The translations under genes and the position numbers were made by a program. The notes below the pieces were generated by a model. The model did not search any database. It was not told where the DNA came from and saw nothing but the letters and a program-made list of their open reading frames with translations. Positions 1 through 55,605 of a stretch of DNA of 55,605 bases are shown in pieces (position 1 is the first letter of the stretch; each line of letters opens with the position of its first letter). The DNA lies in the NCBI GenBank assembly GCA_020073245.1, contig JAIQFQ010000021.1:1-55605 (forward strand), read 5' to 3'. Origin of the DNA: Terriglobia bacterium (GTDB taxonomy: Bacteria > Acidobacteriota > Thermoanaerobaculia > Thermoanaerobaculales > Thermoanaerobaculaceae).

Positions 1-27
1 GAAGGCACCCTCGTATGCTGGGGCGCC

Positions 28-55
28 TTGACCGAACTTCGGCCGATGCTAGACT
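28..55 (+). promoter_or_regulatory. Candidate sigma70 promoter for the PTS operon
   Basis: TTGACC at 28-33 and TAGACT at 50-55 are separated by 16 bp. A TG dinucleotide at 47-48, one base before the -10 box, makes it an extended -10. It lies about 50 bp upstream of the IIC start, so it could drive the whole PTS/mannosidase run. No operator is obvious. The call is a match to consensus only. Confidence 0.5.
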
Positions 56-102
56 CGGCCGTTGTCCAGCGGTCGAGGTTCTGACCAATCGGGAGCGAGG
101 GG

Positions 103-1134
103 GTGGCGATGAGCGGGAACGTGTCCGACGTCAAGAAGTACCTGCTCTCGGGGGTTTCGTACGCGATTCCATTCGTCGCCTGCGGCGGCATCATGATCGC
201 CGCCGCCATCGCCCTCGTCCCCATGACGCCGGCCGGTCCCGACTTCTCCCACGCGCCCTTTCTCAAGATGATCCTCGACATCGGCACGGCGGCGTTCTCG
301 CTTCTCGTCCCGGTGCTTGCAGGGTACATCGCCTTCGGCATCGCCGACCGGCCCGGCCTCGTGCCCGGTTTCGTCGGGGGCACCGTCGCCAACCAGATCG
401 GCGCCGGGTTCCTCGGCGGGCTGGTCGCCGGGCTGCTCGCGGGCCTCGTCGTCTACTGGATCAAGAAGGTCAAGGTCCCGCTCTACCTGCGTCCGATCAT
501 GCCGATCCTCGTCATTCCGGTCATCGCGTCGCTGGCCGTCGGGTTCGTCATGTACAAGGTCGTGGGTCTGCCCATCAAGGGCGCGATGACCTTCCTGTCC
601 CGCTGGCTCGCGACCATCGGCACCGGCAACAGCATCATTCTCGCCCTCGTCCTGGGGGCGATGATTGCCTTCGACATGGGCGGCCCCGTCAACAAGGTGG
701 CGTTCTTCTTCGGCGCCGCCATGATCAAGGAGGGGAACTTCGCCGTCATGGGGGCGTGCGCCGCCGCGATCTGCATCCCGCCCATCGGTCTGGGTCTGGC
801 GACCGTGCTGGGCCGGAGGGTGTGGACCAGCGAGGAGCGCGACGCCGGCTACGCGGGGCTGGCCATGGGGATGATCGGCATCACCGAGGGAGCCATCCCG
901 TTCGCCGCGGCCGATCCGGTGCGGGTGATCCCGACGATCATGGTCGGCTCGGGGATCGGCTCGGTCATCGCCATGCTCGGCGGCGTCGGCGACCACGCTC
1001 CCCACGGCGGGCCGATCGTCCTCCCCGTCGTAGACCATCGGTTGGCATACGTCGCCGCGATCGCCGCCGGCTCGCTGTTCGTCGCCTTGGCCATCAACGG
1101 CCTGAAGAAGCTCGCGGCCAGACGGCAGGCTTAG
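103..1134 (+). CDS. PTS fructose-family permease, EIIC component
   Basis: Stand-alone membrane component of a fructose-family phosphotransferase system, which moves a sugar across the inner membrane while EIIB phosphorylates it. The 343-residue product is hydrophobic throughout, with about nine to ten membrane segments. It carries the family's GITEGAIPFAAADP motif (residues about 265-278) and a GxGDHAPHGG segment near 285-300. In most fructose systems IIC is fused to IIB; here the two are separate neighbours 10 bp apart. The chosen start is GTG at 103. An ATG six bases later (109) is equally plausible, because a GAGG at 97-100 sits 8 nt before it. The substrate cannot be read from sequence. 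The adjacent alpha-mannosidase makes a mannose-containing sugar a reasonable guess. Confidence 0.9.
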   Translation: MAMSGNVSDVKKYLLSGVSYAIPFVACGGIMIAAAIALVPMTPAGPDFSHAPFLKMILDIGTAAFSLLVPVLAGYIAFGIADRPGLVPGFVGGTVANQIGAGFLGGLVAGLLAGLVVYWIKKVKVPLYLRPIMPILVIPVIASLAVGFVMYKVVGLPIKGAMTFLSRWLATIGTGNSIILALVLGAMIAFDMGGPVNKVAFFFGAAMIKEGNFAVMGACAAAICIPPIGLGLATVLGRRVWTSEERDAGYAGLAMGMIGITEGAIPFAAADPVRVIPTIMVGSGIGSVIAMLGGVGDHAPHGGPIVLPVVDHRLAYVAAIAAGSLFVALAINGLKKLAARRQA

Positions 1135-1144
1135 GAGAAGTCCG

Positions 1145-1444
1145 ATGAACATCGTGGCCGTCACCGCGTGCCCGACCGGGATCGCCCACACATACATGGC
1201 GGCCGAGCGTCTCGAGAAGGCGGCCAAGCGGCTCGGGCACGTCATCAAGGTGGAGACGCAGGGCTCGATGGGGATCGAGAACGAGCTGTCCGCCGACGAC
1301 ATCGCCCGCGCCGACGTGGTGATCCTGGCCGCCGGCATCGCGGTGCGCAACTACGAGCGCTTCGCCGGGATGAGAATCGTCGAGATTCCCGTGCAGGACG
1401 CCATCAAGGACCCCGAGCGGATCTTCGCGGGCCTCGGCGCCTAG
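1145..1444 (+). CDS. PTS fructose-family EIIB component
   Basis: Cytoplasmic phosphocarrier of 99 residues that receives phosphate from EIIA and gives it to the incoming sugar. The N-terminus reads MNIVAVTACPTGIAHTYMAA; Cys9 in the TACPTGIAHT motif is the expected phosphorylation site of fructose-type IIB domains. The length is that of one complete IIB domain. It starts 10 bp after the IIC stop, and its stop codon (1442-1444) overlaps the GTG start of the next gene by one base. All three PTS genes are therefore probably translated as a coupled unit. Confidence 0.92.
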   Translation: MNIVAVTACPTGIAHTYMAAERLEKAAKRLGHVIKVETQGSMGIENELSADDIARADVVILAAGIAVRNYERFAGMRIVEIPVQDAIKDPERIFAGLGA

Positions 1445-3966
1445 TGGCCACGGAGCTTTCCTTCCGCTTTCCGCTCCCGCTGGGGCTGCACGCACGTCCC
1501 GCGAGCCTCCTGCGCGACGCGGCAGGCGCGTACGAATCCGCGATCACCCTGACCAACCGCCGCAACGATCTCAGGGCCAACGCCAAGAGCACGCTGGCGC
1601 TGGTCGCGACCCTGACCAGGGAGGGCGACGAGTGCGCGCTGCTGGTCGCCGGCGACGACGAGCCGGAGGCCCTCGAGGGCCTCCGGCGCTTCATTTCCGT
1701 CGAGTTGCCGCGGTGCGACGACGTGCCGCCCGTCGCCGCGCCGCCCAAGGGGACGCGGCCCCTGCCGCGCGCCCTGCGCGGCGAGGGCGTGTCCGTGCAC
1801 CGCGGGGCCCCGAACGGCGGCGGCATCGGCCGGGCTTCCGCTCTCGTCATCACACCGTGGTCCCGATGTCCCGACCTGGCGAACCTTCAGAAAGGCTCGC
1901 CCGAGGAGGAGCTGGCGAGGCTCGAGCGGGCGCTCGTGGAGGTCGGCGCCGCGCTACGAGGGCGCCTTACCGCCGCTGCCAACGACACCGATCGCGCGAT
2001 TCTCAAGGCGCATCTCGCCATCCTCGAGGATGTCGAGCTGGAGGCGAAGATCGCCGATGAGATCCGGGACAGCGGCGCCGGCGCGGGACAGGCCGTTGTC
2101 GCCGTCGCGGAGCAATTTGTCGCGATCTTGCGCGAGTCGGGCAGCGCCGTTCTCGCCGAGCGCGTGCTGGACATTCGCGACGTCGCGGCGCTCCTCGTTC
2201 GCGCCCTCGTTCCGGGCATCGCCGACGACGACCGCATCTCGCTCACCCGCGACGCCGTCGTCGTCGCCCAGACCCTGAGCCCAGCACAGTTCATCGCCCT
2301 CGACAAGGCTCACCTCAGGGGGGTTGTTCTCGAACACGGCGGCGCCACATCGCACGCCGTAATCCTGGCGCGCGCCCACGCCGTCCCCTGCGTTACCGGC
2401 GTCGCCGACGCCGTCGCCGCGCTGAGGGACGGCCAGGACATCGTCGTCGACGGCGAGCGGGGTCTGGTGGTCGCCGATCCGTCACCCGCGTTGGTGGAGT
2501 TCTATCAGGCGGAGGCCGCCGCCGTGCGAACGATGCGGGAGCGGCTCGAACTCGCCGCCGCTCGCGACGCCTCGACGTCCGACGGCCGGCGGATCGAGGT
2601 CGCCGCCAACGTGTCATCGCTCGCCGAGGTGCGGCTGGCGATGGCCGGCGGCGCGGAGGGCATCGGCCTCTTCCGCACCGAGCTCTTGTTCATGGACCGA
2701 GCCGAGGCGCCTTCCGAGGACGAGCAGGCCGAGGTCTACGCCGAAGGGGCACGCCTGGCCGGAGGGCGCCGCGTGATCATCCGCACCCTCGATGTCGGCG
2801 GCGACAAGCCTATCCCGTACCTGCACCTCCCCGAAGAACGCAACCCATTCCTCGGCTTTCGGGCGATCCGGACCTACGAAGCGTTCCCCGAGATCGTCGC
2901 CGCGCAGATCAGGGCGATCCTGCGCGCCTCGGCGCACGGCAACGTCAAGATCATGTTCCCGATGGTGAGCTCGCTTCGCGACGTTCGCGCCCTGCGCGCC
3001 CTCGTCGCCGCGGAGATGGAGAGGCTGGCCGCCAGTGGCGTCCCGTTCGACCGCGAAATCGGAGTAGGAATCATGGTCGAGGTCCCGTCGCTCGCGTTCG
3101 TCATGGACCAGGTCGCCCGCGAGGTGGACTTCTGCAGCATCGGCTCCAACGACCTGCTGCAGTACCTCCTTGCCGTCGACCGCGACAACCAGCGGGTCGC
3201 CCACCTCTTCCAGCCGTTCGAGCCGGCGTTCCTTCGGGCCCTTGCGGCGGTCTGCGACGGCGCCCGCGCCCAAGGCATGTGGGTCGGCCTGTGCGGCGAG
3301 CTGGGCGGAAATCCGCTCGCTGTTCCTCTGCTGGTCGGGCTCGGCCTCGACGAGATCAGCGTGGGTTGCGCGAGTGTGCCGGCCGTGAAGTCCGCGATCG
3401 CCTGCTGCGCGACGGATGAGTGCCGGGAGCTGCTGGACTCGGCGATGCACCAGGAGTCCGCGGCCGATGTCGAGGCTCTGCTCCGCGCGTTCGCCGCGCG
3501 GAAGGCGGACCGCTCGCTCCTCGCCGAGGGCCTCGTCCGCCTGGGCTCCTCCGCCCGCGACAAGGACGAGGCGATCCGGGAGCTTGTCGGCCTGCTGCGA
3601 ACGGCGGGCCGTGTCGCCGACCCGGACCTCGTCGAGGACGCGACCTGGCAGCGGGAGGAGACGTACTCCACCGGCGTCGGGTTCGGCGTCGCCATCCCGC
3701 ACTGCAAGTCGGAGGGCGTGTCGGCGACCTCGATCGCCGTCGCGTCCTACCCTGGCGGCGTGGAGTGGCAGTCGCTGGACGGATCGCCGGTGACGATGGC
3801 AATCCTGATCGCGGTGAGTGCGAGCGACCCCGGCGAGACCCACCTCAGGACGATCGCCGGCCTGTCGCGCAAGCTGATGGACGAGGGGTTCCGCGCGTCG
3901 CTGCTGGCGGCCGGGAGCGCGGCCGAGGTGGTGACGATGCTGCGGGGCGCGGTGGTCGTGGCGTGA
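1444..3966 (+). CDS. Multiphosphoryl transfer protein: HPr-EI-EIIA fusion
   Basis: An 840-residue cytoplasmic protein that combines all the general PTS phosphotransfer steps. Residues 1-88 are HPr, with His16 in LGLHARPAS. Residues about 115-690 are Enzyme I, with active His304 in GGATSHAVILAR, the PEP-domain signature GIGLFRTELLF, the SIGSNDLLQY segment and Cys617 in GLCGELGG. Residues about 693-840 are a fructose/mannitol-type EIIA, with His753 in VAIPHCKS. Phosphate would pass PEP to EI, HPr, IIA and then IIB. The order HPr-EI-IIA differs from the well-known FruB-type order, in which IIA is N-terminal. The true start is the GTG at 1444 overlapping the IIB stop; the longer upstream frame only runs antiphase through the IIB gene. 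With its neighbours it forms a self-contained PTS. Confidence 0.93.
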   Translation: MATELSFRFPLPLGLHARPASLLRDAAGAYESAITLTNRRNDLRANAKSTLALVATLTREGDECALLVAGDDEPEALEGLRRFISVELPRCDDVPPVAAPPKGTRPLPRALRGEGVSVHRGAPNGGGIGRASALVITPWSRCPDLANLQKGSPEEELARLERALVEVGAALRGRLTAAANDTDRAILKAHLAILEDVELEAKIADEIRDSGAGAGQAVVAVAEQFVAILRESGSAVLAERVLDIRDVAALLVRALVPGIADDDRISLTRDAVVVAQTLSPAQFIALDKAHLRGVVLEHGGATSHAVILARAHAVPCVTGVADAVAALRDGQDIVVDGERGLVVADPSPALVEFYQAEAAAVRTMRERLELAAARDASTSDGRRIEVAANVSSLAEVRLAMAGGAEGIGLFRTELLFMDRAEAPSEDEQAEVYAEGARLAGGRRVIIRTLDVGGDKPIPYLHLPEERNPFLGFRAIRTYEAFPEIVAAQIRAILRASAHGNVKIMFPMVSSLRDVRALRALVAAEMERLAASGVPFDREIGVGIMVEVPSLAFVMDQVAREVDFCSIGSNDLLQYLLAVDRDNQRVAHLFQPFEPAFLRALAAVCDGARAQGMWVGLCGELGGNPLAVPLLVGLGLDEISVGCASVPAVKSAIACCATDECRELLDSAMHQESAADVEALLRAFAARKADRSLLAEGLVRLGSSARDKDEAIRELVGLLRTAGRVADPDLVEDATWQREETYSTGVGFGVAIPHCKSEGVSATSIAVASYPGGVEWQSLDGSPVTMAILIAVSASDPGETHLRTIAGLSRKLMDEGFRASLLAAGSAAEVVTMLRGAVVVA

Positions 3967-4001
3967 ACGGGCGGGTGAAGAGTCATGCCAGGAGGCTGGT
4001 C

Positions 4002-7000
4002 ATGCGGGTTCGGATCGTCTTGGTCGGATGCGCGGTGCTGGCGGCGGACGTGGCGGCGGGCGCGGACGTGCCGCCGCTCCCCGCGACCCCGCCCGACGTC
4101 TACGTCGTCGCCACCTCGCACCTCGACACCCAGTGGCGATGGACGGTCCAGGACACGATCGACGACTTCCTGCCGGACACGCTGCGCGGCAACTTCGCGC
4201 TGATCGAAAAGTACCCGGGGTACGCGTTCAGCTTCGAGGGCGCGTTCCGATACATGCTCGCGAAGGAGTACTACCCGAAGGAATACGAGCAACTGAAGGC
4301 GTACGTCAAGGCCGGCCGCTGGAAGGTGGCCGGGAGCTGGGTGGACGCCGTGGACACGCACGTCCCGTCGCCGGAATCGCTCATCCGCCAGACGCTCTAC
4401 GGGAACGGCTTCTTCCGCCGCGAATTCGGCGTCACCTCGCGCGATGTCTTCCTCCCCGACTGCTTCGGGTTCGGCTTCGCCCTGCCGTCGGTGGCGGCGC
4501 ACGCGGGCCTGGTGGCGTTCTCCACCCAGAAGCTTACGTGGGGCACATCCATCAAGATCCCGTTCGACGTCGGGCTGTGGGAGGGAGTGGACGGCTCGAC
4601 GCTCATCGCCGGCATCAACCCCGGCGACTACGCCTCGGAGATCAAGAGCAACCTCACACTCGACCCCGAGGTCTACGCCATCGCAGACCGGCAGGTCGCG
4701 CTCACTGGCCTGCCGCTCGCGTTCAGGTACTTTGGCACCGGCGACGTCGGGGTGCCGCCTTCGGAGTCCTCGGTGGCCTGGCTCGAGGAGAGCCTGGCGG
4801 GTCCGGGGCCTGCCCGCGTGAAGAGCGCGGCGCCGGACCGGATGGCGCTCGACCTGATGGCGAGCCACGGCGGCCGCGCGCCCGAGGGCCTGCAGCGCTA
4901 CAGCGGCGAATTCCTGCTCACAAGGCACGGCACCGGCTGCTATACGTCGCAGGCCGCGATGAAGCGCTTCAACCGGAAGAACGAGCGCCTGGCGGACGCC
5001 GCCGAGAAAGCGTCGGTCGCGGCATGGTGGCTGGGCGGCGCCGAGTACCCGCGCGAGCGGCTGACCGAGGCGTGGACGCGGGTGCTCTGGCACCAGTTCC
5101 ACGACGACGTCACAGGCACCTCGATCCCCGCGGCGTATGTCTTCTCGTGGAACGACGAGGCGATCGCGGGCAACACCTTCGCCGACGTGCTTTCCCAGAG
5201 CGTCGGCGCGGTCACGCGCGCCCTCGACACCAGGGGCAAAGGCGCGTTGCTCGTGGTGTTTAACCCCCTCGCCACCGCCCGGGAGGATGTCGTCGAGGCG
5301 GACGTGCGCTTCCCAGGCGGCGCGCCGCGCGCGGTGCGGGTCACCGGGCCGGATGGCAGCGAGGCGCCGGCCCAAGTGGATTCGATCGGCGGCGACACCG
5401 CGCACGTCGTGTTCGTCGCCCGCGTGGCGCCGTTGAGCTTCTCGGTGTTCGACGTGCGTGCCGCGACCGTGCCCATGTCCGCCGGCGAGATGAAGGTCGG
5501 CCGCGACGGCGTCGAGAACGCCCGCTATCGCGTGCGGCTCGCCGCCTCCGGCGACGTCGCCTCGGTGTTCGACAAGCGGGTCAATCGGGAGCTTCTCGCG
5601 GCGCCGCTCGCCCTGCAGCTCATCGACGACCGGCCGCGCCGGTGGCCCGCCTGGGAGATCGAGTACGACGCCCTGTCGGCGCCGCCACGCGAGGCGGTCG
5701 GCGGCCCCGCCGCGGTCAGGATTGTCGAGGATGGCCCGGCGCGTGTCGCGCTCGAGGTCGTGCGCCGGGCGGCCGGCTCCACGTTCACCCAACGCATCAG
5801 CCTCGCCGCCGGCGCCGCCGGCGATCGGCTCGAGATCCTCCACGACGTTGACTGGCGCACCAAGGAGACGCTGCTCAAGGCGGCGTTCCCGCTCGCCGCG
5901 ACGAACGAGATGGCAACGTACGACCTCGGCCTCGGCGTGGTGCAGCGGCCCACCGACCGGCCCAACCGGTACGAGGTGCCGGCGCAGGAGTGGGCCGACA
6001 TCACCGACGCGTCCGGCGCGTTCGGCGCCACCGTCCTCGACGACAGCCGCTACGGCTGGGACAAGCCGGACGGGCACACGCTCCGCCTCACGCTCGTCCA
6101 TACGCCGCACGTCGTGCCGCACACGAGCTGGCCGTCCGAGCAGGCGTCCAACGACCTCGGCCGCCACCGCGTGCTCGTCGCCCTTGCCGGGCATCAGGGC
6201 GACTGGCGCTCGGGGCGCGTGCCGCGGACCGGGGATCGTCTGAACCAGCCGCTGGTCGCCTGGCAGGCGCCCGCCCACGACGGCCCGCTCGGCCGCTCGC
6301 TCTCGCTGCTGCGCCTCGCAGGCCGCGACGGCGGCGAGCCGCCGATCGCGGTGCGTGCGCTCAAACTCGCCGAGGAGGGCGACGAGGTCGTCGTCCGCCT
6401 GCAGGAGCTCTCCGGCGGGCCCGTCGAGGGCGTCCGCCTCGCGTTCGCGCGGCCGGTCGTCGCCGTCCGCGAGGTCAACGGCGCCGAGGAGCCGATCGCC
6501 GAGCACGGAACGGGCGGAGCCATCCCGCCCCCGGCCCCGCCGCGCCTCGCTCTCGAGGACGGCGAGATCGTGCTCGATTTCCTCCCGTTCCGCCCGCGCA
6601 CCCTTGCGCTCCGCCTCGCCGCTCCGACCGCGGTGCTCGCGCCGCCGCGCGCCGTCCCGCTCGAGCTCGCTTTCGACCGAGACGGCATCTCGCGCGAGGA
6701 CGCCCGCGCCGACGGCGACTTCGACGGTCGGGGCCACACCATCGCCGGCGAGCTGCTCCCCACAGCCGTCCTCTCCGCCGACATCCCATTCCGCACCGGG
6801 CCGCAAGCCCCGGGCAAGGCGAACGTCCTCGTGTGCCGTGGCCAGACGGTGGCGCTGCCCGCCGGCGAGTTCAACCGCCTCTACCTGCTCGCCGCCGCGG
6901 TTGGCGGCGATCGAGCCGCGAACTTCACGATCGACCGTACGCCAACGTGCCTCCTCGTCCCCGACTGGGCCGAGCCGGTTGGGCAGTGGAACAGCCGGAT

Positions 7001-7988
7001 CGTCGCCGGTGAGGTGGTGCAGGATCCGGCGAGGATCGCGCCGTCCTACGCCAAGACCGTACCAGTGGCCTGGGTCGGGACCCACCGCCACGACGCCCGC
7101 GGCGCGAACGAGGCGTACGTGTTCACCCACCTCTTCCGCCTGCGCCTGGACCTCCCGCCCGCGGCCAAGATGCTGACCCTGCCCGACGACGAGCGCGTCC
7201 GCATCCTGGCCGTCACTGTCGCGCGCAACGACAACGACGCCATCGTCCCGGCGCAGCCGTTCGCCGACCCGGCGGTGGGGACGGTGGTCCACGTCGAGGC
7301 GCCGGAGAAGCAGTTCCTCGAGCGGACGACGGTCACGCTCACCTCGCCCAACCCCGGCGCGACGATCCGCTACACGCTCGACGGCAGCGAGCCGAGCGCG
7401 GCCTCGCCGGTCTACTCCGAGCCGGTGCGACTCGACCGCACGACCACGCTCAAGGCGCGCGCGTTCGCGCCCGGCCTCGACGACCGCTTCGTCGTCGCCG
7501 CCACCTTCACGAAAGTCACGCCACGCGACTCGGCTGCCGGCGCTCCCGCCTCGTTCGCGCCCGGCCTCTCGTGCCGGACGTACGAGGGCGAGTGGCCGAA
7601 GCCGCCCGACTTCTCAACGCTCAAACCGACAGGAGAGATCACCCTCGCCACCGTCGGTCTGCCGACGGACCGCGCAACGGACAAGTTCGGCATGGCGTGC
7701 AGGGGCTATCTCTCGGTGCCCGCCGACGGCCTCTACACGTTCAAGCTGCGCTCCGCGGACGCCAGCGAGCTGCGCCTCGACGGCGAGGCGGTGGTCGAGA
7801 ACGAGAGCCCCGACTTCATCAGCCGGTTCGGCACGGCGGCGCTCAAGGGCGGCCTCCACCCGATCGAGGTGCGTTACGTGCACGGGACATTCTTCATCAA
7901 GGGCCTCGAGCTCGCGATGGACGCCCCGGGCGGGCCGCTCGCGCCAATCCCGGGCGCGCGGCTGTTCCACGTGAGGGAGGGCAAGTAG
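4002..7988 (+). CDS. Exported GH38 alpha-mannosidase with chitobiase-C-like and PA14 domains
   Basis: A 1328-residue glycoside hydrolase expected to release alpha-linked mannose. The ATG at 4002 has an AGGAGG at 3990-3995 and begins a signal peptide cut near residue 21 (AGA-DV). The GH38 catalytic region starts at once: His40 and Asp42 (SHLDTQW) are the expected zinc ligands, and Asp153 in FLPDCFGFG is the expected nucleophile. Middle and C-terminal GH38 domains follow to about residue 1080. Near residues 1090-1180 there is a chitobiase/hexosaminidase C-terminal-type beta domain (IRYTLDGSEPS). The last 130 residues resemble a PA14 carbohydrate-binding domain (GLYTFKLRS..LRLDG). The gene begins 35 bp after the PTS genes. 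The longer frame upstream, through the PTS gene, is not the real start. An exported enzyme upstream of a PTS suggests extracellular or periplasmic trimming before uptake. Confidence 0.93.
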   Translation: MRVRIVLVGCAVLAADVAAGADVPPLPATPPDVYVVATSHLDTQWRWTVQDTIDDFLPDTLRGNFALIEKYPGYAFSFEGAFRYMLAKEYYPKEYEQLKAYVKAGRWKVAGSWVDAVDTHVPSPESLIRQTLYGNGFFRREFGVTSRDVFLPDCFGFGFALPSVAAHAGLVAFSTQKLTWGTSIKIPFDVGLWEGVDGSTLIAGINPGDYASEIKSNLTLDPEVYAIADRQVALTGLPLAFRYFGTGDVGVPPSESSVAWLEESLAGPGPARVKSAAPDRMALDLMASHGGRAPEGLQRYSGEFLLTRHGTGCYTSQAAMKRFNRKNERLADAAEKASVAAWWLGGAEYPRERLTEAWTRVLWHQFHDDVTGTSIPAAYVFSWNDEAIAGNTFADVLSQSVGAVTRALDTRGKGALLVVFNPLATAREDVVEADVRFPGGAPRAVRVTGPDGSEAPAQVDSIGGDTAHVVFVARVAPLSFSVFDVRAATVPMSAGEMKVGRDGVENARYRVRLAASGDVASVFDKRVNRELLAAPLALQLIDDRPRRWPAWEIEYDALSAPPREAVGGPAAVRIVEDGPARVALEVVRRAAGSTFTQRISLAAGAAGDRLEILHDVDWRTKETLLKAAFPLAATNEMATYDLGLGVVQRPTDRPNRYEVPAQEWADITDASGAFGATVLDDSRYGWDKPDGHTLRLTLVHTPHVVPHTSWPSEQASNDLGRHRVLVALAGHQGDWRSGRVPRTGDRLNQPLVAWQAPAHDGPLGRSLSLLRLAGRDGGEPPIAVRALKLAEEGDEVVVRLQELSGGPVEGVRLAFARPVVAVREVNGAEEPIAEHGTGGAIPPPAPPRLALEDGEIVLDFLPFRPRTLALRLAAPTAVLAPPRAVPLELAFDRDGISREDARADGDFDGRGHTIAGELLPTAVLSADIPFRTGPQAPGKANVLVCRGQTVALPAGEFNRLYLLAAAVGGDRAANFTIDRTPTCLLVPDWAEPVGQWNSRIVAGEVVQDPARIAPSYAKTVPVAWVGTHRHDARGANEAYVFTHLFRLRLDLPPAAKMLTLPDDERVRILAVTVARNDNDAIVPAQPFADPAVGTVVHVEAPEKQFLERTTVTLTSPNPGATIRYTLDGSEPSAASPVYSEPVRLDRTTTLKARAFAPGLDDRFVVAATFTKVTPRDSAAGAPASFAPGLSCRTYEGEWPKPPDFSTLKPTGEITLATVGLPTDRATDKFGMACRGYLSVPADGLYTFKLRSADASELRLDGEAVVENESPDFISRFGTAALKGGLHPIEVRYVHGTFFIKGLELAMDAPGGPLAPIPGARLFHVREGK

Positions 7989-8104
7989 CGCAGACCGGCG
8001 GCGCGGGTTCGGGCGTAGGATGTAGCGAGGGCCGGAGGCAAGGTAGAGCGGATCGGCGGAGCGCGACGCGAGCACACGCGGAACGCGCGGTCCGGAGAAA
8101 CGAG

Positions 8105-8144
8105 ATTGCCGCGTCGGACCGCCTCCGGCGGCCCGCCTCGCAAT
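8105..8144 (+). repeat. REP-like palindromic element, type ii, copy 1
   Basis: The element opens with ATTGC and closes with GCAAT, and its GC-rich centre pairs CCGCC with GGCGG around TCC. The same layout recurs at 40216, 41185 and 41379, and a related type at 43001, 44217 and 45443. It lies in the 355-bp gap between the mannosidase and the next gene. It is a non-coding interspersed repeat. Confidence 0.7.
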
Positions 8145-8270
8145 GACAACGGATGGCCCGGTAGAGGTCGGCCTCCGCGAACCGAATCGGACCGCGATGG
8201 CGCACTGGGTGCCGAGGGCGCGGAGGGTGGCGATCGTCGCCGGCAGGCGAGGGCGGGCCGCTCCGCGTCC

Positions 8271-8299
8271 TTGACACGGTCTCATGAGGCTCCTATATG
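8271..8299 (+). promoter_or_regulatory. Sigma70-type promoter
   Basis: A perfect TTGACA at 8271-8276 and TATATG at 8294-8299 are 17 bp apart, about 45 bp upstream of the ATG at 8344. It is one of the strongest promoter matches in the window. A GGGAG ribosome-binding site sits at 8333-8337. Confidence 0.75.
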
Positions 8300-8343
8300 T
8301 TGAGTAGCACCAAACAGCAGCTCGTTCGAAAAGGGAGTGTGTC

Positions 8344-9594
8344 ATGAAGCGGATCGTGTCTGCGCTCGCGCTCTTTCCGGCTCTCGCAGTCGTCGGAACG
8401 GCCACTGCCCAGAACCTCCTCGTCAACCCCGGCTTCGATTCGGACTTGTCGGGCTGGAGCATCTTCCCGTCGTCCAGCTACACCGTGACGTGGACGCCAA
8501 CGAAGGGCGCGAACGCGCTCGGGGCGGCTCAGATCGACGTCAACGCGGTCGCGGCGCAGAACACGTACGTGTTCCAGCAATGCGTGACCGTGTCGCCTTC
8601 GACGAACTATGACTTCGGCGCCCACGTCAAGTTCCCATCCGGGGTCGCCCAGATCCCGACCGCGCGACTCCAGGTGGAGTGGTACACGGGCGGCGGCTGT
8701 TCGGGCGTGGATGGGTCGAGCCCATCCAGCTCGACGGTGAATTCACCGGACACCTGGCAAAACGTTACCGCCACCAGCCGGATGTCGCCCTCCGGGGCGA
8801 CGGGCGCAAAGGTCTCCACGGTCTTCCAAACACCTGCGGGGGGGACATCGCAGCTCTGGTTCGACGACATCTACTTCGGTCCGTCAGGATCTACAAATCC
8901 GACGGGCACAAACACGTGGGTCCCCGTTGCGAGCCACAACCCCGGCAAGGCCCACAGTCAGTGGCGGAGCGATCTCGGCCTGCTCAACCCTGGCGCGGTG
9001 GTGGCCAACGTGCAGATCAAGTTCTACGGCACCGGCGGCGTCGTGAGCACCACGACGTACGTGCCGGCGAAGACCCAGTCGATCCTGACCGACGTGGTGG
9101 GGCAGATCGGGGGCGCCAACTCGGGTGCGCTGCAGATTATCTCGGACCAGGCGCTCAAGGTCACGGCGCGCAGCTACAACCTGGTCGCGTCCGATGCGGG
9201 CTGCTACCCGAACGGCACGCAGGGGCAGGACTACCCGGCGTTGCTGACCAGCGACGGCTTGTCGGCACCGCAGAGCGCCTACCTCGGCGGGTTGAGCGAG
9301 AGCACCGCCGCGTACCGGTGCAACATCGGGTTGGTGAACACGGGGACCGGGAGCGCAACGGTGCTCGTGGAGCTCTTCGACGGCGCGGGGACGAAGCTGA
9401 CGGACTACACGGTCACCCTGAACCCGGGCGACTGGAAGCAGGAGACGCAGCCGTTCTTCAACAAGGCCGGACAAACCGCAATGGATCGCGGGTACGCGAA
9501 GGTCACGGTGCAGACGGGATCGGGGGTGTTCGCCTTCGCGTCGGTGGTGGACGGGTTGACCAACGACCCGACGACGGTTTCGATGCAGAGGTAG
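8344..9594 (+). CDS. Secreted CBM-like protein with C-terminal WVPVASH module
   Basis: A 416-residue exported protein of unknown role. A signal peptide ends near ATAQ-NLLVNPGF (residue 22). Residues about 23-185 look like a jelly-roll carbohydrate-binding domain of the CBM4/9 kind: the NLLVNPGFDSDLSGWS opening and a WFDDIYFGP ending are typical of that fold. From Trp192 to the end (225 residues) is the WVPVASH module, also found twice in the protein at 23161 and once in that at 41596. It has conserved SQWRSDLGLLN, GQDYP, NIGLVN, GDWKQE and NDPTT segments. I know no established name for this module. There is no IPTL-type tail. GGGAG lies 6 nt before the ATG. Confidence 0.85.
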   Translation: MKRIVSALALFPALAVVGTATAQNLLVNPGFDSDLSGWSIFPSSSYTVTWTPTKGANALGAAQIDVNAVAAQNTYVFQQCVTVSPSTNYDFGAHVKFPSGVAQIPTARLQVEWYTGGGCSGVDGSSPSSSTVNSPDTWQNVTATSRMSPSGATGAKVSTVFQTPAGGTSQLWFDDIYFGPSGSTNPTGTNTWVPVASHNPGKAHSQWRSDLGLLNPGAVVANVQIKFYGTGGVVSTTTYVPAKTQSILTDVVGQIGGANSGALQIISDQALKVTARSYNLVASDAGCYPNGTQGQDYPALLTSDGLSAPQSAYLGGLSESTAAYRCNIGLVNTGTGSATVLVELFDGAGTKLTDYTVTLNPGDWKQETQPFFNKAGQTAMDRGYAKVTVQTGSGVFAFASVVDGLTNDPTTVSMQR

Positions 9595-9620
9595 CGGCGA
9601 CCTCAATCACGCTGCCGTCT

Positions 9621-9649
9621 CAGCGTGCCGGGGAGACAGCAGCACGCTG
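9621..9649. terminator. Inverted repeat between convergent genes
   Basis: CAGCGTGC (9621-9628) and GCACGCTG (9642-9649) form an 8-bp stem with a 13-nt loop. It sits in the 99-bp gap between convergent genes ending at 9594 and 9694. No T-tract follows on either strand, so a terminator role is a guess from position. Confidence 0.35.
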
Positions 9650-9693
9650 GACGCTCCGGGAAGCCGCTTCTTCCTGGTCCGGCTCGGCTGCCG

Positions 9694-12600
9694 TTACGTG
9701 CCGGCGGCGGCGCTGCCCTCGTCGAGGGCGGCGCGCACTTCGCGGGCCAGAACCTCCAAGTTGAAGGGCTTCTGCAGGAACCGCACGTTCCCGGCAGTAA
9801 CGCCGCGCCGCACGGTCTCGTCCTCGGTGTAGCCGGACATCAGGATGACCTTCAGCGCGGGCCAGCGCTGCTGAAGCTCGGTCGCGACCTGCGGTCCCAT
9901 GGCGCCGGGCAGCATGAGGTCGGTGAGCAGGAGGTCGAACGGCCGGTCCTCCGGAAGCGCCTTCGCCTCCTCCCCGCTGCCGGCTGCGGCCACGTCGTAG
10001 CCGAGGTTGATCAGGATGTCACGCAGGCCGTCACGTACACCGGCCTCGTCCTCGACGACCAGAATCCGCTCCCCCTGGCCTGGCGCCACCTCGGGCAACG
10101 GCCTGGGAATGGGCGGCATTGCTGCCAACTCGGCCGACGCTGCCCTCGGCAGAATAATCGTGATGGTGCTGCCCTTCCCGACTTCGCTCTGCACCTCGAT
10201 CCGCCCGCCGTGGCCGGTGACGATGCCGTGCACGACCGACAGCCCCAGCCCTGTGCCCCTGCCCGGCTCCTTGGTGGTGAAGAACGGCTCGAAGATGCGG
10301 TCCCTGATCGCGTCGGGGATACCGTGACCGGTGTCCGCCACCGACAGGCAGACCTCATTGCCGTCTGCGGCATCGGTCCGCACCAAAAGCCTGCCCCCCT
10401 CCCCCATCGCGTCCGAGGCGTTCAGGGTGAGGTTCAGCAGAACCTGCTGGAGCTGGCCGCGGTCCGCTTCCACCATTAAGGCTTCCGGCGCCAGCTCGAT
10501 GGCAAATGCGATGTTCTCCCGCACCAGCCGCTGCAGCATCTGCGTTGCCTCCCGCACGACGTCGTTGAGGTCGAGCCGCTCCGGCTTGACGGTCTCACGC
10601 CGCGAGAACAACAGAAGCTGCCGCGTCAGCGAGGCGCCGCGGTTGATCTGCTCCTCCAGCTCCCGCACGACGGCGAGCACCTTCTCCGCATCGTCGGACT
10701 GCCGGAGAAGGAGCTGCGCGTTGTTGAGCATCGCCTGGAGGAGATTGTTGAAGTCGTGAGCCACGCCACCGGCGAGGTTTCCCACGACTTCCATCTTCTG
10801 CGACTGGCGGAGTTGGTCCTCCAGGCGCTTGTGCTCGGTCATGTCTGCCACGATGGCGATGCCGCCGACAGTAGCGCCGTCCTGGCGGTGGAGAGGCGCC
10901 GTCCGAATCGACACAAACGGCGTGGCCGCGCCTGTCGTAGCGTGGTACGGCCCGTCGTACTCGCCGAGCGCACCCCGCAGAGGCTCGCACAGCGCGAGGA
11001 CCACGCGCTTGTCGGTCAGCATGTTCATGTCGAGGCCTAGCAGGCGCTCGCGACTGCTCTTCAGGATCTCGACATAGCGGTCGTTGCAGTCTGTGATGCG
11101 GAGTCCGTTGTCATAGTGCATCACGCCGACCGGCGCCCGCTGAAAGATCGTCCGGTAGCGCTCCTCGCTCTCGCGCAACGCGTCCTCGGCTCGCTTGCGC
11201 TCGATCGCTTGCGCGACCTGGGCGGAGACATAGCTCAGAACCTCCTGGTCCGCCCCGGTGTAACGCACGTTCCCGACGTAGCTCTGTACCGCCAGCACGC
11301 CGATGATCTTGTCCTGTACCTTCAGGGGCACGCCGAGCCAGTCGATCGAATCCGCACCGAGCCGTTTGGCTTCACCCCGCGCCTCCAGGCCGCTGAGCAC
11401 CCCCGGCGTGCCGAGCAGCGGCTTCCCCGAGCGGATCACGTAGCTCGTCATCCCCGGCCCGAACTTGAACGGCGGTGGTGTCGTGTCGACCTCGTCCACG
11501 AAGTAAGGGAACGAGATCAGGTCGGTTGTGGGGTCGTGGAGCGCGATGTAGAAATTCTTGGCGTTCATCAGGCGGCCGATGATGCTGTGGATCGCCCGGT
11601 AGAGATCGTCGAGGTTCCCCGTCGTCTGGGTCGCTTCGGAGATCTCGTAGATCGCGGCTTGCACCTCGCGCAACCGGCGCTCGTCGGTGATGTCCTGCGC
11701 GAAGATGGCGACGCGCGCAACGCGCCCCTGAGCGTCGAATATCGGGTATGCGGTGTTCGCGAACCGCACTCCTCGCCGCTGGTCCTCCCACTGGACCGTT
11801 GTTCCCGAGCGGACCGCCTCCTCGATCCGGGCGCGGCGGATCGCGACCACTTCGGGGTCGAGGTGGTCGTAGAGGGAGCGGCCGGTGATCGCCTCGGGCG
11901 TGGTCCCCATCAGCTTGGCGGCGTTCGCATTCGCGGCGAGGACCCGGCCCACGGTGTCGAGGAGAAGGGCGACGTCGCGGGGCGCATTCAGGAGAACGCG
12001 GGCGGTCTCTTCGCTCTCGCGCAACGCCTCCTCCGCCCGCTTTCGCTCGATCGCCTCCGCCACCTGAGCGGAGACGTAGCTCAGCACCTCCTTGTCCGCC
12101 TCGGTATAGCGCACGTTTCCGACGTAGCTCTGCACCGCCAGGACTCCGATGACCTTGTCCTGCACTTTCAGAGGCACCCCGAGCCAGTCAATCGAATCGG
12201 CCCCGAGACGTATGGCTTCACCTCGCGCCTCCAGCTCGCTGAGCACCCCCGGCGTGCCGAGCAGCGGCTGCCCGGAGCGAATCACATAGCTCGTCATCCC
12301 CGGTCCGAGCGGGAAAGGCTCCGGCGTCTTGTCCGCTTCGTCCACGAAGTACGGGAACGAGATCAGGTTGGTCGTGGGGTCGAGCAGCGCGATGTAGAAG
12401 TTCTTCGCGTTCATCAACCGGCCCACGATCGAATGGATCGAGATGAAGAGCCGCTCCAGGCTCTCGGCTTGGTTCGCCGCCTCCGAGATCTCGTAGATCG
12501 CGGCCTGCAGCTCCTCGGCCCGCGCGCGCTCTTTTGCCTCCCGCATCATGCGCTCGTTGGTAGCTGCCGCCTCTCTCGTCCTCTCGCGCACGATGTCCTC

Positions 12601-13407
12601 GAGGTGGTCGCGATAGCGGTGCAGTTCCTCACTGGCGCGCTTCGCCTCCGAGACGTCCCTGATCACGCCGACGAGGATCTGCCTTCCGGTTCGGGAGTCG
12701 CGGTAGACGGACTTCTTGGTGGAGATAACGTGAGTTTGGCCGCCGGAATCGGTGAAGTTCTCCTCGTTGACGTTCTCCCTGCCGGACGCGAAGACCTCGT
12801 CGTCCTTTGCCCAGAACACCTCGGCTTCCTCGCGTGGGAAGAAGTCGAAGTCGCTCTTGCCGAGGAGCTGTTCGCGGCTGTAGCCCATGAATCGGCACAG
12901 GGCGTCGTTGAGGATGGTCCAGCGGTGCTGCTCGTCCTTCACAAAAACGGGGTCCGGCAGCGCGTCGAGGGTGTGTCGGTAGCGCTCCTCGTTCTCGCGG
13001 ATTTCATCTTCAGCGCGTCTGCGCGCAGTGACGTCGAAGAGTACCGAAACGGCACCTGTGAGTGACCCCGTCTTGTCCAGGATCGGGTGGACGGCGACGC
13101 GCACCCAGCGGTCGCCGAAAAGGTACTCTCCCTCTTGGCGGACCTTCGTCTTCAAAGCTCTAGGTAGCGGACAACCCGGCGGGTGGTGCTGTCCCTCGTG
13201 AATGAGCGCGCAGCAATCTTCGCCCACCACCGCGTCCGGCGCGCGGCCCACGAACTCGGCGAAGGCCTTGTTGCAGCGGCGAACCGCGCCCTTGGGATCG
13301 ACCAGGCAGAGCGCGTCGGTGATCGCGTCGAAGGTGCTGTGCCACGGTGCGCGGGCTCCCGCCAGTTTGGGCTTCGCGGTCCTGCGACTGCTGGGCTTGC
13401 TGACCAT
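9694..13407 (-). CDS. Hybrid sensor histidine kinase, PAS/GAF repeats with C-terminal receiver
   Basis: A 1237-residue soluble hybrid kinase with no clear membrane segment. Domains in order are PAS (about 24-130), PAS (140-255), a coiled coil, GAF (300-460), PAS (470-590), a second GAF (595-760), PAS (765-885), HisKA with His884 in GGVAHDFNN, HATPase with the DTGHGIP and GTGLGLSVV boxes, and a receiver with Asp1163 in LLLTDLMLP. The two GAF units are near-copies of each other and resemble one in the kinase at 46419. All phosphorelay residues are present, so it should be active, receiving intracellular small-molecule or redox cues. It has no dedicated output regulator beside it. The next gene on this strand starts more than 500 bp away. 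Confidence 0.93.
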   Translation of the reverse strand: MVSKPSSRRTAKPKLAGARAPWHSTFDAITDALCLVDPKGAVRRCNKAFAEFVGRAPDAVVGEDCCALIHEGQHHPPGCPLPRALKTKVRQEGEYLFGDRWVRVAVHPILDKTGSLTGAVSVLFDVTARRRAEDEIRENEERYRHTLDALPDPVFVKDEQHRWTILNDALCRFMGYSREQLLGKSDFDFFPREEAEVFWAKDDEVFASGRENVNEENFTDSGGQTHVISTKKSVYRDSRTGRQILVGVIRDVSEAKRASEELHRYRDHLEDIVRERTREAAATNERMMREAKERARAEELQAAIYEISEAANQAESLERLFISIHSIVGRLMNAKNFYIALLDPTTNLISFPYFVDEADKTPEPFPLGPGMTSYVIRSGQPLLGTPGVLSELEARGEAIRLGADSIDWLGVPLKVQDKVIGVLAVQSYVGNVRYTEADKEVLSYVSAQVAEAIERKRAEEALRESEETARVLLNAPRDVALLLDTVGRVLAANANAAKLMGTTPEAITGRSLYDHLDPEVVAIRRARIEEAVRSGTTVQWEDQRRGVRFANTAYPIFDAQGRVARVAIFAQDITDERRLREVQAAIYEISEATQTTGNLDDLYRAIHSIIGRLMNAKNFYIALHDPTTDLISFPYFVDEVDTTPPPFKFGPGMTSYVIRSGKPLLGTPGVLSGLEARGEAKRLGADSIDWLGVPLKVQDKIIGVLAVQSYVGNVRYTGADQEVLSYVSAQVAQAIERKRAEDALRESEERYRTIFQRAPVGVMHYDNGLRITDCNDRYVEILKSSRERLLGLDMNMLTDKRVVLALCEPLRGALGEYDGPYHATTGAATPFVSIRTAPLHRQDGATVGGIAIVADMTEHKRLEDQLRQSQKMEVVGNLAGGVAHDFNNLLQAMLNNAQLLLRQSDDAEKVLAVVRELEEQINRGASLTRQLLLFSRRETVKPERLDLNDVVREATQMLQRLVRENIAFAIELAPEALMVEADRGQLQQVLLNLTLNASDAMGEGGRLLVRTDAADGNEVCLSVADTGHGIPDAIRDRIFEPFFTTKEPGRGTGLGLSVVHGIVTGHGGRIEVQSEVGKGSTITIILPRAASAELAAMPPIPRPLPEVAPGQGERILVVEDEAGVRDGLRDILINLGYDVAAAGSGEEAKALPEDRPFDLLLTDLMLPGAMGPQVATELQQRWPALKVILMSGYTEDETVRRGVTAGNVRFLQKPFNLEVLAREVRAALDEGSAAAGT

Positions 13408-13956
13408 CGCCTACCTCCTGGTCCGGTCGTCCCGTTCCGATCCCATCAACGTCACGGCGAGTGGCGCGTCGACGGAGGTTCTCCGTATGGACTCTACCGC
13501 GCCCCCATCATAGACCCCCGTTCGATCGCTTTAGACAAAGATGATGCGCAACCGTGCCTTCCTGAGAGAATTCCGCGGACCGCCTTTCTCGCACAGTGAC
13601 TCCGGCTTTTCGGGCATCGGGGTGCGCTTCCGGCCTGCGAACGCTGCTACCTACTACCCCGGCACGATTGCGCCGGGCGGTTGGGAAGGTCCGGACGCGC
13701 TTTGGTTTCGTTTAAGGAGTTTCGGAAGAGTCCAGGTCGCTCCTGGGTGCTCCGAAGAGAGACATCACTCCTTCACTCGGACGGTGCTCACCGCGTTCGA
13801 AACGGAATACGCGAGGTGCCGGCCGAGCGCCTGCCCAAACTGGATGGACGTCCCGCCGACCAACCACAGGCTGGACCGCACGGCGGCCAGAGATCCCTAC
13901 CCCATCAACCCCGCGCCGTCTCCGGCAAGCGGTTGCCGGCCGAAGAGGCGGCTCGG
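13408..13956. other. 549-bp gap with no supported gene
   Basis: This lies between the start of the hybrid kinase and the end of the repeat protein on the same strand. A 139-codon plus-strand frame runs through it but has no ribosome-binding site, no recognisable domain and an unremarkable composition. I see no strong promoter or hairpin. Confidence 0.5.
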
Positions 13957-15420
13957 CTAAGCCCCTCTCAGGCACAGCAAGGCGGCGAGCCCGATCAGGG
14001 CGACGAGCGCCAGCAGGCCCCAGGCGGTCAGCGCCGGGACGGCCAGGCCACCGATGATGAACGAGATGTCGCCCGCCCCGACGTTTGGGGCGGTGTTCAG
14101 GGCGACGGGTCCTACGACGGTCAGCACGCCGCCGCTGCCCGGCAGGGAGCTGACATGACCGTCGACCGTGATTGCCGTCTCCGCCTGAACGTAGATGCTG
14201 CCGCCGCCGCTCGCGACGTTCCCCAAAACAACGAAGACGATCGTGCCGCGACTCAGGATCCTGATATTTCCGCCGCCGGTGGTGAGACCGCCCTGGGCGA
14301 TCGTGACGTCGCCCATATGGTCTAGGAGCAGATCGCCTCCACCGCTGCCGCCGGTCGTGTTCACGCCGGTTTGGTCGACGCTGAACGTTGAACCGCGGGA
14401 GGTGAACGAGCCGCCGCCGGTAACCACGCCGGCGTTGGTGATAACCACGGGCCCCGAGAAGCCGAGCTGGACGTTGCCGCCACCGGAGCTCCCGCTAGTG
14501 TTCACGCCGGTGCCCTGGATGGTGCCGCTGGCACCGGAGGCCGTAAAGGACCCGCCGCCGGTGGTCACCCCCCCGTTGTCGATCAGCACGACGCCCGAGA
14601 AGCCGAGGTGCACGTTGCCGCCGCCCGAGGCCGAGCTGGTGTTCACGCCGATACCCTGGATGGTGAGGTCGCTGCCGGACGCCGAGAACGAGCCGCCCCC
14701 GGTCACCACGCCCCCGCTGGTGATGCCAACAGTGCCCGAGAAACTGAGCTGGACGCTGCCGCCTCCCGAACTCCCCCCAGTGTTCACGCCATTGCCCAGG
14801 ATGCTGAGGTCGCTGCCGGAGGCGGTGACGGAGCCGCCGCCGGTGACCACGCCGCCGTTCGTGATGGTCACAACGCCCGAAAAGACGAGCTGGACGTTGC
14901 CGGCGCCCGAGCTCCCGGCGGTGTTCAAGCCAATACCCTGGATGGTGGCGGTTGTGCCGGAGGCCGTGAACGACCCGCCGCCGATGGCCACACCAGAGCT
15001 CGCCACGGTGACCGTCCCGCTGGCGTTGACCACGATCGAGAGCTTACCCGCACCGCCGCCAAGAGCGATGCCGCTGATGCTGACGTCGCCCGACGCCGTC
15101 AGCGTCAGCTGCCGGTTGCTGGCCGAGGAGTAGGTAAACGTCGGCTGGATCGTCAGCGTGCCCGCGCCGTTGGTGGTGATGCCCGCATCGCCGAGTCCGA
15201 GCTGCGTGTTCAGGTCCGCGAACGTCAGGTTCGAGATCCCGGTGGGAGTCCACACCCCGCTCACGAACGAGCCGTTCGTGCTCGAGCCGCCAGCGACGAC
15301 GGTGACGTCGAATGCCTCGGCGCTCCCGGCCGCCAGGACTACGCAGGCGAGCACTACCCACGAGATCTGGATCGCGCGACTCGAGAGGTCTTTCATGCCG
15401 CGAGTTCCATTGACGCCCAT
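13957..15420 (-). CDS. Exported repeat protein with IPTL-CTERM-like tail
   Basis: A 487-residue surface or envelope protein. The ATG at 15420 has a GGAGGAGG about 8-10 nt upstream. The N-terminus is a signal peptide ending near GSAEA (residues about 12-36). The body consists of about six repeats of 47 residues (141 bp), each with the pattern VQLxFSGxVxI..GGVVTGGGSFTASG and rich in Gly, Ser, Thr and Val. This looks like a right-handed beta-helix or adhesin-like stack. The last 27 residues are a VPALTAWG motif, a hydrophobic helix and an Arg near the end, matching the layout of IPTL-CTERM sorting tails. Function is unknown; a structural or adhesive surface role is inferred. A good promoter lies upstream at 15472-15500. 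Confidence 0.85.
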   Translation of the reverse strand: MGVNGTRGMKDLSSRAIQISWVVLACVVLAAGSAEAFDVTVVAGGSSTNGSFVSGVWTPTGISNLTFADLNTQLGLGDAGITTNGAGTLTIQPTFTYSSASNRQLTLTASGDVSISGIALGGGAGKLSIVVNASGTVTVASSGVAIGGGSFTASGTTATIQGIGLNTAGSSGAGNVQLVFSGVVTITNGGVVTGGGSVTASGSDLSILGNGVNTGGSSGGGSVQLSFSGTVGITSGGVVTGGGSFSASGSDLTIQGIGVNTSSASGGGNVHLGFSGVVLIDNGGVTTGGGSFTASGASGTIQGTGVNTSGSSGGGNVQLGFSGPVVITNAGVVTGGGSFTSRGSTFSVDQTGVNTTGGSGGGDLLLDHMGDVTIAQGGLTTGGGNIRILSRGTIVFVVLGNVASGGGSIYVQAETAITVDGHVSSLPGSGGVLTVVGPVALNTAPNVGAGDISFIIGGLAVPALTAWGLLALVALIGLAALLCLRGA

Positions 15421-15471
15421 GGCTTAACCCCCTCCTCCGTTGGTTGGATTCCTCGTTCTTGCTCTCAAGAA

Positions 15472-15500
15472 ACGTTACGCTGCTCAAAGGATGGCGTCAA
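15472..15500 (-). promoter_or_regulatory. Promoter of the repeat protein gene
   Basis: On the minus strand, TTGACG (15500-15495) and TAACGT (15477-15472) are 17 bp apart. They lie about 50 bp upstream of the ATG at 15420. Confidence 0.5.
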
Positions 15501-15653
15501 CTTTGAAGCCGTGCCGCGTCGATCAGGCCACAGCAATCCACCGACTACCGATGCCGCCCCGTCCTGGAGGGGCCGACATCGGCACCTGATCGGCTTTTCA
15601 GACTCGCACGGTATGCAGCCGGTGTTCCCGGTTGGAAGGGGTCGAGACCGGGT

Positions 15654-16613
15654 TCAGTCCGTCCTGCGCAGCGCGTTCAGACCGAGCAGGGCAAAGAGCG
15701 CGCCCAATAGCGCCAGCCCGCGGCGGTCGAGGAGCGGGATCGTCTGGACGATCGTGGTGGCGTTATCGACGCTGTCGTTGGTCGAATCGGCCTCACCCCC
15801 GCCGGCCACGCTCGCGGTGTTGGTCACGCTTGGCGGCGCGTCGGCCGCCACGTCAACGACCAGCGTGATGTCCGGGTAACTGTTCCCTCCGTTGAGCACG
15901 TCGGAGCGCGAGCACGAGAGCGCCGGCAACGCCGAGCAGGTCCAGCCCGACCCGCCGAACGAGGTGGCTGTGAGCCCGGCCGGCAGGGTGTCGGTGACGG
16001 TCACCGTACCGGTTGTCGCTCCCCCACCGCTGTTGGTCACGGTGATCGTGTACTGCTCGCCCGTCTGCCCCTGCCTGAAGTCCCCACCGTGCGTCTTGCT
16101 GATGGTGAGGTCAGGCGGGACCGGGTAGCCCCGGATCTCGCCGCCGGGATACGTGCTGCTGTGGATGTTCAGGTACACCGTCCCGCCGGCCAGGTCAGCC
16201 GCAAGTCCGGCCTCGGCCCCGGCCGCGGTCCCTCCGTTGGCCGTGAGGAAGGTCGCGCTGTAGGTTGCGGTCTGCGTCAGATCGAAGACGTTCGAGTACG
16301 TTCCGGACATGACCGCCGGGAAGCCCGCCAAGGGAACCGCCACGGCGGTGTTCGTCGGCGGGGTCGCGCAGCAGTGCAGGTGCGCGGCCGTGGCTGCCGC
16401 CAACAGGCCGGAGAAAGTCACATCCACAGACAACTGGTGCGCGGTCGTGTCGATGGTGACGACCGCGGTGCCGGTCGCCGGCGAGGCATTCGCTGGGTTT
16501 TCGCTGGCCCCGTTGAGGACTGCCGTGTAGCTGATCGTCGCCCCGTGGCTCGCGCTCGCAAGCAGCACCATGACGGCCGCCGTCGGGACCAGCACGGTAC
16601 GAGTCTTCTGCAT
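15654..16613 (-). CDS. Exported CHRD/DUF11 protein with IPTL-CTERM-like tail
   Basis: A 319-residue exported protein. The start is the ATG at 16613, with GGGAGG a few bases upstream; an in-frame ATG 66 bp earlier lies upstream of the promoter and is rejected. The signal peptide ends near ASHGA (residue 25). Residues about 25-165 form a CHRD domain (YTAVLNGASENPANASPATG, AHLHCC, GEIRGYP). Residues about 168-285 form a DUF11-type Ig-like repeat (LTISKTHGG..YTITVTNSG). The last 28 residues start at IPLLDRRG, followed by a hydrophobic helix and a basic end, and fit the IPTL-CTERM layout. A surface-anchored role is inferred. No enzymatic motif is visible. Confidence 0.85.
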   Translation of the reverse strand: MQKTRTVLVPTAAVMVLLASASHGATISYTAVLNGASENPANASPATGTAVVTIDTTAHQLSVDVTFSGLLAAATAAHLHCCATPPTNTAVAVPLAGFPAVMSGTYSNVFDLTQTATYSATFLTANGGTAAGAEAGLAADLAGGTVYLNIHSSTYPGGEIRGYPVPPDLTISKTHGGDFRQGQTGEQYTITVTNSGGGATTGTVTVTDTLPAGLTATSFGGSGWTCSALPALSCSRSDVLNGGNSYPDITLVVDVAADAPPSVTNTASVAGGGEADSTNDSVDNATTIVQTIPLLDRRGLALLGALFALLGLNALRRTD

Positions 16614-16637
16614 CCTTCCTCCCTGACTTTGAGTCCC

Positions 16638-16666
16638 AGTATATTGACGCTTTCCCGGCGCGTCAA
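16638..16666 (-). promoter_or_regulatory. Promoter of the CHRD protein gene
   Basis: On the minus strand, TTGACG (16666-16661) and TATACT (16643-16638) have the ideal 17-bp spacing. They are about 25-50 bp upstream of the ATG at 16613. It is a near-consensus match. Confidence 0.7.
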
Positions 16667-16842
16667 GCGCGACCACCACCCCCGCGTGAGCCCCGCCCGC
16701 CAGGCTTCGACGCCACCTGCAGCAGACGCCTCGGGCCCCGACGCCCGCGAGACCTCTGCAGGGATCGAGCTACAGGCGACGGAGCTCGCGCTGCTGCTGT
16801 CCTCTCGATGATTTCGGTGCCGCAGCCGCTGGCGATCCGGAT

Positions 16843-17265
16843 TCAGTGGTGCGGCGTGTCCGCGTCCGATGGGGCGTGTGGCTCGGTGCCTGCGCCATCG
16901 CGGTTCTGCAGCCATCGTTCGGCATCGGCCACCGTAGTGAAGATGGTCACGGGCAACCCGCGGTTGACCGCCACGGTCTCTGCAAATTGCATCAAATCGT
17001 TCTTGGCGTTGACATCGACATAGGCGAACGCCTCCATGACTCCACGCGCCCTGCTGCTGCCCTGGGTTACGATCTCGAACACCTCCATCGTTTCCAGGCG
17101 GGGTCCCTCGAGGCGCTCTTCAAGCAGCACCCTGAAACAGCTGCGGGCTGTGCACTCACGACGGATCTCCTCCAGACACCGCACCACATTCTCCTTGCTG
17201 TTCTGACCGGTTACGACCGCGTGGAGATATGTCGGCTTCTGGTGGATCGTCAGCTTGTACGTCAT
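16843..17265 (-). CDS. STAS/SpoIIAA-like protein
   Basis: A 140-residue cytoplasmic protein. The ATG at 17265 follows a GGGGGAG; the upstream in-frame ATGs give a Pro/Arg-rich extension that looks spurious. Residues 1-120 fit the SpoIIAA-like/STAS fold: a beta strand (YLHAVVTGQNS), a helix (EENVVRCLEEIRRE pattern), RVLLEERLEGPRL, then FAYVDVN and FAETVAVNRGLPVTIF. The C-terminal 20 residues are polar and probably disordered. Members of this family take part in regulatory protein-protein or lipid contacts rather than catalysis. It is divergent from the Ser/Thr kinase gene at 17469 across a 203-bp gap, so a functional link is possible but unproven. Confidence 0.72.
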   Translation of the reverse strand: MTYKLTIHQKPTYLHAVVTGQNSKENVVRCLEEIRRECTARSCFRVLLEERLEGPRLETMEVFEIVTQGSSRARGVMEAFAYVDVNAKNDLMQFAETVAVNRGLPVTIFTTVADAERWLQNRDGAGTEPHAPSDADTPHH

Positions 17266-17452
17266 GAACGACTCCCCCATTGTCTTTAGCTTAGTCTGCC
17301 ACACTCTTGCACGGACTCCGGTGGGGCCGCGACCCTGTCCGATGCCGCGCCGACCGGGGTTCCGGTCCGGGGGTCGCGCTAATGAGCGAACGGCTGGCCG
17401 CGGATCGGGGCTGAGGAAGGCAGCGGCCGGAGTCCTGGTCCCGAATCCGAGA

Positions 17453-17458
17453 TAGAAT
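17453..17458 (+). promoter_or_regulatory. Candidate -10 box for a near-leaderless kinase transcript
   Basis: TAGAAT at 17453-17458 lies only 10 bp before the ATG at 17469. No Shine-Dalgarno sequence is seen between them (TCTCCAAAACA). The -35 region is weak. If this box is used, the mRNA would be almost leaderless. Confidence 0.3.
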
Positions 17459-17468
17459 CTCCAAAACA

Positions 17469-20159
17469 ATGCCCACGTGCCCGCGCTGCTCCACCTCTGT
17501 CCCCGAGCCATCCCGCTTCTGCCCGGCGTGCCGAGCGGATCTGACCTCCTCGGCGCAGGCCGCCACCGCGCTCGAGGCCAGGCCGCCGGCGCCGCGGCCG
17601 TCCCCGACTTCGACGGCTCGTCCGGCCAGCTCGGCACAAGGTGGCTTCGCCCCGGGGCACGTGCTCGCCGACCGCCACCGGATCGTCGGTCTCCTGGGGC
17701 GCGGCGGCATGGGCGAGGTGTACCGAGCCGACGACCTCAAGCTTGGCCAGGCGGTGGCGCTGAAGTTCCTGCCGAGCGAGCGCGCGGCCGACGAGGCGTT
17801 CCTCGAGCGCTTCCGCGCCGAGGTGCGCACGTCGCGCCAGGTCGCCCACCCCAACGTCTGCCGCGTGTACGACATCGGCGAGGCGGACGGACGCCACTTC
17901 CTGACGATGGAGTACGTCGACGGGGAGGACCTTTCCTCGCTGCTGCACCGGATCGGCAAGCTGCCCAAGGCCAAGGCGCTCGAGGTCGCGCGCCAACTCT
18001 GCGCCGGGCTGGCGGCGATCCACGACCGCGGCGTCCTCCACCGCGACCTCAAGCCGGCGAACGTGATGCTCGACGGGCACGGCCGGGTGCGGATCACGGA
18101 CTTCGGCCTCGCGCTCGGCGCCAATGAGAGCGGGCTGGGCGAGGTGGCCGGGACGCCCGCGTACATGGCACCCGAGCAGTTCGCGGGGAATGCGCCGACC
18201 GTCCAGACGGACCTCTACGCGCTCGGCCTGGTGCTCTACGAGGCATACACGGGAAAGCGAGTGTTCGAGGCGGCGGGGTTCCTGCAGTGGAAGGAGAAGC
18301 ACACTCACACGCCACCGACCGCGCCGTCCCAGCTCGAGGGCGACGTCGACGCGGCGGTGGAGCGCGCTGTCATGCGCTGTCTCGAGAAGGACCCGGCGCG
18401 GCGGCCGTCGTCCGCCAGGGCGCTCGCGGCCGCGCTGCCGGGGGGCGACCCGCTCGCCGCTGCACTCGCCGCGGGGGAGACGCCGTCGCCCGAGATGGTA
18501 GCGGCGGCCGGAGGCGAGGGCGCCCTCTCGCCCCGCGTGGCGTGGTCGCTGTTCGGCGCCGCGCTGCTGATCGGCCTGGCGTGCGTCCTCGTCTCCCCGT
18601 ACTCGAGCGACCTCGGGCTCTCGCGCGACGACAAGAGCCCTGAGGTACTGCGCGACCGGGCACGCGAGATCGTCGCCCGCCTGGGCTACGACGGCCGGCC
18701 GGCCGACAGTGCCGGCTGGTTGCAGCGCGACTACCTGCCGATCCGGTACATGGCGGACCATGAGGTCTCGACCGACTGGCGACGGAAGATGGGCGAGTGG
18801 GGCTCGCCGCTCCTGTTCCACTACCGCCAGAGTCCCCGCCTGCTGAACCCGGCCAACCGCCTCAGCCGGGTCGAGGCGGACGACCCTCCCAACGCCGTTA
18901 GCGGCATGGCGTTCGCGACGCTCGACTCGCGCGGGCGCCTGCGCCGCTTCGAGGCCGTGCCGCCGCAGCGGGAGGCTGCGAGCGATCCGGGGCCGCGGCC
19001 CGACTGGGCGGCGCTGTTCGCCGAGGCCGGCCTCGAAGCGGTTTCCTTCACCGAGGCGCGCCCGGAGTGGGTGCCGCCGCAGCCGTTCGACGCCCGCGCG
19101 GAGTGGACCGGCGCGCTGCTATGGTCGCCGGCGACGCAGGTGCGGGTCGCCGCGGCGGCGTTTCGCGGCAAGCCGGTCTACTTCGAGGTGCTCGGCCCGT
19201 GGTCGGTCCCGACGCGCATGCTCGAGAACACCCCCGGCGACACCGCGCGACGTCGTACCGACGCTGTCGGTGCCGCCCTGTTCGTGCTGGTGTTCCTCGC
19301 GGCGCTGGTTTTCGCCCGGCGCAACCTGCGCGCCGGACGCGGGGACAGGCGCGGCGCCTACGCGCTCGGCGCCATCGGGTTCGGCCTCGAGTTCTACTGC
19401 TGGTTCTGGCGGTCGCACCACGTGTGGAGCTTCACCGACGAGCTCCGCGTGTTCCTCTCGGGGCTCGCCCACGCGCTATTTGCCGGGGCGCTGCTCCCGC
19501 TCATCTACCTCGCGCTCGAGCCGTACGTGCGGCGGACGATCCCGGATCTGCTGATCTCCTGGGCGCGCGTCGCCGAAGGGCGGCTGCGTGACCCGAGAGT
19601 CGGCCGTGATCTGCTCCTGGGCGGCGTAGCGGGCACAGTCTCAGCGTTCGCCTGGCACATCGCCAACGCCATTCCCGCCTGGACCCCGGTGTCGGGGCAG
19701 ACCACGATGTACCCCGATTACTCGTTCTTCGAGGGCGTGCGCGGAGCGCTCCTGGGCATCGGGCTCCCGGCCAACTTCGCGCTCGCGAACGCCCTCTACG
19801 TGCTGGGCATCCTGTTCGTGCTGCGGCTGGTCTTCCGCCGCACATGGTTGGCGGGTGTCGCGCTGGCCGTCGTCTTCCTGTTCATCGGCTGGGGCGAGAA
19901 CCCCCTTCTCGACGGGATCGCGGCGGTCGGCCTCGCAGTGCCCCTGGCGCTCGTCGCGACCCGCCTTGGCCTCGTCGGCACGTTCGCGTTCTGGTACATG
20001 TGGGTCATGCTCAAGAGTGCGGCGCTGCCCTTCGATCCCGGGCGCTGGTACTTCGGCACCTCGATGCTGTTTCTCGCGTTCGTCGTCGCGCTCTTCGCCT
20101 ACGCGTTCCGCATCTCGCTGGGGAACCGACCGGTCTTCGGCGGCGAGGGAGCCGACTAG
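17469..20159 (+). CDS. Zinc-ribbon Ser/Thr protein kinase fused to a polytopic membrane region
   Basis: An 896-residue membrane kinase. Residues 1-25 are a zinc ribbon (CPRC and CPAC pairs). Residues about 65-335 are a complete Hanks-type kinase with a GRGGMGEVY loop, Lys99, HRDLKPAN with Asp193, DFG with Asp211 and an APE motif. A membrane segment (about 355-377) leads to an extracytoplasmic region of about 220 residues with no clear family. After about residue 600 there are roughly eight further membrane helices. The usual bacterial layout has a single helix and a sensor domain, so the polytopic C-terminus is unusual. The extracytoplasmic region may bind a ligand and the helices may serve as a sensor or channel-like element; this is inference. 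It is divergent from the STAS-like gene. Confidence 0.9.
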   Translation: MPTCPRCSTSVPEPSRFCPACRADLTSSAQAATALEARPPAPRPSPTSTARPASSAQGGFAPGHVLADRHRIVGLLGRGGMGEVYRADDLKLGQAVALKFLPSERAADEAFLERFRAEVRTSRQVAHPNVCRVYDIGEADGRHFLTMEYVDGEDLSSLLHRIGKLPKAKALEVARQLCAGLAAIHDRGVLHRDLKPANVMLDGHGRVRITDFGLALGANESGLGEVAGTPAYMAPEQFAGNAPTVQTDLYALGLVLYEAYTGKRVFEAAGFLQWKEKHTHTPPTAPSQLEGDVDAAVERAVMRCLEKDPARRPSSARALAAALPGGDPLAAALAAGETPSPEMVAAAGGEGALSPRVAWSLFGAALLIGLACVLVSPYSSDLGLSRDDKSPEVLRDRAREIVARLGYDGRPADSAGWLQRDYLPIRYMADHEVSTDWRRKMGEWGSPLLFHYRQSPRLLNPANRLSRVEADDPPNAVSGMAFATLDSRGRLRRFEAVPPQREAASDPGPRPDWAALFAEAGLEAVSFTEARPEWVPPQPFDARAEWTGALLWSPATQVRVAAAAFRGKPVYFEVLGPWSVPTRMLENTPGDTARRRTDAVGAALFVLVFLAALVFARRNLRAGRGDRRGAYALGAIGFGLEFYCWFWRSHHVWSFTDELRVFLSGLAHALFAGALLPLIYLALEPYVRRTIPDLLISWARVAEGRLRDPRVGRDLLLGGVAGTVSAFAWHIANAIPAWTPVSGQTTMYPDYSFFEGVRGALLGIGLPANFALANALYVLGILFVLRLVFRRTWLAGVALAVVFLFIGWGENPLLDGIAAVGLAVPLALVATRLGLVGTFAFWYMWVMLKSAALPFDPGRWYFGTSMLFLAFVVALFAYAFRISLGNRPVFGGEGAD

Positions 20160-20336
20160 CCCGCGAGCAGACTTGGGCCGCCGCAAATGAGGCGAGCAAC
20201 TGGCTCGTGCGATGCGGCCGCCATCGCCCGGGTTGCCTCGGGTCCGCTCCGTTGACCAGCGTAGAATGTGCGGCAGCAAGCGTTCTACACCCTAGAAACC
20301 GGGGACGGAGTAACGTCCGTTGGAGGAGTGGATCGA

Positions 20337-21068
20337 ATGGACAGGGATGCGTCGTTGTGTCGAGCCAAGCGCGTTGGCACAGGCCTGTGCTTCATCATCT
20401 TCCCGTTGGTGTTTGTCTTTGCCTTCTCGGTTCACCCCGGCCTGTCGAACCCTCACCTGCTTGGTCCAGAGGAGCTCATCCTCAGGGCCCACCATGCCGG
20501 CTTGTTGCAGTTCGGACACGTCTTGGTCACGTTGAGCACGGCTCTGTTGGTCGTGATCGCCTTGCACTTCATGAAGCTGCTGGATCGCACCTCCTGCGCT
20601 TGGGCCGGTCTGGTCGGCGCAGCGGTGGCCATCCTCGGCGCGCTTATCTTGGCGGCGGACAAGGGAGCGTTGTGCCTGACCATGACGGCTCTCGATACCG
20701 TGCCCGGGAGCCAGTTCGCCCTGATGATGCCGGGTATGTTGGCCATGTTCTCACTCAAGGGCTGGATGGTGTTGCTGTGGGGCATCCTGCTCCTACCGCT
20801 CGGCTTCGCGATCCTGGCCATCGCCTTGATCAAGACTAGGGCCTTCCCTCGCTGGCAGAGCGCGTTGTTCCTGACAGGTGTGTTGTTCGTTGGATTTCCC
20901 GATGGCGCCGAGATCGTCAACCTGACTGCCTCCATCCTGATGGGGGTGGCGCTGATCCCGTACGGGATGCGGTTGCTCACAGGACGAGGTCCCGCGGGCA
21001 GCGCCGCGACTGCAGTCCGGGAGTCGCCCTGGATGCAAGAAGAGCACCCCGAAGGTGGCGCCGACTGA
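20337..21068 (+). CDS. Small polytopic membrane protein, function unknown
   Basis: A 243-residue protein with about six hydrophobic segments. The ATG at 20337 is chosen because GGAGGAG sits 8 nt upstream (20322-20328). An earlier in-frame ATG at 20268 has no such site. The C-terminal 30 residues are polar. I cannot assign it to a named family. It follows the kinase gene by 177 bp on the same strand and precedes the exporter gene by 85 bp. It could be cotranscribed with either, but no functional link is visible. Confidence 0.7.
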   Translation: MDRDASLCRAKRVGTGLCFIIFPLVFVFAFSVHPGLSNPHLLGPEELILRAHHAGLLQFGHVLVTLSTALLVVIALHFMKLLDRTSCAWAGLVGAAVAILGALILAADKGALCLTMTALDTVPGSQFALMMPGMLAMFSLKGWMVLLWGILLLPLGFAILAIALIKTRAFPRWQSALFLTGVLFVGFPDGAEIVNLTASILMGVALIPYGMRLLTGRGPAGSAATAVRESPWMQEEHPEGGAD

Positions 21069-21153
21069 CGGCCTGCGCCACGTCACAGATACGGTCGCGC
21101 GGCGGGCGGGGCTCATGATTGCGGCGTTTCGTCGAGCGGCATGAGCGCGTAAG

Positions 21154-22830
21154 ATGGCTCGGGCCTTGCGGCCCGGACGCGCCGTGGACGATCCATCCCG
21201 CAGCGATGTGCTCACACACGCCGGCGCTGCCATTCGGCCCCCGGGGAACGCGCACGCGCCCGGGGCGGACGGCGCGGCGCCGAGCTCCGACGCCCAGCAC
21301 CCCTGGCTCGCCGCGGCGTCCGTGCTGGCGGGCACGTTCATGGTCGTGCTCGACACGACCGTCGTGAACGTCGCGCTGCCTCACATCGCCGGCTCGCTCT
21401 CGGCGTCCGTCGAGGAGTCCACGTGGGCGCTCACCTCGTACCTGGCGGCCAACGCGATCATCCTCCCGATGACCGCATGGCTGGCTCGGCTGGTGGGCAG
21501 GAAGCGGCTCCTCATTCTCGCGGTGGCCGGCTTCACCACCGCCTCGGTCCTCTGCGGCATGGCGCCCAATCTGCTCATGCTCGTCGCATTTCGAGTGATC
21601 CAGGGGATGACCGGCGGGGTCATGCAGCCGCTCTCCCAGGCGGTGATGCTGGAGGCGTTCCCCCCGAGGGACCGGGGCAAGGCCATGGGCCTGTGGAGCA
21701 TCGGGATCATCGTGGCACCAATCCTGGGCCCCGTCCTGGGCGGCTGGCTCACTGACAACCTGAGCTGGCGCTGGGTGTTCTACGTCAACGTACCGGTCGG
21801 GCTCATGGCCATCGTCATGATCCGCACCTTCATCACGGACCCGCATTACATCCGCCGCCCGGAGCGCATCGACGGGTACGGTCTCTTCCTGCTCGCCATC
21901 GGGATCGGCGCGCTGCAGATCGCGCTCGACAAGGGCGAGGAAGAGGACTGGCTCGCCTCCGGCTGGATCGTGGCCCTCCTCGCCACCGCGGTCGTCTTCC
22001 TCGTGGGCCTCGTGATCCGAGAGCTGATGGCGCGCCATCCGGTCGTCAACCTCCGGGTCTTCAAGGAAAGGACGTACGCCACCGGGGTCACGCTCATCAC
22101 CGTGATGGCGTTCGTGCTCTTCGGCAGCCTCGTCATGCTGCCGGTGTTCCTCCAGGTGCTGCTCGGCTACCCGGCGTTGCAGGCGGGCATCACGCTCATG
22201 CCCCGCGGCTACGCGTCGCTGTTCGCCACGCCCATCGTCGGCCTCATCGTCGGATACGTCGACCCGCGCAAGCTGTTGACGCTGGGTTTCCTCATCGGTG
22301 CCGGCAGCCTCCTCTGGTTGTCGTACATCAACCTCCAAGTCGGCTACTGGGATCTCTTCTGGCCCCAGTTCGTGCAGGGCCTTTCGTTCAGTTTGCTGAT
22401 GGTGCCGCTCACCGTTTTGACGATGGACCGCATCGCGCCCGAAGCGATGGGCAACGCGGCGAGCCTCTTCAACCTCATGCGAAACCTCGGGGGATCCATC
22501 GGCATCGCGACCACGCAGACGCTCCTCGACCGCTTCCGCCAGGGCCAGGTCAACATCCTCGGCGGCCACGTGAGCGCGTACGGCCCGGGCACGCGAATGA
22601 CGATCGAGACCTGGCGCCGGATGTTCGTGGCGCACGGCAGCCACCCGACGACCGCCACGCAGCAGGCGCACGTCCTGGTGTGGGGCATGGTCCAGAGGCA
22701 GGCGGCGATGGTCGCCTACCTCGACGTCTTCCGCGTCCTGGCGCTCCTCCTCCTCCTCGCGATCCCGCTCGTCTTCCTGCTCAAGAAACCGGTCCACCAG
22801 ATCAGGCGCGTAGGTCCGGTGGTGGAATAG
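21154..22830 (+). CDS. MFS multidrug exporter, DHA2 (EmrB/QacA) type
   Basis: A 558-residue inner-membrane proton-coupled exporter. After a hydrophilic N-terminal stretch of about 45 residues come some 14 membrane helices, typical of the DHA2 branch. Conserved features are FMVVLDTTVVNVALP in helix 1 (motif D-like), the RLVGRKRLL loop (motif A) and GPVLGGWLTDNLSWRW (motif C, antiporter signature). The start is uncertain: the ATG at 21154 lacks a clear ribosome-binding site and the unconserved N-terminus may be shorter. Such pumps in Gram-negatives usually work with a membrane-fusion protein and an outer-membrane channel. Neither is adjacent here, so the substrate is unknown. Confidence 0.88.
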   Translation: MARALRPGRAVDDPSRSDVLTHAGAAIRPPGNAHAPGADGAAPSSDAQHPWLAAASVLAGTFMVVLDTTVVNVALPHIAGSLSASVEESTWALTSYLAANAIILPMTAWLARLVGRKRLLILAVAGFTTASVLCGMAPNLLMLVAFRVIQGMTGGVMQPLSQAVMLEAFPPRDRGKAMGLWSIGIIVAPILGPVLGGWLTDNLSWRWVFYVNVPVGLMAIVMIRTFITDPHYIRRPERIDGYGLFLLAIGIGALQIALDKGEEEDWLASGWIVALLATAVVFLVGLVIRELMARHPVVNLRVFKERTYATGVTLITVMAFVLFGSLVMLPVFLQVLLGYPALQAGITLMPRGYASLFATPIVGLIVGYVDPRKLLTLGFLIGAGSLLWLSYINLQVGYWDLFWPQFVQGLSFSLLMVPLTVLTMDRIAPEAMGNAASLFNLMRNLGGSIGIATTQTLLDRFRQGQVNILGGHVSAYGPGTRMTIETWRRMFVAHGSHPTTATQQAHVLVWGMVQRQAAMVAYLDVFRVLALLLLLAIPLVFLLKKPVHQIRRVGPVVE

Positions 22831-22967
22831 CCGCCCGCCTCAAGGCGTCAAGCGGCTCAGGCTCTCCGTGAGCACGCCAACCGCCCGGCAGACGTCGGCG
22901 ATGAGGCACAGCGATGACGTCGCATGGGCGCTTCCCGGCGGGGCAAGCACGACCAGGTGCCCGCCGG

Positions 22968-22997
22968 TTGACGAGCCCCGGGCCGTTGCCGTACGCT
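22968..22997 (+). promoter_or_regulatory. Candidate promoter for the LRR surface protein
   Basis: TTGACG (22968-22973) and TACGCT (22992-22997) are 18 bp apart in the 330-bp gap between the exporter and the LRR gene. The leader to the ATG at 23161 would be about 155 nt. Nothing else is evident in this gap. Confidence 0.4.
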
Positions 22998-23160
22998 CTT
23001 TGTGAAAGACCACCTTTCTCACGTTTTCCGGTCGTGGCCGAGTCGTTCACGCAGCCTCGCGGTTTCGACGGAAGAAGGATCCAGTGACCCACGCACGTGT
23101 CCGCTCCAGCGGCCTCCGGACCGACTGGAGCATGGCGATGCTTGATCGGGGAGGGCGACG

Positions 23161-26100
23161 ATGAGAACCACCCGCGTTCTCGGTGCGTGCCTGTTGGCTG
23201 TGGCGGCGGCCTCGCCGTCGGTGATGGCGGCGATCTCCGCCGGCGAACGGCAGTCGCTCGTGGATATCTACACCAGCACAAATGGCGCAAGCTGGACCAA
23301 CCACACGGGCTGGAACGGGGCGGCGGGTACGGAGTGCACGTGGTTCGGGGTGACGTGCGACGGCGCCACGACGACCGTTCAGCAGATCAGTCTCTATGAA
23401 AACAACCTTGCAGGGCCGCTGCCGACATCCCTCGGCGGCCTCACGAACCTGCAGTACCTCGACCTCGACGGCAATGAACTCACAGGGTCGATCCCGACAG
23501 CGATCGGCAGCCTGACCAAACTGCAACACCTCGATCTCTACGGCAACCAGCTCACGGGGTCGATCCCGTCGCAGATCGGCAACCTCACCGCCTTGACGTA
23601 CCTCGACCTCTCGGGTAATCAGCTCACGGGTTCGATCCCGACGACGATCGTGGGCCTCACCAACCTGGTGGATCTCTACCTCGGACCGAACCAGCTCACG
23701 GGCTCGATCCCGACCGTGATCGGCAGCCTCACCAAGCTGGAGACCCTCGCGCTCGGACCCAATCAGCTCACGGGCTCGATCCCGGCGCAGCTCGGCAACC
23801 TCACCAACCTGGTGGAGCTCTACCTGGACAACAACCAGCTCACGGGCTCGATCCCATCCGCGCTCGGCACCCTCGCCAACCTGACGGACCTCGACCTCCA
23901 GGTCAACCAGCTCACGGGCTCGATCCCGACGGCGCTCGGCAGCCTCACCAAACTGGAGCACCTCGAGCTCTTCTCCAACGCGCTCACGGGCTCGATCCCG
24001 ACGGTGCTCGGAAGCCTCACCGCGCTGAAGGCACTCGACCTCTCCGGCAATCAACTCTCCGGCTCCATCCCGTCCGAGCTCGGCAACCTCACCAACGTGA
24101 CGTACCTCAGCCTCAACCACAACCAGCTCACAGGCACGATCCCGGCCGCGCTCGGCAGCATGGCCAAGCTGCAGTACCTCGAGCTCTATGGCAACCAGCT
24201 CGCGAGTCCGATCCCGTCGCAGCTCGGCAACCTGAGCACCCTGCTCGACCTCGACCTCGCGGTCAACCGGTTCACGGGCTCCATTCCGAGCTGGGTCGGC
24301 AGCCTCACGAACCTGAGGAATCTCTACCTCGAAGGCAACGCGTTCTCGGGCCCGATCCCGACCTCGCTCGAGAGCCTCACGTACCTGGTAGCCGGCGCGA
24401 GCGATCTGCGCCACAACGCCCTCTACAGCACCGACGCCACGCTGACGGCGTTCCTCAACGGCAAGCAGCAAGGCGGCGACTGGCAGTCCACGCAGACCGT
24501 CGCGCCCACCGGCGTCGCGACCGGCACGACGACCGGCAGCTCCGTGGCGCTATCGTGGACGCCGATCACCTACACCGGCGACACGGGCGGCTACCAACCG
24601 TACTACTCGACGACCTCCGGCGGGCCGTACACCGCCGGCACCATCACGGCCAACAAGAGCACTTCCTCGACCGTCGTGAACGGCCTCAGCTCCGGTACGA
24701 CCTACTACTTCGTCGTGAGAACCGTCAGCAACCCGAACGGCTTCAACGACAACACCGTGACCAGCGATCCTTCGGCCGAGGTCCACGCGGCCACGTCCGG
24801 CACGCCGGCGCCGCTCGCGATCACGACCGCCTCGCCGTTGCCGGACGGCACGGTGGGTGTCGCGTACTCGCTCCAGTTCACCGCGACCGGCGGGACGGGC
24901 GGCAACGTCTGGAGCCTGGCGAGCGGCTCGCTCGACTTCCTCTCGTTGAGCGCGGACGGTCTGCTCTCCGGGACCCCGGCCGCGAGCGGAGACTTCAGTC
25001 CCACCATCCAGGTCGAAGACCACACGGGTGGCCTCACGCAGAAGGCGTTCGCGCTGCACGTCAACGCCGGGACCTCGTACGCCTACACCACGTGGGTCCC
25101 GGTTGCGAGCCACAACGGAGGCAAGAACCACAGCCAGTGGCGGAGCGACCTCGGCCTGCTCAACACCGGCGCGGTCAGAGCCAACGTGGAGATCAAGTTC
25201 TACGGCGGCGGGGGCGTGGTCAGCGACATCACCTTCGTCCCGGCAGGGACCCAGTCGATCCTGACCGACGTCGTCGGGCAGGTCGGCGGCAGCAACTCGG
25301 GGGCGCTCGAGATCCTCTCCGACCAGCCGCTCAAGATCACCGCGCGCACCTACAACCAGGTCGCGTCGGATGTGGCCTGCTACCCCGGCGGCACGCAGGG
25401 GCAGGACTACCCTGCCCTGGCGACGAGCGACGGCCTTTCGGCCACGCAGAGCGCGTACCTCGGGGGGCTCGTCGAAAACCAGGCCCTTTACCACACCAAC
25501 ATCGGGGTGGTGAACACGGGCGACGAGGTCGCGACGGTGCTGGTGGAGCTGTTCGCGGGAACCGGGAACAAGCTCACGGACTACCCGGTGACGCTCAGCC
25601 CGGGCGACTGGAAGCAGGAGACGCAGCCGTTCCTCAACAAGGCGGGGAACAGCAACATCGACCGCGGCTACGCGAAGGTGACCGTCAATTCCGGCTCCGG
25701 AGTGTTCGCGTTCGCCTCGGTGGTTGACAACACCACCAACGACCCGACCACGATCGTCATGCAGCCATCGCTTGCGCCGGGGGCGCAGTTCACGCAGCAA
25801 GGGAGCAAGCTGGCCGGCGCCGGGGGCGCGTCCGTGGCGATCTCGGCGGACGGCAACACCGCCATCGTCGGCGACCCCTACGACAGCTCCTCGACCGGGG
25901 CCGCATGGGTGTACACGCGGAGCGCGGGTGTCTGGTCGCAGCAGGGCGGCAAGCTGGTCGGAACGGGTGCCGTCGGCGCCGCCGGGCAGGGAATCTCGGT
26001 GGCGCTCTCGGCCGACGGCAACACCGCCATCGTCGGCGGGATCAGTGACAATGGAGGGAAGGGCGCGGCGTGGGTGTTCAAGCGCAGCGCCGGGGCATGG

Positions 26101-27600
26101 TCGCAGCAGGGCAGCAAGCTGGTCGGAACGGGCGCCGTCGGCGCTGCCAGCCAGGGCATCTCGGTGGCGCTCTCGGCCGACGGCAACACCGCCATCGTCG
26201 GCGGGTACGAGGACAACTCCGAGGTCGGGGCGGTCTGGGTGTTCACCCGCAGCGCAGGCGCGTGGTCGCAGCAGGGCAACAAGCTCGTCGGCACCGGCGG
26301 TCTCGCAACCTCGGCCCAGGGCGTCTCGGTCGCGCTCTCGGCAGACGGGAACACCACCATCCTCGGCGCCTACCGCGACAACGGCGACGTCGGCGGAGCC
26401 TGGGTGTTCACGCGTAGCGGGACGACGTGGTCGCAGCAGGGCAGCAAGCTGGTCGGCACCGGCGGCGTCGGGTCCGCCGAGCGCGGCTTGTCGGTGGCGA
26501 TCTCGGCGGACGGCAACACCGCCATCGTCGGCGCGCCAGGCGACAACTCCTACGCCGGCGCCGCGTGGGTGTTCACGCGGAGCGGGACGACGTGGTCGCA
26601 GCAGGGCAGCAAGCTCATCGGCACCGGCGCCGCAGGGGCCGCGTACCAGGGCCATTCGGTGGCGCTCTCGGGCGACGGCGACACCGCCCTGATCGGCGGC
26701 CACCGGGACAACTCGGACGCGGGCGCCGTCTGGGTGTTCACCCGTAGCGGGACGACGTGGTCGCAGCAGGGCCACAAGCTGGTCGGCACCGGCGCCACCG
26801 GGAAAGCGCAGCAGGGCTACTCCGTGGCGATCTCGGCGGACGGTACGACGGCCCTCGTCGGAGGATTCGCCGACGACGTCTACGTCGGCGCCGCGTGGGT
26901 CCTCTCGAACTCGGCGAACGCCACCTGGGTGCCGGTGGCGAGCCACAACGGCGGCAAGAACCACAGCCAGTGGCGCAGCGACCTCGGCCTGCTCAACACG
27001 GGCGCGGCCACCGCCAACGTGCAGATCAACTTCTACGGCGGCAGCATCGTGAGCAGCACCACGCACGTGGCGGGCGGGACGCAGGCGATGCTGACCGACG
27101 TGGTCGGGCAGGTCGGCGGGAGCAACTCGGGAGCGCTCGAGATCGTCTCCGACCAGCCGCTCAAGATCACGGCACGCACCTACAACCAGGTCGCGTCGGA
27201 CGCGCCCTGCTACCCCGGCGGCACGCAGGGGCAGGACTATCCGGCGGTCGTGCCCGGCGACGGCCTGTCGGCGACGCAGAGCGCGTACCTCGGCGGGCTC
27301 GTCGAAAACCAGGCCCTTTACCACACCAACATCGGGGTGGTGAACACGGGCGACGAGGTCGCGACGGTATTGGTGGAGCTGTTCGCAGGGACCGGGAACA
27401 AGCTCACGGACTACTCGGTGACGCTCAACCCAGGCGACTGGAAGCAGGAGACGCAACCGTTCCTCAACAAGGCGGGGAGGAGCAACATCGACCGCGGGTA
27501 CGCCAAGATCACGGTGCAGTCGGGATCGGGGGTGTTCGCGTTCGCCTCGGTGGTCGACAACACCACCAACGACCCGACCACGGTGACCGCGCAGCCGTAG
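23161..27600 (+). CDS. Large secreted LRR/Fn3/Ig/FG-GAP protein with two WVPVASH modules
   Basis: A 1479-residue exported mosaic. The signal peptide ends near SVMAA (residue 23). A plant-like LRR N-cap follows (CTWFGVTCDG), then about thirteen 24-residue LRRs of the plant-type LTGSIPxxIGxLTxLxxL pattern to about residue 430. Next are an Fn3 domain (about 445-545), a putative Ig domain (about 548-635), WVPVASH module A (from Trp645 to about 867), seven FG-GAP-like blades of about 55 residues (SVALSADGNTAIVGG..GAAWVFTRS; about 870-1254) that suit a seven-bladed propeller, and WVPVASH module B (Trp1256 to the end). The two WVPVASH modules share long identical DNA stretches. It has no IPTL tail. 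It is probably an adhesive or substrate-binding surface protein; no catalytic motif is visible. Confidence 0.9.
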   Translation: MRTTRVLGACLLAVAAASPSVMAAISAGERQSLVDIYTSTNGASWTNHTGWNGAAGTECTWFGVTCDGATTTVQQISLYENNLAGPLPTSLGGLTNLQYLDLDGNELTGSIPTAIGSLTKLQHLDLYGNQLTGSIPSQIGNLTALTYLDLSGNQLTGSIPTTIVGLTNLVDLYLGPNQLTGSIPTVIGSLTKLETLALGPNQLTGSIPAQLGNLTNLVELYLDNNQLTGSIPSALGTLANLTDLDLQVNQLTGSIPTALGSLTKLEHLELFSNALTGSIPTVLGSLTALKALDLSGNQLSGSIPSELGNLTNVTYLSLNHNQLTGTIPAALGSMAKLQYLELYGNQLASPIPSQLGNLSTLLDLDLAVNRFTGSIPSWVGSLTNLRNLYLEGNAFSGPIPTSLESLTYLVAGASDLRHNALYSTDATLTAFLNGKQQGGDWQSTQTVAPTGVATGTTTGSSVALSWTPITYTGDTGGYQPYYSTTSGGPYTAGTITANKSTSSTVVNGLSSGTTYYFVVRTVSNPNGFNDNTVTSDPSAEVHAATSGTPAPLAITTASPLPDGTVGVAYSLQFTATGGTGGNVWSLASGSLDFLSLSADGLLSGTPAASGDFSPTIQVEDHTGGLTQKAFALHVNAGTSYAYTTWVPVASHNGGKNHSQWRSDLGLLNTGAVRANVEIKFYGGGGVVSDITFVPAGTQSILTDVVGQVGGSNSGALEILSDQPLKITARTYNQVASDVACYPGGTQGQDYPALATSDGLSATQSAYLGGLVENQALYHTNIGVVNTGDEVATVLVELFAGTGNKLTDYPVTLSPGDWKQETQPFLNKAGNSNIDRGYAKVTVNSGSGVFAFASVVDNTTNDPTTIVMQPSLAPGAQFTQQGSKLAGAGGASVAISADGNTAIVGDPYDSSSTGAAWVYTRSAGVWSQQGGKLVGTGAVGAAGQGISVALSADGNTAIVGGISDNGGKGAAWVFKRSAGAWSQQGSKLVGTGAVGAASQGISVALSADGNTAIVGGYEDNSEVGAVWVFTRSAGAWSQQGNKLVGTGGLATSAQGVSVALSADGNTTILGAYRDNGDVGGAWVFTRSGTTWSQQGSKLVGTGGVGSAERGLSVAISADGNTAIVGAPGDNSYAGAAWVFTRSGTTWSQQGSKLIGTGAAGAAYQGHSVALSGDGDTALIGGHRDNSDAGAVWVFTRSGTTWSQQGHKLVGTGATGKAQQGYSVAISADGTTALVGGFADDVYVGAAWVLSNSANATWVPVASHNGGKNHSQWRSDLGLLNTGAATANVQINFYGGSIVSSTTHVAGGTQAMLTDVVGQVGGSNSGALEIVSDQPLKITARTYNQVASDAPCYPGGTQGQDYPAVVPGDGLSATQSAYLGGLVENQALYHTNIGVVNTGDEVATVLVELFAGTGNKLTDYSVTLNPGDWKQETQPFLNKAGRSNIDRGYAKITVQSGSGVFAFASVVDNTTNDPTTVTAQP

Positions 27601-27601
27601 G

Positions 27602-27627
27602 CGGGTCGGCACGGACCGTGCGACCCG
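27602..27627 (+). terminator. Terminator-like hairpin after the LRR gene
   Basis: CGGGTCGGCAC (27602-27612) pairs with GTGCGACCCG (27618-27627) with one bulge and a short loop, directly after the TAG at 27598-27600. No T-tract follows. Confidence 0.4.
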
Positions 27628-27752
27628 TTGACCTCGCGGTTGCGCCGATGTGACGCGGAAACCGCGCTCGGATCCAAGGTGCAGCGGCGTCGGAAGCCGG
27701 GACCCCGGCGAGTGCGTCGCGGGCAGGGGAAGTGCCGCCATCCCCCAGCCGT

Positions 27753-27758
27753 TATACT
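27753..27758 (+). promoter_or_regulatory. Candidate -10 box
   Basis: TATACT at 27753-27758 lies about 33 bp before the ATG at 27792. The -35 region does not match consensus well. Confidence 0.35.
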
Positions 27759-27791
27759 CGAGGCAAGCACCAGGAAAGTCGAGGTGTTCAC

Positions 27792-28334
27792 ATGCACGCG
27801 AATCGATCCATCGGCGCCGGTCTGAGCCGGGCGATCCTCCTGGCCTCGGCGGTCCTCACGGGCGCGACCGGCATCGCGGCCGCCCAGGACCAGGTGAGCG
27901 GCACGTTTACCGTCAAGGGCGCCACCACAAAGTTCGCCTACTCCTACGTCTATTGGAGGCCGAACTTCTTCGACCAAAGCAAGAAGGACCTCTTCGTGCT
28001 CTTCAGCGACGTCCCGGTGCCGGCGAATGCGATTCCGAAGGACGACGACGGGGTCGCAGCGATCGCCGGCCTCGTGCGCGACGGTAAGGTGCACGCGCTC
28101 GAGCTGCACCTCTCTCCGGCGCAGAAACAGCTGGATTCCGCCGAGAACGCCGCCGTCTACCACGCCGGGCTGGCGCCGGGCCGCTACGGGATGTCGGGGA
28201 TGCACGTGTTCACCGCCAAGACGTTCACGACGTCGCTCCTCGAAGGCACGGCGCACACCGACGGCCCCCAGGAAAACGACGGCGTGAAGTGGGAATACGA
28301 CCTCCACTTCAAGGTCACGCTGCCGTCGCCTTAG
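27792..28334 (+). CDS. Small exported protein, function unknown
   Basis: A 180-residue exported protein. The ATG at 27792 has a GAGG 7 nt upstream (27781-27784). The signal peptide is long and ends near GIAAAQ (residue 32). The mature part is mixed alpha/beta, with no cysteines and no membrane segment; recognisable stretches are FAYSYVYWRP, DLFVLFSDVPVP and YHAGLAPGRYGMSGMHVF. I do not recognise the family. It has neither a WVPVASH module nor an IPTL tail, unlike most other exported proteins here. Codon use is like the flanking genes. Confidence 0.75.
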   Translation: MHANRSIGAGLSRAILLASAVLTGATGIAAAQDQVSGTFTVKGATTKFAYSYVYWRPNFFDQSKKDLFVLFSDVPVPANAIPKDDDGVAAIAGLVRDGKVHALELHLSPAQKQLDSAENAAVYHAGLAPGRYGMSGMHVFTAKTFTTSLLEGTAHTDGPQENDGVKWEYDLHFKVTLPSP

Positions 28335-28468
28335 GACGGTCGCACGGCGCAAGGCCGCCGCTCGCGAGGACAAGGCCAAGCAGGATGATGTGCTTGGCCT
28401 TGCCGTATCGGCCGCGCTCCGCGGGAGCCGGCCTCGCACCCGCCCCGGCCGAGCGCATAAGGCCGTGG

Positions 28469-28680
28469 CCCGGCAGGGCTACTCCGTGGCGATCTCGGCG
28501 GACGGTACGAGGGCCCTCGTCGGAGGATTCGCCGGCGACGTCTACGCCGGCGCCGCGTGGGTCCTCTCGAACCCCGCGAACGCCATCTGGGTGCCGGTGG
28601 CGAGCCACAACGGCGGCAAGAACCACAGCCAGTGGCGCAGCGACCTCGGCAAGGCCTCGCGCCACCCCTGCCGGAGCTAA
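28469..28680 (+). pseudogene. Relic of an FG-GAP/WVPVASH gene end
   Basis: About 180 bp (28471-28650) closely match the junction of the seventh FG-GAP blade and WVPVASH module B of the gene at 23161 (26814-26993), with only a handful of differences. The reading frame breaks away just after SQWRSDLG and stops at 28680, so nearly all of the module is missing. No ribosome-binding site or signal peptide precedes it. It is best read as a partial duplication left by recombination. Confidence 0.75.
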
Positions 28681-28779
28681 CGCCTGCCTTGACTTCCGCC
28701 CCCGGCACTGAGGTCGCCCCGACCGTGCTCTCGCCCGGCGGAGCGGCCGTCGCGTGGTGGGTCAGTTCGAGAGGATGGG

Positions 28780-28950
28780 TTACAGGACCTTGAAGCAGTC
28801 CATGCAGTGCTTCTTGCCTCCGGTTCCTGTCTTCTTGTGGTGCGCCTCGATGAGCTTGCCGATTCGGCAGGTGTCCTTGTCGTGGTAGACGAGGCGGTGC
28901 TCGGGCGGGTACTCAGGAGAGTCCGTATGGTACGGCCCAACGCTTGGCAC
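28780..28950 (-). CDS. 56-residue Cys-containing small protein
   Basis: A GTG at 28950 follows GGAGG (28961-28957 on the minus strand) by 6 nt. The product ends with a pattern of conserved spacing: VYHDKDTCRIGKLIEAHHKK, then TGTGGKKHCMDC. Short proteins with an H-D..C..G..I...GTGG..C..C layout are common as hypotheticals in soil bacteria. Cys28, Cys49 and Cys52 with nearby His residues could bind a metal, but the function is unknown. It is hidden in the tail of a long spurious antisense frame that covers the neighbouring glycosyltransferase gene. Confidence 0.6.
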   Translation of the reverse strand: MPSVGPYHTDSPEYPPEHRLVYHDKDTCRIGKLIEAHHKKTGTGGKKHCMDCFKVL

Positions 28951-29157
28951 GGGGAACCTCCGTAACGAACATGGGTCCTCAGGCTGACAGCAGCAAGTTT
29001 GGAATGACACCGTGTCTAACATTGTGGAGCGACCACAGGAGAACCGCATCGAGTATGGAGCCTGTGCCGCCTCCCTGCATGTCACCTCTCCGACTTGCGG
29101 AATTCTCCTTCTCCTGGCCGCCGCCCGGCCTGCGCCCGGGCCGACCCAGCGTGTAGC

Positions 29158-30729
29158 ATGGCGGACATGGACACCGCGTTGCCGGGCGGCCGCGCGCGCC
29201 CAGCGTGGCGACGCTGGCTTGCGCCGGCCTCCATCCTCGTGCTCGCCGCGGCGCTCCGCCTGCCCGCCATCGGGCGCGACGGCATGTGGTCGGACGAGTG
29301 CCTCACCGCCACCTGGGCCGAGCTGCCGTGGCGCGATACCCTGGCCGCCGCGGCGTCGGACAACAACGCGCCCCTCTACTTCCTCCTCGAAAAGCTGCCC
29401 GTGGCGCTCCTCGGCTCCAGCGAGCTCGCCTGGCGCCTGCTGCCCGCCCTGCTCGGCCTCCTGACGGTCTGGGCGATCTACGCGGCGGGCCGCCGCCTGC
29501 TCTCGCCGGCGGCCGGCTGGATCGCCGCGTTCCTGCTGGCCACGAGCCCTCTCCACGTCCACTACTCGCGCGAGGCGCGCAACTACACGCTGCTCATCCT
29601 GCTCGTCCTGCTCGCGTTCATGGCGGCCGCGCGGGTCCGGAGCCGGGGCCGCGCGGCCGACGTGGCGCTGCTCGCCGCGCTGCTGGCCGCGGCGCTGTAC
29701 ACCCACCCGACCGCCGCCTTCGCCGCGCTCGGGGTCCTCGTCGCGTGGAGCGTGTTCCCGTTCGACCGCAAGGCGGCCGGCCGCCTCGCGATCGCCGCGC
29801 TCCTCGCGGGCGCGGCTCTCGCGCCGTGGGTGCCACGCCTGCTGCACCAGGGAGGACGCGCCGGCGAGTCGTACAGCTGGCACCAGCCGGGCTTTGAGCG
29901 CGAGTTCCCCTGGCAGGTCCCGAGGTCGCTGGCCGCGCTCTCTCACGGCTCCCTGGCGCCGATCCGCAACCGCGTGCCCGACCTGCTCCCCTCCGCGTGG
30001 GCCGCCGCCGGCCTCACCGTCCTGCTCGCCGGCCTTGCCGTGGCGAGGCGGCGCGCGCTCGCGCAAGAGGCGCTCCCGCTCCGGCTGCTGGTCGCCGCGC
30101 TGCTGCCGCTCGTCGCCCTGTTCGCCGCCGCGAGCCTCGGCCCGCCGGTGTACGTCGTGGGCCGCACCGACGCCTTCGTGCTGCCGCTCCTGCTGCTGCT
30201 CGTCGCCGCCGGCGTCGCCGGGTACCGCTCGGCCGCCGTGCGAGCCCTGGCCGTGGTCGCCTTCGCCGGCCTGGCCCTCCTCCCGATGCGGGTACTCCTG
30301 CAGGTGGACACGCGCTCGCAGGAGAAGCTCATCGCGCGCCTGCTCAGCGGGGAGCGGCGGCCGGGCGAGCCGGTCGTCGCCACGGCGATGCTTCCATGCC
30401 TGCAGTTCTACGCCGGACTGACGCGCGGCATGGACCTGATCGCGTACCCGGAGCGCCCCGCCGTCACCACCAGCTGGGTTGACTGGCCGGCCCACCCGAC
30501 GGAGCGATGGCCCGCCGAGGCGGCGGACGTGGCCGCCCGGGCGCGCGAGTGGGCCAATCGCGACCGGGCGACCCGCCTGTGGGTCGTGCGCAGCCGCGAC
30601 CCCCTCGGCGAGACGCTCGCGCGCGCCTTCGACCGGACGTGCCCGCTACTCGGCGCGCGCGACCTCCACTACCTGGGCCTCGAACTGCGCGCTTACCATC
30701 TCTCCGGCGTGCCGCAGCCCGACCAATGA
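29158..30729 (+). CDS. GT39-like polytopic glycosyltransferase
   Basis: A 523-residue inner-membrane protein with about eleven to twelve hydrophobic helices, in the ArnT/PMT-like glycosyltransferase clan. Such enzymes move a sugar from a polyprenyl-phosphate donor to an acceptor on the periplasmic side. Diagnostic features are the first loop GMWSDECLT (acidic pair Asp46-Glu47), NNAPLYFLLEKLP, and SPLHVHYSREARNY. The ATG at 29158 is used; an in-frame ATG at 29167 is possible. Neither has a strong ribosome-binding site, and the C-terminal region after about residue 420 is soluble. No lipid-A or polysaccharide genes are adjacent, so the acceptor is unknown. Confidence 0.85.
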   Translation: MADMDTALPGGRARPAWRRWLAPASILVLAAALRLPAIGRDGMWSDECLTATWAELPWRDTLAAAASDNNAPLYFLLEKLPVALLGSSELAWRLLPALLGLLTVWAIYAAGRRLLSPAAGWIAAFLLATSPLHVHYSREARNYTLLILLVLLAFMAAARVRSRGRAADVALLAALLAAALYTHPTAAFAALGVLVAWSVFPFDRKAAGRLAIAALLAGAALAPWVPRLLHQGGRAGESYSWHQPGFEREFPWQVPRSLAALSHGSLAPIRNRVPDLLPSAWAAAGLTVLLAGLAVARRRALAQEALPLRLLVAALLPLVALFAAASLGPPVYVVGRTDAFVLPLLLLLVAAGVAGYRSAAVRALAVVAFAGLALLPMRVLLQVDTRSQEKLIARLLSGERRPGEPVVATAMLPCLQFYAGLTRGMDLIAYPERPAVTTSWVDWPAHPTERWPAEAADVAARAREWANRDRATRLWVVRSRDPLGETLARAFDRTCPLLGARDLHYLGLELRAYHLSGVPQPDQ

Positions 30730-31081
30730 CGTGCCGCGCCCTGGCGTCTGGAATTACCGCCTCACTGATCTGGCACTCCCGGTTCTTGCGGCGAGCTCTG
30801 CAAGGTGCTGCTGGAGGGTCAACTCCCCTGGAGGAGAACGCCCGCACCCAAGCTCCTGCTCGGCTGCCCGCGGCAGGATTCGGCTGACGGCTTCGGGCGT
30901 CGTCAGCATCACCTCGGGGACACCGCGCCGGCCGAGCCGATCTGCTCTGCCGCGCCCGCCTTATGAGCCATCCCTTCAGCGTTTCGGCCGGGGAGGTACG
31001 CAAGGCCTTGCCGTCGCCCATTCTGTCGAGGTAGGGCAAGCCACCAACCCCGGCCAGGTTGGGGCCGGAAGGCGGGCGTCC
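30730..31081. other. 352-bp intergenic left edge of the low-GC island
   Basis: No supported gene. The short frames here lack ribosome-binding sites and recognisable motifs. GC content starts to fall just after this stretch, so the left boundary of the island probably lies in it. I see no integrase, tRNA or clear direct repeat marking the edge. Confidence 0.4.
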
Positions 31082-31109
31082 TTGACACGACGGGTCTGGA
31101 TGCTAGTAT
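31082..31109 (+). promoter_or_regulatory. Extended -10 promoter giving a leaderless cyclase mRNA
   Basis: TTGACA (31082-31087) and TAGTAT (31104-31109) are 16 bp apart, and TG at 31101-31102 forms an extended -10. Transcription would start near 31116, one to two bases before the ATG at 31118. The mRNA would then have no Shine-Dalgarno leader. Confidence 0.7.
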
Positions 31110-31117
31110 CCAGGTGA

Positions 31118-32470
31118 ATGGCCGACCCATCCGATGGTGTGTTATGGATGACCGCCGTCTTCGTTGATATCGAAGACTCCACCGGCATCGCCAATCACTT
31201 CAAAACCCAAGACTATCGTCAGTTTCTCTCGCAGTACCACGATGTTGTCCGGACCGTGGTAGACGGTGACTCAAAGTGGGATCCAATCAAAGCGCCCCAC
31301 TGCCACAATTTCTTTGGTGACGAGTTCATCGCGTTCCTCCTGCACGCCGATTACGGCGATCGATCCGCGAGCCTGGCACTCGAACTCGCTACGAAGCTCA
31401 AGTTGGCCTGGTATGTCTCCCCAGAGAATAGGGAGCGCCTCCAAAGCGACAAGGAAGTCATCGAGGTAAATGTTGGAGTCAATTTCGGCGCCGTCTCTCG
31501 GATGGCATATCCGCTTGGCAAGGCCTCGCGTGAGCGAAGCACCACGCTCGAAGGCTTCCCGATCACGATTGCCAAGCGAGCCCAGAGCGTCTGTGAACAG
31601 GCGCGAGCATCGCGCATCATCCTAGCTGATGCTGCGTACCGAGAGTATGTCAAGGAAACTCACCGCCCCCATGAGTTCGACTACGTTGGAAGACGACCTC
31701 TCAAGGGCCTCGCACAGCTAACCTCGTGTTATGAGTGGCTGGGTGGGGACTGGGGTACTTTTGCTGAATTCGGCTTGGCAGACTCGTCAACAGGCCAGGT
31801 CCTGGAAACCCTTTACGACAAGAATCCCCTCAATCCTTGGTACGCGCTGCTGCTGGCGTTTCACTACTTCGGAAGGGCCGAGGAGGACTGGTACGCCGAG
31901 GTCCGCAATAGTCCTTGGTACGGAAAAGCCGCGGGTGTTTGCCTCAAGGCGCTGCATTCGATCCCCTGGTCTCAGTTGCGGCAGCTATCTTCGCTTTTTC
32001 TGACATGCCTCGAGGTCCAGGAACAGTGGGAGGAACTCGGTCTCCGCGCCGAGCAGGCGTTCACGGCCGATCCGACGTTCGCACAGGCGTCAGCGCTCCG
32101 CGCGTGGGCCTTGTTTAGGGCCGGCGTGGAAGGTGGGCAGAAGAGGGACCTGTTGCAGCGTGCCTTTCAAGACGCGGGGCGCACCGTCACCCTGTTCGAT
32201 CGCAAAGGCCCCGGTATCGAGAGCGACGACGAAACAGAGGAAGCCCTCTACCGTGCGCACCTCGTGCGGTCCTCCTACCAGGCCATGGAGGAGCAGAGCA
32301 ACAATGCGAAGGAATCGCTGTCCCGAGCGGTGAAGCACGCTCAGGCGGCAAGACTGGACTGGGCGGCAATCGAGCTCGCTGAACTCAAGAAGAAGGGGGC
32401 ATTCAAAGGAGTGGATGCTGATGCCTGGAAGGGTATTATGAAGCAACTCCGGAAAGGCGCCAAGGGTTGA
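31118..32470 (+). CDS. Class III nucleotidyl cyclase-like protein with helical C-terminal region
   Basis: A 450-residue cytoplasmic protein. Residues about 10-210 resemble a class III cyclase domain. Asp17 in FVDIEDSTG and Asp68 in FFGDEF are the two metal-binding aspartates, and Arg154 sits in the ITIAKRAQ segment where these enzymes have N-x-A-x-R. The transition-state Asn is replaced by Thr150. The rest (about 225-450) is alpha-helical and TPR-like (WYALLLAFHYFGRAEEDW, AEQAFTADPTFAQASALRAW). There is no membrane segment. It lies in a lower-GC island beside a restriction-methylation operon, and the next gene overlaps its stop codon. It could make cAMP, or cCMP/cUMP as in Pycsar defence, or be a degenerate cyclase. 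Substrate and role cannot be told from sequence. Confidence 0.72.
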   Translation: MADPSDGVLWMTAVFVDIEDSTGIANHFKTQDYRQFLSQYHDVVRTVVDGDSKWDPIKAPHCHNFFGDEFIAFLLHADYGDRSASLALELATKLKLAWYVSPENRERLQSDKEVIEVNVGVNFGAVSRMAYPLGKASRERSTTLEGFPITIAKRAQSVCEQARASRIILADAAYREYVKETHRPHEFDYVGRRPLKGLAQLTSCYEWLGGDWGTFAEFGLADSSTGQVLETLYDKNPLNPWYALLLAFHYFGRAEEDWYAEVRNSPWYGKAAGVCLKALHSIPWSQLRQLSSLFLTCLEVQEQWEELGLRAEQAFTADPTFAQASALRAWALFRAGVEGGQKRDLLQRAFQDAGRTVTLFDRKGPGIESDDETEEALYRAHLVRSSYQAMEEQSNNAKESLSRAVKHAQAARLDWAAIELAELKKKGAFKGVDADAWKGIMKQLRKGAKG

Positions 32471-33033
32471 CCAGACGAAGCCGCATGGCTCTGCCCGAGA
32501 TCATTTCGTGGGCAACGGAGAGGCTTAGACCCTTTGATGGGATATGTCCACCGGGATGCAATTACTGTGAGTCCCGCGAATCGATGGTCTTGCTTCCGAG
32601 CGAGGAACGGGCCCGCAAGTACGAACCGCTCTCTACCGGTGGGTTCGCGGTCACAACGCAGGGTTTTCACTACCTCGCAAGCGACGGATGCCCCTGCCCG
32701 TTCTTCGTTGGTGGCCTCTGCTCCGTGTATCCGATTAGGCCTATCGACTGCCGCATGTTTCCGTTGTTCCCTTTGTTCGAAATCGAGACCGACAGTTTCT
32801 CTCTTGTTCGAGCCGGCAAGTACTGCCCCCTGCATCGCCGCCTCACTGGCGACTTCGTGGAAGCCTGTGCTGATGTGTGCCACCTGCTGAATTCCGAGAT
32901 GCCCGTGGAGTGGAAGAGGCTATACAACACGCAGAACCGCCCCCGCCTGATGGACACAGGCGCTTCCGTTCTGCGTTCCTTGCCCCTTGTCACCCTTTCT
33001 GCCAGCGCCCCGCACGCCGCGGCTAGTCCATAG
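32467..33033 (+). CDS. YkgJ-like cysteine-cluster protein
   Basis: A protein of up to 188 residues. It carries a YkgJ/zinc- or iron-chelating Cys cluster: CPPGCNYC (Cys27, Cys31, Cys34), then CPC at Cys75/Cys77, GGLCSVYPIRPIDCRMFP (Cys85, Cys95) and Cys120. The spacing and the YPIRPxxCRxFP core are characteristic. Members bind metal, probably Fe-S or zinc, and their biochemical role is poorly known. The frame can begin with TTG at 32467, overlapping the cyclase TGA (TTGA), or with ATG at 32485. Either way, translation is probably coupled to the cyclase. The last 25 residues are Ala/Ser/Pro-rich and may be non-conserved. Confidence 0.78.
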   Translation: MTRRSRMALPEIISWATERLRPFDGICPPGCNYCESRESMVLLPSEERARKYEPLSTGGFAVTTQGFHYLASDGCPCPFFVGGLCSVYPIRPIDCRMFPLFPLFEIETDSFSLVRAGKYCPLHRRLTGDFVEACADVCHLLNSEMPVEWKRLYNTQNRPRLMDTGASVLRSLPLVTLSASAPHAAASP

Positions 33034-33179
33034 CCCGCAGCTCCCCCAACGGCCTCGGCCTCAGCAATGCGAGCCGTGTTGCACAGATCGTCTCGGGCCC
33101 GGCCAAAGAATCACTGCCGGCCTCGTGGCACTTCTCTTGGGCCCGGCCACCTGGTTGACCTGCTGCTCACGCTCCTTGG

Positions 33180-33638
33180 TTAGTGCGTGCCGAAGTCGTT
33201 GTGCTTGGCTCCGGTCACAACAGCGACGTAGATCTCCAGCAGGGCTTGCTTGAGTGGGTCCGATTCAGCCACGAAACGTACATCCATCTCGCGGATCTGC
33301 CTCTTGGCGTCGCTGTAGGCGGCTCTGAAGTCGGGGTCAGTCAATAGCTCTTTCTGGCCTCCCGCCTTCTTGTAGGCTGGCGGGTGCCGGGTTGCTTCTC
33401 TGGCGAGACGCCAAGCGAAGGGACAGTCATCCGCAGTTGCATCCACGTGGGCCCTAAGTCGGTCCCTTATCCTCCGCTTCGTTCTGCCGGCATAGAGGTG
33501 CTGCCCACCCCTCGAGAACATGTATACGCCGCCCTGTGGGCCCAGCGGCGCGGTGTCGATCGTCACAGGTTCCATCGCCATGAGTTCCTCGTACTTCGCG
33601 TGCAGGCTGTTGACGACCCCGGCGAATCGAGCGTCCAT
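33180..33638 (-). CDS. GIY-YIG family nuclease-like protein
   Basis: A 152-residue cytoplasmic protein. The ATG at 33638 follows AAGGAGG by 4-5 nt. The GIY-YIG core is visible: GGVYMFSRGGQHLYAGRTKR (GVY at 37-39, LYAG at 48-51), followed by RIRDRLRAH with the expected Arg. Glu135 in LLEIYVAV is a candidate metal-binding Glu near the C-terminus. It begins 85 bp after the end of the HEPN-like gene on the same strand and is probably the last gene of the restriction-methylation operon. GIY-YIG folds serve in homing endonucleases, restriction enzymes and repair. A nuclease effector or accessory role is inferred. Confidence 0.75.
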   Translation of the reverse strand: MDARFAGVVNSLHAKYEELMAMEPVTIDTAPLGPQGGVYMFSRGGQHLYAGRTKRRIRDRLRAHVDATADDCPFAWRLAREATRHPPAYKKAGGQKELLTDPDFRAAYSDAKRQIREMDVRFVAESDPLKQALLEIYVAVVTGAKHNDFGTH

Positions 33639-33722
33639 CGGCCCTCCTTGGCGTCCGGCGACCTCACAGGCGGCGTCGGGTGCCAGCGATTAGTATGCGC
33701 TCCGTGGCTCGTGGGTGTTTCA

Positions 33723-34400
33723 CTAAGGTGGCAACAGGGCCTTTAGCTTGTCGCGCAGCGTCTTGCCGCCGCATGTTACGCACAGACGAAAATGTAGGTC
33801 TTCTGGGTATTCCGCAACATGGGCACCCGCTTTCTTGTTGTTCTTCGTGTTGCGAGGCCATTCTTGGAAAACCTTGCTCACTTTGGGGGTTATGGACGGA
33901 TCGGCGAACGCGAGCCTTTCGAGTCGGAGCATGACCTCGAGCGTTCCGAGGTTCCGGGACGATTCAAGCGCCGTGCGCCAATCCGCGCCGAAGAGGATCT
34001 CCCCATACTCAAGAAGCTCGCAAAACGCCTCCACGCAGTTGCGGGAGGTTACGCTCAGGTCGAGCAGGCCGGCCGAGTGGAAGAAGTCGTTGCGTCGCAC
34101 GCGCCGTTTGGAAAGCGCAGCCTGAAGACCATTCACCTCCTCAGAGTGAACTGCCATCTTCATGGCAACAACGTTCTTCACGTCTCGCAGGACGTCGGGG
34201 TGATTCTTGAAGTGGTCGTTCGGCTTCTTATCCGTCCACTGCGGATCATCCGTTTGTAGGAACAGCTTCGAAACCAGCTCCCCGTAGTCGTCGCAGAGAA
34301 TAAACGCCGTCTTCAGATACTGGCCTCCAGTGCGCCCTGTGTAGTAGATTTCGACACCGGCACAGATTTCATCCACCAAGTAGGTCAGTGACGGGTTCAT
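33723..34400 (-). CDS. HEPN-like protein coupled to the S subunit
   Basis: A 225-residue cytoplasmic protein, mostly alpha-helical. It contains R-N-D-F-F-H (Arg103 to His108), an Rx4H motif with a polar residue right after Arg, as in HEPN-domain ribonucleases. The helices on both sides (KMAVHSEEVNGLQAAL and LSVTSRNCVEAFCELLEY) suit a four-helix HEPN fold. The C-terminus has a CxxC (LCVTCGGK). The ATG at 34400 overlaps the S-gene stop codon (ATGA), so it should be translated only after S. HEPN RNases are common in toxin-antitoxin and abortive-infection systems. A backup effector linked to the restriction-methylation system is plausible but not shown. The family match rests on the motif and predicted helices only. 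Confidence 0.6.
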   Translation of the reverse strand: MNPSLTYLVDEICAGVEIYYTGRTGGQYLKTAFILCDDYGELVSKLFLQTDDPQWTDKKPNDHFKNHPDVLRDVKNVVAMKMAVHSEEVNGLQAALSKRRVRRNDFFHSAGLLDLSVTSRNCVEAFCELLEYGEILFGADWRTALESSRNLGTLEVMLRLERLAFADPSITPKVSKVFQEWPRNTKNNKKAGAHVAEYPEDLHFRLCVTCGGKTLRDKLKALLPP

Positions 34401-35710
34401 TCCGCCCCCGCCCCGCCCAGCAGCCGAACCTCGAAGCGGACCTTGGCCGCCTCCCACTCTCTCCCCGCCTCCTCGCGCAGTTGTCGGGCAACACTCCGCC
34501 GGCGTGTCAGCTCAGCGGCTATCGTCTCCTGTTCGTCGATGGAGGGGATAGGGAGCCGAAGCGCACTTAGGGTTTCCGTGTTGATTCCCGCCTGATTCAC
34601 GAAGTTTGTCGCCAACAGCCCCATGTAGCCGCTCCACCGCATGGCGTTGAGGAGCGCAGCCAGGAACCATGGCACGACCAACGAACGCTCCGGCGTCATC
34701 CGCGTAATGTGATTTGAGCAGCAGCATTGGCGCTGGCCCTCGAAGACGGTCGTCTTGCCGACCCACTCTGTCGAGTTCGTATTGTTGAGCAAGACTTCAT
34801 TCATTCGAAGGATGTCGTTTGTGTCTACTGAGTCCCGCGGAACGAGCTTGGTGCCTTCAAAGGTGAGCTCACCATGCCTCGTAATGTTCAAGGGGCGCAC
34901 ATGAGGGATGCCTTCCTGTTCGCTAAGAGATTGGGCTTCTCGACCCGCGGCAAATCCAGTTCTCGGGTTCGGGGCCAGTCTTCCCAGCTCGTAAACGGGG
35001 TACCCGGAAGCCTCGATCGCTCGCCTCAGTTCCTTGAACCTGGGTGAGTGATAATCCGGGTCGCAACGAGCCCAGCAGTCTTTGAGCGTCGCGGCGTAGG
35101 ACCGGGCAAATAGCGCCCCTGTCGGGCTCAGCCCAAGGCGCTCGAGAACGAAAGGGTCGAGGCTGGCGAGGAGGGCATCGGACTCGGCTAGCTTGCGTCG
35201 CCTCGCCTCCCTGGCTCCCTCCATCTCCGACACCAGGGTATCCTGCACATCCGACAGCGGGACGGGGATCGTGAACGATTTGAACTCTGCCTTATTGATA
35301 TTCGGCTGTCCCGACGGGCGTTGAATAGACCGAACCCATGCCTGATAACGATTCGTCTTTGTGTACAAGTAGATGAACTCGGGTAGCACCTTCTTCCTGT
35401 CAAACCGGAAACGGATACAGTACCCCGCAAAGATGGAGGGGCCCAGGTCCGACGAGAAAAGAAAGGTCTTGCCAGCGGTCGCCCCGCTTCTGGCGAACAG
35501 AACATCTCCGTCATCGAGGCGGTAGCGGTCTTCGACATTCTCGGTGGTGGTGAATACGTTGCCTGGAACAATGCCATCGTCGTCAAAGTCGGTGATTCTG
35601 ATGTACTTCACATCGCTGGGGCTCTGAATGGGTACTGCTCTTTCTCCTGAACCATAGTCGGGTTCAGCTGCCACGAGTAAACCCAAGGGGATGAGGGGGA
35701 CACCCTCCAA
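34397..35710 (-). CDS. Type I-like DNA specificity (S) subunit, -1 frame to the RM gene
   Basis: A protein of 437 residues from TTG at 35710, with two target-recognition regions separated and followed by conserved helices, as in HsdS/BcgIB-type subunits. Visible repeat-like elements are YIRITDFDDDG, LDDGDVLFARSGATAGKT, INKAEFKSFTIPVPL and the matching second set HVRPLNITRHG, LRMNEVLLNNTNS, INTETLSALRLPIPS, each followed by a basic helix. The TTG is a poor start, and the -1 frame stays open upstream to about 35825 and encodes S-like sequence (FAVRRGDSRERLDPKF). That stretch has no ATG, GTG or TTG. Translation through the frameshift site at 35818-35824 would fuse this frame to the RM protein. 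The ATGA overlap at its end couples it to the HEPN-like gene. Confidence 0.85.
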   Translation of the reverse strand: MEGVPLIPLGLLVAAEPDYGSGERAVPIQSPSDVKYIRITDFDDDGIVPGNVFTTTENVEDRYRLDDGDVLFARSGATAGKTFLFSSDLGPSIFAGYCIRFRFDRKKVLPEFIYLYTKTNRYQAWVRSIQRPSGQPNINKAEFKSFTIPVPLSDVQDTLVSEMEGAREARRRKLAESDALLASLDPFVLERLGLSPTGALFARSYAATLKDCWARCDPDYHSPRFKELRRAIEASGYPVYELGRLAPNPRTGFAAGREAQSLSEQEGIPHVRPLNITRHGELTFEGTKLVPRDSVDTNDILRMNEVLLNNTNSTEWVGKTTVFEGQRQCCCSNHITRMTPERSLVVPWFLAALLNAMRWSGYMGLLATNFVNQAGINTETLSALRLPIPSIDEQETIAAELTRRRSVARQLREEAGREWEAAKVRFEVRLLGGAGAE

Positions 35711-35764
35711 TACTTGATGCCCCCCATGAAGAACGAACTTGGGGTCAAGCCGCTCCCTTGAATC

Positions 35765-35824
35765 GCCCCGCCTGACGGCAAAGCACGGCGCCTTGCCCGG
35801 CTCGGCGGGGCTTAGACGAAAAAA
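35765..35824 (-). promoter_or_regulatory. Candidate programmed -1 frameshift site joining RM and S
   Basis: On the minus strand the RM frame reads CCT TTT TTC GTC TAA. T-TTT-TTC (35824-35818) is a slippery heptamer in the correct phase. The 6-nt spacer GTCTAA holds the stop. GCCCCGCC (35811-35804) then pairs perfectly with GGCGGGGC (35772-35765) across a 31-nt loop that can itself fold (GGCAA/TTGCC). Slipping back one base enters the S frame exactly. The same pattern would also arise if one T of the run were missing from the assembly, or lost by mutation. Confidence 0.65.
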
Positions 35825-37653
35825 GGTCGTGGGTCCTTCTCAAAGACGCGGTACTGGTGAGCGACCTCGGGCAACTCATTTGCGCACTTGTGGCCGGTGG
35901 CGTCGTACCCAATCTTCTCCGGTGCAGCCATAAAAATGGCTTCGCTGTCTCTTGGTCTTTCGCCCTCGCCGCGGCGGCGCAAGAAGGTGAGGCTCGCCTT
36001 GACGCCCGCTCCAAAGTGGGCGAAGGCGGTTTGCGGCAGGCTGACAACGGCGAGGAGCTGGAAACGTTCGAGTAGGAAGTCACGGACGTATTGCAGTGAG
36101 GAGTTGGTGAGGATGCCATCGGGCAGAACTACAGCGGCGCGACCCGTGCCAGGTTTGAGGAACTGGTACACGCGCTCGACAAAGAGGATCTCCGTCTTCT
36201 GGGTTTTGCGGGGCTTCCTGGTTCCCTTGGCGTCCTCTTGGTTCCCAAGCTCAAAATCACTCAGGTAGGGACGCTCTGTGAGGTTGACCTGAGAACCGAA
36301 GGGAGGATTGGTCAAGATCAGATCGAATGCGGCTTCCTTGAATCCGTTGTTAGCAGTGCGCTGGCGAATAGCGGAGGGGCGATCGAGGGCGTCTTCTCCG
36401 GCGATGTTGCTGTGCCCGTCGTCGTGGAGGATCATATTCATCTTGGCGACACGAGCGATTTCGTCGTTGATTTCAATGCCGAACAGGCGCCTCTCGGCGA
36501 AGTCATGCCAGTACCTGTAGTGGTCCTTACCCTCATCGATCCCGCGTTGAGGATCGCCCTTTTGGTCCGGGTAGTAGTCGTCGGCTTCCCTACGTAGGTG
36601 ATCCAGCGCGAAGAGCAGGAAGCCCCCGGAACCACAGGCGGGGTCGAGCACCAGGTCGTCGGCCTTCGGGCTCAGCATCTCGACAGCGAAGGCGATGATC
36701 TCGCGCGGGGTGAAGTACTGGCCAAAGTCACCCTTGAAGAACCCGTCCATGAACTGCTCGAAGGCGACTCCCTTGGTGTCCAGATCCGTCTTGCTGAAGC
36801 TGACTGCTTCCATGTGCGACACGAGGATGCGGAGTGTAGCGTCGTCGATCCGGATGGTGTCGGTGAAGACCTGGGGGTCGCGCTCCCGGGCCTGCTCGTA
36901 AATGGCTTTGATGCGTTCGGCTAGTTTCCGGGCTGGTTCGTGCGTCTTGATCTGGAATTCGTAGGGCTGGCCGTTCTTCCGCGCGGTTCGCTCGTCCTGG
37001 ATCTTGACGAAAAGGAGCTTGCAGAGTTCGCCGAAGGCCATCGGGGGCGACAGGCGTCCACCGCCCCAAAGGGTTTGATGGCATTTCTTGATCGTGGCGA
37101 TCAGCGTTTCCTTGCTGACGCCCTGGATATCATCCTTGGTCCCCTTTCGAAATCGCCAATCCTCGGGTCTTCCGTACTGGCGGGGCAGGTCGGCGATGAT
37201 GTTGGCCTCACGCTCCAGGACACCGTATTTCCCGGAGTAGTCCAAGAACCGACGGGTCTGGCCCGCCACAACACCGACATATTGGGCGCGGAACTTGGCC
37301 CACGTGCCGTTGCCGCAGGCCTGCTCGACGGCCTGGCCGAATTCAGCGTCAGTGACGCCGTCGCGCTTGCACTCGATGACTGCGAAGGGACGAGTGCGGG
37401 CGTCGTTAAGGAAGACAACAAGGTCGGCGGCGTCCTTGGGTGTCCGGTCTGGGACGGTGACCTCGACCCCGATGCAGGAGGGTTCGTACCCGTAGCGGAA
37501 GATCAGCTCTGCCCAGTACGCGGAGCGAACCTGCTCCTCGGGGTCGGAAAACCGTTCAGAGTGGTTAGCCGCAACGTAGGTGATTCGCTGTCTTGTCCCC
37601 TCACCGGAGATGGTGGCGTAGCCCTTCCCGATGGCTTGCTCGAGATATGTCAT
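35812..37653 (-). CDS. Restriction-methylation (RM) protein: PD-(D/E)xK-like domain plus N6-adenine methylase
   Basis: A 613-residue DNA methyltransferase with a nuclease-like N-terminus. The ATG at 37653 has a GGGAG about 8 nt upstream; the earlier in-frame ATGs give a Cys/Ser/Arg-rich extension. Residues about 40-130 resemble the HsdR N-terminal domain, with candidate catalytic Asp77 and the ECK triad Glu94-Lys96 (FAVIECKRD). Residues about 200-600 are a type I M-like gamma N6 methylase, with the SAM motif DPACGSGGF (337-345) and NPPF (449-452). A single RM polypeptide with a separate S subunit is the BcgI (type IIB) layout. No HsdR helicase is nearby. A frameshift site at its end could fuse it to S. 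Lower GC than the flanks suggests acquisition by transfer. Confidence 0.88.
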   Translation of the reverse strand: MTYLEQAIGKGYATISGEGTRQRITYVAANHSERFSDPEEQVRSAYWAELIFRYGYEPSCIGVEVTVPDRTPKDAADLVVFLNDARTRPFAVIECKRDGVTDAEFGQAVEQACGNGTWAKFRAQYVGVVAGQTRRFLDYSGKYGVLEREANIIADLPRQYGRPEDWRFRKGTKDDIQGVSKETLIATIKKCHQTLWGGGRLSPPMAFGELCKLLFVKIQDERTARKNGQPYEFQIKTHEPARKLAERIKAIYEQARERDPQVFTDTIRIDDATLRILVSHMEAVSFSKTDLDTKGVAFEQFMDGFFKGDFGQYFTPREIIAFAVEMLSPKADDLVLDPACGSGGFLLFALDHLRREADDYYPDQKGDPQRGIDEGKDHYRYWHDFAERRLFGIEINDEIARVAKMNMILHDDGHSNIAGEDALDRPSAIRQRTANNGFKEAAFDLILTNPPFGSQVNLTERPYLSDFELGNQEDAKGTRKPRKTQKTEILFVERVYQFLKPGTGRAAVVLPDGILTNSSLQYVRDFLLERFQLLAVVSLPQTAFAHFGAGVKASLTFLRRRGEGERPRDSEAIFMAAPEKIGYDATGHKCANELPEVAHQYRVFEKDPRPFFV

Positions 37654-37666
37654 CCGCTTCTCCCTC

Positions 37667-37933
37667 TCATTGTTCCGCATCCGGGCGCCTTGGACGCGCA
37701 ACACCGGTTGGCTGGACACTCGGCCGGTGGAGGAGCACGCCCTCCACGTGCCGGCCGTGCTCCGGACCGGTTGTGAGTAAATACTGCATCCTAAACACCA
37801 AGGCACACGAGCGCCTCAAGCCATTGGGCAAGCGCTTAAGCGCTTCGCTGACAACGGCCTCGCGGCCCGTGCCCGAGACCCCACGAAGGACCTGCAAATT
37901 TGTGAGGTAAGGCCGAATCAGAGTCTGGCTCAC
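37667..37933 (-). CDS. Possible small protein upstream of the RM gene
   Basis: An 88-codon frame begins with GTG at 37933 with AGGAAA about 12 nt upstream, and ends 13 bp before the RM start. The first 60 residues look protein-like (SQTLIRPYLTNLQVLRGV, then ALKRLPNGLRR); the rest is Pro/Arg-rich. Many restriction-methylation systems carry a small controller gene here, but I see no helix-turn-helix and no family match. It could equally be the untranslated leader of the operon. Confidence 0.3.
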   Translation of the reverse strand: MSQTLIRPYLTNLQVLRGVSGTGREAVVSEALKRLPNGLRRSCALVFRMQYLLTTGPEHGRHVEGVLLHRPSVQPTGVARPRRPDAEQ

Positions 37934-37937
37934 CGGT

Positions 37938-38489
37938 GTGGTTTCCTGGCGGCCACGGCACCCGCACAGGGCCGTGCAAGGTCGTCTTCTGCCTCAAAAT
38001 CCGGCGATAGACGTTGGAAGTTGGAACGCATCAGAACGAACCTTGCGCCCTATTCGTTTCCCAGTCAACCGCCAGCGCGCGGCCTCAGACGAGCTGCGTG
38101 GCGTCGCAGCGCAGCTAGGGGTTACGCCGTCGAGCCCCGTGACCGCGTATTGCGAGGCCGTGGTTCTCAATGGGAGGTGGATGATCGGCGCCGCGCCACC
38201 TGGCGAAAACATCGCCAGCGTGGCGCTGACGTCATCCGGCGGCGTGATCACGTCCGCCAAAGTGTGGCCGCATGCCGCGCCCGGCTCGTACGACGTGCTT
38301 CTGATCTCGCAGGGGTGCGGGTCAGCTGGTGGGACGGTTGTCGCGGCGTTCGACGAAGGGCCGGCAGCAGGGTTCACTGTGAGCGCGGGCGGAGATCCGA
38401 TCCCTGCGCTGTCGCGAGGGGCGCTCGCGATGTTCGTGCTGCTGGTGACGGCGCTCGGGATCTGGGTGCTGGCCACGCGGAGGGGTTGA
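37938..38489 (+). pseudogene. 5'-truncated exported protein gene ending in an IPTL-CTERM-like tail
   Basis: The frame gives a believable product only from about 38080 onwards (SPVTAYCEAVVLNGRWMIGA, then VLLISQGCGSAGGTVVAAF). It ends in IPALSRGALAMF plus a hydrophobic helix and TRRG, an IPTL-CTERM-like tail. There is no signal peptide: the first 50 codons are basic, unlike the family, and run into the edge of the low-GC island. The simplest reading is a gene whose 5' part was lost when the island was inserted or rearranged. The nucleotide sequence of its tail recurs in degraded form downstream of each paralogue at 43436-46224. Confidence 0.5.
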
Positions 38490-38611
38490 GGGGGCGACGA
38501 GACCATCCCAGCTGAGCCGCGCTGCGCCGGTTCCGCGGCGGCATGATCCGGTGGCCGCGGGATGATTCCGAGCTTATATTCCAAGGGACAGTCACGAGGA
38601 AGGACGGACCG

Positions 38612-40168
38612 ATGCGAGCCCCCCTGCCTTGGGTTTTCTTCTTGGCGCTTCCACTCGCCGGGAGTGGGTTTGCTGCCGAACCCGCCTTGGATGTTGGGAA
38701 GAGCGCCTCCTCGAGCCGCGATCACACTTGCTCCGCCGCGTCGGCAGACGCCGGCCCGGCGCACTCTGTCCGGCACAGGCTGGTTCGACTCCCCGTCCCT
38801 CTGTTCCTCGAAACGCCCACCGCGAGCCAGGCGGCCTCGTGGCTCAAGGAGTTGAGATTGACGCCGTCTCCGGCGGCGGTCGTCCACGTCATGAACCCGT
38901 ACCACATCCAGCGGCTGCTTTCGAATGCGCAGAGGAGCCAGATCCACTCGGTCGGGATGGCGGGCTTCTACGAGGACGAGGAGTTGGAGGACGCCACCCG
39001 GGCCACGCTGGGGGCCCAGTACCGGATCCGCTCGGAGCTGATGCGGGCTGGCGGCCTCTACTTCAGCCGCGACCTCACCGGCCCTGCCTTCTGGGAGATC
39101 GTCGAACCGGAGCGGGGCGAGTTCCGCTACGACCTCACGGACATGATCCTCAGCAACTCGCGCCGCAGTGGTGGGGCGGAGCTGATGGTCGTGCAGCCCT
39201 ACGCGTCCTGGGACCAGGCCGCCGCCGGCTACCCGGCGAACTCAGAGAACGAGAGCTTCTTCACCGGCGGGGACTTCTTCGTCCTGAAGGAGAACACCGG
39301 ACCCGGGCCGGCCTTCGACCTCGCCGCCTACGAGGATTTCCTGGCCCACCTCAAGGCGCACGCGGGTGAGAGCTTCTGGGAGATCGCCAACGAGATGGAC
39401 GGTGGCAACGGCGGGACGTACTCCGGCTCGTCGGGCGCCCTCCAGTACATCGAGCTGCTGCGAAGCTCGCGGAGAGCACTCGGACCGGAGGCTGTCATCG
39501 TCAACGGCGGCTCGATCGGCTTCATCGGCTTCCCCGACGTGGCCGCCTTCTGGCCCGCGTTCTTCTCCAACGGCGGCGGCGCCCTGATCGACGTGCTCAA
39601 CCTCCACTACCCGTCCGAGTGGGACGAGGTGGCCCAGGACTCGAGCAAGCTCGAGGAGCTCCTGGACTTCTTCAACGGATACCTGGCCGCCGGCTCGCTC
39701 ACCAAGGAGATCTGGCTCACGGAGTTCGTCATCGGAGACCCCAGCCTGAGCGAGCAGCAGGTCGCGGAGTGGTACCTCAAGCGTTTCTCGTTCGCGGCGG
39801 CGCGCGGCGCGCGGAAGATCTTCGTCGAGCTGGCCGACACGAAAGGGAAGAACGGCCTGGCGCCCCTCGGCGTGAGTGCGATGTTCTACATCGAGGACGA
39901 GGCGTTTGTCGCGCAGCTCGCCTTCTACACGCAGAAGCTGATCAACGCGAAGCTGACCGGGTTTGTCGGCTGCATGGAGCTGGTCAAGGATAAGCAGTAC
40001 GAGTTCTCCGTGAACGGGAGGCCGGTGTTCGTGCTGTGGGGCGCCGGACAGCTCCCGCCGGCCGTGGCCGGGCACGCCGTCAAGGTCACGGACGTGTTCG
40101 GCAACGAGACGGTCACGAGCGCCCCCCTGCTGACCGCCAGCCCCGTGTTCGTCGAGCCGCTGGATTGA
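38612..40168 (+). CDS. Exported clan GH-A-like glycoside hydrolase
   Basis: A 518-residue exported protein. The ATG at 38612 follows GAGGAAGGA by 7 nt; the signal peptide ends near GFAAE (residue 22). The body fits a TIM-barrel hydrolase of clan GH-A. SFWEIANEMDGG places a Glu (Glu261) after Asn as the expected acid/base, and WLTEFVIG has Glu371 as the expected nucleophile. The Asn-Glu pair and the roughly 110-residue gap to the second Glu are typical of GH5/GH39-like families, though I cannot choose the family. The last 80 residues form a beta domain (VFVLWGAGQLPPAV..VKVTDVFGNE), as often seen after GH39/GH5 barrels. Substrate unknown. It stands alone, flanked by the truncated gene and a repeat region. 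Confidence 0.78.
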   Translation: MRAPLPWVFFLALPLAGSGFAAEPALDVGKSASSSRDHTCSAASADAGPAHSVRHRLVRLPVPLFLETPTASQAASWLKELRLTPSPAAVVHVMNPYHIQRLLSNAQRSQIHSVGMAGFYEDEELEDATRATLGAQYRIRSELMRAGGLYFSRDLTGPAFWEIVEPERGEFRYDLTDMILSNSRRSGGAELMVVQPYASWDQAAAGYPANSENESFFTGGDFFVLKENTGPGPAFDLAAYEDFLAHLKAHAGESFWEIANEMDGGNGGTYSGSSGALQYIELLRSSRRALGPEAVIVNGGSIGFIGFPDVAAFWPAFFSNGGGALIDVLNLHYPSEWDEVAQDSSKLEELLDFFNGYLAAGSLTKEIWLTEFVIGDPSLSEQQVAEWYLKRFSFAAARGARKIFVELADTKGKNGLAPLGVSAMFYIEDEAFVAQLAFYTQKLINAKLTGFVGCMELVKDKQYEFSVNGRPVFVLWGAGQLPPAVAGHAVKVTDVFGNETVTSAPLLTASPVFVEPLD

Positions 40169-40215
40169 GGCTCAACGGGAACCCGCGCGGAGCGCGTGGT
40201 GCACGGAACAACGCG

Positions 40216-40255
40216 ATTGCCACGTCGGGCCGCCTCCGGCGGCCCTTCTCGCCAT
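40216..40255 (+). repeat. REP-like palindromic element, type ii, copy 2
   Basis: ATTGC opens the element and GCCAT (one mismatch) closes it, around CCGCC-TCC-GGCGG. A second hairpin, GGCGGGGA-CAA-TCCCCGCC, follows at about 40266-40284, as it does after copies 3 and 4. The gap between 40168 and 40395 holds nothing else. Confidence 0.7.
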
Positions 40256-40394
40256 GACAACGTACGGCGGGGACAATCCCCGCCCCTACGATGGAGTGGG
40301 AGAGGAGCGGTCGTTGCGGAGAAAGAAAGGCCGAGAGCCGGCGCGGATGTCGGCTCTCGGTTGGAAGTCGAAGAACGGCCCGAGTTTCGTTGGC

Positions 40395-41048
40395 TCAGGC
40401 AATCAAACGGCGCGACGCCCAGATGCCGGCCAGGCCGAGCGCAAGGGCGAGGATGACGAGACCCATCATGCCGAGCGCCGGGATCGGCTGCAAGGGCCCG
40501 GCGATGCCGAACTCGCCGACCGCGAAGTCGACCGACGAGCTCACGGCCACGGAGGTCAGGGTGCCGCCGGCGTCATCCCAGAAGCCGACGCCGATCGCGC
40601 CGCCCGACGAATCGACATTGAAGGTTTGCGTGGCCGCTCCCGAAGTGACCGTGAAACTGTACGTCCCCGCGGGATTGCCTTCCACGTAGAGGTAGAACGC
40701 GCCGGTGTTCGCCGGGAGCGTGATGGTGACGTTGTCCGGGTTCGTGGCCCCTAACGTGTAGTACACGTCGCCCGTGTAGCCGTTCGACCAGGTGGCCCAT
40801 AAGCCGCCCACGGTCGCGTGGGTCAGGGCCTCGTCGAACGTGAGGTCGCCGCCGATCGGCGCGGGCACCGTCGTGTAGGTGACACCGGTCGCTCGCCCGT
40901 CCGCAGCGAACGGGGTCATGGGGATGCCGCCGAGGCTCGCTGGCGGTGCGCCCGTTCCGATCACCGTGCTCTGGATCGCGGCCAGCGCCGGTGCCGAGGC
41001 AAGGACGAGCACGCACGCCACCACTATGCCGAGACGAAGTCTCATCAT
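40395..41048 (-). CDS. Exported protein with IPTL-CTERM-like tail
   Basis: A 217-residue exported protein. The ATG at 41048 has GGAGGAA 8 nt upstream; the longer frame upstream runs through repeat DNA. The signal peptide ends near SAPALAAI (residue 24). The mature part is a beta-rich domain (FDEALTHATVGGLWATWSNG, DNVTITLPANTGAFYLYVEG) that looks like a PEP-CTERM-type 'choice-of-anchor' sandwich. The tail starts with IPALGMMG, followed by a hydrophobic helix and ASRRLIA, matching IPTL-CTERM tails. Anchoring through an exosortase-like enzyme is inferred; none is in the window. Confidence 0.82.
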   Translation of the reverse strand: MMRLRLGIVVACVLVLASAPALAAIQSTVIGTGAPPASLGGIPMTPFAADGRATGVTYTTVPAPIGGDLTFDEALTHATVGGLWATWSNGYTGDVYYTLGATNPDNVTITLPANTGAFYLYVEGNPAGTYSFTVTSGAATQTFNVDSSGGAIGVGFWDDAGGTLTSVAVSSSVDFAVGEFGIAGPLQPIPALGMMGLVILALALGLAGIWASRRLIA

Positions 41049-41184
41049 TGAAGTCGTTCCTCCTTCTCCTGTCTCTAGATTGCACGCACGAGAGGCGGGA
41101 GTCAAGCGAGTGCGGCGCGCCGAGGAGGGCCCTCCCGATCGTGACGGGACCATGCGCGGGGCGCGCGGTGTGCGGATAGACGGG

Positions 41185-41224
41185 ATTGCCACGTCGGGCC
41201 GCCTCCGGCGACCCTCCTCGCAAT
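41185..41224 (+). repeat. REP-like palindromic element, type ii, copy 3
   Basis: ATTGC...GCAAT element with the CCGCC-TCC-GGCG centre, inside the first 194-bp tandem copy. Confidence 0.7.
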
Positions 41225-41378
41225 GACAATGTAGGGCGGGGACAAGCCCCACCCCAAGGTTGGGACGCGAGAGGGCGGGGACGAGCCCCGCCCCCACGGA
41301 GTAATCCGAGATTCAGGGGAGGGCCCGGCCGATCGTGACGGGAGCAGGCGCGGAGCGCGCGGTGGGCGGATGAACGGG

Positions 41379-41418
41379 ATTGCCACGTCGGGCCGCCTCT
41401 GGCGACCCTCCTCGCAAT
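41379..41418 (+). repeat. REP-like palindromic element, type ii, copy 4
   Basis: ATTGC...GCAAT element with centre CCGCC-TCT-GGCG, inside the second 194-bp tandem copy, exactly 194 bp from copy 3. Confidence 0.7.
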
Positions 41419-41595
41419 GACAATGTAGGGCGAGGACGAGCCCCACCCCAAGGTTGGGACGCGCGAGGGCGGGGACGAGCCCCAGCCCCACGGAGTAATC
41501 CGAGATTGGGGGCTGCCCCGTCCGCCGCCTTAGTCAAGACCGGGTCTGACTCGCTCTCGAGAGTCAAACCGGCCGCGTCGCCCGCCGCACGGCCG

Positions 41596-42828
41596 TCAAA
41601 GCTTGCCGATCACCGTGGTCGGATCGTTGGTCTGCCAGTCCACCACCGACGCGTAGGCGATCACGCCGTTCCCCGCAGTGATCTTGACCTTCGCGTAGCC
41701 GCCGTCCAGGTTGCTCAGATGCGCGACCCCGTTGAAGGGCCGGTACGCCTGCTTCCACTCGCCCGCGGCCAGGCCCACGTCGTAGGTCGCCAGCACGTTG
41801 CCGGCCGAGTCGCAAAGGCTCACGGTCGCCTGCGCCGATGTCGAGCCGATGTTGGTGAGGCCGATATTGGTCCGGAACTTCGAGTTCTCGACCAGGCCCA
41901 CGAGCATCGCCGTCTGGCCGGCGATCAGCCCCATGTCCGGGGTGTACGCGTCGTAGAGCTGGCCGAAGGTGGCCGAGGGGTTGCACTGGACATCGGCCGC
42001 CAGCAGGTTGTAGTTGCGCGACTCGATCGTCAGCGGCTGGTCGGAGATCACCTCGAGGGCGGCCGATCCGGAAAACGAAGGGTCGACCCACGCCACGACG
42101 TCGTCAATGGTCGCCTCGACCCGCGCCTCGCCTCCTGCGGCGAGGGCGATGTCGCGCGTCGGGTTGCTCCCCTCGTGGAGACGGAGCGTCACGTTGGCCT
42201 GCCCCGCGCCCCGGTTGAGGATCTTGACGTCGCTTCGCCATTGCGAATTCGCGGCGCCGCCGCCGTGGCTGACCGCCGGGACCCAGAAGGTGTTGGCGCT
42301 CGCCTCGGGCGCGTAGATCGTGAGGCCCATCGAGGCGGTGCGGTGAGTATCCAGGGGCGGCTCGGTGCCTTCGGTCTCCCAGACCGGCACCGAGCAGTGC
42401 CCCGTGCCGACGTTCATGTACGTGCTGGCGTCCGTGGGCACGCGCACGTCTTGCACGGCGAACGTCACGGTGTGCCCGGCCGTCACCGTTGCACCGTAGA
42501 AGTTGAAGCTGACGATCGGGTCGTAGCCCGCTTGCACCTGGCCCCCGAGGATCGCGGTCTGGACCGCGGTGCCGATGATCGGGCCGTCGTACGTTCCATC
42601 CCGCGCGGTGAGCGCGAAGACGTGCTCGCCGGGCTTGTTCGAGACGAACTGGAGCTGCACGCGCCCGATCGCGGAAGCAGGGAAGTTGGGGACGTAGAAC
42701 CCCCGGTCGGTATGGTCCCCGCTTCCGTTGGGGTCGAACTGACAGGTCACGATCGGCTGCGCGGCCACCAACGCCGGCAGCAGGATGATCGCCGCGACCA
42801 ACGAGACTTTCATCGCATGGCTCCCCAT
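41596..42828 (-). CDS. Secreted protein with C-terminal WVPVASH module
   Basis: A 410-residue exported protein. The ATG at 42828 follows AAAGGAG by 6 nt; the much longer frame upstream runs through the 26-bp repeats and is rejected. The signal peptide ends near ALVAAQ (residue 23). Residues about 24-170 are a beta-rich domain of unknown family with HTDRGFYVPNFPASAIG and VVTAGHTVTF-like strands. From Trp182 to the end is a diverged WVPVASH module: it opens WVPAVSHGGG, has SQWRSDVKILN, C-N-P instead of C-Y-P, GQLYD instead of GQDYP, and ends NDPTTV. It is the most divergent of the four full modules here, which helps to show which positions are conserved. No IPTL tail. Confidence 0.85.
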   Translation of the reverse strand: MGSHAMKVSLVAAIILLPALVAAQPIVTCQFDPNGSGDHTDRGFYVPNFPASAIGRVQLQFVSNKPGEHVFALTARDGTYDGPIIGTAVQTAILGGQVQAGYDPIVSFNFYGATVTAGHTVTFAVQDVRVPTDASTYMNVGTGHCSVPVWETEGTEPPLDTHRTASMGLTIYAPEASANTFWVPAVSHGGGAANSQWRSDVKILNRGAGQANVTLRLHEGSNPTRDIALAAGGEARVEATIDDVVAWVDPSFSGSAALEVISDQPLTIESRNYNLLAADVQCNPSATFGQLYDAYTPDMGLIAGQTAMLVGLVENSKFRTNIGLTNIGSTSAQATVSLCDSAGNVLATYDVGLAAGEWKQAYRPFNGVAHLSNLDGGYAKVKITAGNGVIAYASVVDWQTNDPTTVIGKL

Positions 42829-43000
42829 GATCGACTCCTTTCGCCGTTTGGCTGCAGGATACACCCGTCGCTCGCAGCGGATAAGCGTGCGGTCGCCCAC
42901 TCCCCCATGCATGGCGCGCACGCGGCTCGGCGAGGGAGCATGCGCCGGGCGCGCACGCAAGCGACCCAAGGCGAGGCAGCGATCCCGCCACACGCACGGG

Positions 43001-43034
43001 ATTGCTTCGTCCCGCCTGCGGCGGGACTCGCAAT
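43001..43034 (+). repeat. REP-like palindromic element, type i, copy 1
   Basis: ATTGC-TTC-GTCCCGCC, TGC, GGCGGGAC-TC-GCAAT forms a nearly perfect hairpin. Its 3' end runs directly into the first unit of the 26-bp array. Confidence 0.75.
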
Positions 43035-43314
43035 GACAGGTTGGCGCATCGTTCGCCAATGACAGGTTGGCGTGTTGGTTGACGATGACAGGTCGGCTCG
43101 TCGCTCGACGATGACAGGCTGGCGTGTTGGTTGACGATGACAGGCTGGCGCGTCGCGCGACGATGACAGGTCGGCGCGTCGCTTGACGATGACAGGTGGG
43201 CGCATCGTTCCCGAACGAAAGATTGGCGTGTCGCTCGACGATGACAGGTTGGCGCATCGTTTGCCAATGACAGGCTGGCGCGTCGCGCGACGATGACAGG
43301 TCGGCGCGTCGCTT
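43029..43314 (+). repeat. Array 1 of 26-bp tandem repeats (11 units)
   Basis: Eleven head-to-tail 26-bp units (286 bp). Every unit shares ATGACAGG (one is degenerate). Two unit types occur, one continuing TTGGCGCATCGTTCGCCA and one CTGGCGCGTCGCTCGACG. There are no unique spacers, so it is not CRISPR. The last unit supplies the start of the TTGACG -35 box of the next gene. Confidence 0.9.
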
Positions 43315-43340
43315 GACGCAGGCTCGATTGGCGCTACGAT
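43313..43340 (+). promoter_or_regulatory. Promoter of paralogue 1
   Basis: TTGACG (43313-43318) and TACGAT (43335-43340) are 16 bp apart. The arrangement is conserved in all three units. A conserved leader of about 95 nt with GAGGAGGAGA before the ATG follows. Confidence 0.65.
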
Positions 43341-43435
43341 GTTGGAAGGATACATGCAGGGGCGAGCATGTTGTTGAGATTGGTTCGCAGCCGGACGTGA
43401 ATTCGACGGGGACGTGGCCCCCGTGAGGAGGAGAC

Positions 43436-44017
43436 ATGAAACCCAGTTGCCGTGCCGAGCGTGTTCACTTCAGTCGAGCCTGGTTGGCTCTGGCGGTGTG
43501 CGCGGTGCTGGCCGCGGGGAACGCGCTCGCGGCCCCGTACACCTACCCGCTCCACTACACGACCGTCTACGGGACGGGGACCGCAAGCGGCAGCGTCACG
43601 TTCGACAGCTCGCTGCTCGTGCCCAACGGCGGCACCGGCGGCATCGTCTGCGATGTCTCCCTGATCTCGGCCTTCACGCTCAACGTCTCCGGCCTGTCGA
43701 CAACCCCGCACAGCACGACGTTCACGAAGTCGGACCTCACCGGGTGGGATCTCGACATCAACAGCAGCGGAACGATCACGGCTCTCAACTTTTTCATGGG
43801 ACACGGCTACTGCGCGACGAGCTTCAACAGCGACAACTACCAGATCAGTGGAGTAGACCCATTCCTCTTGGACCTCTGGGACGTCACCGGGCTCCGAATC
43901 GCGGAGTTCCAGCTCGTGCCGCCGAGCATCCCAGCGCTCTCGACCTACGGGGTTGCAGCGCTCGCGTTGCTGGTCCTGCTCGCCGGGGCGCTGCTGGTGG
44001 CCCGGCGGCTCTCGTAG
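43436..44017 (+). CDS. Exported IPTL-tailed paralogue 1
   Basis: A 193-residue exported protein; the ATG at 43436 follows GAGGAGG. The signal peptide ends near ALAAPYT (residue about 33). The mature domain is about 130 residues of beta strands: YPLHYTTVYGTGTASGSVTF, then LLVPNGG, FTLNVSGLSTTPHSTTFTKS and GYCATS. Two Cys residues may pair (C-D-V-S-L and Y-C-A-T-S). The tail starts at IPALSTYG and ends ARRLS, an IPTL-CTERM-like sorting signal nearly identical in paralogues 2 and 3. The function of the domain is unknown. The gene lies in the first unit of a threefold tandem duplication. Its mature part is the most divergent of the three. Confidence 0.85.
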   Translation: MKPSCRAERVHFSRAWLALAVCAVLAAGNALAAPYTYPLHYTTVYGTGTASGSVTFDSSLLVPNGGTGGIVCDVSLISAFTLNVSGLSTTPHSTTFTKSDLTGWDLDINSSGTITALNFFMGHGYCATSFNSDNYQISGVDPFLLDLWDVTGLRIAEFQLVPPSIPALSTYGVAALALLVLLAGALLVARRLS

Positions 44018-44053
44018 CGTCCGGCGCGGCCGCCCGGCGGCGCGCTGGGACGC
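44017..44053 (+). terminator. Hairpin overlapping the stop of paralogue 1
   Basis: GCGTCC (44017-44022) pairs with GGACGC (44048-44053), with further GC pairs inside. A matching GCGTC/GACGC hairpin lies at 46224-46260 after paralogue 3; the copy after paralogue 2 is weaker. No T-tract, so termination is inferred from position. Confidence 0.4.
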
Positions 44054-44079
44054 ACGGCTCCGAACAACGGCAGGGGTAT

Positions 44080-44158
44080 GATCCGTCCCTTGTGCGCGGG
44101 GCGTTCGTCCTCTTCGTGGCGTGCTGACTAGGCTCGGGATCCGGCTGCCGGCCACGCG
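44080..44158 (+). pseudogene. Degraded IPTL-type tail relic downstream of paralogue 1
   Basis: GATCCGTCCCTTGTGCGCGG and the following bases (GGCGTTCGTCCTCTTCGTG, GGCTCGGGATCCGG, GCCACGCG) align with the end of the gene at 37938-38489, which encodes its IPALSRGALAMF tail. Stops and indels interrupt it here. Comparable relics are at 45307-45384 and 46285-46373. Confidence 0.5.
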
Positions 44159-44216
44159 TTGGGCGCGCCCACGACAGAGGCCCAACGCGAGGCAGCGATC
44201 CCGCCACACGCACGGG

Positions 44217-44250
44217 ATTGCTTCGTCCCGCCTGCGGCGGGACTCGCAAT
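44217..44250 (+). repeat. REP-like palindromic element, type i, copy 2
   Basis: Same sequence as the copy at 43001-43034, again joined to the first unit of a 26-bp array. Confidence 0.75.
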
Positions 44251-44530
44251 GACAGGTTGGCACATCGTTCGCCAACGATATATTGGCGTGTCGCTTGACG
44301 ATGACAGGCTGGCGCGCCGCTCGACGATGACAGGTCGGCTCGTCGCTCGACGATGACAGGTTGGCGCATCGTTCGCCAATGACAGGTTGGCACATCGTTC
44401 GCCAACGACAGGTTGGCGTGTCGCTTGACGATGACAGGCTGGCGCGTCGCTCGACGATGACAGGTTGGTGCATCGTTCGCCAATGACAGGCTGGCGCGTC
44501 GCTCGACGATGACAGGTCGGCGCGTTGCTT
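44245..44530 (+). repeat. Array 2 of 26-bp tandem repeats (11 units)
   Basis: Eleven 26-bp units, 286 bp, the same length as array 1, but the order of the two unit types differs. It ends in the TTGACG -35 box of paralogue 2. Confidence 0.9.
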
Positions 44531-44556
44531 GACGCCGGCTCGGTTGGAGCTACGAT
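44529..44556 (+). promoter_or_regulatory. Promoter of paralogue 2
   Basis: TTGACG (44529-44534), 16-bp spacer, TACGAT (44551-44556). Conserved with the promoters of paralogues 1 and 3. Confidence 0.65.
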
Positions 44557-44651
44557 GTTGGAAGGATACATGCAGGGGCGAGCATGTTGTTGAGAGTGGT
44601 TCGCAGTCGGATGTGAACTCGACGAGGACGTGGCCCCCGGAGGGAGGAGAA

Positions 44652-45245
44652 ATGAAATCGAGAAACCGCTTCGATGGTGCGCACCGCGGGCGAACCCGAG
44701 CAATCTGGCTCGGGCTGGCGGTCTGCACGGTCTTGGGCGCGACGAGCGTTCTGGCGGCACCGTACACCTACGTGTTCCACTACAGGCTGATTTCCGGGCA
44801 GGGGACCGCAACCGGCAGCGTCACGTTCGACGACTCCCTGCTCGCCCCCAACACCAACCCCGGCACCACCTGCGATCTCTCGCTGCTCTACAGCCTCGAC
44901 CTGCACATGACCGGCCTGCCCTCGTCCCCTTCGAGCACCTCTTTCACCAAGGCGGACCTCCTCGAATGGCGAGTGCAGACCGATAGCAACGGGCGGCTCG
45001 TAGATATCAACTTCTTCATGCAAGCGGCCTGCAGCTCTCCCACCAAGGTCAATACCGACGGCTACGGCATCGAGGGAGTTGAACCCTTCAAGCTCGAGGT
45101 ATTCGAACTCGACGGTGCGATCAATCTGCCGACGTTCCAGGACCAGGGGCCCGGCATCCCGGCGCTCTCGACCTACGGGGTTGCCGCGCTCGCGTTGCTG
45201 GTCCTGATCGCCGGGGCGCTGCTGGTGGCCCGGCGGCTCTCGTAG
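44652..45245 (+). CDS. Exported IPTL-tailed paralogue 2
   Basis: A 197-residue exported protein; the ATG at 44652 follows GGAGGGAGGAGAA. An in-frame upstream TTG lies in the promoter and is not used. The signal peptide ends near SVLAAPYT. The mature domain closely follows paralogue 3 (TYVFHYRLISGQGTATGSVT, DDSLLAPN, HMTGLPSSPSSTSFTKADLL), with two Cys (T-C-D-L-S and A-A-C-S-S). The tail is IPALSTYG, a hydrophobic helix and ARRLS. Paralogues 2 and 3 are closer to each other than to paralogue 1, so the order of duplication may be (1,(2,3)). Confidence 0.85.
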   Translation: MKSRNRFDGAHRGRTRAIWLGLAVCTVLGATSVLAAPYTYVFHYRLISGQGTATGSVTFDDSLLAPNTNPGTTCDLSLLYSLDLHMTGLPSSPSSTSFTKADLLEWRVQTDSNGRLVDINFFMQAACSSPTKVNTDGYGIEGVEPFKLEVFELDGAINLPTFQDQGPGIPALSTYGVAALALLVLIAGALLVARRLS

Positions 45246-45306
45246 CGTCCGGCGCGGTCGCCCCGCGGCCCGCAGGGACCCACGGCTCGGAACAACGGGT
45301 GGGGCA

Positions 45307-45384
45307 TGATCCGACCCCAGTAAGCGGGGCGTTCGTCGTTTCCGTGCTGCTGACTGAGCTCGGGATCTGACTTCCGGCCGCGCG
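45307..45384 (+). pseudogene. Degraded IPTL-type tail relic downstream of paralogue 2
   Basis: ATGATCCGACCCCAGTAAGC and the GGGCGTTCGTCGTTTCCGTG stretch align with the relics after the other paralogues and with the tail of the gene ending at 38489. The TAA shows it is not coding. Confidence 0.45.
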
Positions 45385-45442
45385 AAGGGCGCGCACACGA
45401 CAGCGGCCCAAGGCGAGGCAGCGATCCCGCCACACGCACGGG

Positions 45443-45476
45443 ATTGCTTCGTCCCGCCTGCGGCGGGACTCGCAAT
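45443..45476 (+). repeat. REP-like palindromic element, type i, copy 3
   Basis: Same hairpin as at 43001 and 44217, joined to the shortest array. Confidence 0.75.
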
Positions 45477-45522
45477 AACAGATTGGCGCATCGTTTGCCA
45501 ATGACAGGCTGGCGCGTCGCTT
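45471..45522 (+). repeat. Array 3 of 26-bp repeats (2 units)
   Basis: Only two units (52 bp), one of each type. This is probably the ancestral or collapsed state of the 11-unit arrays. The second unit ends in the TTGACG of the promoter. Confidence 0.85.
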
Positions 45523-45548
45523 GACGCAGGCTCGATTGGCGGTACGAT
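45521..45548 (+). promoter_or_regulatory. Promoter of paralogue 3
   Basis: TTGACG (45521-45526), 16-bp spacer, TACGAT (45543-45548). Confidence 0.65.
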
Positions 45549-45642
45549 GTTCGAAAGACATAGGAACGGGCGAACATGTTGTTGAGATGGATTCGCAGCC
45601 GGGCGTGAGTTCAACGGGGCGTAGCCCCCGTGAGGAGGAGAA

Positions 45643-46224
45643 ATGAAATCGAGAAACTGCTCCGATCGTGCGCAGCCGAGGCGAACTCGAGCAATTTGGC
45701 TCGGGCTGGCGGTCTGCGCGGTCTTGGGCGCGACGAGCGCTCTGGCGGCACCGTACACGTATACGTTCCACTACAAGCTGGTTTCCGGGCAAGGAACCGC
45801 GACCGGCAGTGTCACGTTCGACGACGCCCTGCTCGCTCCGAACTCACAATCCACGCCATGCGACCTCACTCAACTCATCAGCTTCGACCTGCACATCTCC
45901 GGCCTGCCGACGTCCCCCTCGAGCACGTCGTTCACGAAGGCGGATCTCGCCGATTGGGCGGTGCGCACGGACAGCGCGGGACGGTTCACGGATATCAACT
46001 TCTGGATGGACTCCTGCACCCAGAACAAGGTCAACGCGGACGGCTACGCCATCGATGGCGTCGCTCCTTTCGCACTCGCCGTGATCATCCAGACCGGCGC
46101 CCAAGTTGCGGTGTTCGAACTCCAGAGGCCGGGCATCCCGGCGCTCTCGACTTACGGAGTTGTCGCGCTCGCGTTGCTGGTCCTGCTCACCGGGGCGCTG
46201 CTGGTGGCCCGGCGGCTCTCGTAG
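45643..46224 (+). CDS. Exported IPTL-tailed paralogue 3
   Basis: A 193-residue exported protein with GAGGAGGAGAA before the ATG at 45643. The signal peptide ends near SALAAPYT. The domain reads YTFHYKLVSGQGTATGSVTF, DDALLAPNSQ and HISGLPTSPSSTSFTKADLA, with Cys in T-P-C-D-L-T and D-S-C-T-Q. The tail is IPALSTYG, a hydrophobic helix and ARRLS. The product is nearly collinear with paralogue 2. The function of this domain family is unknown; surface display is inferred from the signal peptide plus sorting tail. Confidence 0.85.
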   Translation: MKSRNCSDRAQPRRTRAIWLGLAVCAVLGATSALAAPYTYTFHYKLVSGQGTATGSVTFDDALLAPNSQSTPCDLTQLISFDLHISGLPTSPSSTSFTKADLADWAVRTDSAGRFTDINFWMDSCTQNKVNADGYAIDGVAPFALAVIIQTGAQVAVFELQRPGIPALSTYGVVALALLVLLTGALLVARRLS

Positions 46225-46284
46225 CGTCCGGCGCGGTCGCCGGGCGGCGCGCTGCGACGCACGGCTCCGAACAACGGCAGGGGC

Positions 46285-46373
46285 ATGATCCGTCCCTTGT
46301 GCGCGGGGCGCTCGTCGTTTCCGTGCTGCCGGTGACCGGGCTCGGGATCCGGGCGCCAGCAACCCGGAGGGGG
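46285..46373 (+). pseudogene. Degraded IPTL-type tail relic downstream of paralogue 3
   Basis: The longest of the three relics. A frame reading RGALVVSVLPVTGLGIRAPA parallels the RGALAMFVLLVTALGIWVLA of the gene ending at 38489, without a preceding domain. It is followed by the minus-strand kinase gene. Confidence 0.5.
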
Positions 46374-46418
46374 TCGAGCGCCCGAGCCGCGCTCGCCATC
46401 CCCTAAAGCCCCAGTGCG

Positions 46419-49400
46419 CTAAACGTCGTCGAGAGCGGCACGCACCTCGCGGGTCAGGGTGGCCATGTCGAACGGCTTCTGGAGGAAGCGCACGTGGCCC
46501 TCGACGATCCTCTGGCGAACCGCCTCGTCCGCGGTGTAGCCCGACATCAGGATGACCGCGAGCCGCTGCCAACGCTCCTTCGATTCCCGCGCGAGCGCGT
46601 CGCCCTGGATCCCGGGGAGGACGATGTCCGTCAGCAGGAGGTCCCAGGCTGGCTCGCCCGGCAGTCGTCTGACCTCCTCGCCGCTCGCCGCCCCGGCCAC
46701 GGCGTATCCGAGCCCGCTGAGGATCGCGATCAGGCCCTTCCGAGCGCTCTCCTCGTCTTCGACCACCAGGATTCGCTCACCCCGCCCCGAGGGGAGGTCG
46801 GCGACGTCCGGACTCGTCTCGACGGGTGGCGGGACATCGAACCCGGCGCGCGGAAGCTCGACCCGCACTCTGGTCCCCTCGTCCACCCTGCTGTCGACGT
46901 TCAGCTGGCCGCCGAGGGAGGTCACGATCCCGTGCACGACGGAGAGGCCGAGCCCCGTGCCCTTGCCGATTCCCTTGGTGGTGAAGAACGGCTCGAAGAT
47001 GCGGGGGAGGATCTCCTCGGGGATGCCGCAGCCGGTGTCCTCCACCTCCAGCCACACGGTCTCGTCGTACCGCCCGGTGCGCAACGTGAGGATGCCGCCG
47101 TCCGCCATGGCGTCACAGGCGTTGAGGACGAGGTTCATGACCACCTGGACCAGCTGGCCGCGGTCCCCCTCCACCGGCAGGGGCTCGGCTTTGGGCTCTA
47201 GGGTGAAGCGGATGTTCTCGCGCACGAGGCGCCGCAGCATCTCCCCGGCACGCAGGACGACCTCGTTGAGCTCCAGTTGCTCCGATTTGAACCTTTCCCG
47301 GCGGGAGAAGAGCAGGAGCTGCCGGGTCAGCCCGGCCCCCCGCTGGATGAGCTCCTGAAGCTCGGCACTCACCCGAGCCACGCTCTCCCGGGTGGCCCCG
47401 GCGGCGGTCAGCAGCTCCGCGTGGCTCACCATCGCCTGCAACAGGTTGTTGAAGTCGTGGGCCACGCCGCCGGCGAGCTTGCCGATCGCCTCGATCCTCT
47501 GGGCCTGGCTCAGCTGCTCCTGGAGCTCCACCTCGCGGGTGACGTCGTGCTTGACCGCGACGAAGTTGACGATGATCCCCTTCTCATCGCGCACCGGCGA
47601 GATCGTGGCCTCTTCCTCGAAAATCGAGCCGTCCTTCCGCCGGTTGACGAAACGCCCCGACCACACGCCGCCCGCCTTGATCGTCCACCACAGTTCGGCG
47701 TAGAAGGCGGCGTCGTGCTTGCCGCTCTTGAGGATGCGCGGGTTCTGGCCGATCGCCTCGTCGCGACCGTAGCCGGTCATGGTCTCGAACGCCGGGTTGA
47801 CGTACTGGATCGTCCCGCTCGCATCGGTGATCACGACGACATCGGCGCTCTGCTCCACCGCGGTCGCCAGCCTCCGCTGCTCCTCCGCGGCGCGTCGGCT
47901 CTCGGTCTCGTCCGCAAAGACCCCGACGCCGCTCTTCAGGGACCCGTCCTCGGCGAAGACCCCGGCAAAAAACCCCCTCACCGGCGTCACCTTTACCGCG
48001 GTAACCGAGCGGTAGTCCCCTTCGTAGTACCCGACCTTGCCGGCCAACGCCTCGCGGACGGCGGCGAGGATCTTCTCGTCCTTGACCTGCGTGAGCATGT
48101 TGAACCCGATGAGCGCCTCGCGCGAGGAGCCGATGATCCTGACGAACTCTTCGTTGCACTCGTTGATAGTTCCCCGCTCATCGAACTGCAGGATGCCGAT
48201 CGGCACGTTGTTGAAGATCGTCCGATAACGCTCCTCGCTCTCCCGCAGCGCTTCCTCGGCACGCCTGCGCTCGCTGACGTCCTTGACGGCGCCCTCGTAG
48301 TACTGGACCGTGCCGTCCAGGTCGCGGATCGTCTGCGCATTCTCCTCCACGGCGACTTTCGTGCCGTCCCGCCTCGTCCAGACCGCCTCGTGCCCTCGCA
48401 TCGTCCCCTCGCGCTCAAGGAGCTCCTTGAACCGTTGCCGCGGGTACCCGGGTTCGAACCCCGACTCCTCGAGGTTACGGGCGCGCAGATCATCAAAGGA
48501 GGCGTACCCCAGCAACTCCAGGAGTGCGGGGTTGGCCAGCAGGATCCGCCCGTCGGGCGTCGTGCGGTAGATCCCGATCGGCGACTGCTCGAACAGGGTT
48601 CGGTAGCGCTCCTCGCTCTCGCGCAACGCGCGCTCGGAACGTTTGTGTTCGATCGCCTGTGCGACCTGGCGGGAGACGTATGTCAGGATCTCCTCCTCCT
48701 CGTCGCCGTAGCGGGCGCCCTCCGTGTATGTCTGCACGACCAGGACACCGATGGCGTGGTCGCCGGCGATGAGCGGCACGCCGAGCCAGTCGATCGACGG
48801 CGCTCCCATCGCCTCGACCTCGCCCTTCCTGCACAGCTCTTCGAACACCTCGGGCGTGGCCAGGAGCGGCTTTCCGGTCCGCAGCACGTACCCGGTTATT
48901 CCGCGGCCTGGCTTGAACGGCTCCGGGCGTTCGTCCTGCTCATCAACGAAATAGGGGAACGAGAGGAGGTCGGTCTCACGGTCGTAGAGCGCAATGTAGA
49001 AGTTCTTGGCCTCCATGAGGCGGCCGATGATGGTGTGGATCGAACGAAACAGATCGTCGAGGCTCTCGCTGGTCGACGCCGCGTCGGAGATTTCGTAGAG
49101 GGCGGATTGCAGCTCGCGCAGGCGCCGCTCCTCGGTAATGTCATAGAGAGTCACGACGAGTGCCGGCCGACCTCGCAGCGAGATCGCCCCGGAGGTGAGG
49201 TTGACCCAACGAACCTCGCCCGCCTTGGTGAGGAACTTCGTCTCGTACTGCGTCGGGAGTCCCTCCGTGCCGGCCAGGCGCGCCACACCACGGCCCCGGA
49301 CCGTTTGCCGGAAATCCGGGTGGATGGGCTCCCAGAACTTCATCGCCACGAGCTCTTGCGGGCTGAAGCCGGTGATCTTCGCGGCCGCTGCGTTGGTGTA

Positions 49401-51413
49401 GAGGATCTCCTCGCCGGCGTGGATCACGATTCCGGTGCTCGTCGTCTCGGCCAGGGTGCGGAACTGCTCTTCACTTTCGCGCAGCGCCTCGACGGCGGCG
49501 ATCCGGTCGTTCTCGGCCGCGATGACGCCGAGGCCAAAAGCGATGTCTCGGGCCACCTCGCCGAGCAGCCCCACGATCTCGTCGTCGAACGCACCTGTCG
49601 AGTCGGCGTAGACCGAGAGCGCACCCGCCGGCACCCCGTCCGCGATGAGGGGAATCCCGGCACTGGCGCGGAAGCCATGCGCCCGCGCGGCCTCGCGCCA
49701 GGGTGAGACCTTTCCGTCCGTCACCCAGTCGTTGGCGACCACGGCGCGGCGCTCCCGGATGGCGGTCCCGGTGGGCCCGCGTCCGAGCTCCGAGTCGTCG
49801 CAGCGGATGGTCACCGACTGCAGGTAGTCGAGGCCCGCACCCGCCTGGGCCGCCGGCTCGACAATTCCGCTCGCCGCGTCGGCGAAACCGATCCAGGCCA
49901 TCAAGAACTTGCCGTGCTCCACGATGATGCGGCAGGCCTCGGCGAGCAGCCTGTCCTGATCGCGCTCCCGCACGATGAGCTGGCTGATCTCGGAGACAGT
50001 CCGCAGCAGGAGGTTCAGCCTGCGGAGGCGCGCCTCGGCCGCCTTGCGGTAGCTGATGTCCCGGACGGTCGCGATGACGGAGCCTTCACCCTCGTATTCG
50101 ATCCGGCGAATGCTCGACTCGACCGGGAAGGTCGTGCCGTCCCGACGAATGTGGCTCGTCTCGAGCACCATGCTGCCGCGCTGCAGCAGTTCTTCGAAGT
50201 CGAGCGCCACCCGCGAGCGCGCTTCCGGAGCGCGCAGGTCGACAATGGACAGCTTCCGAAACTCGTCCTTCGTGTAGCCATAGATCTCGCCGGCCCGGCG
50301 GTTCGCGTCGAGAATGCGGCCGTCCCGCGACATCAAGAAGACGGCATCGTTGGCCTGGTCCACCATCTCGGCGAGGCGCGCCTGGCTGCGCGCCATGGCG
50401 AGGTCGAAGAGCAGCCTCTGGCGGCGCCACAGCCCGAAGGCGGCGGCGCCGAGTGCCACCATCACGGCCGCGATGACCGTCACGGTCCCGGCGAGCCATT
50501 GACGGTAGGGGCGCAGCACCTCCTCGCGGTCGACCTTGACGACCATGGCCCACGGCGTCTCCTTCACCCGCCGCGTCACCGCGAACACCTCGACTCCGCG
50601 GTAGTCCACGTACTCGGTGAACGTCGTGCGTCCCTCGAGCGCCGAGGCGGCGGCGAGCCCGGCGGTCGAGAGCGGGCGGTGGACCGTGAGCGGCGGAGCA
50701 GCCGAGTGTCGCAGCGACGTCAAGAACAGCGCGTCCTCGCCCTCCCGGCGCACCAGCTCCGTCTCGGCAGTGTCGGAAAGGACGGCCCGACGGCACAGGA
50801 ACGGGTAGAGCCACCCCTCGGGGTCCACCGACAGCAGGACCACCGCCCCCGGCGCTGCCGCCAGGTCGGCGAAGACCGGCGCGACGAACTGCGCAACCGG
50901 TGTCCTGCCGCTGAAGAGATGAAAATCGGTCAGCGGGCGGCGCGACGAAAGACATCGCTTCGCCAGATCGAGGCTCACAGGCTCGCGGGCCAGGTCGTCT
51001 CCGGCGCCGGCAAGCACCCGGCCGTCCGCGGCAAGGACCGCGGCGCCGAGATACCCATTGTTCCGCACCACCGAGGCGAGCACGCTCGCAAGGTGCGCCT
51101 GCTGGCCCTCACCGATCGCGTCCTGAGGGACATTCGTTGGAGGCGCCGCCGCCAGGGCGATCACGCTCGGGAAGCTGGCTACGACGCTCGCGTCCCCGAA
51201 GCGCTCCCAGACCCATTGCTCGACTGCGGCGCTGCGGTCGTCGGCCACTGCCACGAGCTGGTCTCGCCAGCGGGCGACGAACCGCTCGCGCTCGCGCAGG
51301 ACCGCGACTGTCGCCAGCCACGCCGCGACCAGAACCAGCAGCACGCCAAGTGCCGCCCAGAGCACGAGGCGGATGGGCCTTTTGCTTCCAATTGCAGCCG
51401 GTGCGAGCTTCAC
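46419..51413 (-). CDS. Large membrane hybrid sensor histidine kinase
   Basis: A 1664-residue hybrid kinase. The GTG at 51413 is chosen because GGAG lies 8 nt upstream and the first helix follows; the longer frame runs antisense through a tRNA. Membrane helices at about 13-35 and 307-328 enclose a Cache-like periplasmic sensor. Then come PAS (345-465), GAF (475-645), PAS, a second GAF (GRLMEAKNFYIALYD), three more PAS domains, HisKA with His1319 in GGVAHDFNN, HATPase (DTGCGIP, GTGLGLSVVHG) and a receiver with Asp1596 in LLLTDIVLP. All catalytic residues are present. Its GAF/PAS blocks resemble those of the kinase at 9694, so the two share ancestry. No partner regulator is adjacent. Confidence 0.92.
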   Translation of the reverse strand: MKLAPAAIGSKRPIRLVLWAALGVLLVLVAAWLATVAVLRERERFVARWRDQLVAVADDRSAAVEQWVWERFGDASVVASFPSVIALAAAPPTNVPQDAIGEGQQAHLASVLASVVRNNGYLGAAVLAADGRVLAGAGDDLAREPVSLDLAKRCLSSRRPLTDFHLFSGRTPVAQFVAPVFADLAAAPGAVVLLSVDPEGWLYPFLCRRAVLSDTAETELVRREGEDALFLTSLRHSAAPPLTVHRPLSTAGLAAASALEGRTTFTEYVDYRGVEVFAVTRRVKETPWAMVVKVDREEVLRPYRQWLAGTVTVIAAVMVALGAAAFGLWRRQRLLFDLAMARSQARLAEMVDQANDAVFLMSRDGRILDANRRAGEIYGYTKDEFRKLSIVDLRAPEARSRVALDFEELLQRGSMVLETSHIRRDGTTFPVESSIRRIEYEGEGSVIATVRDISYRKAAEARLRRLNLLLRTVSEISQLIVRERDQDRLLAEACRIIVEHGKFLMAWIGFADAASGIVEPAAQAGAGLDYLQSVTIRCDDSELGRGPTGTAIRERRAVVANDWVTDGKVSPWREAARAHGFRASAGIPLIADGVPAGALSVYADSTGAFDDEIVGLLGEVARDIAFGLGVIAAENDRIAAVEALRESEEQFRTLAETTSTGIVIHAGEEILYTNAAAAKITGFSPQELVAMKFWEPIHPDFRQTVRGRGVARLAGTEGLPTQYETKFLTKAGEVRWVNLTSGAISLRGRPALVVTLYDITEERRLRELQSALYEISDAASTSESLDDLFRSIHTIIGRLMEAKNFYIALYDRETDLLSFPYFVDEQDERPEPFKPGRGITGYVLRTGKPLLATPEVFEELCRKGEVEAMGAPSIDWLGVPLIAGDHAIGVLVVQTYTEGARYGDEEEEILTYVSRQVAQAIEHKRSERALRESEERYRTLFEQSPIGIYRTTPDGRILLANPALLELLGYASFDDLRARNLEESGFEPGYPRQRFKELLEREGTMRGHEAVWTRRDGTKVAVEENAQTIRDLDGTVQYYEGAVKDVSERRRAEEALRESEERYRTIFNNVPIGILQFDERGTINECNEEFVRIIGSSREALIGFNMLTQVKDEKILAAVREALAGKVGYYEGDYRSVTAVKVTPVRGFFAGVFAEDGSLKSGVGVFADETESRRAAEEQRRLATAVEQSADVVVITDASGTIQYVNPAFETMTGYGRDEAIGQNPRILKSGKHDAAFYAELWWTIKAGGVWSGRFVNRRKDGSIFEEEATISPVRDEKGIIVNFVAVKHDVTREVELQEQLSQAQRIEAIGKLAGGVAHDFNNLLQAMVSHAELLTAAGATRESVARVSAELQELIQRGAGLTRQLLLFSRRERFKSEQLELNEVVLRAGEMLRRLVRENIRFTLEPKAEPLPVEGDRGQLVQVVMNLVLNACDAMADGGILTLRTGRYDETVWLEVEDTGCGIPEEILPRIFEPFFTTKGIGKGTGLGLSVVHGIVTSLGGQLNVDSRVDEGTRVRVELPRAGFDVPPPVETSPDVADLPSGRGERILVVEDEESARKGLIAILSGLGYAVAGAASGEEVRRLPGEPAWDLLLTDIVLPGIQGDALARESKERWQRLAVILMSGYTADEAVRQRIVEGHVRFLQKPFDMATLTREVRAALDDV

Positions 51414-51806
51414 TCTTGGCGCTCCAAGGCGATCCAAGCCAAGAGGTATTGTTGCATTCCGGTCAAGATCGGGCTCGCGCCGGCCTCTGCAGGCGCTGAT
51501 TTCCTCCCGAACTGACCCGGCGAGAGCACGCGCCCAGCGCACGCTTCGCAAGGACGCCGATCCATGCATGCAAGAAACCCTACAGGTGGGGGAAAGCTCC
51601 GGTCCTGCCGGCGTTGGCGCGGCCGAGCGGACTCCATGTATTGCTGTTACGTTCCCGGCTTGCACCCTCGGCCCACCTCCTCGTCGCGCGCCCGCGCTCG
51701 CCAGGCGCGATTCCGGGAGAGCGGGTTGCGGCCATCGTGGCCCGATGCGGATACGGCGGGGTGGAGCGGTGAATGGGCTACATGTGGTACAAGGTTGTGC
51801 CGGCGC

Positions 51807-51882
51807 GCGCCGGTGGCTCAATGGATAGAGCACCTGACTTCGGATCAGGCGGTTGGGGGTTCGAGTCCCTCCCGGCGCGCCA
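51807..51882 (+). tRNA. tRNA-Arg (anticodon TCG)
   Basis: A 76-nt cloverleaf. The acceptor stem is GCGCCGG with CCGGCGC, the D-stem GCTC/GAGC, and the anticodon arm CCTGA-CTTCGGA-TCAGG with TCG at 51840-51842. The T-loop is TTCGAGT, with a GGGGG/CCCTC stem that includes one G-T pair. The discriminator base is G and CCA is encoded. It would read CGA codons. No integrase lies beside it. Confidence 0.95.
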
Positions 51883-52521
51883 AATCCAACCACGCAGTTT
51901 GGAGGCCGCCGAGAGGCGGCGTGGCCTGTGCTCGGGGCCGATTGGCGCCCTATCTGCGCCCCTCAGTTTGCGACCGTGACCCCGGGAGGCCTCCTCAATG
52001 GCCCTCCCTCACCCCGGTGCTCAAGCAGCCGTCTGTCCAGTGTTCCCGGTCGGGTCAGCAGGTCCCTTTCCACGACTTTCATCTCGGCCGGCCTGGTGGT
52101 TCTGCGTCACTGCCCGCTCCACGGTCGCTACACGCCGGTCCGGCTGCTCGGCAGTCTCCGCCGGCTGGCAACGCTCGAGCGGGACGAGATAGCTGCCGCG
52201 CTCGGTCGCCGGCCTGTCGCGCTCGGCCGCGAACGGGTGCGCCCGCATCATGGCGTCGCTCCGCTCGAACCGCGGCGGCAGCGAATGGAGACGTGCTCTC
52301 GGTCACGATGCACTCGTGATCCCGACGTTCCGATCCGCCGCATCCGGTCCCGCATGTCGTGTCGTGTGGGAGAGGGGGGCGGCGACGATCCTGTCGCCGC
52401 CCCCAATCCCGATCCCACGCATCGCCGGTCGTGACGGCTACGGCGCCGGTCCCAGCAACCACGTTGCCACGTTGCTGAGGCTGACCTTGCTGTCAGACCG
52501 CTTTGTCCGCCGCCAGACCTA
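51883..52521. other. 639-bp gap with no supported gene
   Basis: Several GC-rich frames cross it in all phases, none with a ribosome-binding site or a recognisable motif. The only clear structure is the inverted repeat at 52375-52404. Confidence 0.5.
52375..52404. terminator. 12-bp perfect inverted repeat
   Basis: GGGGGCGGCGAC (52375-52386) pairs with GTCGCCGCCCCC (52393-52404) around GATCCT. It is about 120 bp beyond the peptidase gene end (minus strand). No T-tract on either side, so it could be a terminator or another structured site. Confidence 0.4.
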
Positions 52522-53967
52522 TTAATGCGGCTTCATCTGTCCGGGCGCAGACGGCTTGCCCGTCGTATGCGGCTTCGACCCGGCAACCGCCGCCGTGCCG
52601 TCACCCGCCGAGACGAACTGGATCAAGTATTCGACGAGTTGATCGGTCGTCGGGGAGCCCAGACCCGTCGAGGCATCCCAGCCCGGCCCGGCATTGAAGC
52701 CCTGCACGCCAAAGTCCGAGTTGTCGCCGCTCGTCACGTCGAAGAAAGAGGCCAAGTAGTGGCTCTTGGCCTGGCCGATATGGTAGAGCGCCCTGTTGAT
52801 GAACCCCAGGTTGTAGCCGGCCTTCTGGTCGGCAATCCCCAGGATGGCCGCCCATTGTGGCGAGCCGGCGCTGGTGCCGCCGAAGAGATACCAGCCCCCG
52901 AAGAGGCGCACGAGCACGCCATGTAACACGGCGGCGTTGTACGACACGTCAGGCGCTCCCCGTTGCTTGCCGCCGTGAATCGTTCCCTGCTGGAACGACG
53001 GCTCGTCGTACACGACACTGAATCCGCCGCCGGTGGCTCCAAACCCGGCTACGGATTCGTTCCACACAATCTCGCCCTCGTAGGTTCCAGGAGCGGGGTG
53101 CGAGGTCGGATCACACCCGAGGACCGTCAGGCAATAGCGATCCGCGTGCAACTCGGTGCCGCCCACTGCGGTGACCAGCGGGTCAACGGCAGGCGAGGAC
53201 GCCGCTTTGACAGCCGCCGAGTCGTCGCAATTCGGTAGCGCCGCCCCGTCATCCCCCGACGAGGCGAAGATCGTGATGCCCTTCATCGTGGCGTCGGCGA
53301 ACACCTGATGCTGCTGCGCCAGCAGGTCGGGGTCCATGCAGCTCTCGTTCTCGCCGAAGCTCTGGGAGATGACGTCGCCGAGATTGTTATCCACTGCGTA
53401 CTTCGTGGCGCTCAGGATGTCGACGTCGGAGTTCGATTTTGCGAGGACCAGCGTGATGTTGGCGCCGGGCGCGATCGCGTGCGCCCACTCGACGTCCAGC
53501 GTGATCTCTGACGCCCACCCGGAGTCAAACGGACCGAGACCATCCGGCGCAACCTGGGTGAATGTGCCGAGGCTGGGGTTGGGCGGGCCGCCAAGCCCGT
53601 TCAGGCTGGGCAGGCCGTAGAAGGTGTTGAAGTAGTTCAGATCCCCGACAAGGGACGGGTCCGAGAACGCGTCGATGATGACGATCGTCCTTCCGTTGCC
53701 GTCGAAGCCGGCGCTAATGAGCGTGTCAATGTTGTAGGCATGCCGCATCTGATACGGGTCGTAACAGGTAGCACCCGGGCTGAGGCCGATCACCTGGCAG
53801 GTGAAGAGGCCATAGTTCGGCCCCGCGGTGGCAGCCGGTATGGCTTGCGGACCGATCTTCAGGAATGGCGAAACGGAGGAGCCTGCGCCGGCCGCGCTGC
53901 CGGGCACCGCCACGAGGCAGATCATCAAGGCTACTGCGAAAGCGGATAGTACGTTGCGAGTTCTCAT
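52522..53967 (-). CDS. Exported S53 (sedolisin-like) serine peptidase without propeptide
   Basis: A 481-residue exported endopeptidase. The ATG at 53967 follows AAAGGA by 5 nt; the signal peptide ends near GSAAG (residue 26). The catalytic region carries sedolisin features: Glu154 and Asp158 in SEITLDVEW (ExxxD), Asp239 in ASSGDDGA, and Ser366 in GGTSAGSP. GFSVVYDEPSFQ and GAPDVSYNA are also typical. The C-terminal calcium site (FFDVTSGDNS and later Asp residues) is recognisable. Most S53 enzymes have an N-terminal pro-kumamolisin domain of about 150-190 residues; here catalytic-type sequence begins only about 25 residues after the signal peptide. Such prodomain-less forms exist in Acidobacteria-like genomes. 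The last 30 residues are Pro/Ser/Thr-rich. Confidence 0.88.
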   Translation of the reverse strand: MRTRNVLSAFAVALMICLVAVPGSAAGAGSSVSPFLKIGPQAIPAATAGPNYGLFTCQVIGLSPGATCYDPYQMRHAYNIDTLISAGFDGNGRTIVIIDAFSDPSLVGDLNYFNTFYGLPSLNGLGGPPNPSLGTFTQVAPDGLGPFDSGWASEITLDVEWAHAIAPGANITLVLAKSNSDVDILSATKYAVDNNLGDVISQSFGENESCMDPDLLAQQHQVFADATMKGITIFASSGDDGAALPNCDDSAAVKAASSPAVDPLVTAVGGTELHADRYCLTVLGCDPTSHPAPGTYEGEIVWNESVAGFGATGGGFSVVYDEPSFQQGTIHGGKQRGAPDVSYNAAVLHGVLVRLFGGWYLFGGTSAGSPQWAAILGIADQKAGYNLGFINRALYHIGQAKSHYLASFFDVTSGDNSDFGVQGFNAGPGWDASTGLGSPTTDQLVEYLIQFVSAGDGTAAVAGSKPHTTGKPSAPGQMKPH

Positions 53968-54270
53968 TCGTGTCCTTTCTTCGGTTTGAGATGGTTGGCA
54001 ATTAGGTCGTCCTGATGGTGCCCAAGAGAGCTAGTCGAGGAGTCAAACCTGGATGGCGCACCTCCTTTGTTTAGAGGATCAACACCCATGCCCCCGTGGA
54101 AATTTCCGCGAGATGCTCGGACTTCGGCTGAGCTCCTTCCGCCCTGCTCACCCGACCTGTGGGATCACACCCATGGAGGCCAGCACCGGCCAACGCCAGG
54201 CATCGGCCGCTCCGAGCCCCGCGCTTCTTGGTGCAAGCCGCCGTGCAATCTCAGCAAGGAGATCCGAAGA

Positions 54271-54375
54271 GTGCAGCCGGGCATCCGCCTGGGTCCCTAT
54301 GAGATCGTTGCCCCGATCGGCTCGGGCGGGATGGGCGATGTGCACCACGCCCAACGGGAAGCCGAGGCGGCCTGA
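54271..54375 (+). pseudogene. Truncated Ser/Thr kinase relic
   Basis: GTG at 54271 follows AAGGAG by 9 nt and encodes a typical bacterial kinase start (IRLGPYEIVAPIGSGGMG), including the Gly-rich loop. It then turns into HHAQREAEAA and stops at residue 34. Nothing downstream encodes the rest of a kinase. It is therefore a start fragment, maintained or recent, since the ribosome-binding site is intact. The remaining gap (53968-54270 and 54376-54506) shows nothing else. Confidence 0.6.
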
Positions 54376-54506
54376 CCTGAGGATGTGAGGACGGCGGCAT
54401 GCGCCCCGCCCTTGCACTCAGATGGTTCGGCGCCGCCGCCAGGCCGTTAGGGTTTCCCGCTTTCGCGTCTTTCAGCATATCCTTGCCTCCACAGGTTGTC
54501 TGAGGG

Positions 54507-55436
54507 ATGAGCGCAGACCGGAGACCGGACGTGCACATCAGCGTGGTGATCGCCACCGTGGGGCGCACGCGCCACTTGGCGACATCGCTCGCCGCCTACG
54601 CGCGGCTCGTGGCGGATACCCCGCCGTTCGAGGTGATCGTCGTGCTCGACGGTGAGGACCCGGACTCCCTGGCCGTCGCCTCGCGACCCTACCCCTTCCC
54701 CACGCGCGTCCTCTCCCAACCGGCCGCGGGCATCGGCCCGGCCAAGAACCTCGGAGTGAGCGCAGCCAGGGGAGACTTCATCGTGTTTCTCAATGACGAC
54801 ACCCGGCCGGAGCCTTCTTGCCTGCGCGCGCACGCCGAGGCGCAGGAACGCCTCGGTCCCTGCATCGTCGTCGGCAGGGTCGACTGGGACCCCGAGCAGG
54901 TCATCACGCCTTACATGGCCTGGCTCGCCCCGGCCGGTCACCAGTTCAACTTCACGCGCCTCGAACCCGACGCGCCGCTCCCCTGGGACGCGTGCTGGGG
55001 CGCACACCTGGGTGCGCCACGCGCGTGGCTCCTGGACGAGCCGTTCGACCCGTCTCTGCCCTACCCGGTGCTCGAGGATGGGGAGTGGGCGTACCGCCAG
55101 ACAATGCGAGGCCGGGCTCTGCGATATGTGCCGACAACCCGCGCACTTCACGACCACTATATCGGCGGGCCGCGAGACTACGCTTTCCGCCCGCGCGCCG
55201 CAGGCGCCACCGCCTGGCGGGTCGCAGCCCGCCATCCGCGCCTTGCGTACAGGCTTCTCGTCCGCCCGGTACTCGCCGCCTTCGCCGCCACGGCCCTGGC
55301 TATCTGGCCGACGCGGTGGCGACGTCGCACCGTGTGGGACCTCGCGTATCGCTGGGGCTACGTCTCCGGGCTGCTCGTCCCCCCTCTGTCCCGAGGCTAC
55401 GTGCCGGTGCGATCGGTGCCGGAGGCGGTAGAGTAA
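54507..55436 (+). CDS. Family 2 glycosyltransferase
   Basis: A 309-residue enzyme that would transfer a sugar from a nucleotide-sugar donor. The GT-A fold is clear: VHISVVIATVGR at the start, VIVVLDGEDP, AGIGPAKNLGVSAARGD, then FLNDDTRPEP as the DxD-like metal-binding motif. LEDGEWAYR near residue 190 is the usual acidic base motif. A short hydrophobic segment near residues 255-275 may be a membrane contact. It precedes the partial asparagine synthetase gene by 38 bp, and together they may belong to a surface polysaccharide cluster that continues beyond the window. ATG at 54507 with TGAGGG about 8 nt upstream. Confidence 0.88.
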   Translation: MSADRRPDVHISVVIATVGRTRHLATSLAAYARLVADTPPFEVIVVLDGEDPDSLAVASRPYPFPTRVLSQPAAGIGPAKNLGVSAARGDFIVFLNDDTRPEPSCLRAHAEAQERLGPCIVVGRVDWDPEQVITPYMAWLAPAGHQFNFTRLEPDAPLPWDACWGAHLGAPRAWLLDEPFDPSLPYPVLEDGEWAYRQTMRGRALRYVPTTRALHDHYIGGPRDYAFRPRAAGATAWRVAARHPRLAYRLLVRPVLAAFAATALAIWPTRWRRRTVWDLAYRWGYVSGLLVPPLSRGYVPVRSVPEAVE

Positions 55437-55474
55437 CCGCGACGGCGCGCAGGGGCTCGGGAGGACGGAAGCGG

Positions 55475-55605
55475 ATGTGCGGGATTTGCGGGGTTGCCTT
55501 TGCCGATCCGCGGCGGCGTGCGGAGCAGGCGACGATTGAACGGATGATGGCGTCGCTCGCCCATCGGGGCCCCGACGGGAGCGGCAGTACCCGGCCCTCA
55601 GGCGC
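55475..55605 (+). CDS. asnB: Asparagine synthase (glutamine-hydrolysing), partial
   Basis: The window ends inside this gene after 43 codons. The ATG at 55475 follows GGGAGGA by 9 nt. MCGICGVAF opens a class II glutamine amidotransferase domain: Cys2, exposed after Met removal, is the nucleophile. HRGPDGSG is the conserved substrate-binding segment. Together with the GT2 gene 38 bp upstream it suggests a polysaccharide or exosortase-linked cluster, since asnB-like genes are common there. Fusions or other amidotransferases with the same start cannot be excluded without the rest. Confidence 0.85.
   Translation, partial: MCGICGVAFADPRRRAEQATIERMMASLAHRGPDGSGSTRPSG

Follow-up and report, generated by a model that had tools for sequence, protein, structure and literature searches.

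How is a specificity (S) subunit made when its conserved N-terminus is encoded without a start codon? The question is raised by a locus on the minus strand of a Terriglobia bacterium contig (GenBank assembly GCA_020073245.1, JAIQFQ010000021.1, positions 1 to 55,605; this whole 55,605-nt stretch is the window below), where a restriction-modification (RM) gene ends in a stop and the frame of its S subunit runs on at -1. A sequence-only reading of the window had taken the junction for a -1 frameshift signal. The comparisons below support that reading, and we regard it as very probable that predicted -1 programmed frameshifting makes a 613-aa RM protein plus a 1085-aa RM-S chain from these features:

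37653 (ATG) to 35812, minus strand: RM gene, 0 frame, 613 aa, ending DPRPFFV* (open reading frame, Pfam)
35834-35838, minus strand: possible upstream stimulator AAGGA, Shine-Dalgarno-like, 9 nt 5' of the heptamer, suggestive only
35824-35818, minus strand: putative slippery heptamer T_TTT_TTC, in phase with the RM frame (sequence; T_TTT_TTY in 65 of 80 loci)
35817-35815, minus strand: codon GTC after the heptamer (sequence)
35814-35812, minus strand: 0-frame stop TAA, one codon past the heptamer (sequence)
35811-35804, minus strand: 5' arm of the stem, GCCCCGCC, the outer six pairs being the conserved core (sequence, fold, alignment)
35772-35765, minus strand: 3' arm of the stem, GGCGGGGC (sequence, fold, alignment)
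35818 to stop 34399-34397, minus strand: S frame (-1), 473 aa after the slip (open reading frame, model, matches to S subunits)
35818-35711, minus strand: part of the S frame without ATG, GTG or TTG, yet conserved (alignment, codon-position differences)

The RM product matches an HSDR_N_2 nuclease-like domain (PF13588, E 6.9e-9) and an N6 methyltransferase domain (PF02384, E 1.4e-38) in a Pfam scan, and carries ADLVVF...VIECK, presumably the motif of the nuclease-like domain, and DPACGSGGF with NPPF, presumably those of the methyltransferase. A nuclease and an N6 methyltransferase are thus predicted in one RM chain, as in type IIB enzymes of the BcgI/BsaXI kind. The protein had been likened to BcgIA, a resemblance that holds but not for BcgIA alone, the closest solved relative of the RM part being BsaXI RM (E 5.8e-42). 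The S frame is laid out as a linker (RLSPAEPGK..CFAVRRG..), two target-recognition domains (TRDs) and two long helices; in the model of its 473 residues (pLDDT 89.9, pTM 0.84) the TRDs are separated by the helices, confidence is among the lowest over the first 40 residues, which lie closest to the shift (block means 62-75), and the frame has matches along S subunits, PacII S and BsaXI S first, then others. This modelled two-TRD S is again what a BcgI/BsaXI-like type IIB enzyme would have. The protein is type IIB-like by its domains and differs from BcgI and BsaXI in how S is joined: the predicted RM-S chain would read DPRPFFRLSPAEPGK across the junction. The gene is not the single open frame of a single-chain type IIG/IIB RM-S enzyme, since TAA 35814-35812 intervenes and S lies at -1, nor is it a coupled hsdM-hsdS pair with a start overlapping or adjoining the upstream stop, the codon at that place in the window being CTA. 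Assignment to the MADS defence system (MAD2/MAD5) was rejected, RM scoring 330 bits against an NCBIfam cut-off of 720 and S 50 against 400. As to the separate HsdR translocase gene of a type I system, five nearby ORFs scanned with Pfam gave no match of any kind.

Downstream, a 225-aa gene (window 33723-34400, minus strand) overlaps the S stop (ATGA) and has no Pfam match; its RNDFFH we take to be an Rx4H motif as in HEPN ribonucleases. Homologues of this gene follow S in six other loci (L007, L008, L009, L041, L046 and, in two pieces, L085), and the rearranged L074 is followed by a fragmented copy. The next gene in this direction encodes a 152-aa protein (window 33180-33638, minus strand) with a sub-threshold match to a GIY-YIG nuclease (E 0.032) and no homologue in the homologous loci at E <= 1e-5.

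The end of the RM gene, read on the minus strand, is GAC CCA CGA CCT TTT TTC GTC TAA, and the 8-bp stem follows it, so that the in-phase T-TTT-TTC, the 6-nt spacer (GTCTAA) and the stem that had been described at the RM end are all present. Equally confirmed are an S frame open at -1 through the site, with no ATG, GTG, TTG or CTG upstream of TTG 35710 (its first ATG, GTG or TTG, 36 codons in), and a combined length of 1086 codons including the stop (612 + 473 = 1085 aa). The junction therefore has the parts expected of a frameshift site: an in-phase X_XXY_YYZ at the end of the upstream frame, a predicted structure after a 6-nt spacer, within the usual 5-9 nt or so, and an open coding -1 frame. 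The pattern TTTTTTYGNNTRASCCCCN{25,55}CGGGGS, which describes heptamer, spaced stop and both arms, matches once in the window and in none of 100 shuffles of it, and once in the 4.38-Mb genome, where the reversed control pattern has no match. Taken alone the window hairpin is moderately unusual (z -2.12, with 7 of 200 dinucleotide shuffles equally good; z -2.24 against synonymous-codon shuffles, with 2 of 200 as good). It is conservation, not the local fold, that raises the site above chance.

Homologous loci were fetched from bacterial genomes by the RM protein alone, and sorting the best 80 of the 190 with a relative by their RM C-terminus gave 65 with T_TTT_TTY and S at -1. Other heptamers stand at the same place in four (A_AAT_TTT in L076, L080 and L084; C_CCT_TTT in L082) and the non-canonical G_GTT_TTT in one (L070). 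Three loci are in frame (L063, L068 and L081, the last with a deletion across the junction), and in four the next ORF has its own start: L055 with an ATG just past the RM stop in the 0 frame, L065 with a GTGA overlap, L075 with an overlapping ATG, and L078, where that ORF is not S-like. Of the remainder, L074 is rearranged and the contigs of L054 and L057 stop short of the site. Going by the titles of their records and their labels in the tree, the 65 loci span Planctomycetota, Chloroflexota, Bacillota, Pseudomonadota, Cyanobacteriota, Thermotogota, Nitrospirota, Acidobacteriota and others; most are metagenome bins, whose labels may be wrong, and a few are near-copies (L017/L019, L032/L033). 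Named isolates that carry the site include Caldimonas caldifontis (L048), Novosphingobium mangrovi (L056) and Yanshouia hominis (L062).

The family is sparse in the window's own phylum, where a gene at E <= 1e-80 occurs in 2 of 297 genomes, the window's own included. At E <= 1e-60 relatives appear in seven plasmid records and one phage record, at most 46% identical; of four plasmid matches inspected, three are annotated as single N-6 methylase genes and one (L091) has an overlapping S. Adding the window and L087, the one RM-family locus found by protein in viral contigs, to the 65 loci gives the 67 sites analysed below. Among the RM-only proteins listed by the protein search, 117 of 118 end in FFx, and the residue before FF at the 67 sites is P in 53, S in 6, D in 3, H in 2, and R, L or N in one each. 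Because these sites were chosen for their heptamer, a codon tally over them cannot test it, the unselected set being the 80-locus sorting; T at the third place of the codon before FF was likewise part of the selection and is not counted as evidence. Elsewhere in 66 of the RM genes (38,670 codons), T_TTT_TTY falls in phase 16 times and any in-phase X_XXY_YYZ 159 times.

The frame that a shift would open is conserved before it could be initiated. Across phyla it begins with RL[ST]P...FAV.RG..RLD or a near-form, and differences in codons 4-28 fall on codon positions 1, 2 and 3 in the numbers 304, 205 and 568 (56 close pairs, 33 loci); the same test gives 146, 115 and 259 (28 pairs) for the 25 of 67 loci that have no ATG, GTG or TTG in the first 25 S codons. 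The -1 frame is thus under protein-level selection from the slip point on. Since the first 36 -1 codons of the window encode conserved protein without a start codon, the shift would be the likely main route to S, and the RM-S fusion looks like more than an option next to free S.

The strongest of the alternatives, which we nonetheless consider improbable, is that S is a separate protein started inside its own frame (at TTG 35710 here) by re-initiation or internal initiation, the heptamer being incidental. A free S begun at TTG 35710 could preserve both TRDs, since the S model gains confidence only at about residue 40; relatives that lack the heptamer rely on starts that overlap or lie close by (L055, L065, L075 and the plasmid locus L091); and in 13 of 67 loci the second -1 codon, usually one that overlaps the RM stop, is itself a start (9 ATG, 3 GTG, 1 TTG), so that re-initiation may add free S in some of them. 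In L055 (ATG) and L065 (GTGA) we possibly see natural swaps of the shift for initiation. Yet initiation of this kind would need no conserved heptamer or hairpin and would leave a conserved protein encoded ahead of any start in the -1 frame; the second -1 codon is CTA, ATA, CTG or GTA in 53 of 67 loci (CTG, in 8, not counted as a start), and in 8 of 67 the first ATG, GTG or TTG comes at S codon 60 or beyond, which the window's model places within the first TRD. With a start at the stop in those 13 loci only, conventional coupling was set aside as the principal source of S. The reading that fits these observations best remains a frameshift.

We next consider the hairpin. Both of its arms are coding in the -1 frame (they hold the invariant P4 and G18 of alignment A2), and for that reason the synonymous codons of that frame were shuffled, with the first three codons fixed, 200 times per site at the site and 60 times per site in control windows. 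Over 66 RM genes and 64 folded sites (L039 and L067 skipped; L071 left out), the real fold is better than the shuffle mean at 64 of 64 sites, with a mean z of -2.36; z lies below -2 at 36 sites and above it at 28. Control windows at +60, +120, +200, -100 and -250 codons have mean z of -0.16, -0.09, -0.45, -0.58 and -0.12, with 1-8 of their 61-67 sites below -2, and at -100 codons 51 of 66 sites are negative. An uninterrupted stem of at least 6 bp is present in 64 of 67 sites and one of 5 bp in L011, L012 and L024.

Covariation points the same way. In an alignment (A1) of 58 of the 67 sites—those left out have long loops (L025, L035, L040, L041, L042, L077) or cut or recoded frames (L039, L067, L071)—88.4% of the cells of the 8-pair stem are paired against 79.9% in shuffles, 49 cells are altered on both sides against 23.4, and the covariation score is reached by none of 500 shuffles; sliding the stem by one column lowers pairing to 57-62%. 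The two inner pairs of the window stem are poorly kept, one being unpaired in 27 and the other in 19 of 58 sites; within the six-pair core, three pairs are invariant and hence uninformative. The clearest covariation is in the outer pair, C-G in 39 and G-C in 15 of 58, and in L030 much of the stem is altered, to CCCCAGGT/ACCTGGGG. These results indicate selection on the hairpin beyond the encoded protein. An intrinsic terminator seems unlikely here, as the hairpin lacks a following T run on either strand, judged by eye. The sequence-only reading had named conservation of heptamer, spacer and stem in homologues, as against plain fusions, as its check, and there it holds up: T_TTT_TTY in 65 of 80 loci, a stem of at least 6 bp in 64 of 67, covariation, and synonymous-site selection.

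There are also hints of an upstream element. Of the 67 loci, 36 have a Shine-Dalgarno-like 4-mer 4-17 nt 5' of the heptamer, the rate in control windows being 11%; part of this excess stems from conserved KD residues. Where the codon at the element specifies K, E or Q (49 cases), its last base is G in 37, the expectation being 24.3 (z 3.9, the best of eight positions tested), and the codon just 5' of the NNT has the opposite trend (z -3.4). We put AAGGA forward as a stimulator only tentatively.

The heptamers that replace T_TTT_TTY are themselves telling. The most efficient -1 motifs in Escherichia coli include H_HH.U_UU.Y, where H is U, C or A (as given in the part of the survey consulted, PMC4066793), and T_TT.T_TT.Y, A_AA.T_TT.T and C_CC.T_TT.T all belong to this class. 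Selection on ribosomal slippage would predict that one slippery heptamer can give way to another while the frame relation stays the same; selection on the protein or on a homopolymer would not. Five loci (L070, L071, L076, L080, L084) have open frames only if TGA is read as glycine (code 25), which gives RM proteins of 591-600 aa and -1 frames of 433-460 aa; in L082 the -1 frame has 480 aa under the standard code. The code-25 loci keep the shift site, which would thus persist under what is probably a different genetic code. The label of L070 is Peribacteria, a group in which code 25 is unexpected, so that either the label or the code assignment may be questioned. The G_GTT_TTT of L070 resembles what we take to be the heptamer of the PRRSV nsp2 site. 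The nsp2 signal directs both -2 and -1 shifting (in the portion of PMC4937337 covered).

This turnover bears on a further alternative, slippage of RNA polymerase on the T run to give mixed mRNAs, some of which would encode RM-S in frame. T6C is a homopolymer run, and transcriptional slippage is a known alternative at A/T runs (in the part covered of PMC3711429), but A3T4 (three loci) and C3T4 (one locus) are not long homopolymers and yet keep X_XXY_YYZ, and the downstream RNA stem is under selection; we judge this explanation quite unlikely. Only a very slight probability attaches to an assembly or sequencing indel or a decayed fusion gene, since the homopolymer run indeed sits in one draft assembly of 89 contigs but 65 of the 80 loci, drawn from many assemblies and with a few near-copies among them, share T6Y with S at -1, which at the level of the family rules out assembly error or a private mutation. 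Phase variation, in which slipped-strand changes of the T run would toggle split and fused genes, as methyltransferase genes can be phase-variable through homopolymers (likewise PMC3711429), is hardly credible against a run of T6 or T7 with constant frame relation in 65 loci and the non-homopolymer heptamers that replace it.

If ribosomal frameshifting joins RM to S, relatives that keep the two in one frame should be instructive. A protein search with the 1085-aa product returned, among its best 120, 48 proteins longer than 760 aa that were taken as RM-S fusions, 39 of which carry PF01420. Several of them run from RM straight into sequence that the window encodes at -1, such as P0122 (KNPKPSPIKTLISEKKPQCFAVRRGEVLERLDPKF), which has the same join kept in frame, with CFAVRRGEVLERLDPKF shortly past the RM end; in L063 FFR is in frame as TTC TTT CGC, the T run interrupted, with the RM frame broken further upstream in the assembly. 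Forty-six of the 48 are 768-908 aa long (42 at 825-854), which by size is RM plus one TRD, and only two are longer, P0227 and P0216. The model of P0227 (1065 aa, in frame, same layout; pLDDT 84.3, pTM 0.74) has BsaXI as its best fold match and a low-confidence linker, residues 599-626, between RM and S; as the S N-terminus of the window is likewise uncertain, the shift would probably land in a flexible tether.

The number of TRDs, judged by length, separates the two forms. All 57 complete frameshift cases have an S of 454-491 aa, a two-TRD size, against a one-TRD-sized S in 32 of 34 in-frame fusions (33 of the 48 proteins plus L068). Loci with a cut or interrupted S were dropped from the count: L026, L066 and L073 are interrupted, L044, L049 and L058 have -1 frames of 222, 290 and 239 aa near contig ends, and L036, L039 and L067 complete the list. 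Six further loci (L070, L071, L076, L080, L082, L084), with 433-480 aa, fit the two-TRD pattern. Both forms are scattered over a tree built quickly with FastTree from 108 RM domains, some of its branches being long, and supported branches force at least 16 changes between them; of 11 phylogenetically independent pairs 10 agree with the association, none opposes it and one shows no difference (sign test p 0.002). P0216, a two-TRD in-frame fusion, has the frameshift locus L067 as its sister row. The shift is not indispensable for two-TRD enzymes, because two in-frame two-TRD fusions exist (P0216, P0227).

These observations suggest a mechanism. Part of the ribosomes would slip back one base at T_TTT_TTC, probably because the two Phe tRNAs slip in tandem on UUU UUC, with the hairpin and perhaps also the upstream AAGGA as stimulators, so that RM-S is made beside RM, with a flexible tether linking the RM and S parts. 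One RM-S chain could then take up one free RM, which would bring two RM units together with two TRDs as (RM)2S; in the one-TRD relatives an in-frame fusion would already supply one RM per TRD. One mRNA yielding both RM and RM-S would make the frameshift ratio, in place of a separately translated S, the means by which subunit ratio is set, with a shift efficiency near one half for an exact 2 RM : 1 S, or less if RM were in excess.

The design may extend to a second gene pair. A DNA pattern search of 2.9 million viral contigs, run blind, gave 15 matches, one of which is the RM family (L103, on the same contig as L087). The other 14 (L092-L102 and L104-L106, several near-copies) each mark the end of an ORF of 339-433 aa that is unrelated to RM; four were examined (L092, L096, L097, L099), and there the ORF encodes a Mu-type portal protein with a MuF-like head protein in the -1 frame, which is the basis for recognizing the same U6-stop-hairpin design there. 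The likeness of heptamer, stop and arms is by construction, because the pattern fixes them; the open -1 frame and the gene pair are not fixed by it. At L092:1746-4252 (plus strand), T_TTT_TTC, G, a stop and a CCCC hairpin stand at the portal/MuF-like junction. A portal-MuF frameshift fusion in Mu-like phages is possible, and a fusion made in smaller amount would make sense; the authors of PRFect mention MuF-like genes as fusions (in the part of PMC10885494 covered).

Taken together, we lean, with some reserve, towards a wider reading: a cross-phylum RM family, annotated as separate M and S genes, that is made by frameshifting with a slip ratio near 2 RM : 1 S, in which TRD number and recoding signal co-evolve, and whose near-identical U6-stop-hairpin module also serves the portal/MuF pair of Mu-like phages. 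RM systems need a safe subunit balance, and a conserved signal would, if true, be a built-in 2 RM : 1 S control. It would also add a cellular gene class to bacterial -1 frameshifting, best known from mobile elements, and explain why two-TRD enzymes are split by a stop and one-TRD enzymes fused; and the DNA-recognition half would be missing from many of the 'restriction endonuclease subunit M' and 'N-6 DNA methylase' entries in databases that end in PFFV.

Among the papers listed by searches of open-licence literature we found no description of frameshifting between RM and S, and no RM case appears in the portions covered of the GeneTack survey (PMC3711429), a survey of heptamers in E. coli (PMC4066793) and a review of recoding (PMC5009743). 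The PRFect authors, in the part of their paper covered, count methyltransferases among phage genes known to contain a frameshift (PMC10885494), which could touch the novelty of the present case. What we describe is the predicted use of a known recoding mechanism in a gene class for which the literature searched holds no record of such recoding.

Among characterized systems, the window pair is like the type IIB enzymes BsaXI and BcgI in having a nuclease and a gamma-type methyltransferase in one RM chain and a two-TRD S. BsaXI assembles as (RM)2S (PMC11997821) and BcgI as 2RM:1S (PMC3874165), by the parts of those reports covered. In both, S is separate and has its own frame, whereas the window S lacks a start codon at the conserved N-terminus, and a predicted frameshift signal joins it to RM. 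The predicted frameshift product, with RM and S in one polypeptide, is like the single-chain type IIG/IIB enzymes AloI, CjeI and TstI, which differ in being continuous genes that give the fusion only. A mixture of the kind proposed has an artificial parallel in the EcoKI HsdM-HsdS fusion made by mutagenesis (Roberts et al. 2012), which is active in vivo without added HsdM and when purified needs extra free HsdM (portion covered of PMC3510504); a frameshift making RM and RM-S would supply just such a mixture of M and MS, although natural EcoKI has overlapping, coupled genes. For the NsoJS138I C-REase fusion, -1 frameshifting has been considered (in the part covered of PMC3850674), and there it would release a short C protein, a product that was not seen. 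In mechanism the predicted signal is like the -1 frameshifting of dnaX and IS elements, where an X_XXY_YYZ heptamer is combined with a downstream structure and in some cases with a Shine-Dalgarno-like sequence upstream. The dnaX gene yields two forms of a single protein, both for one complex. Unlike these, the RM family has mostly U_UUU_UUY rather than A_AAA_AAG, the shift would make the longer, fused form, and the gene is that of an RM protein.
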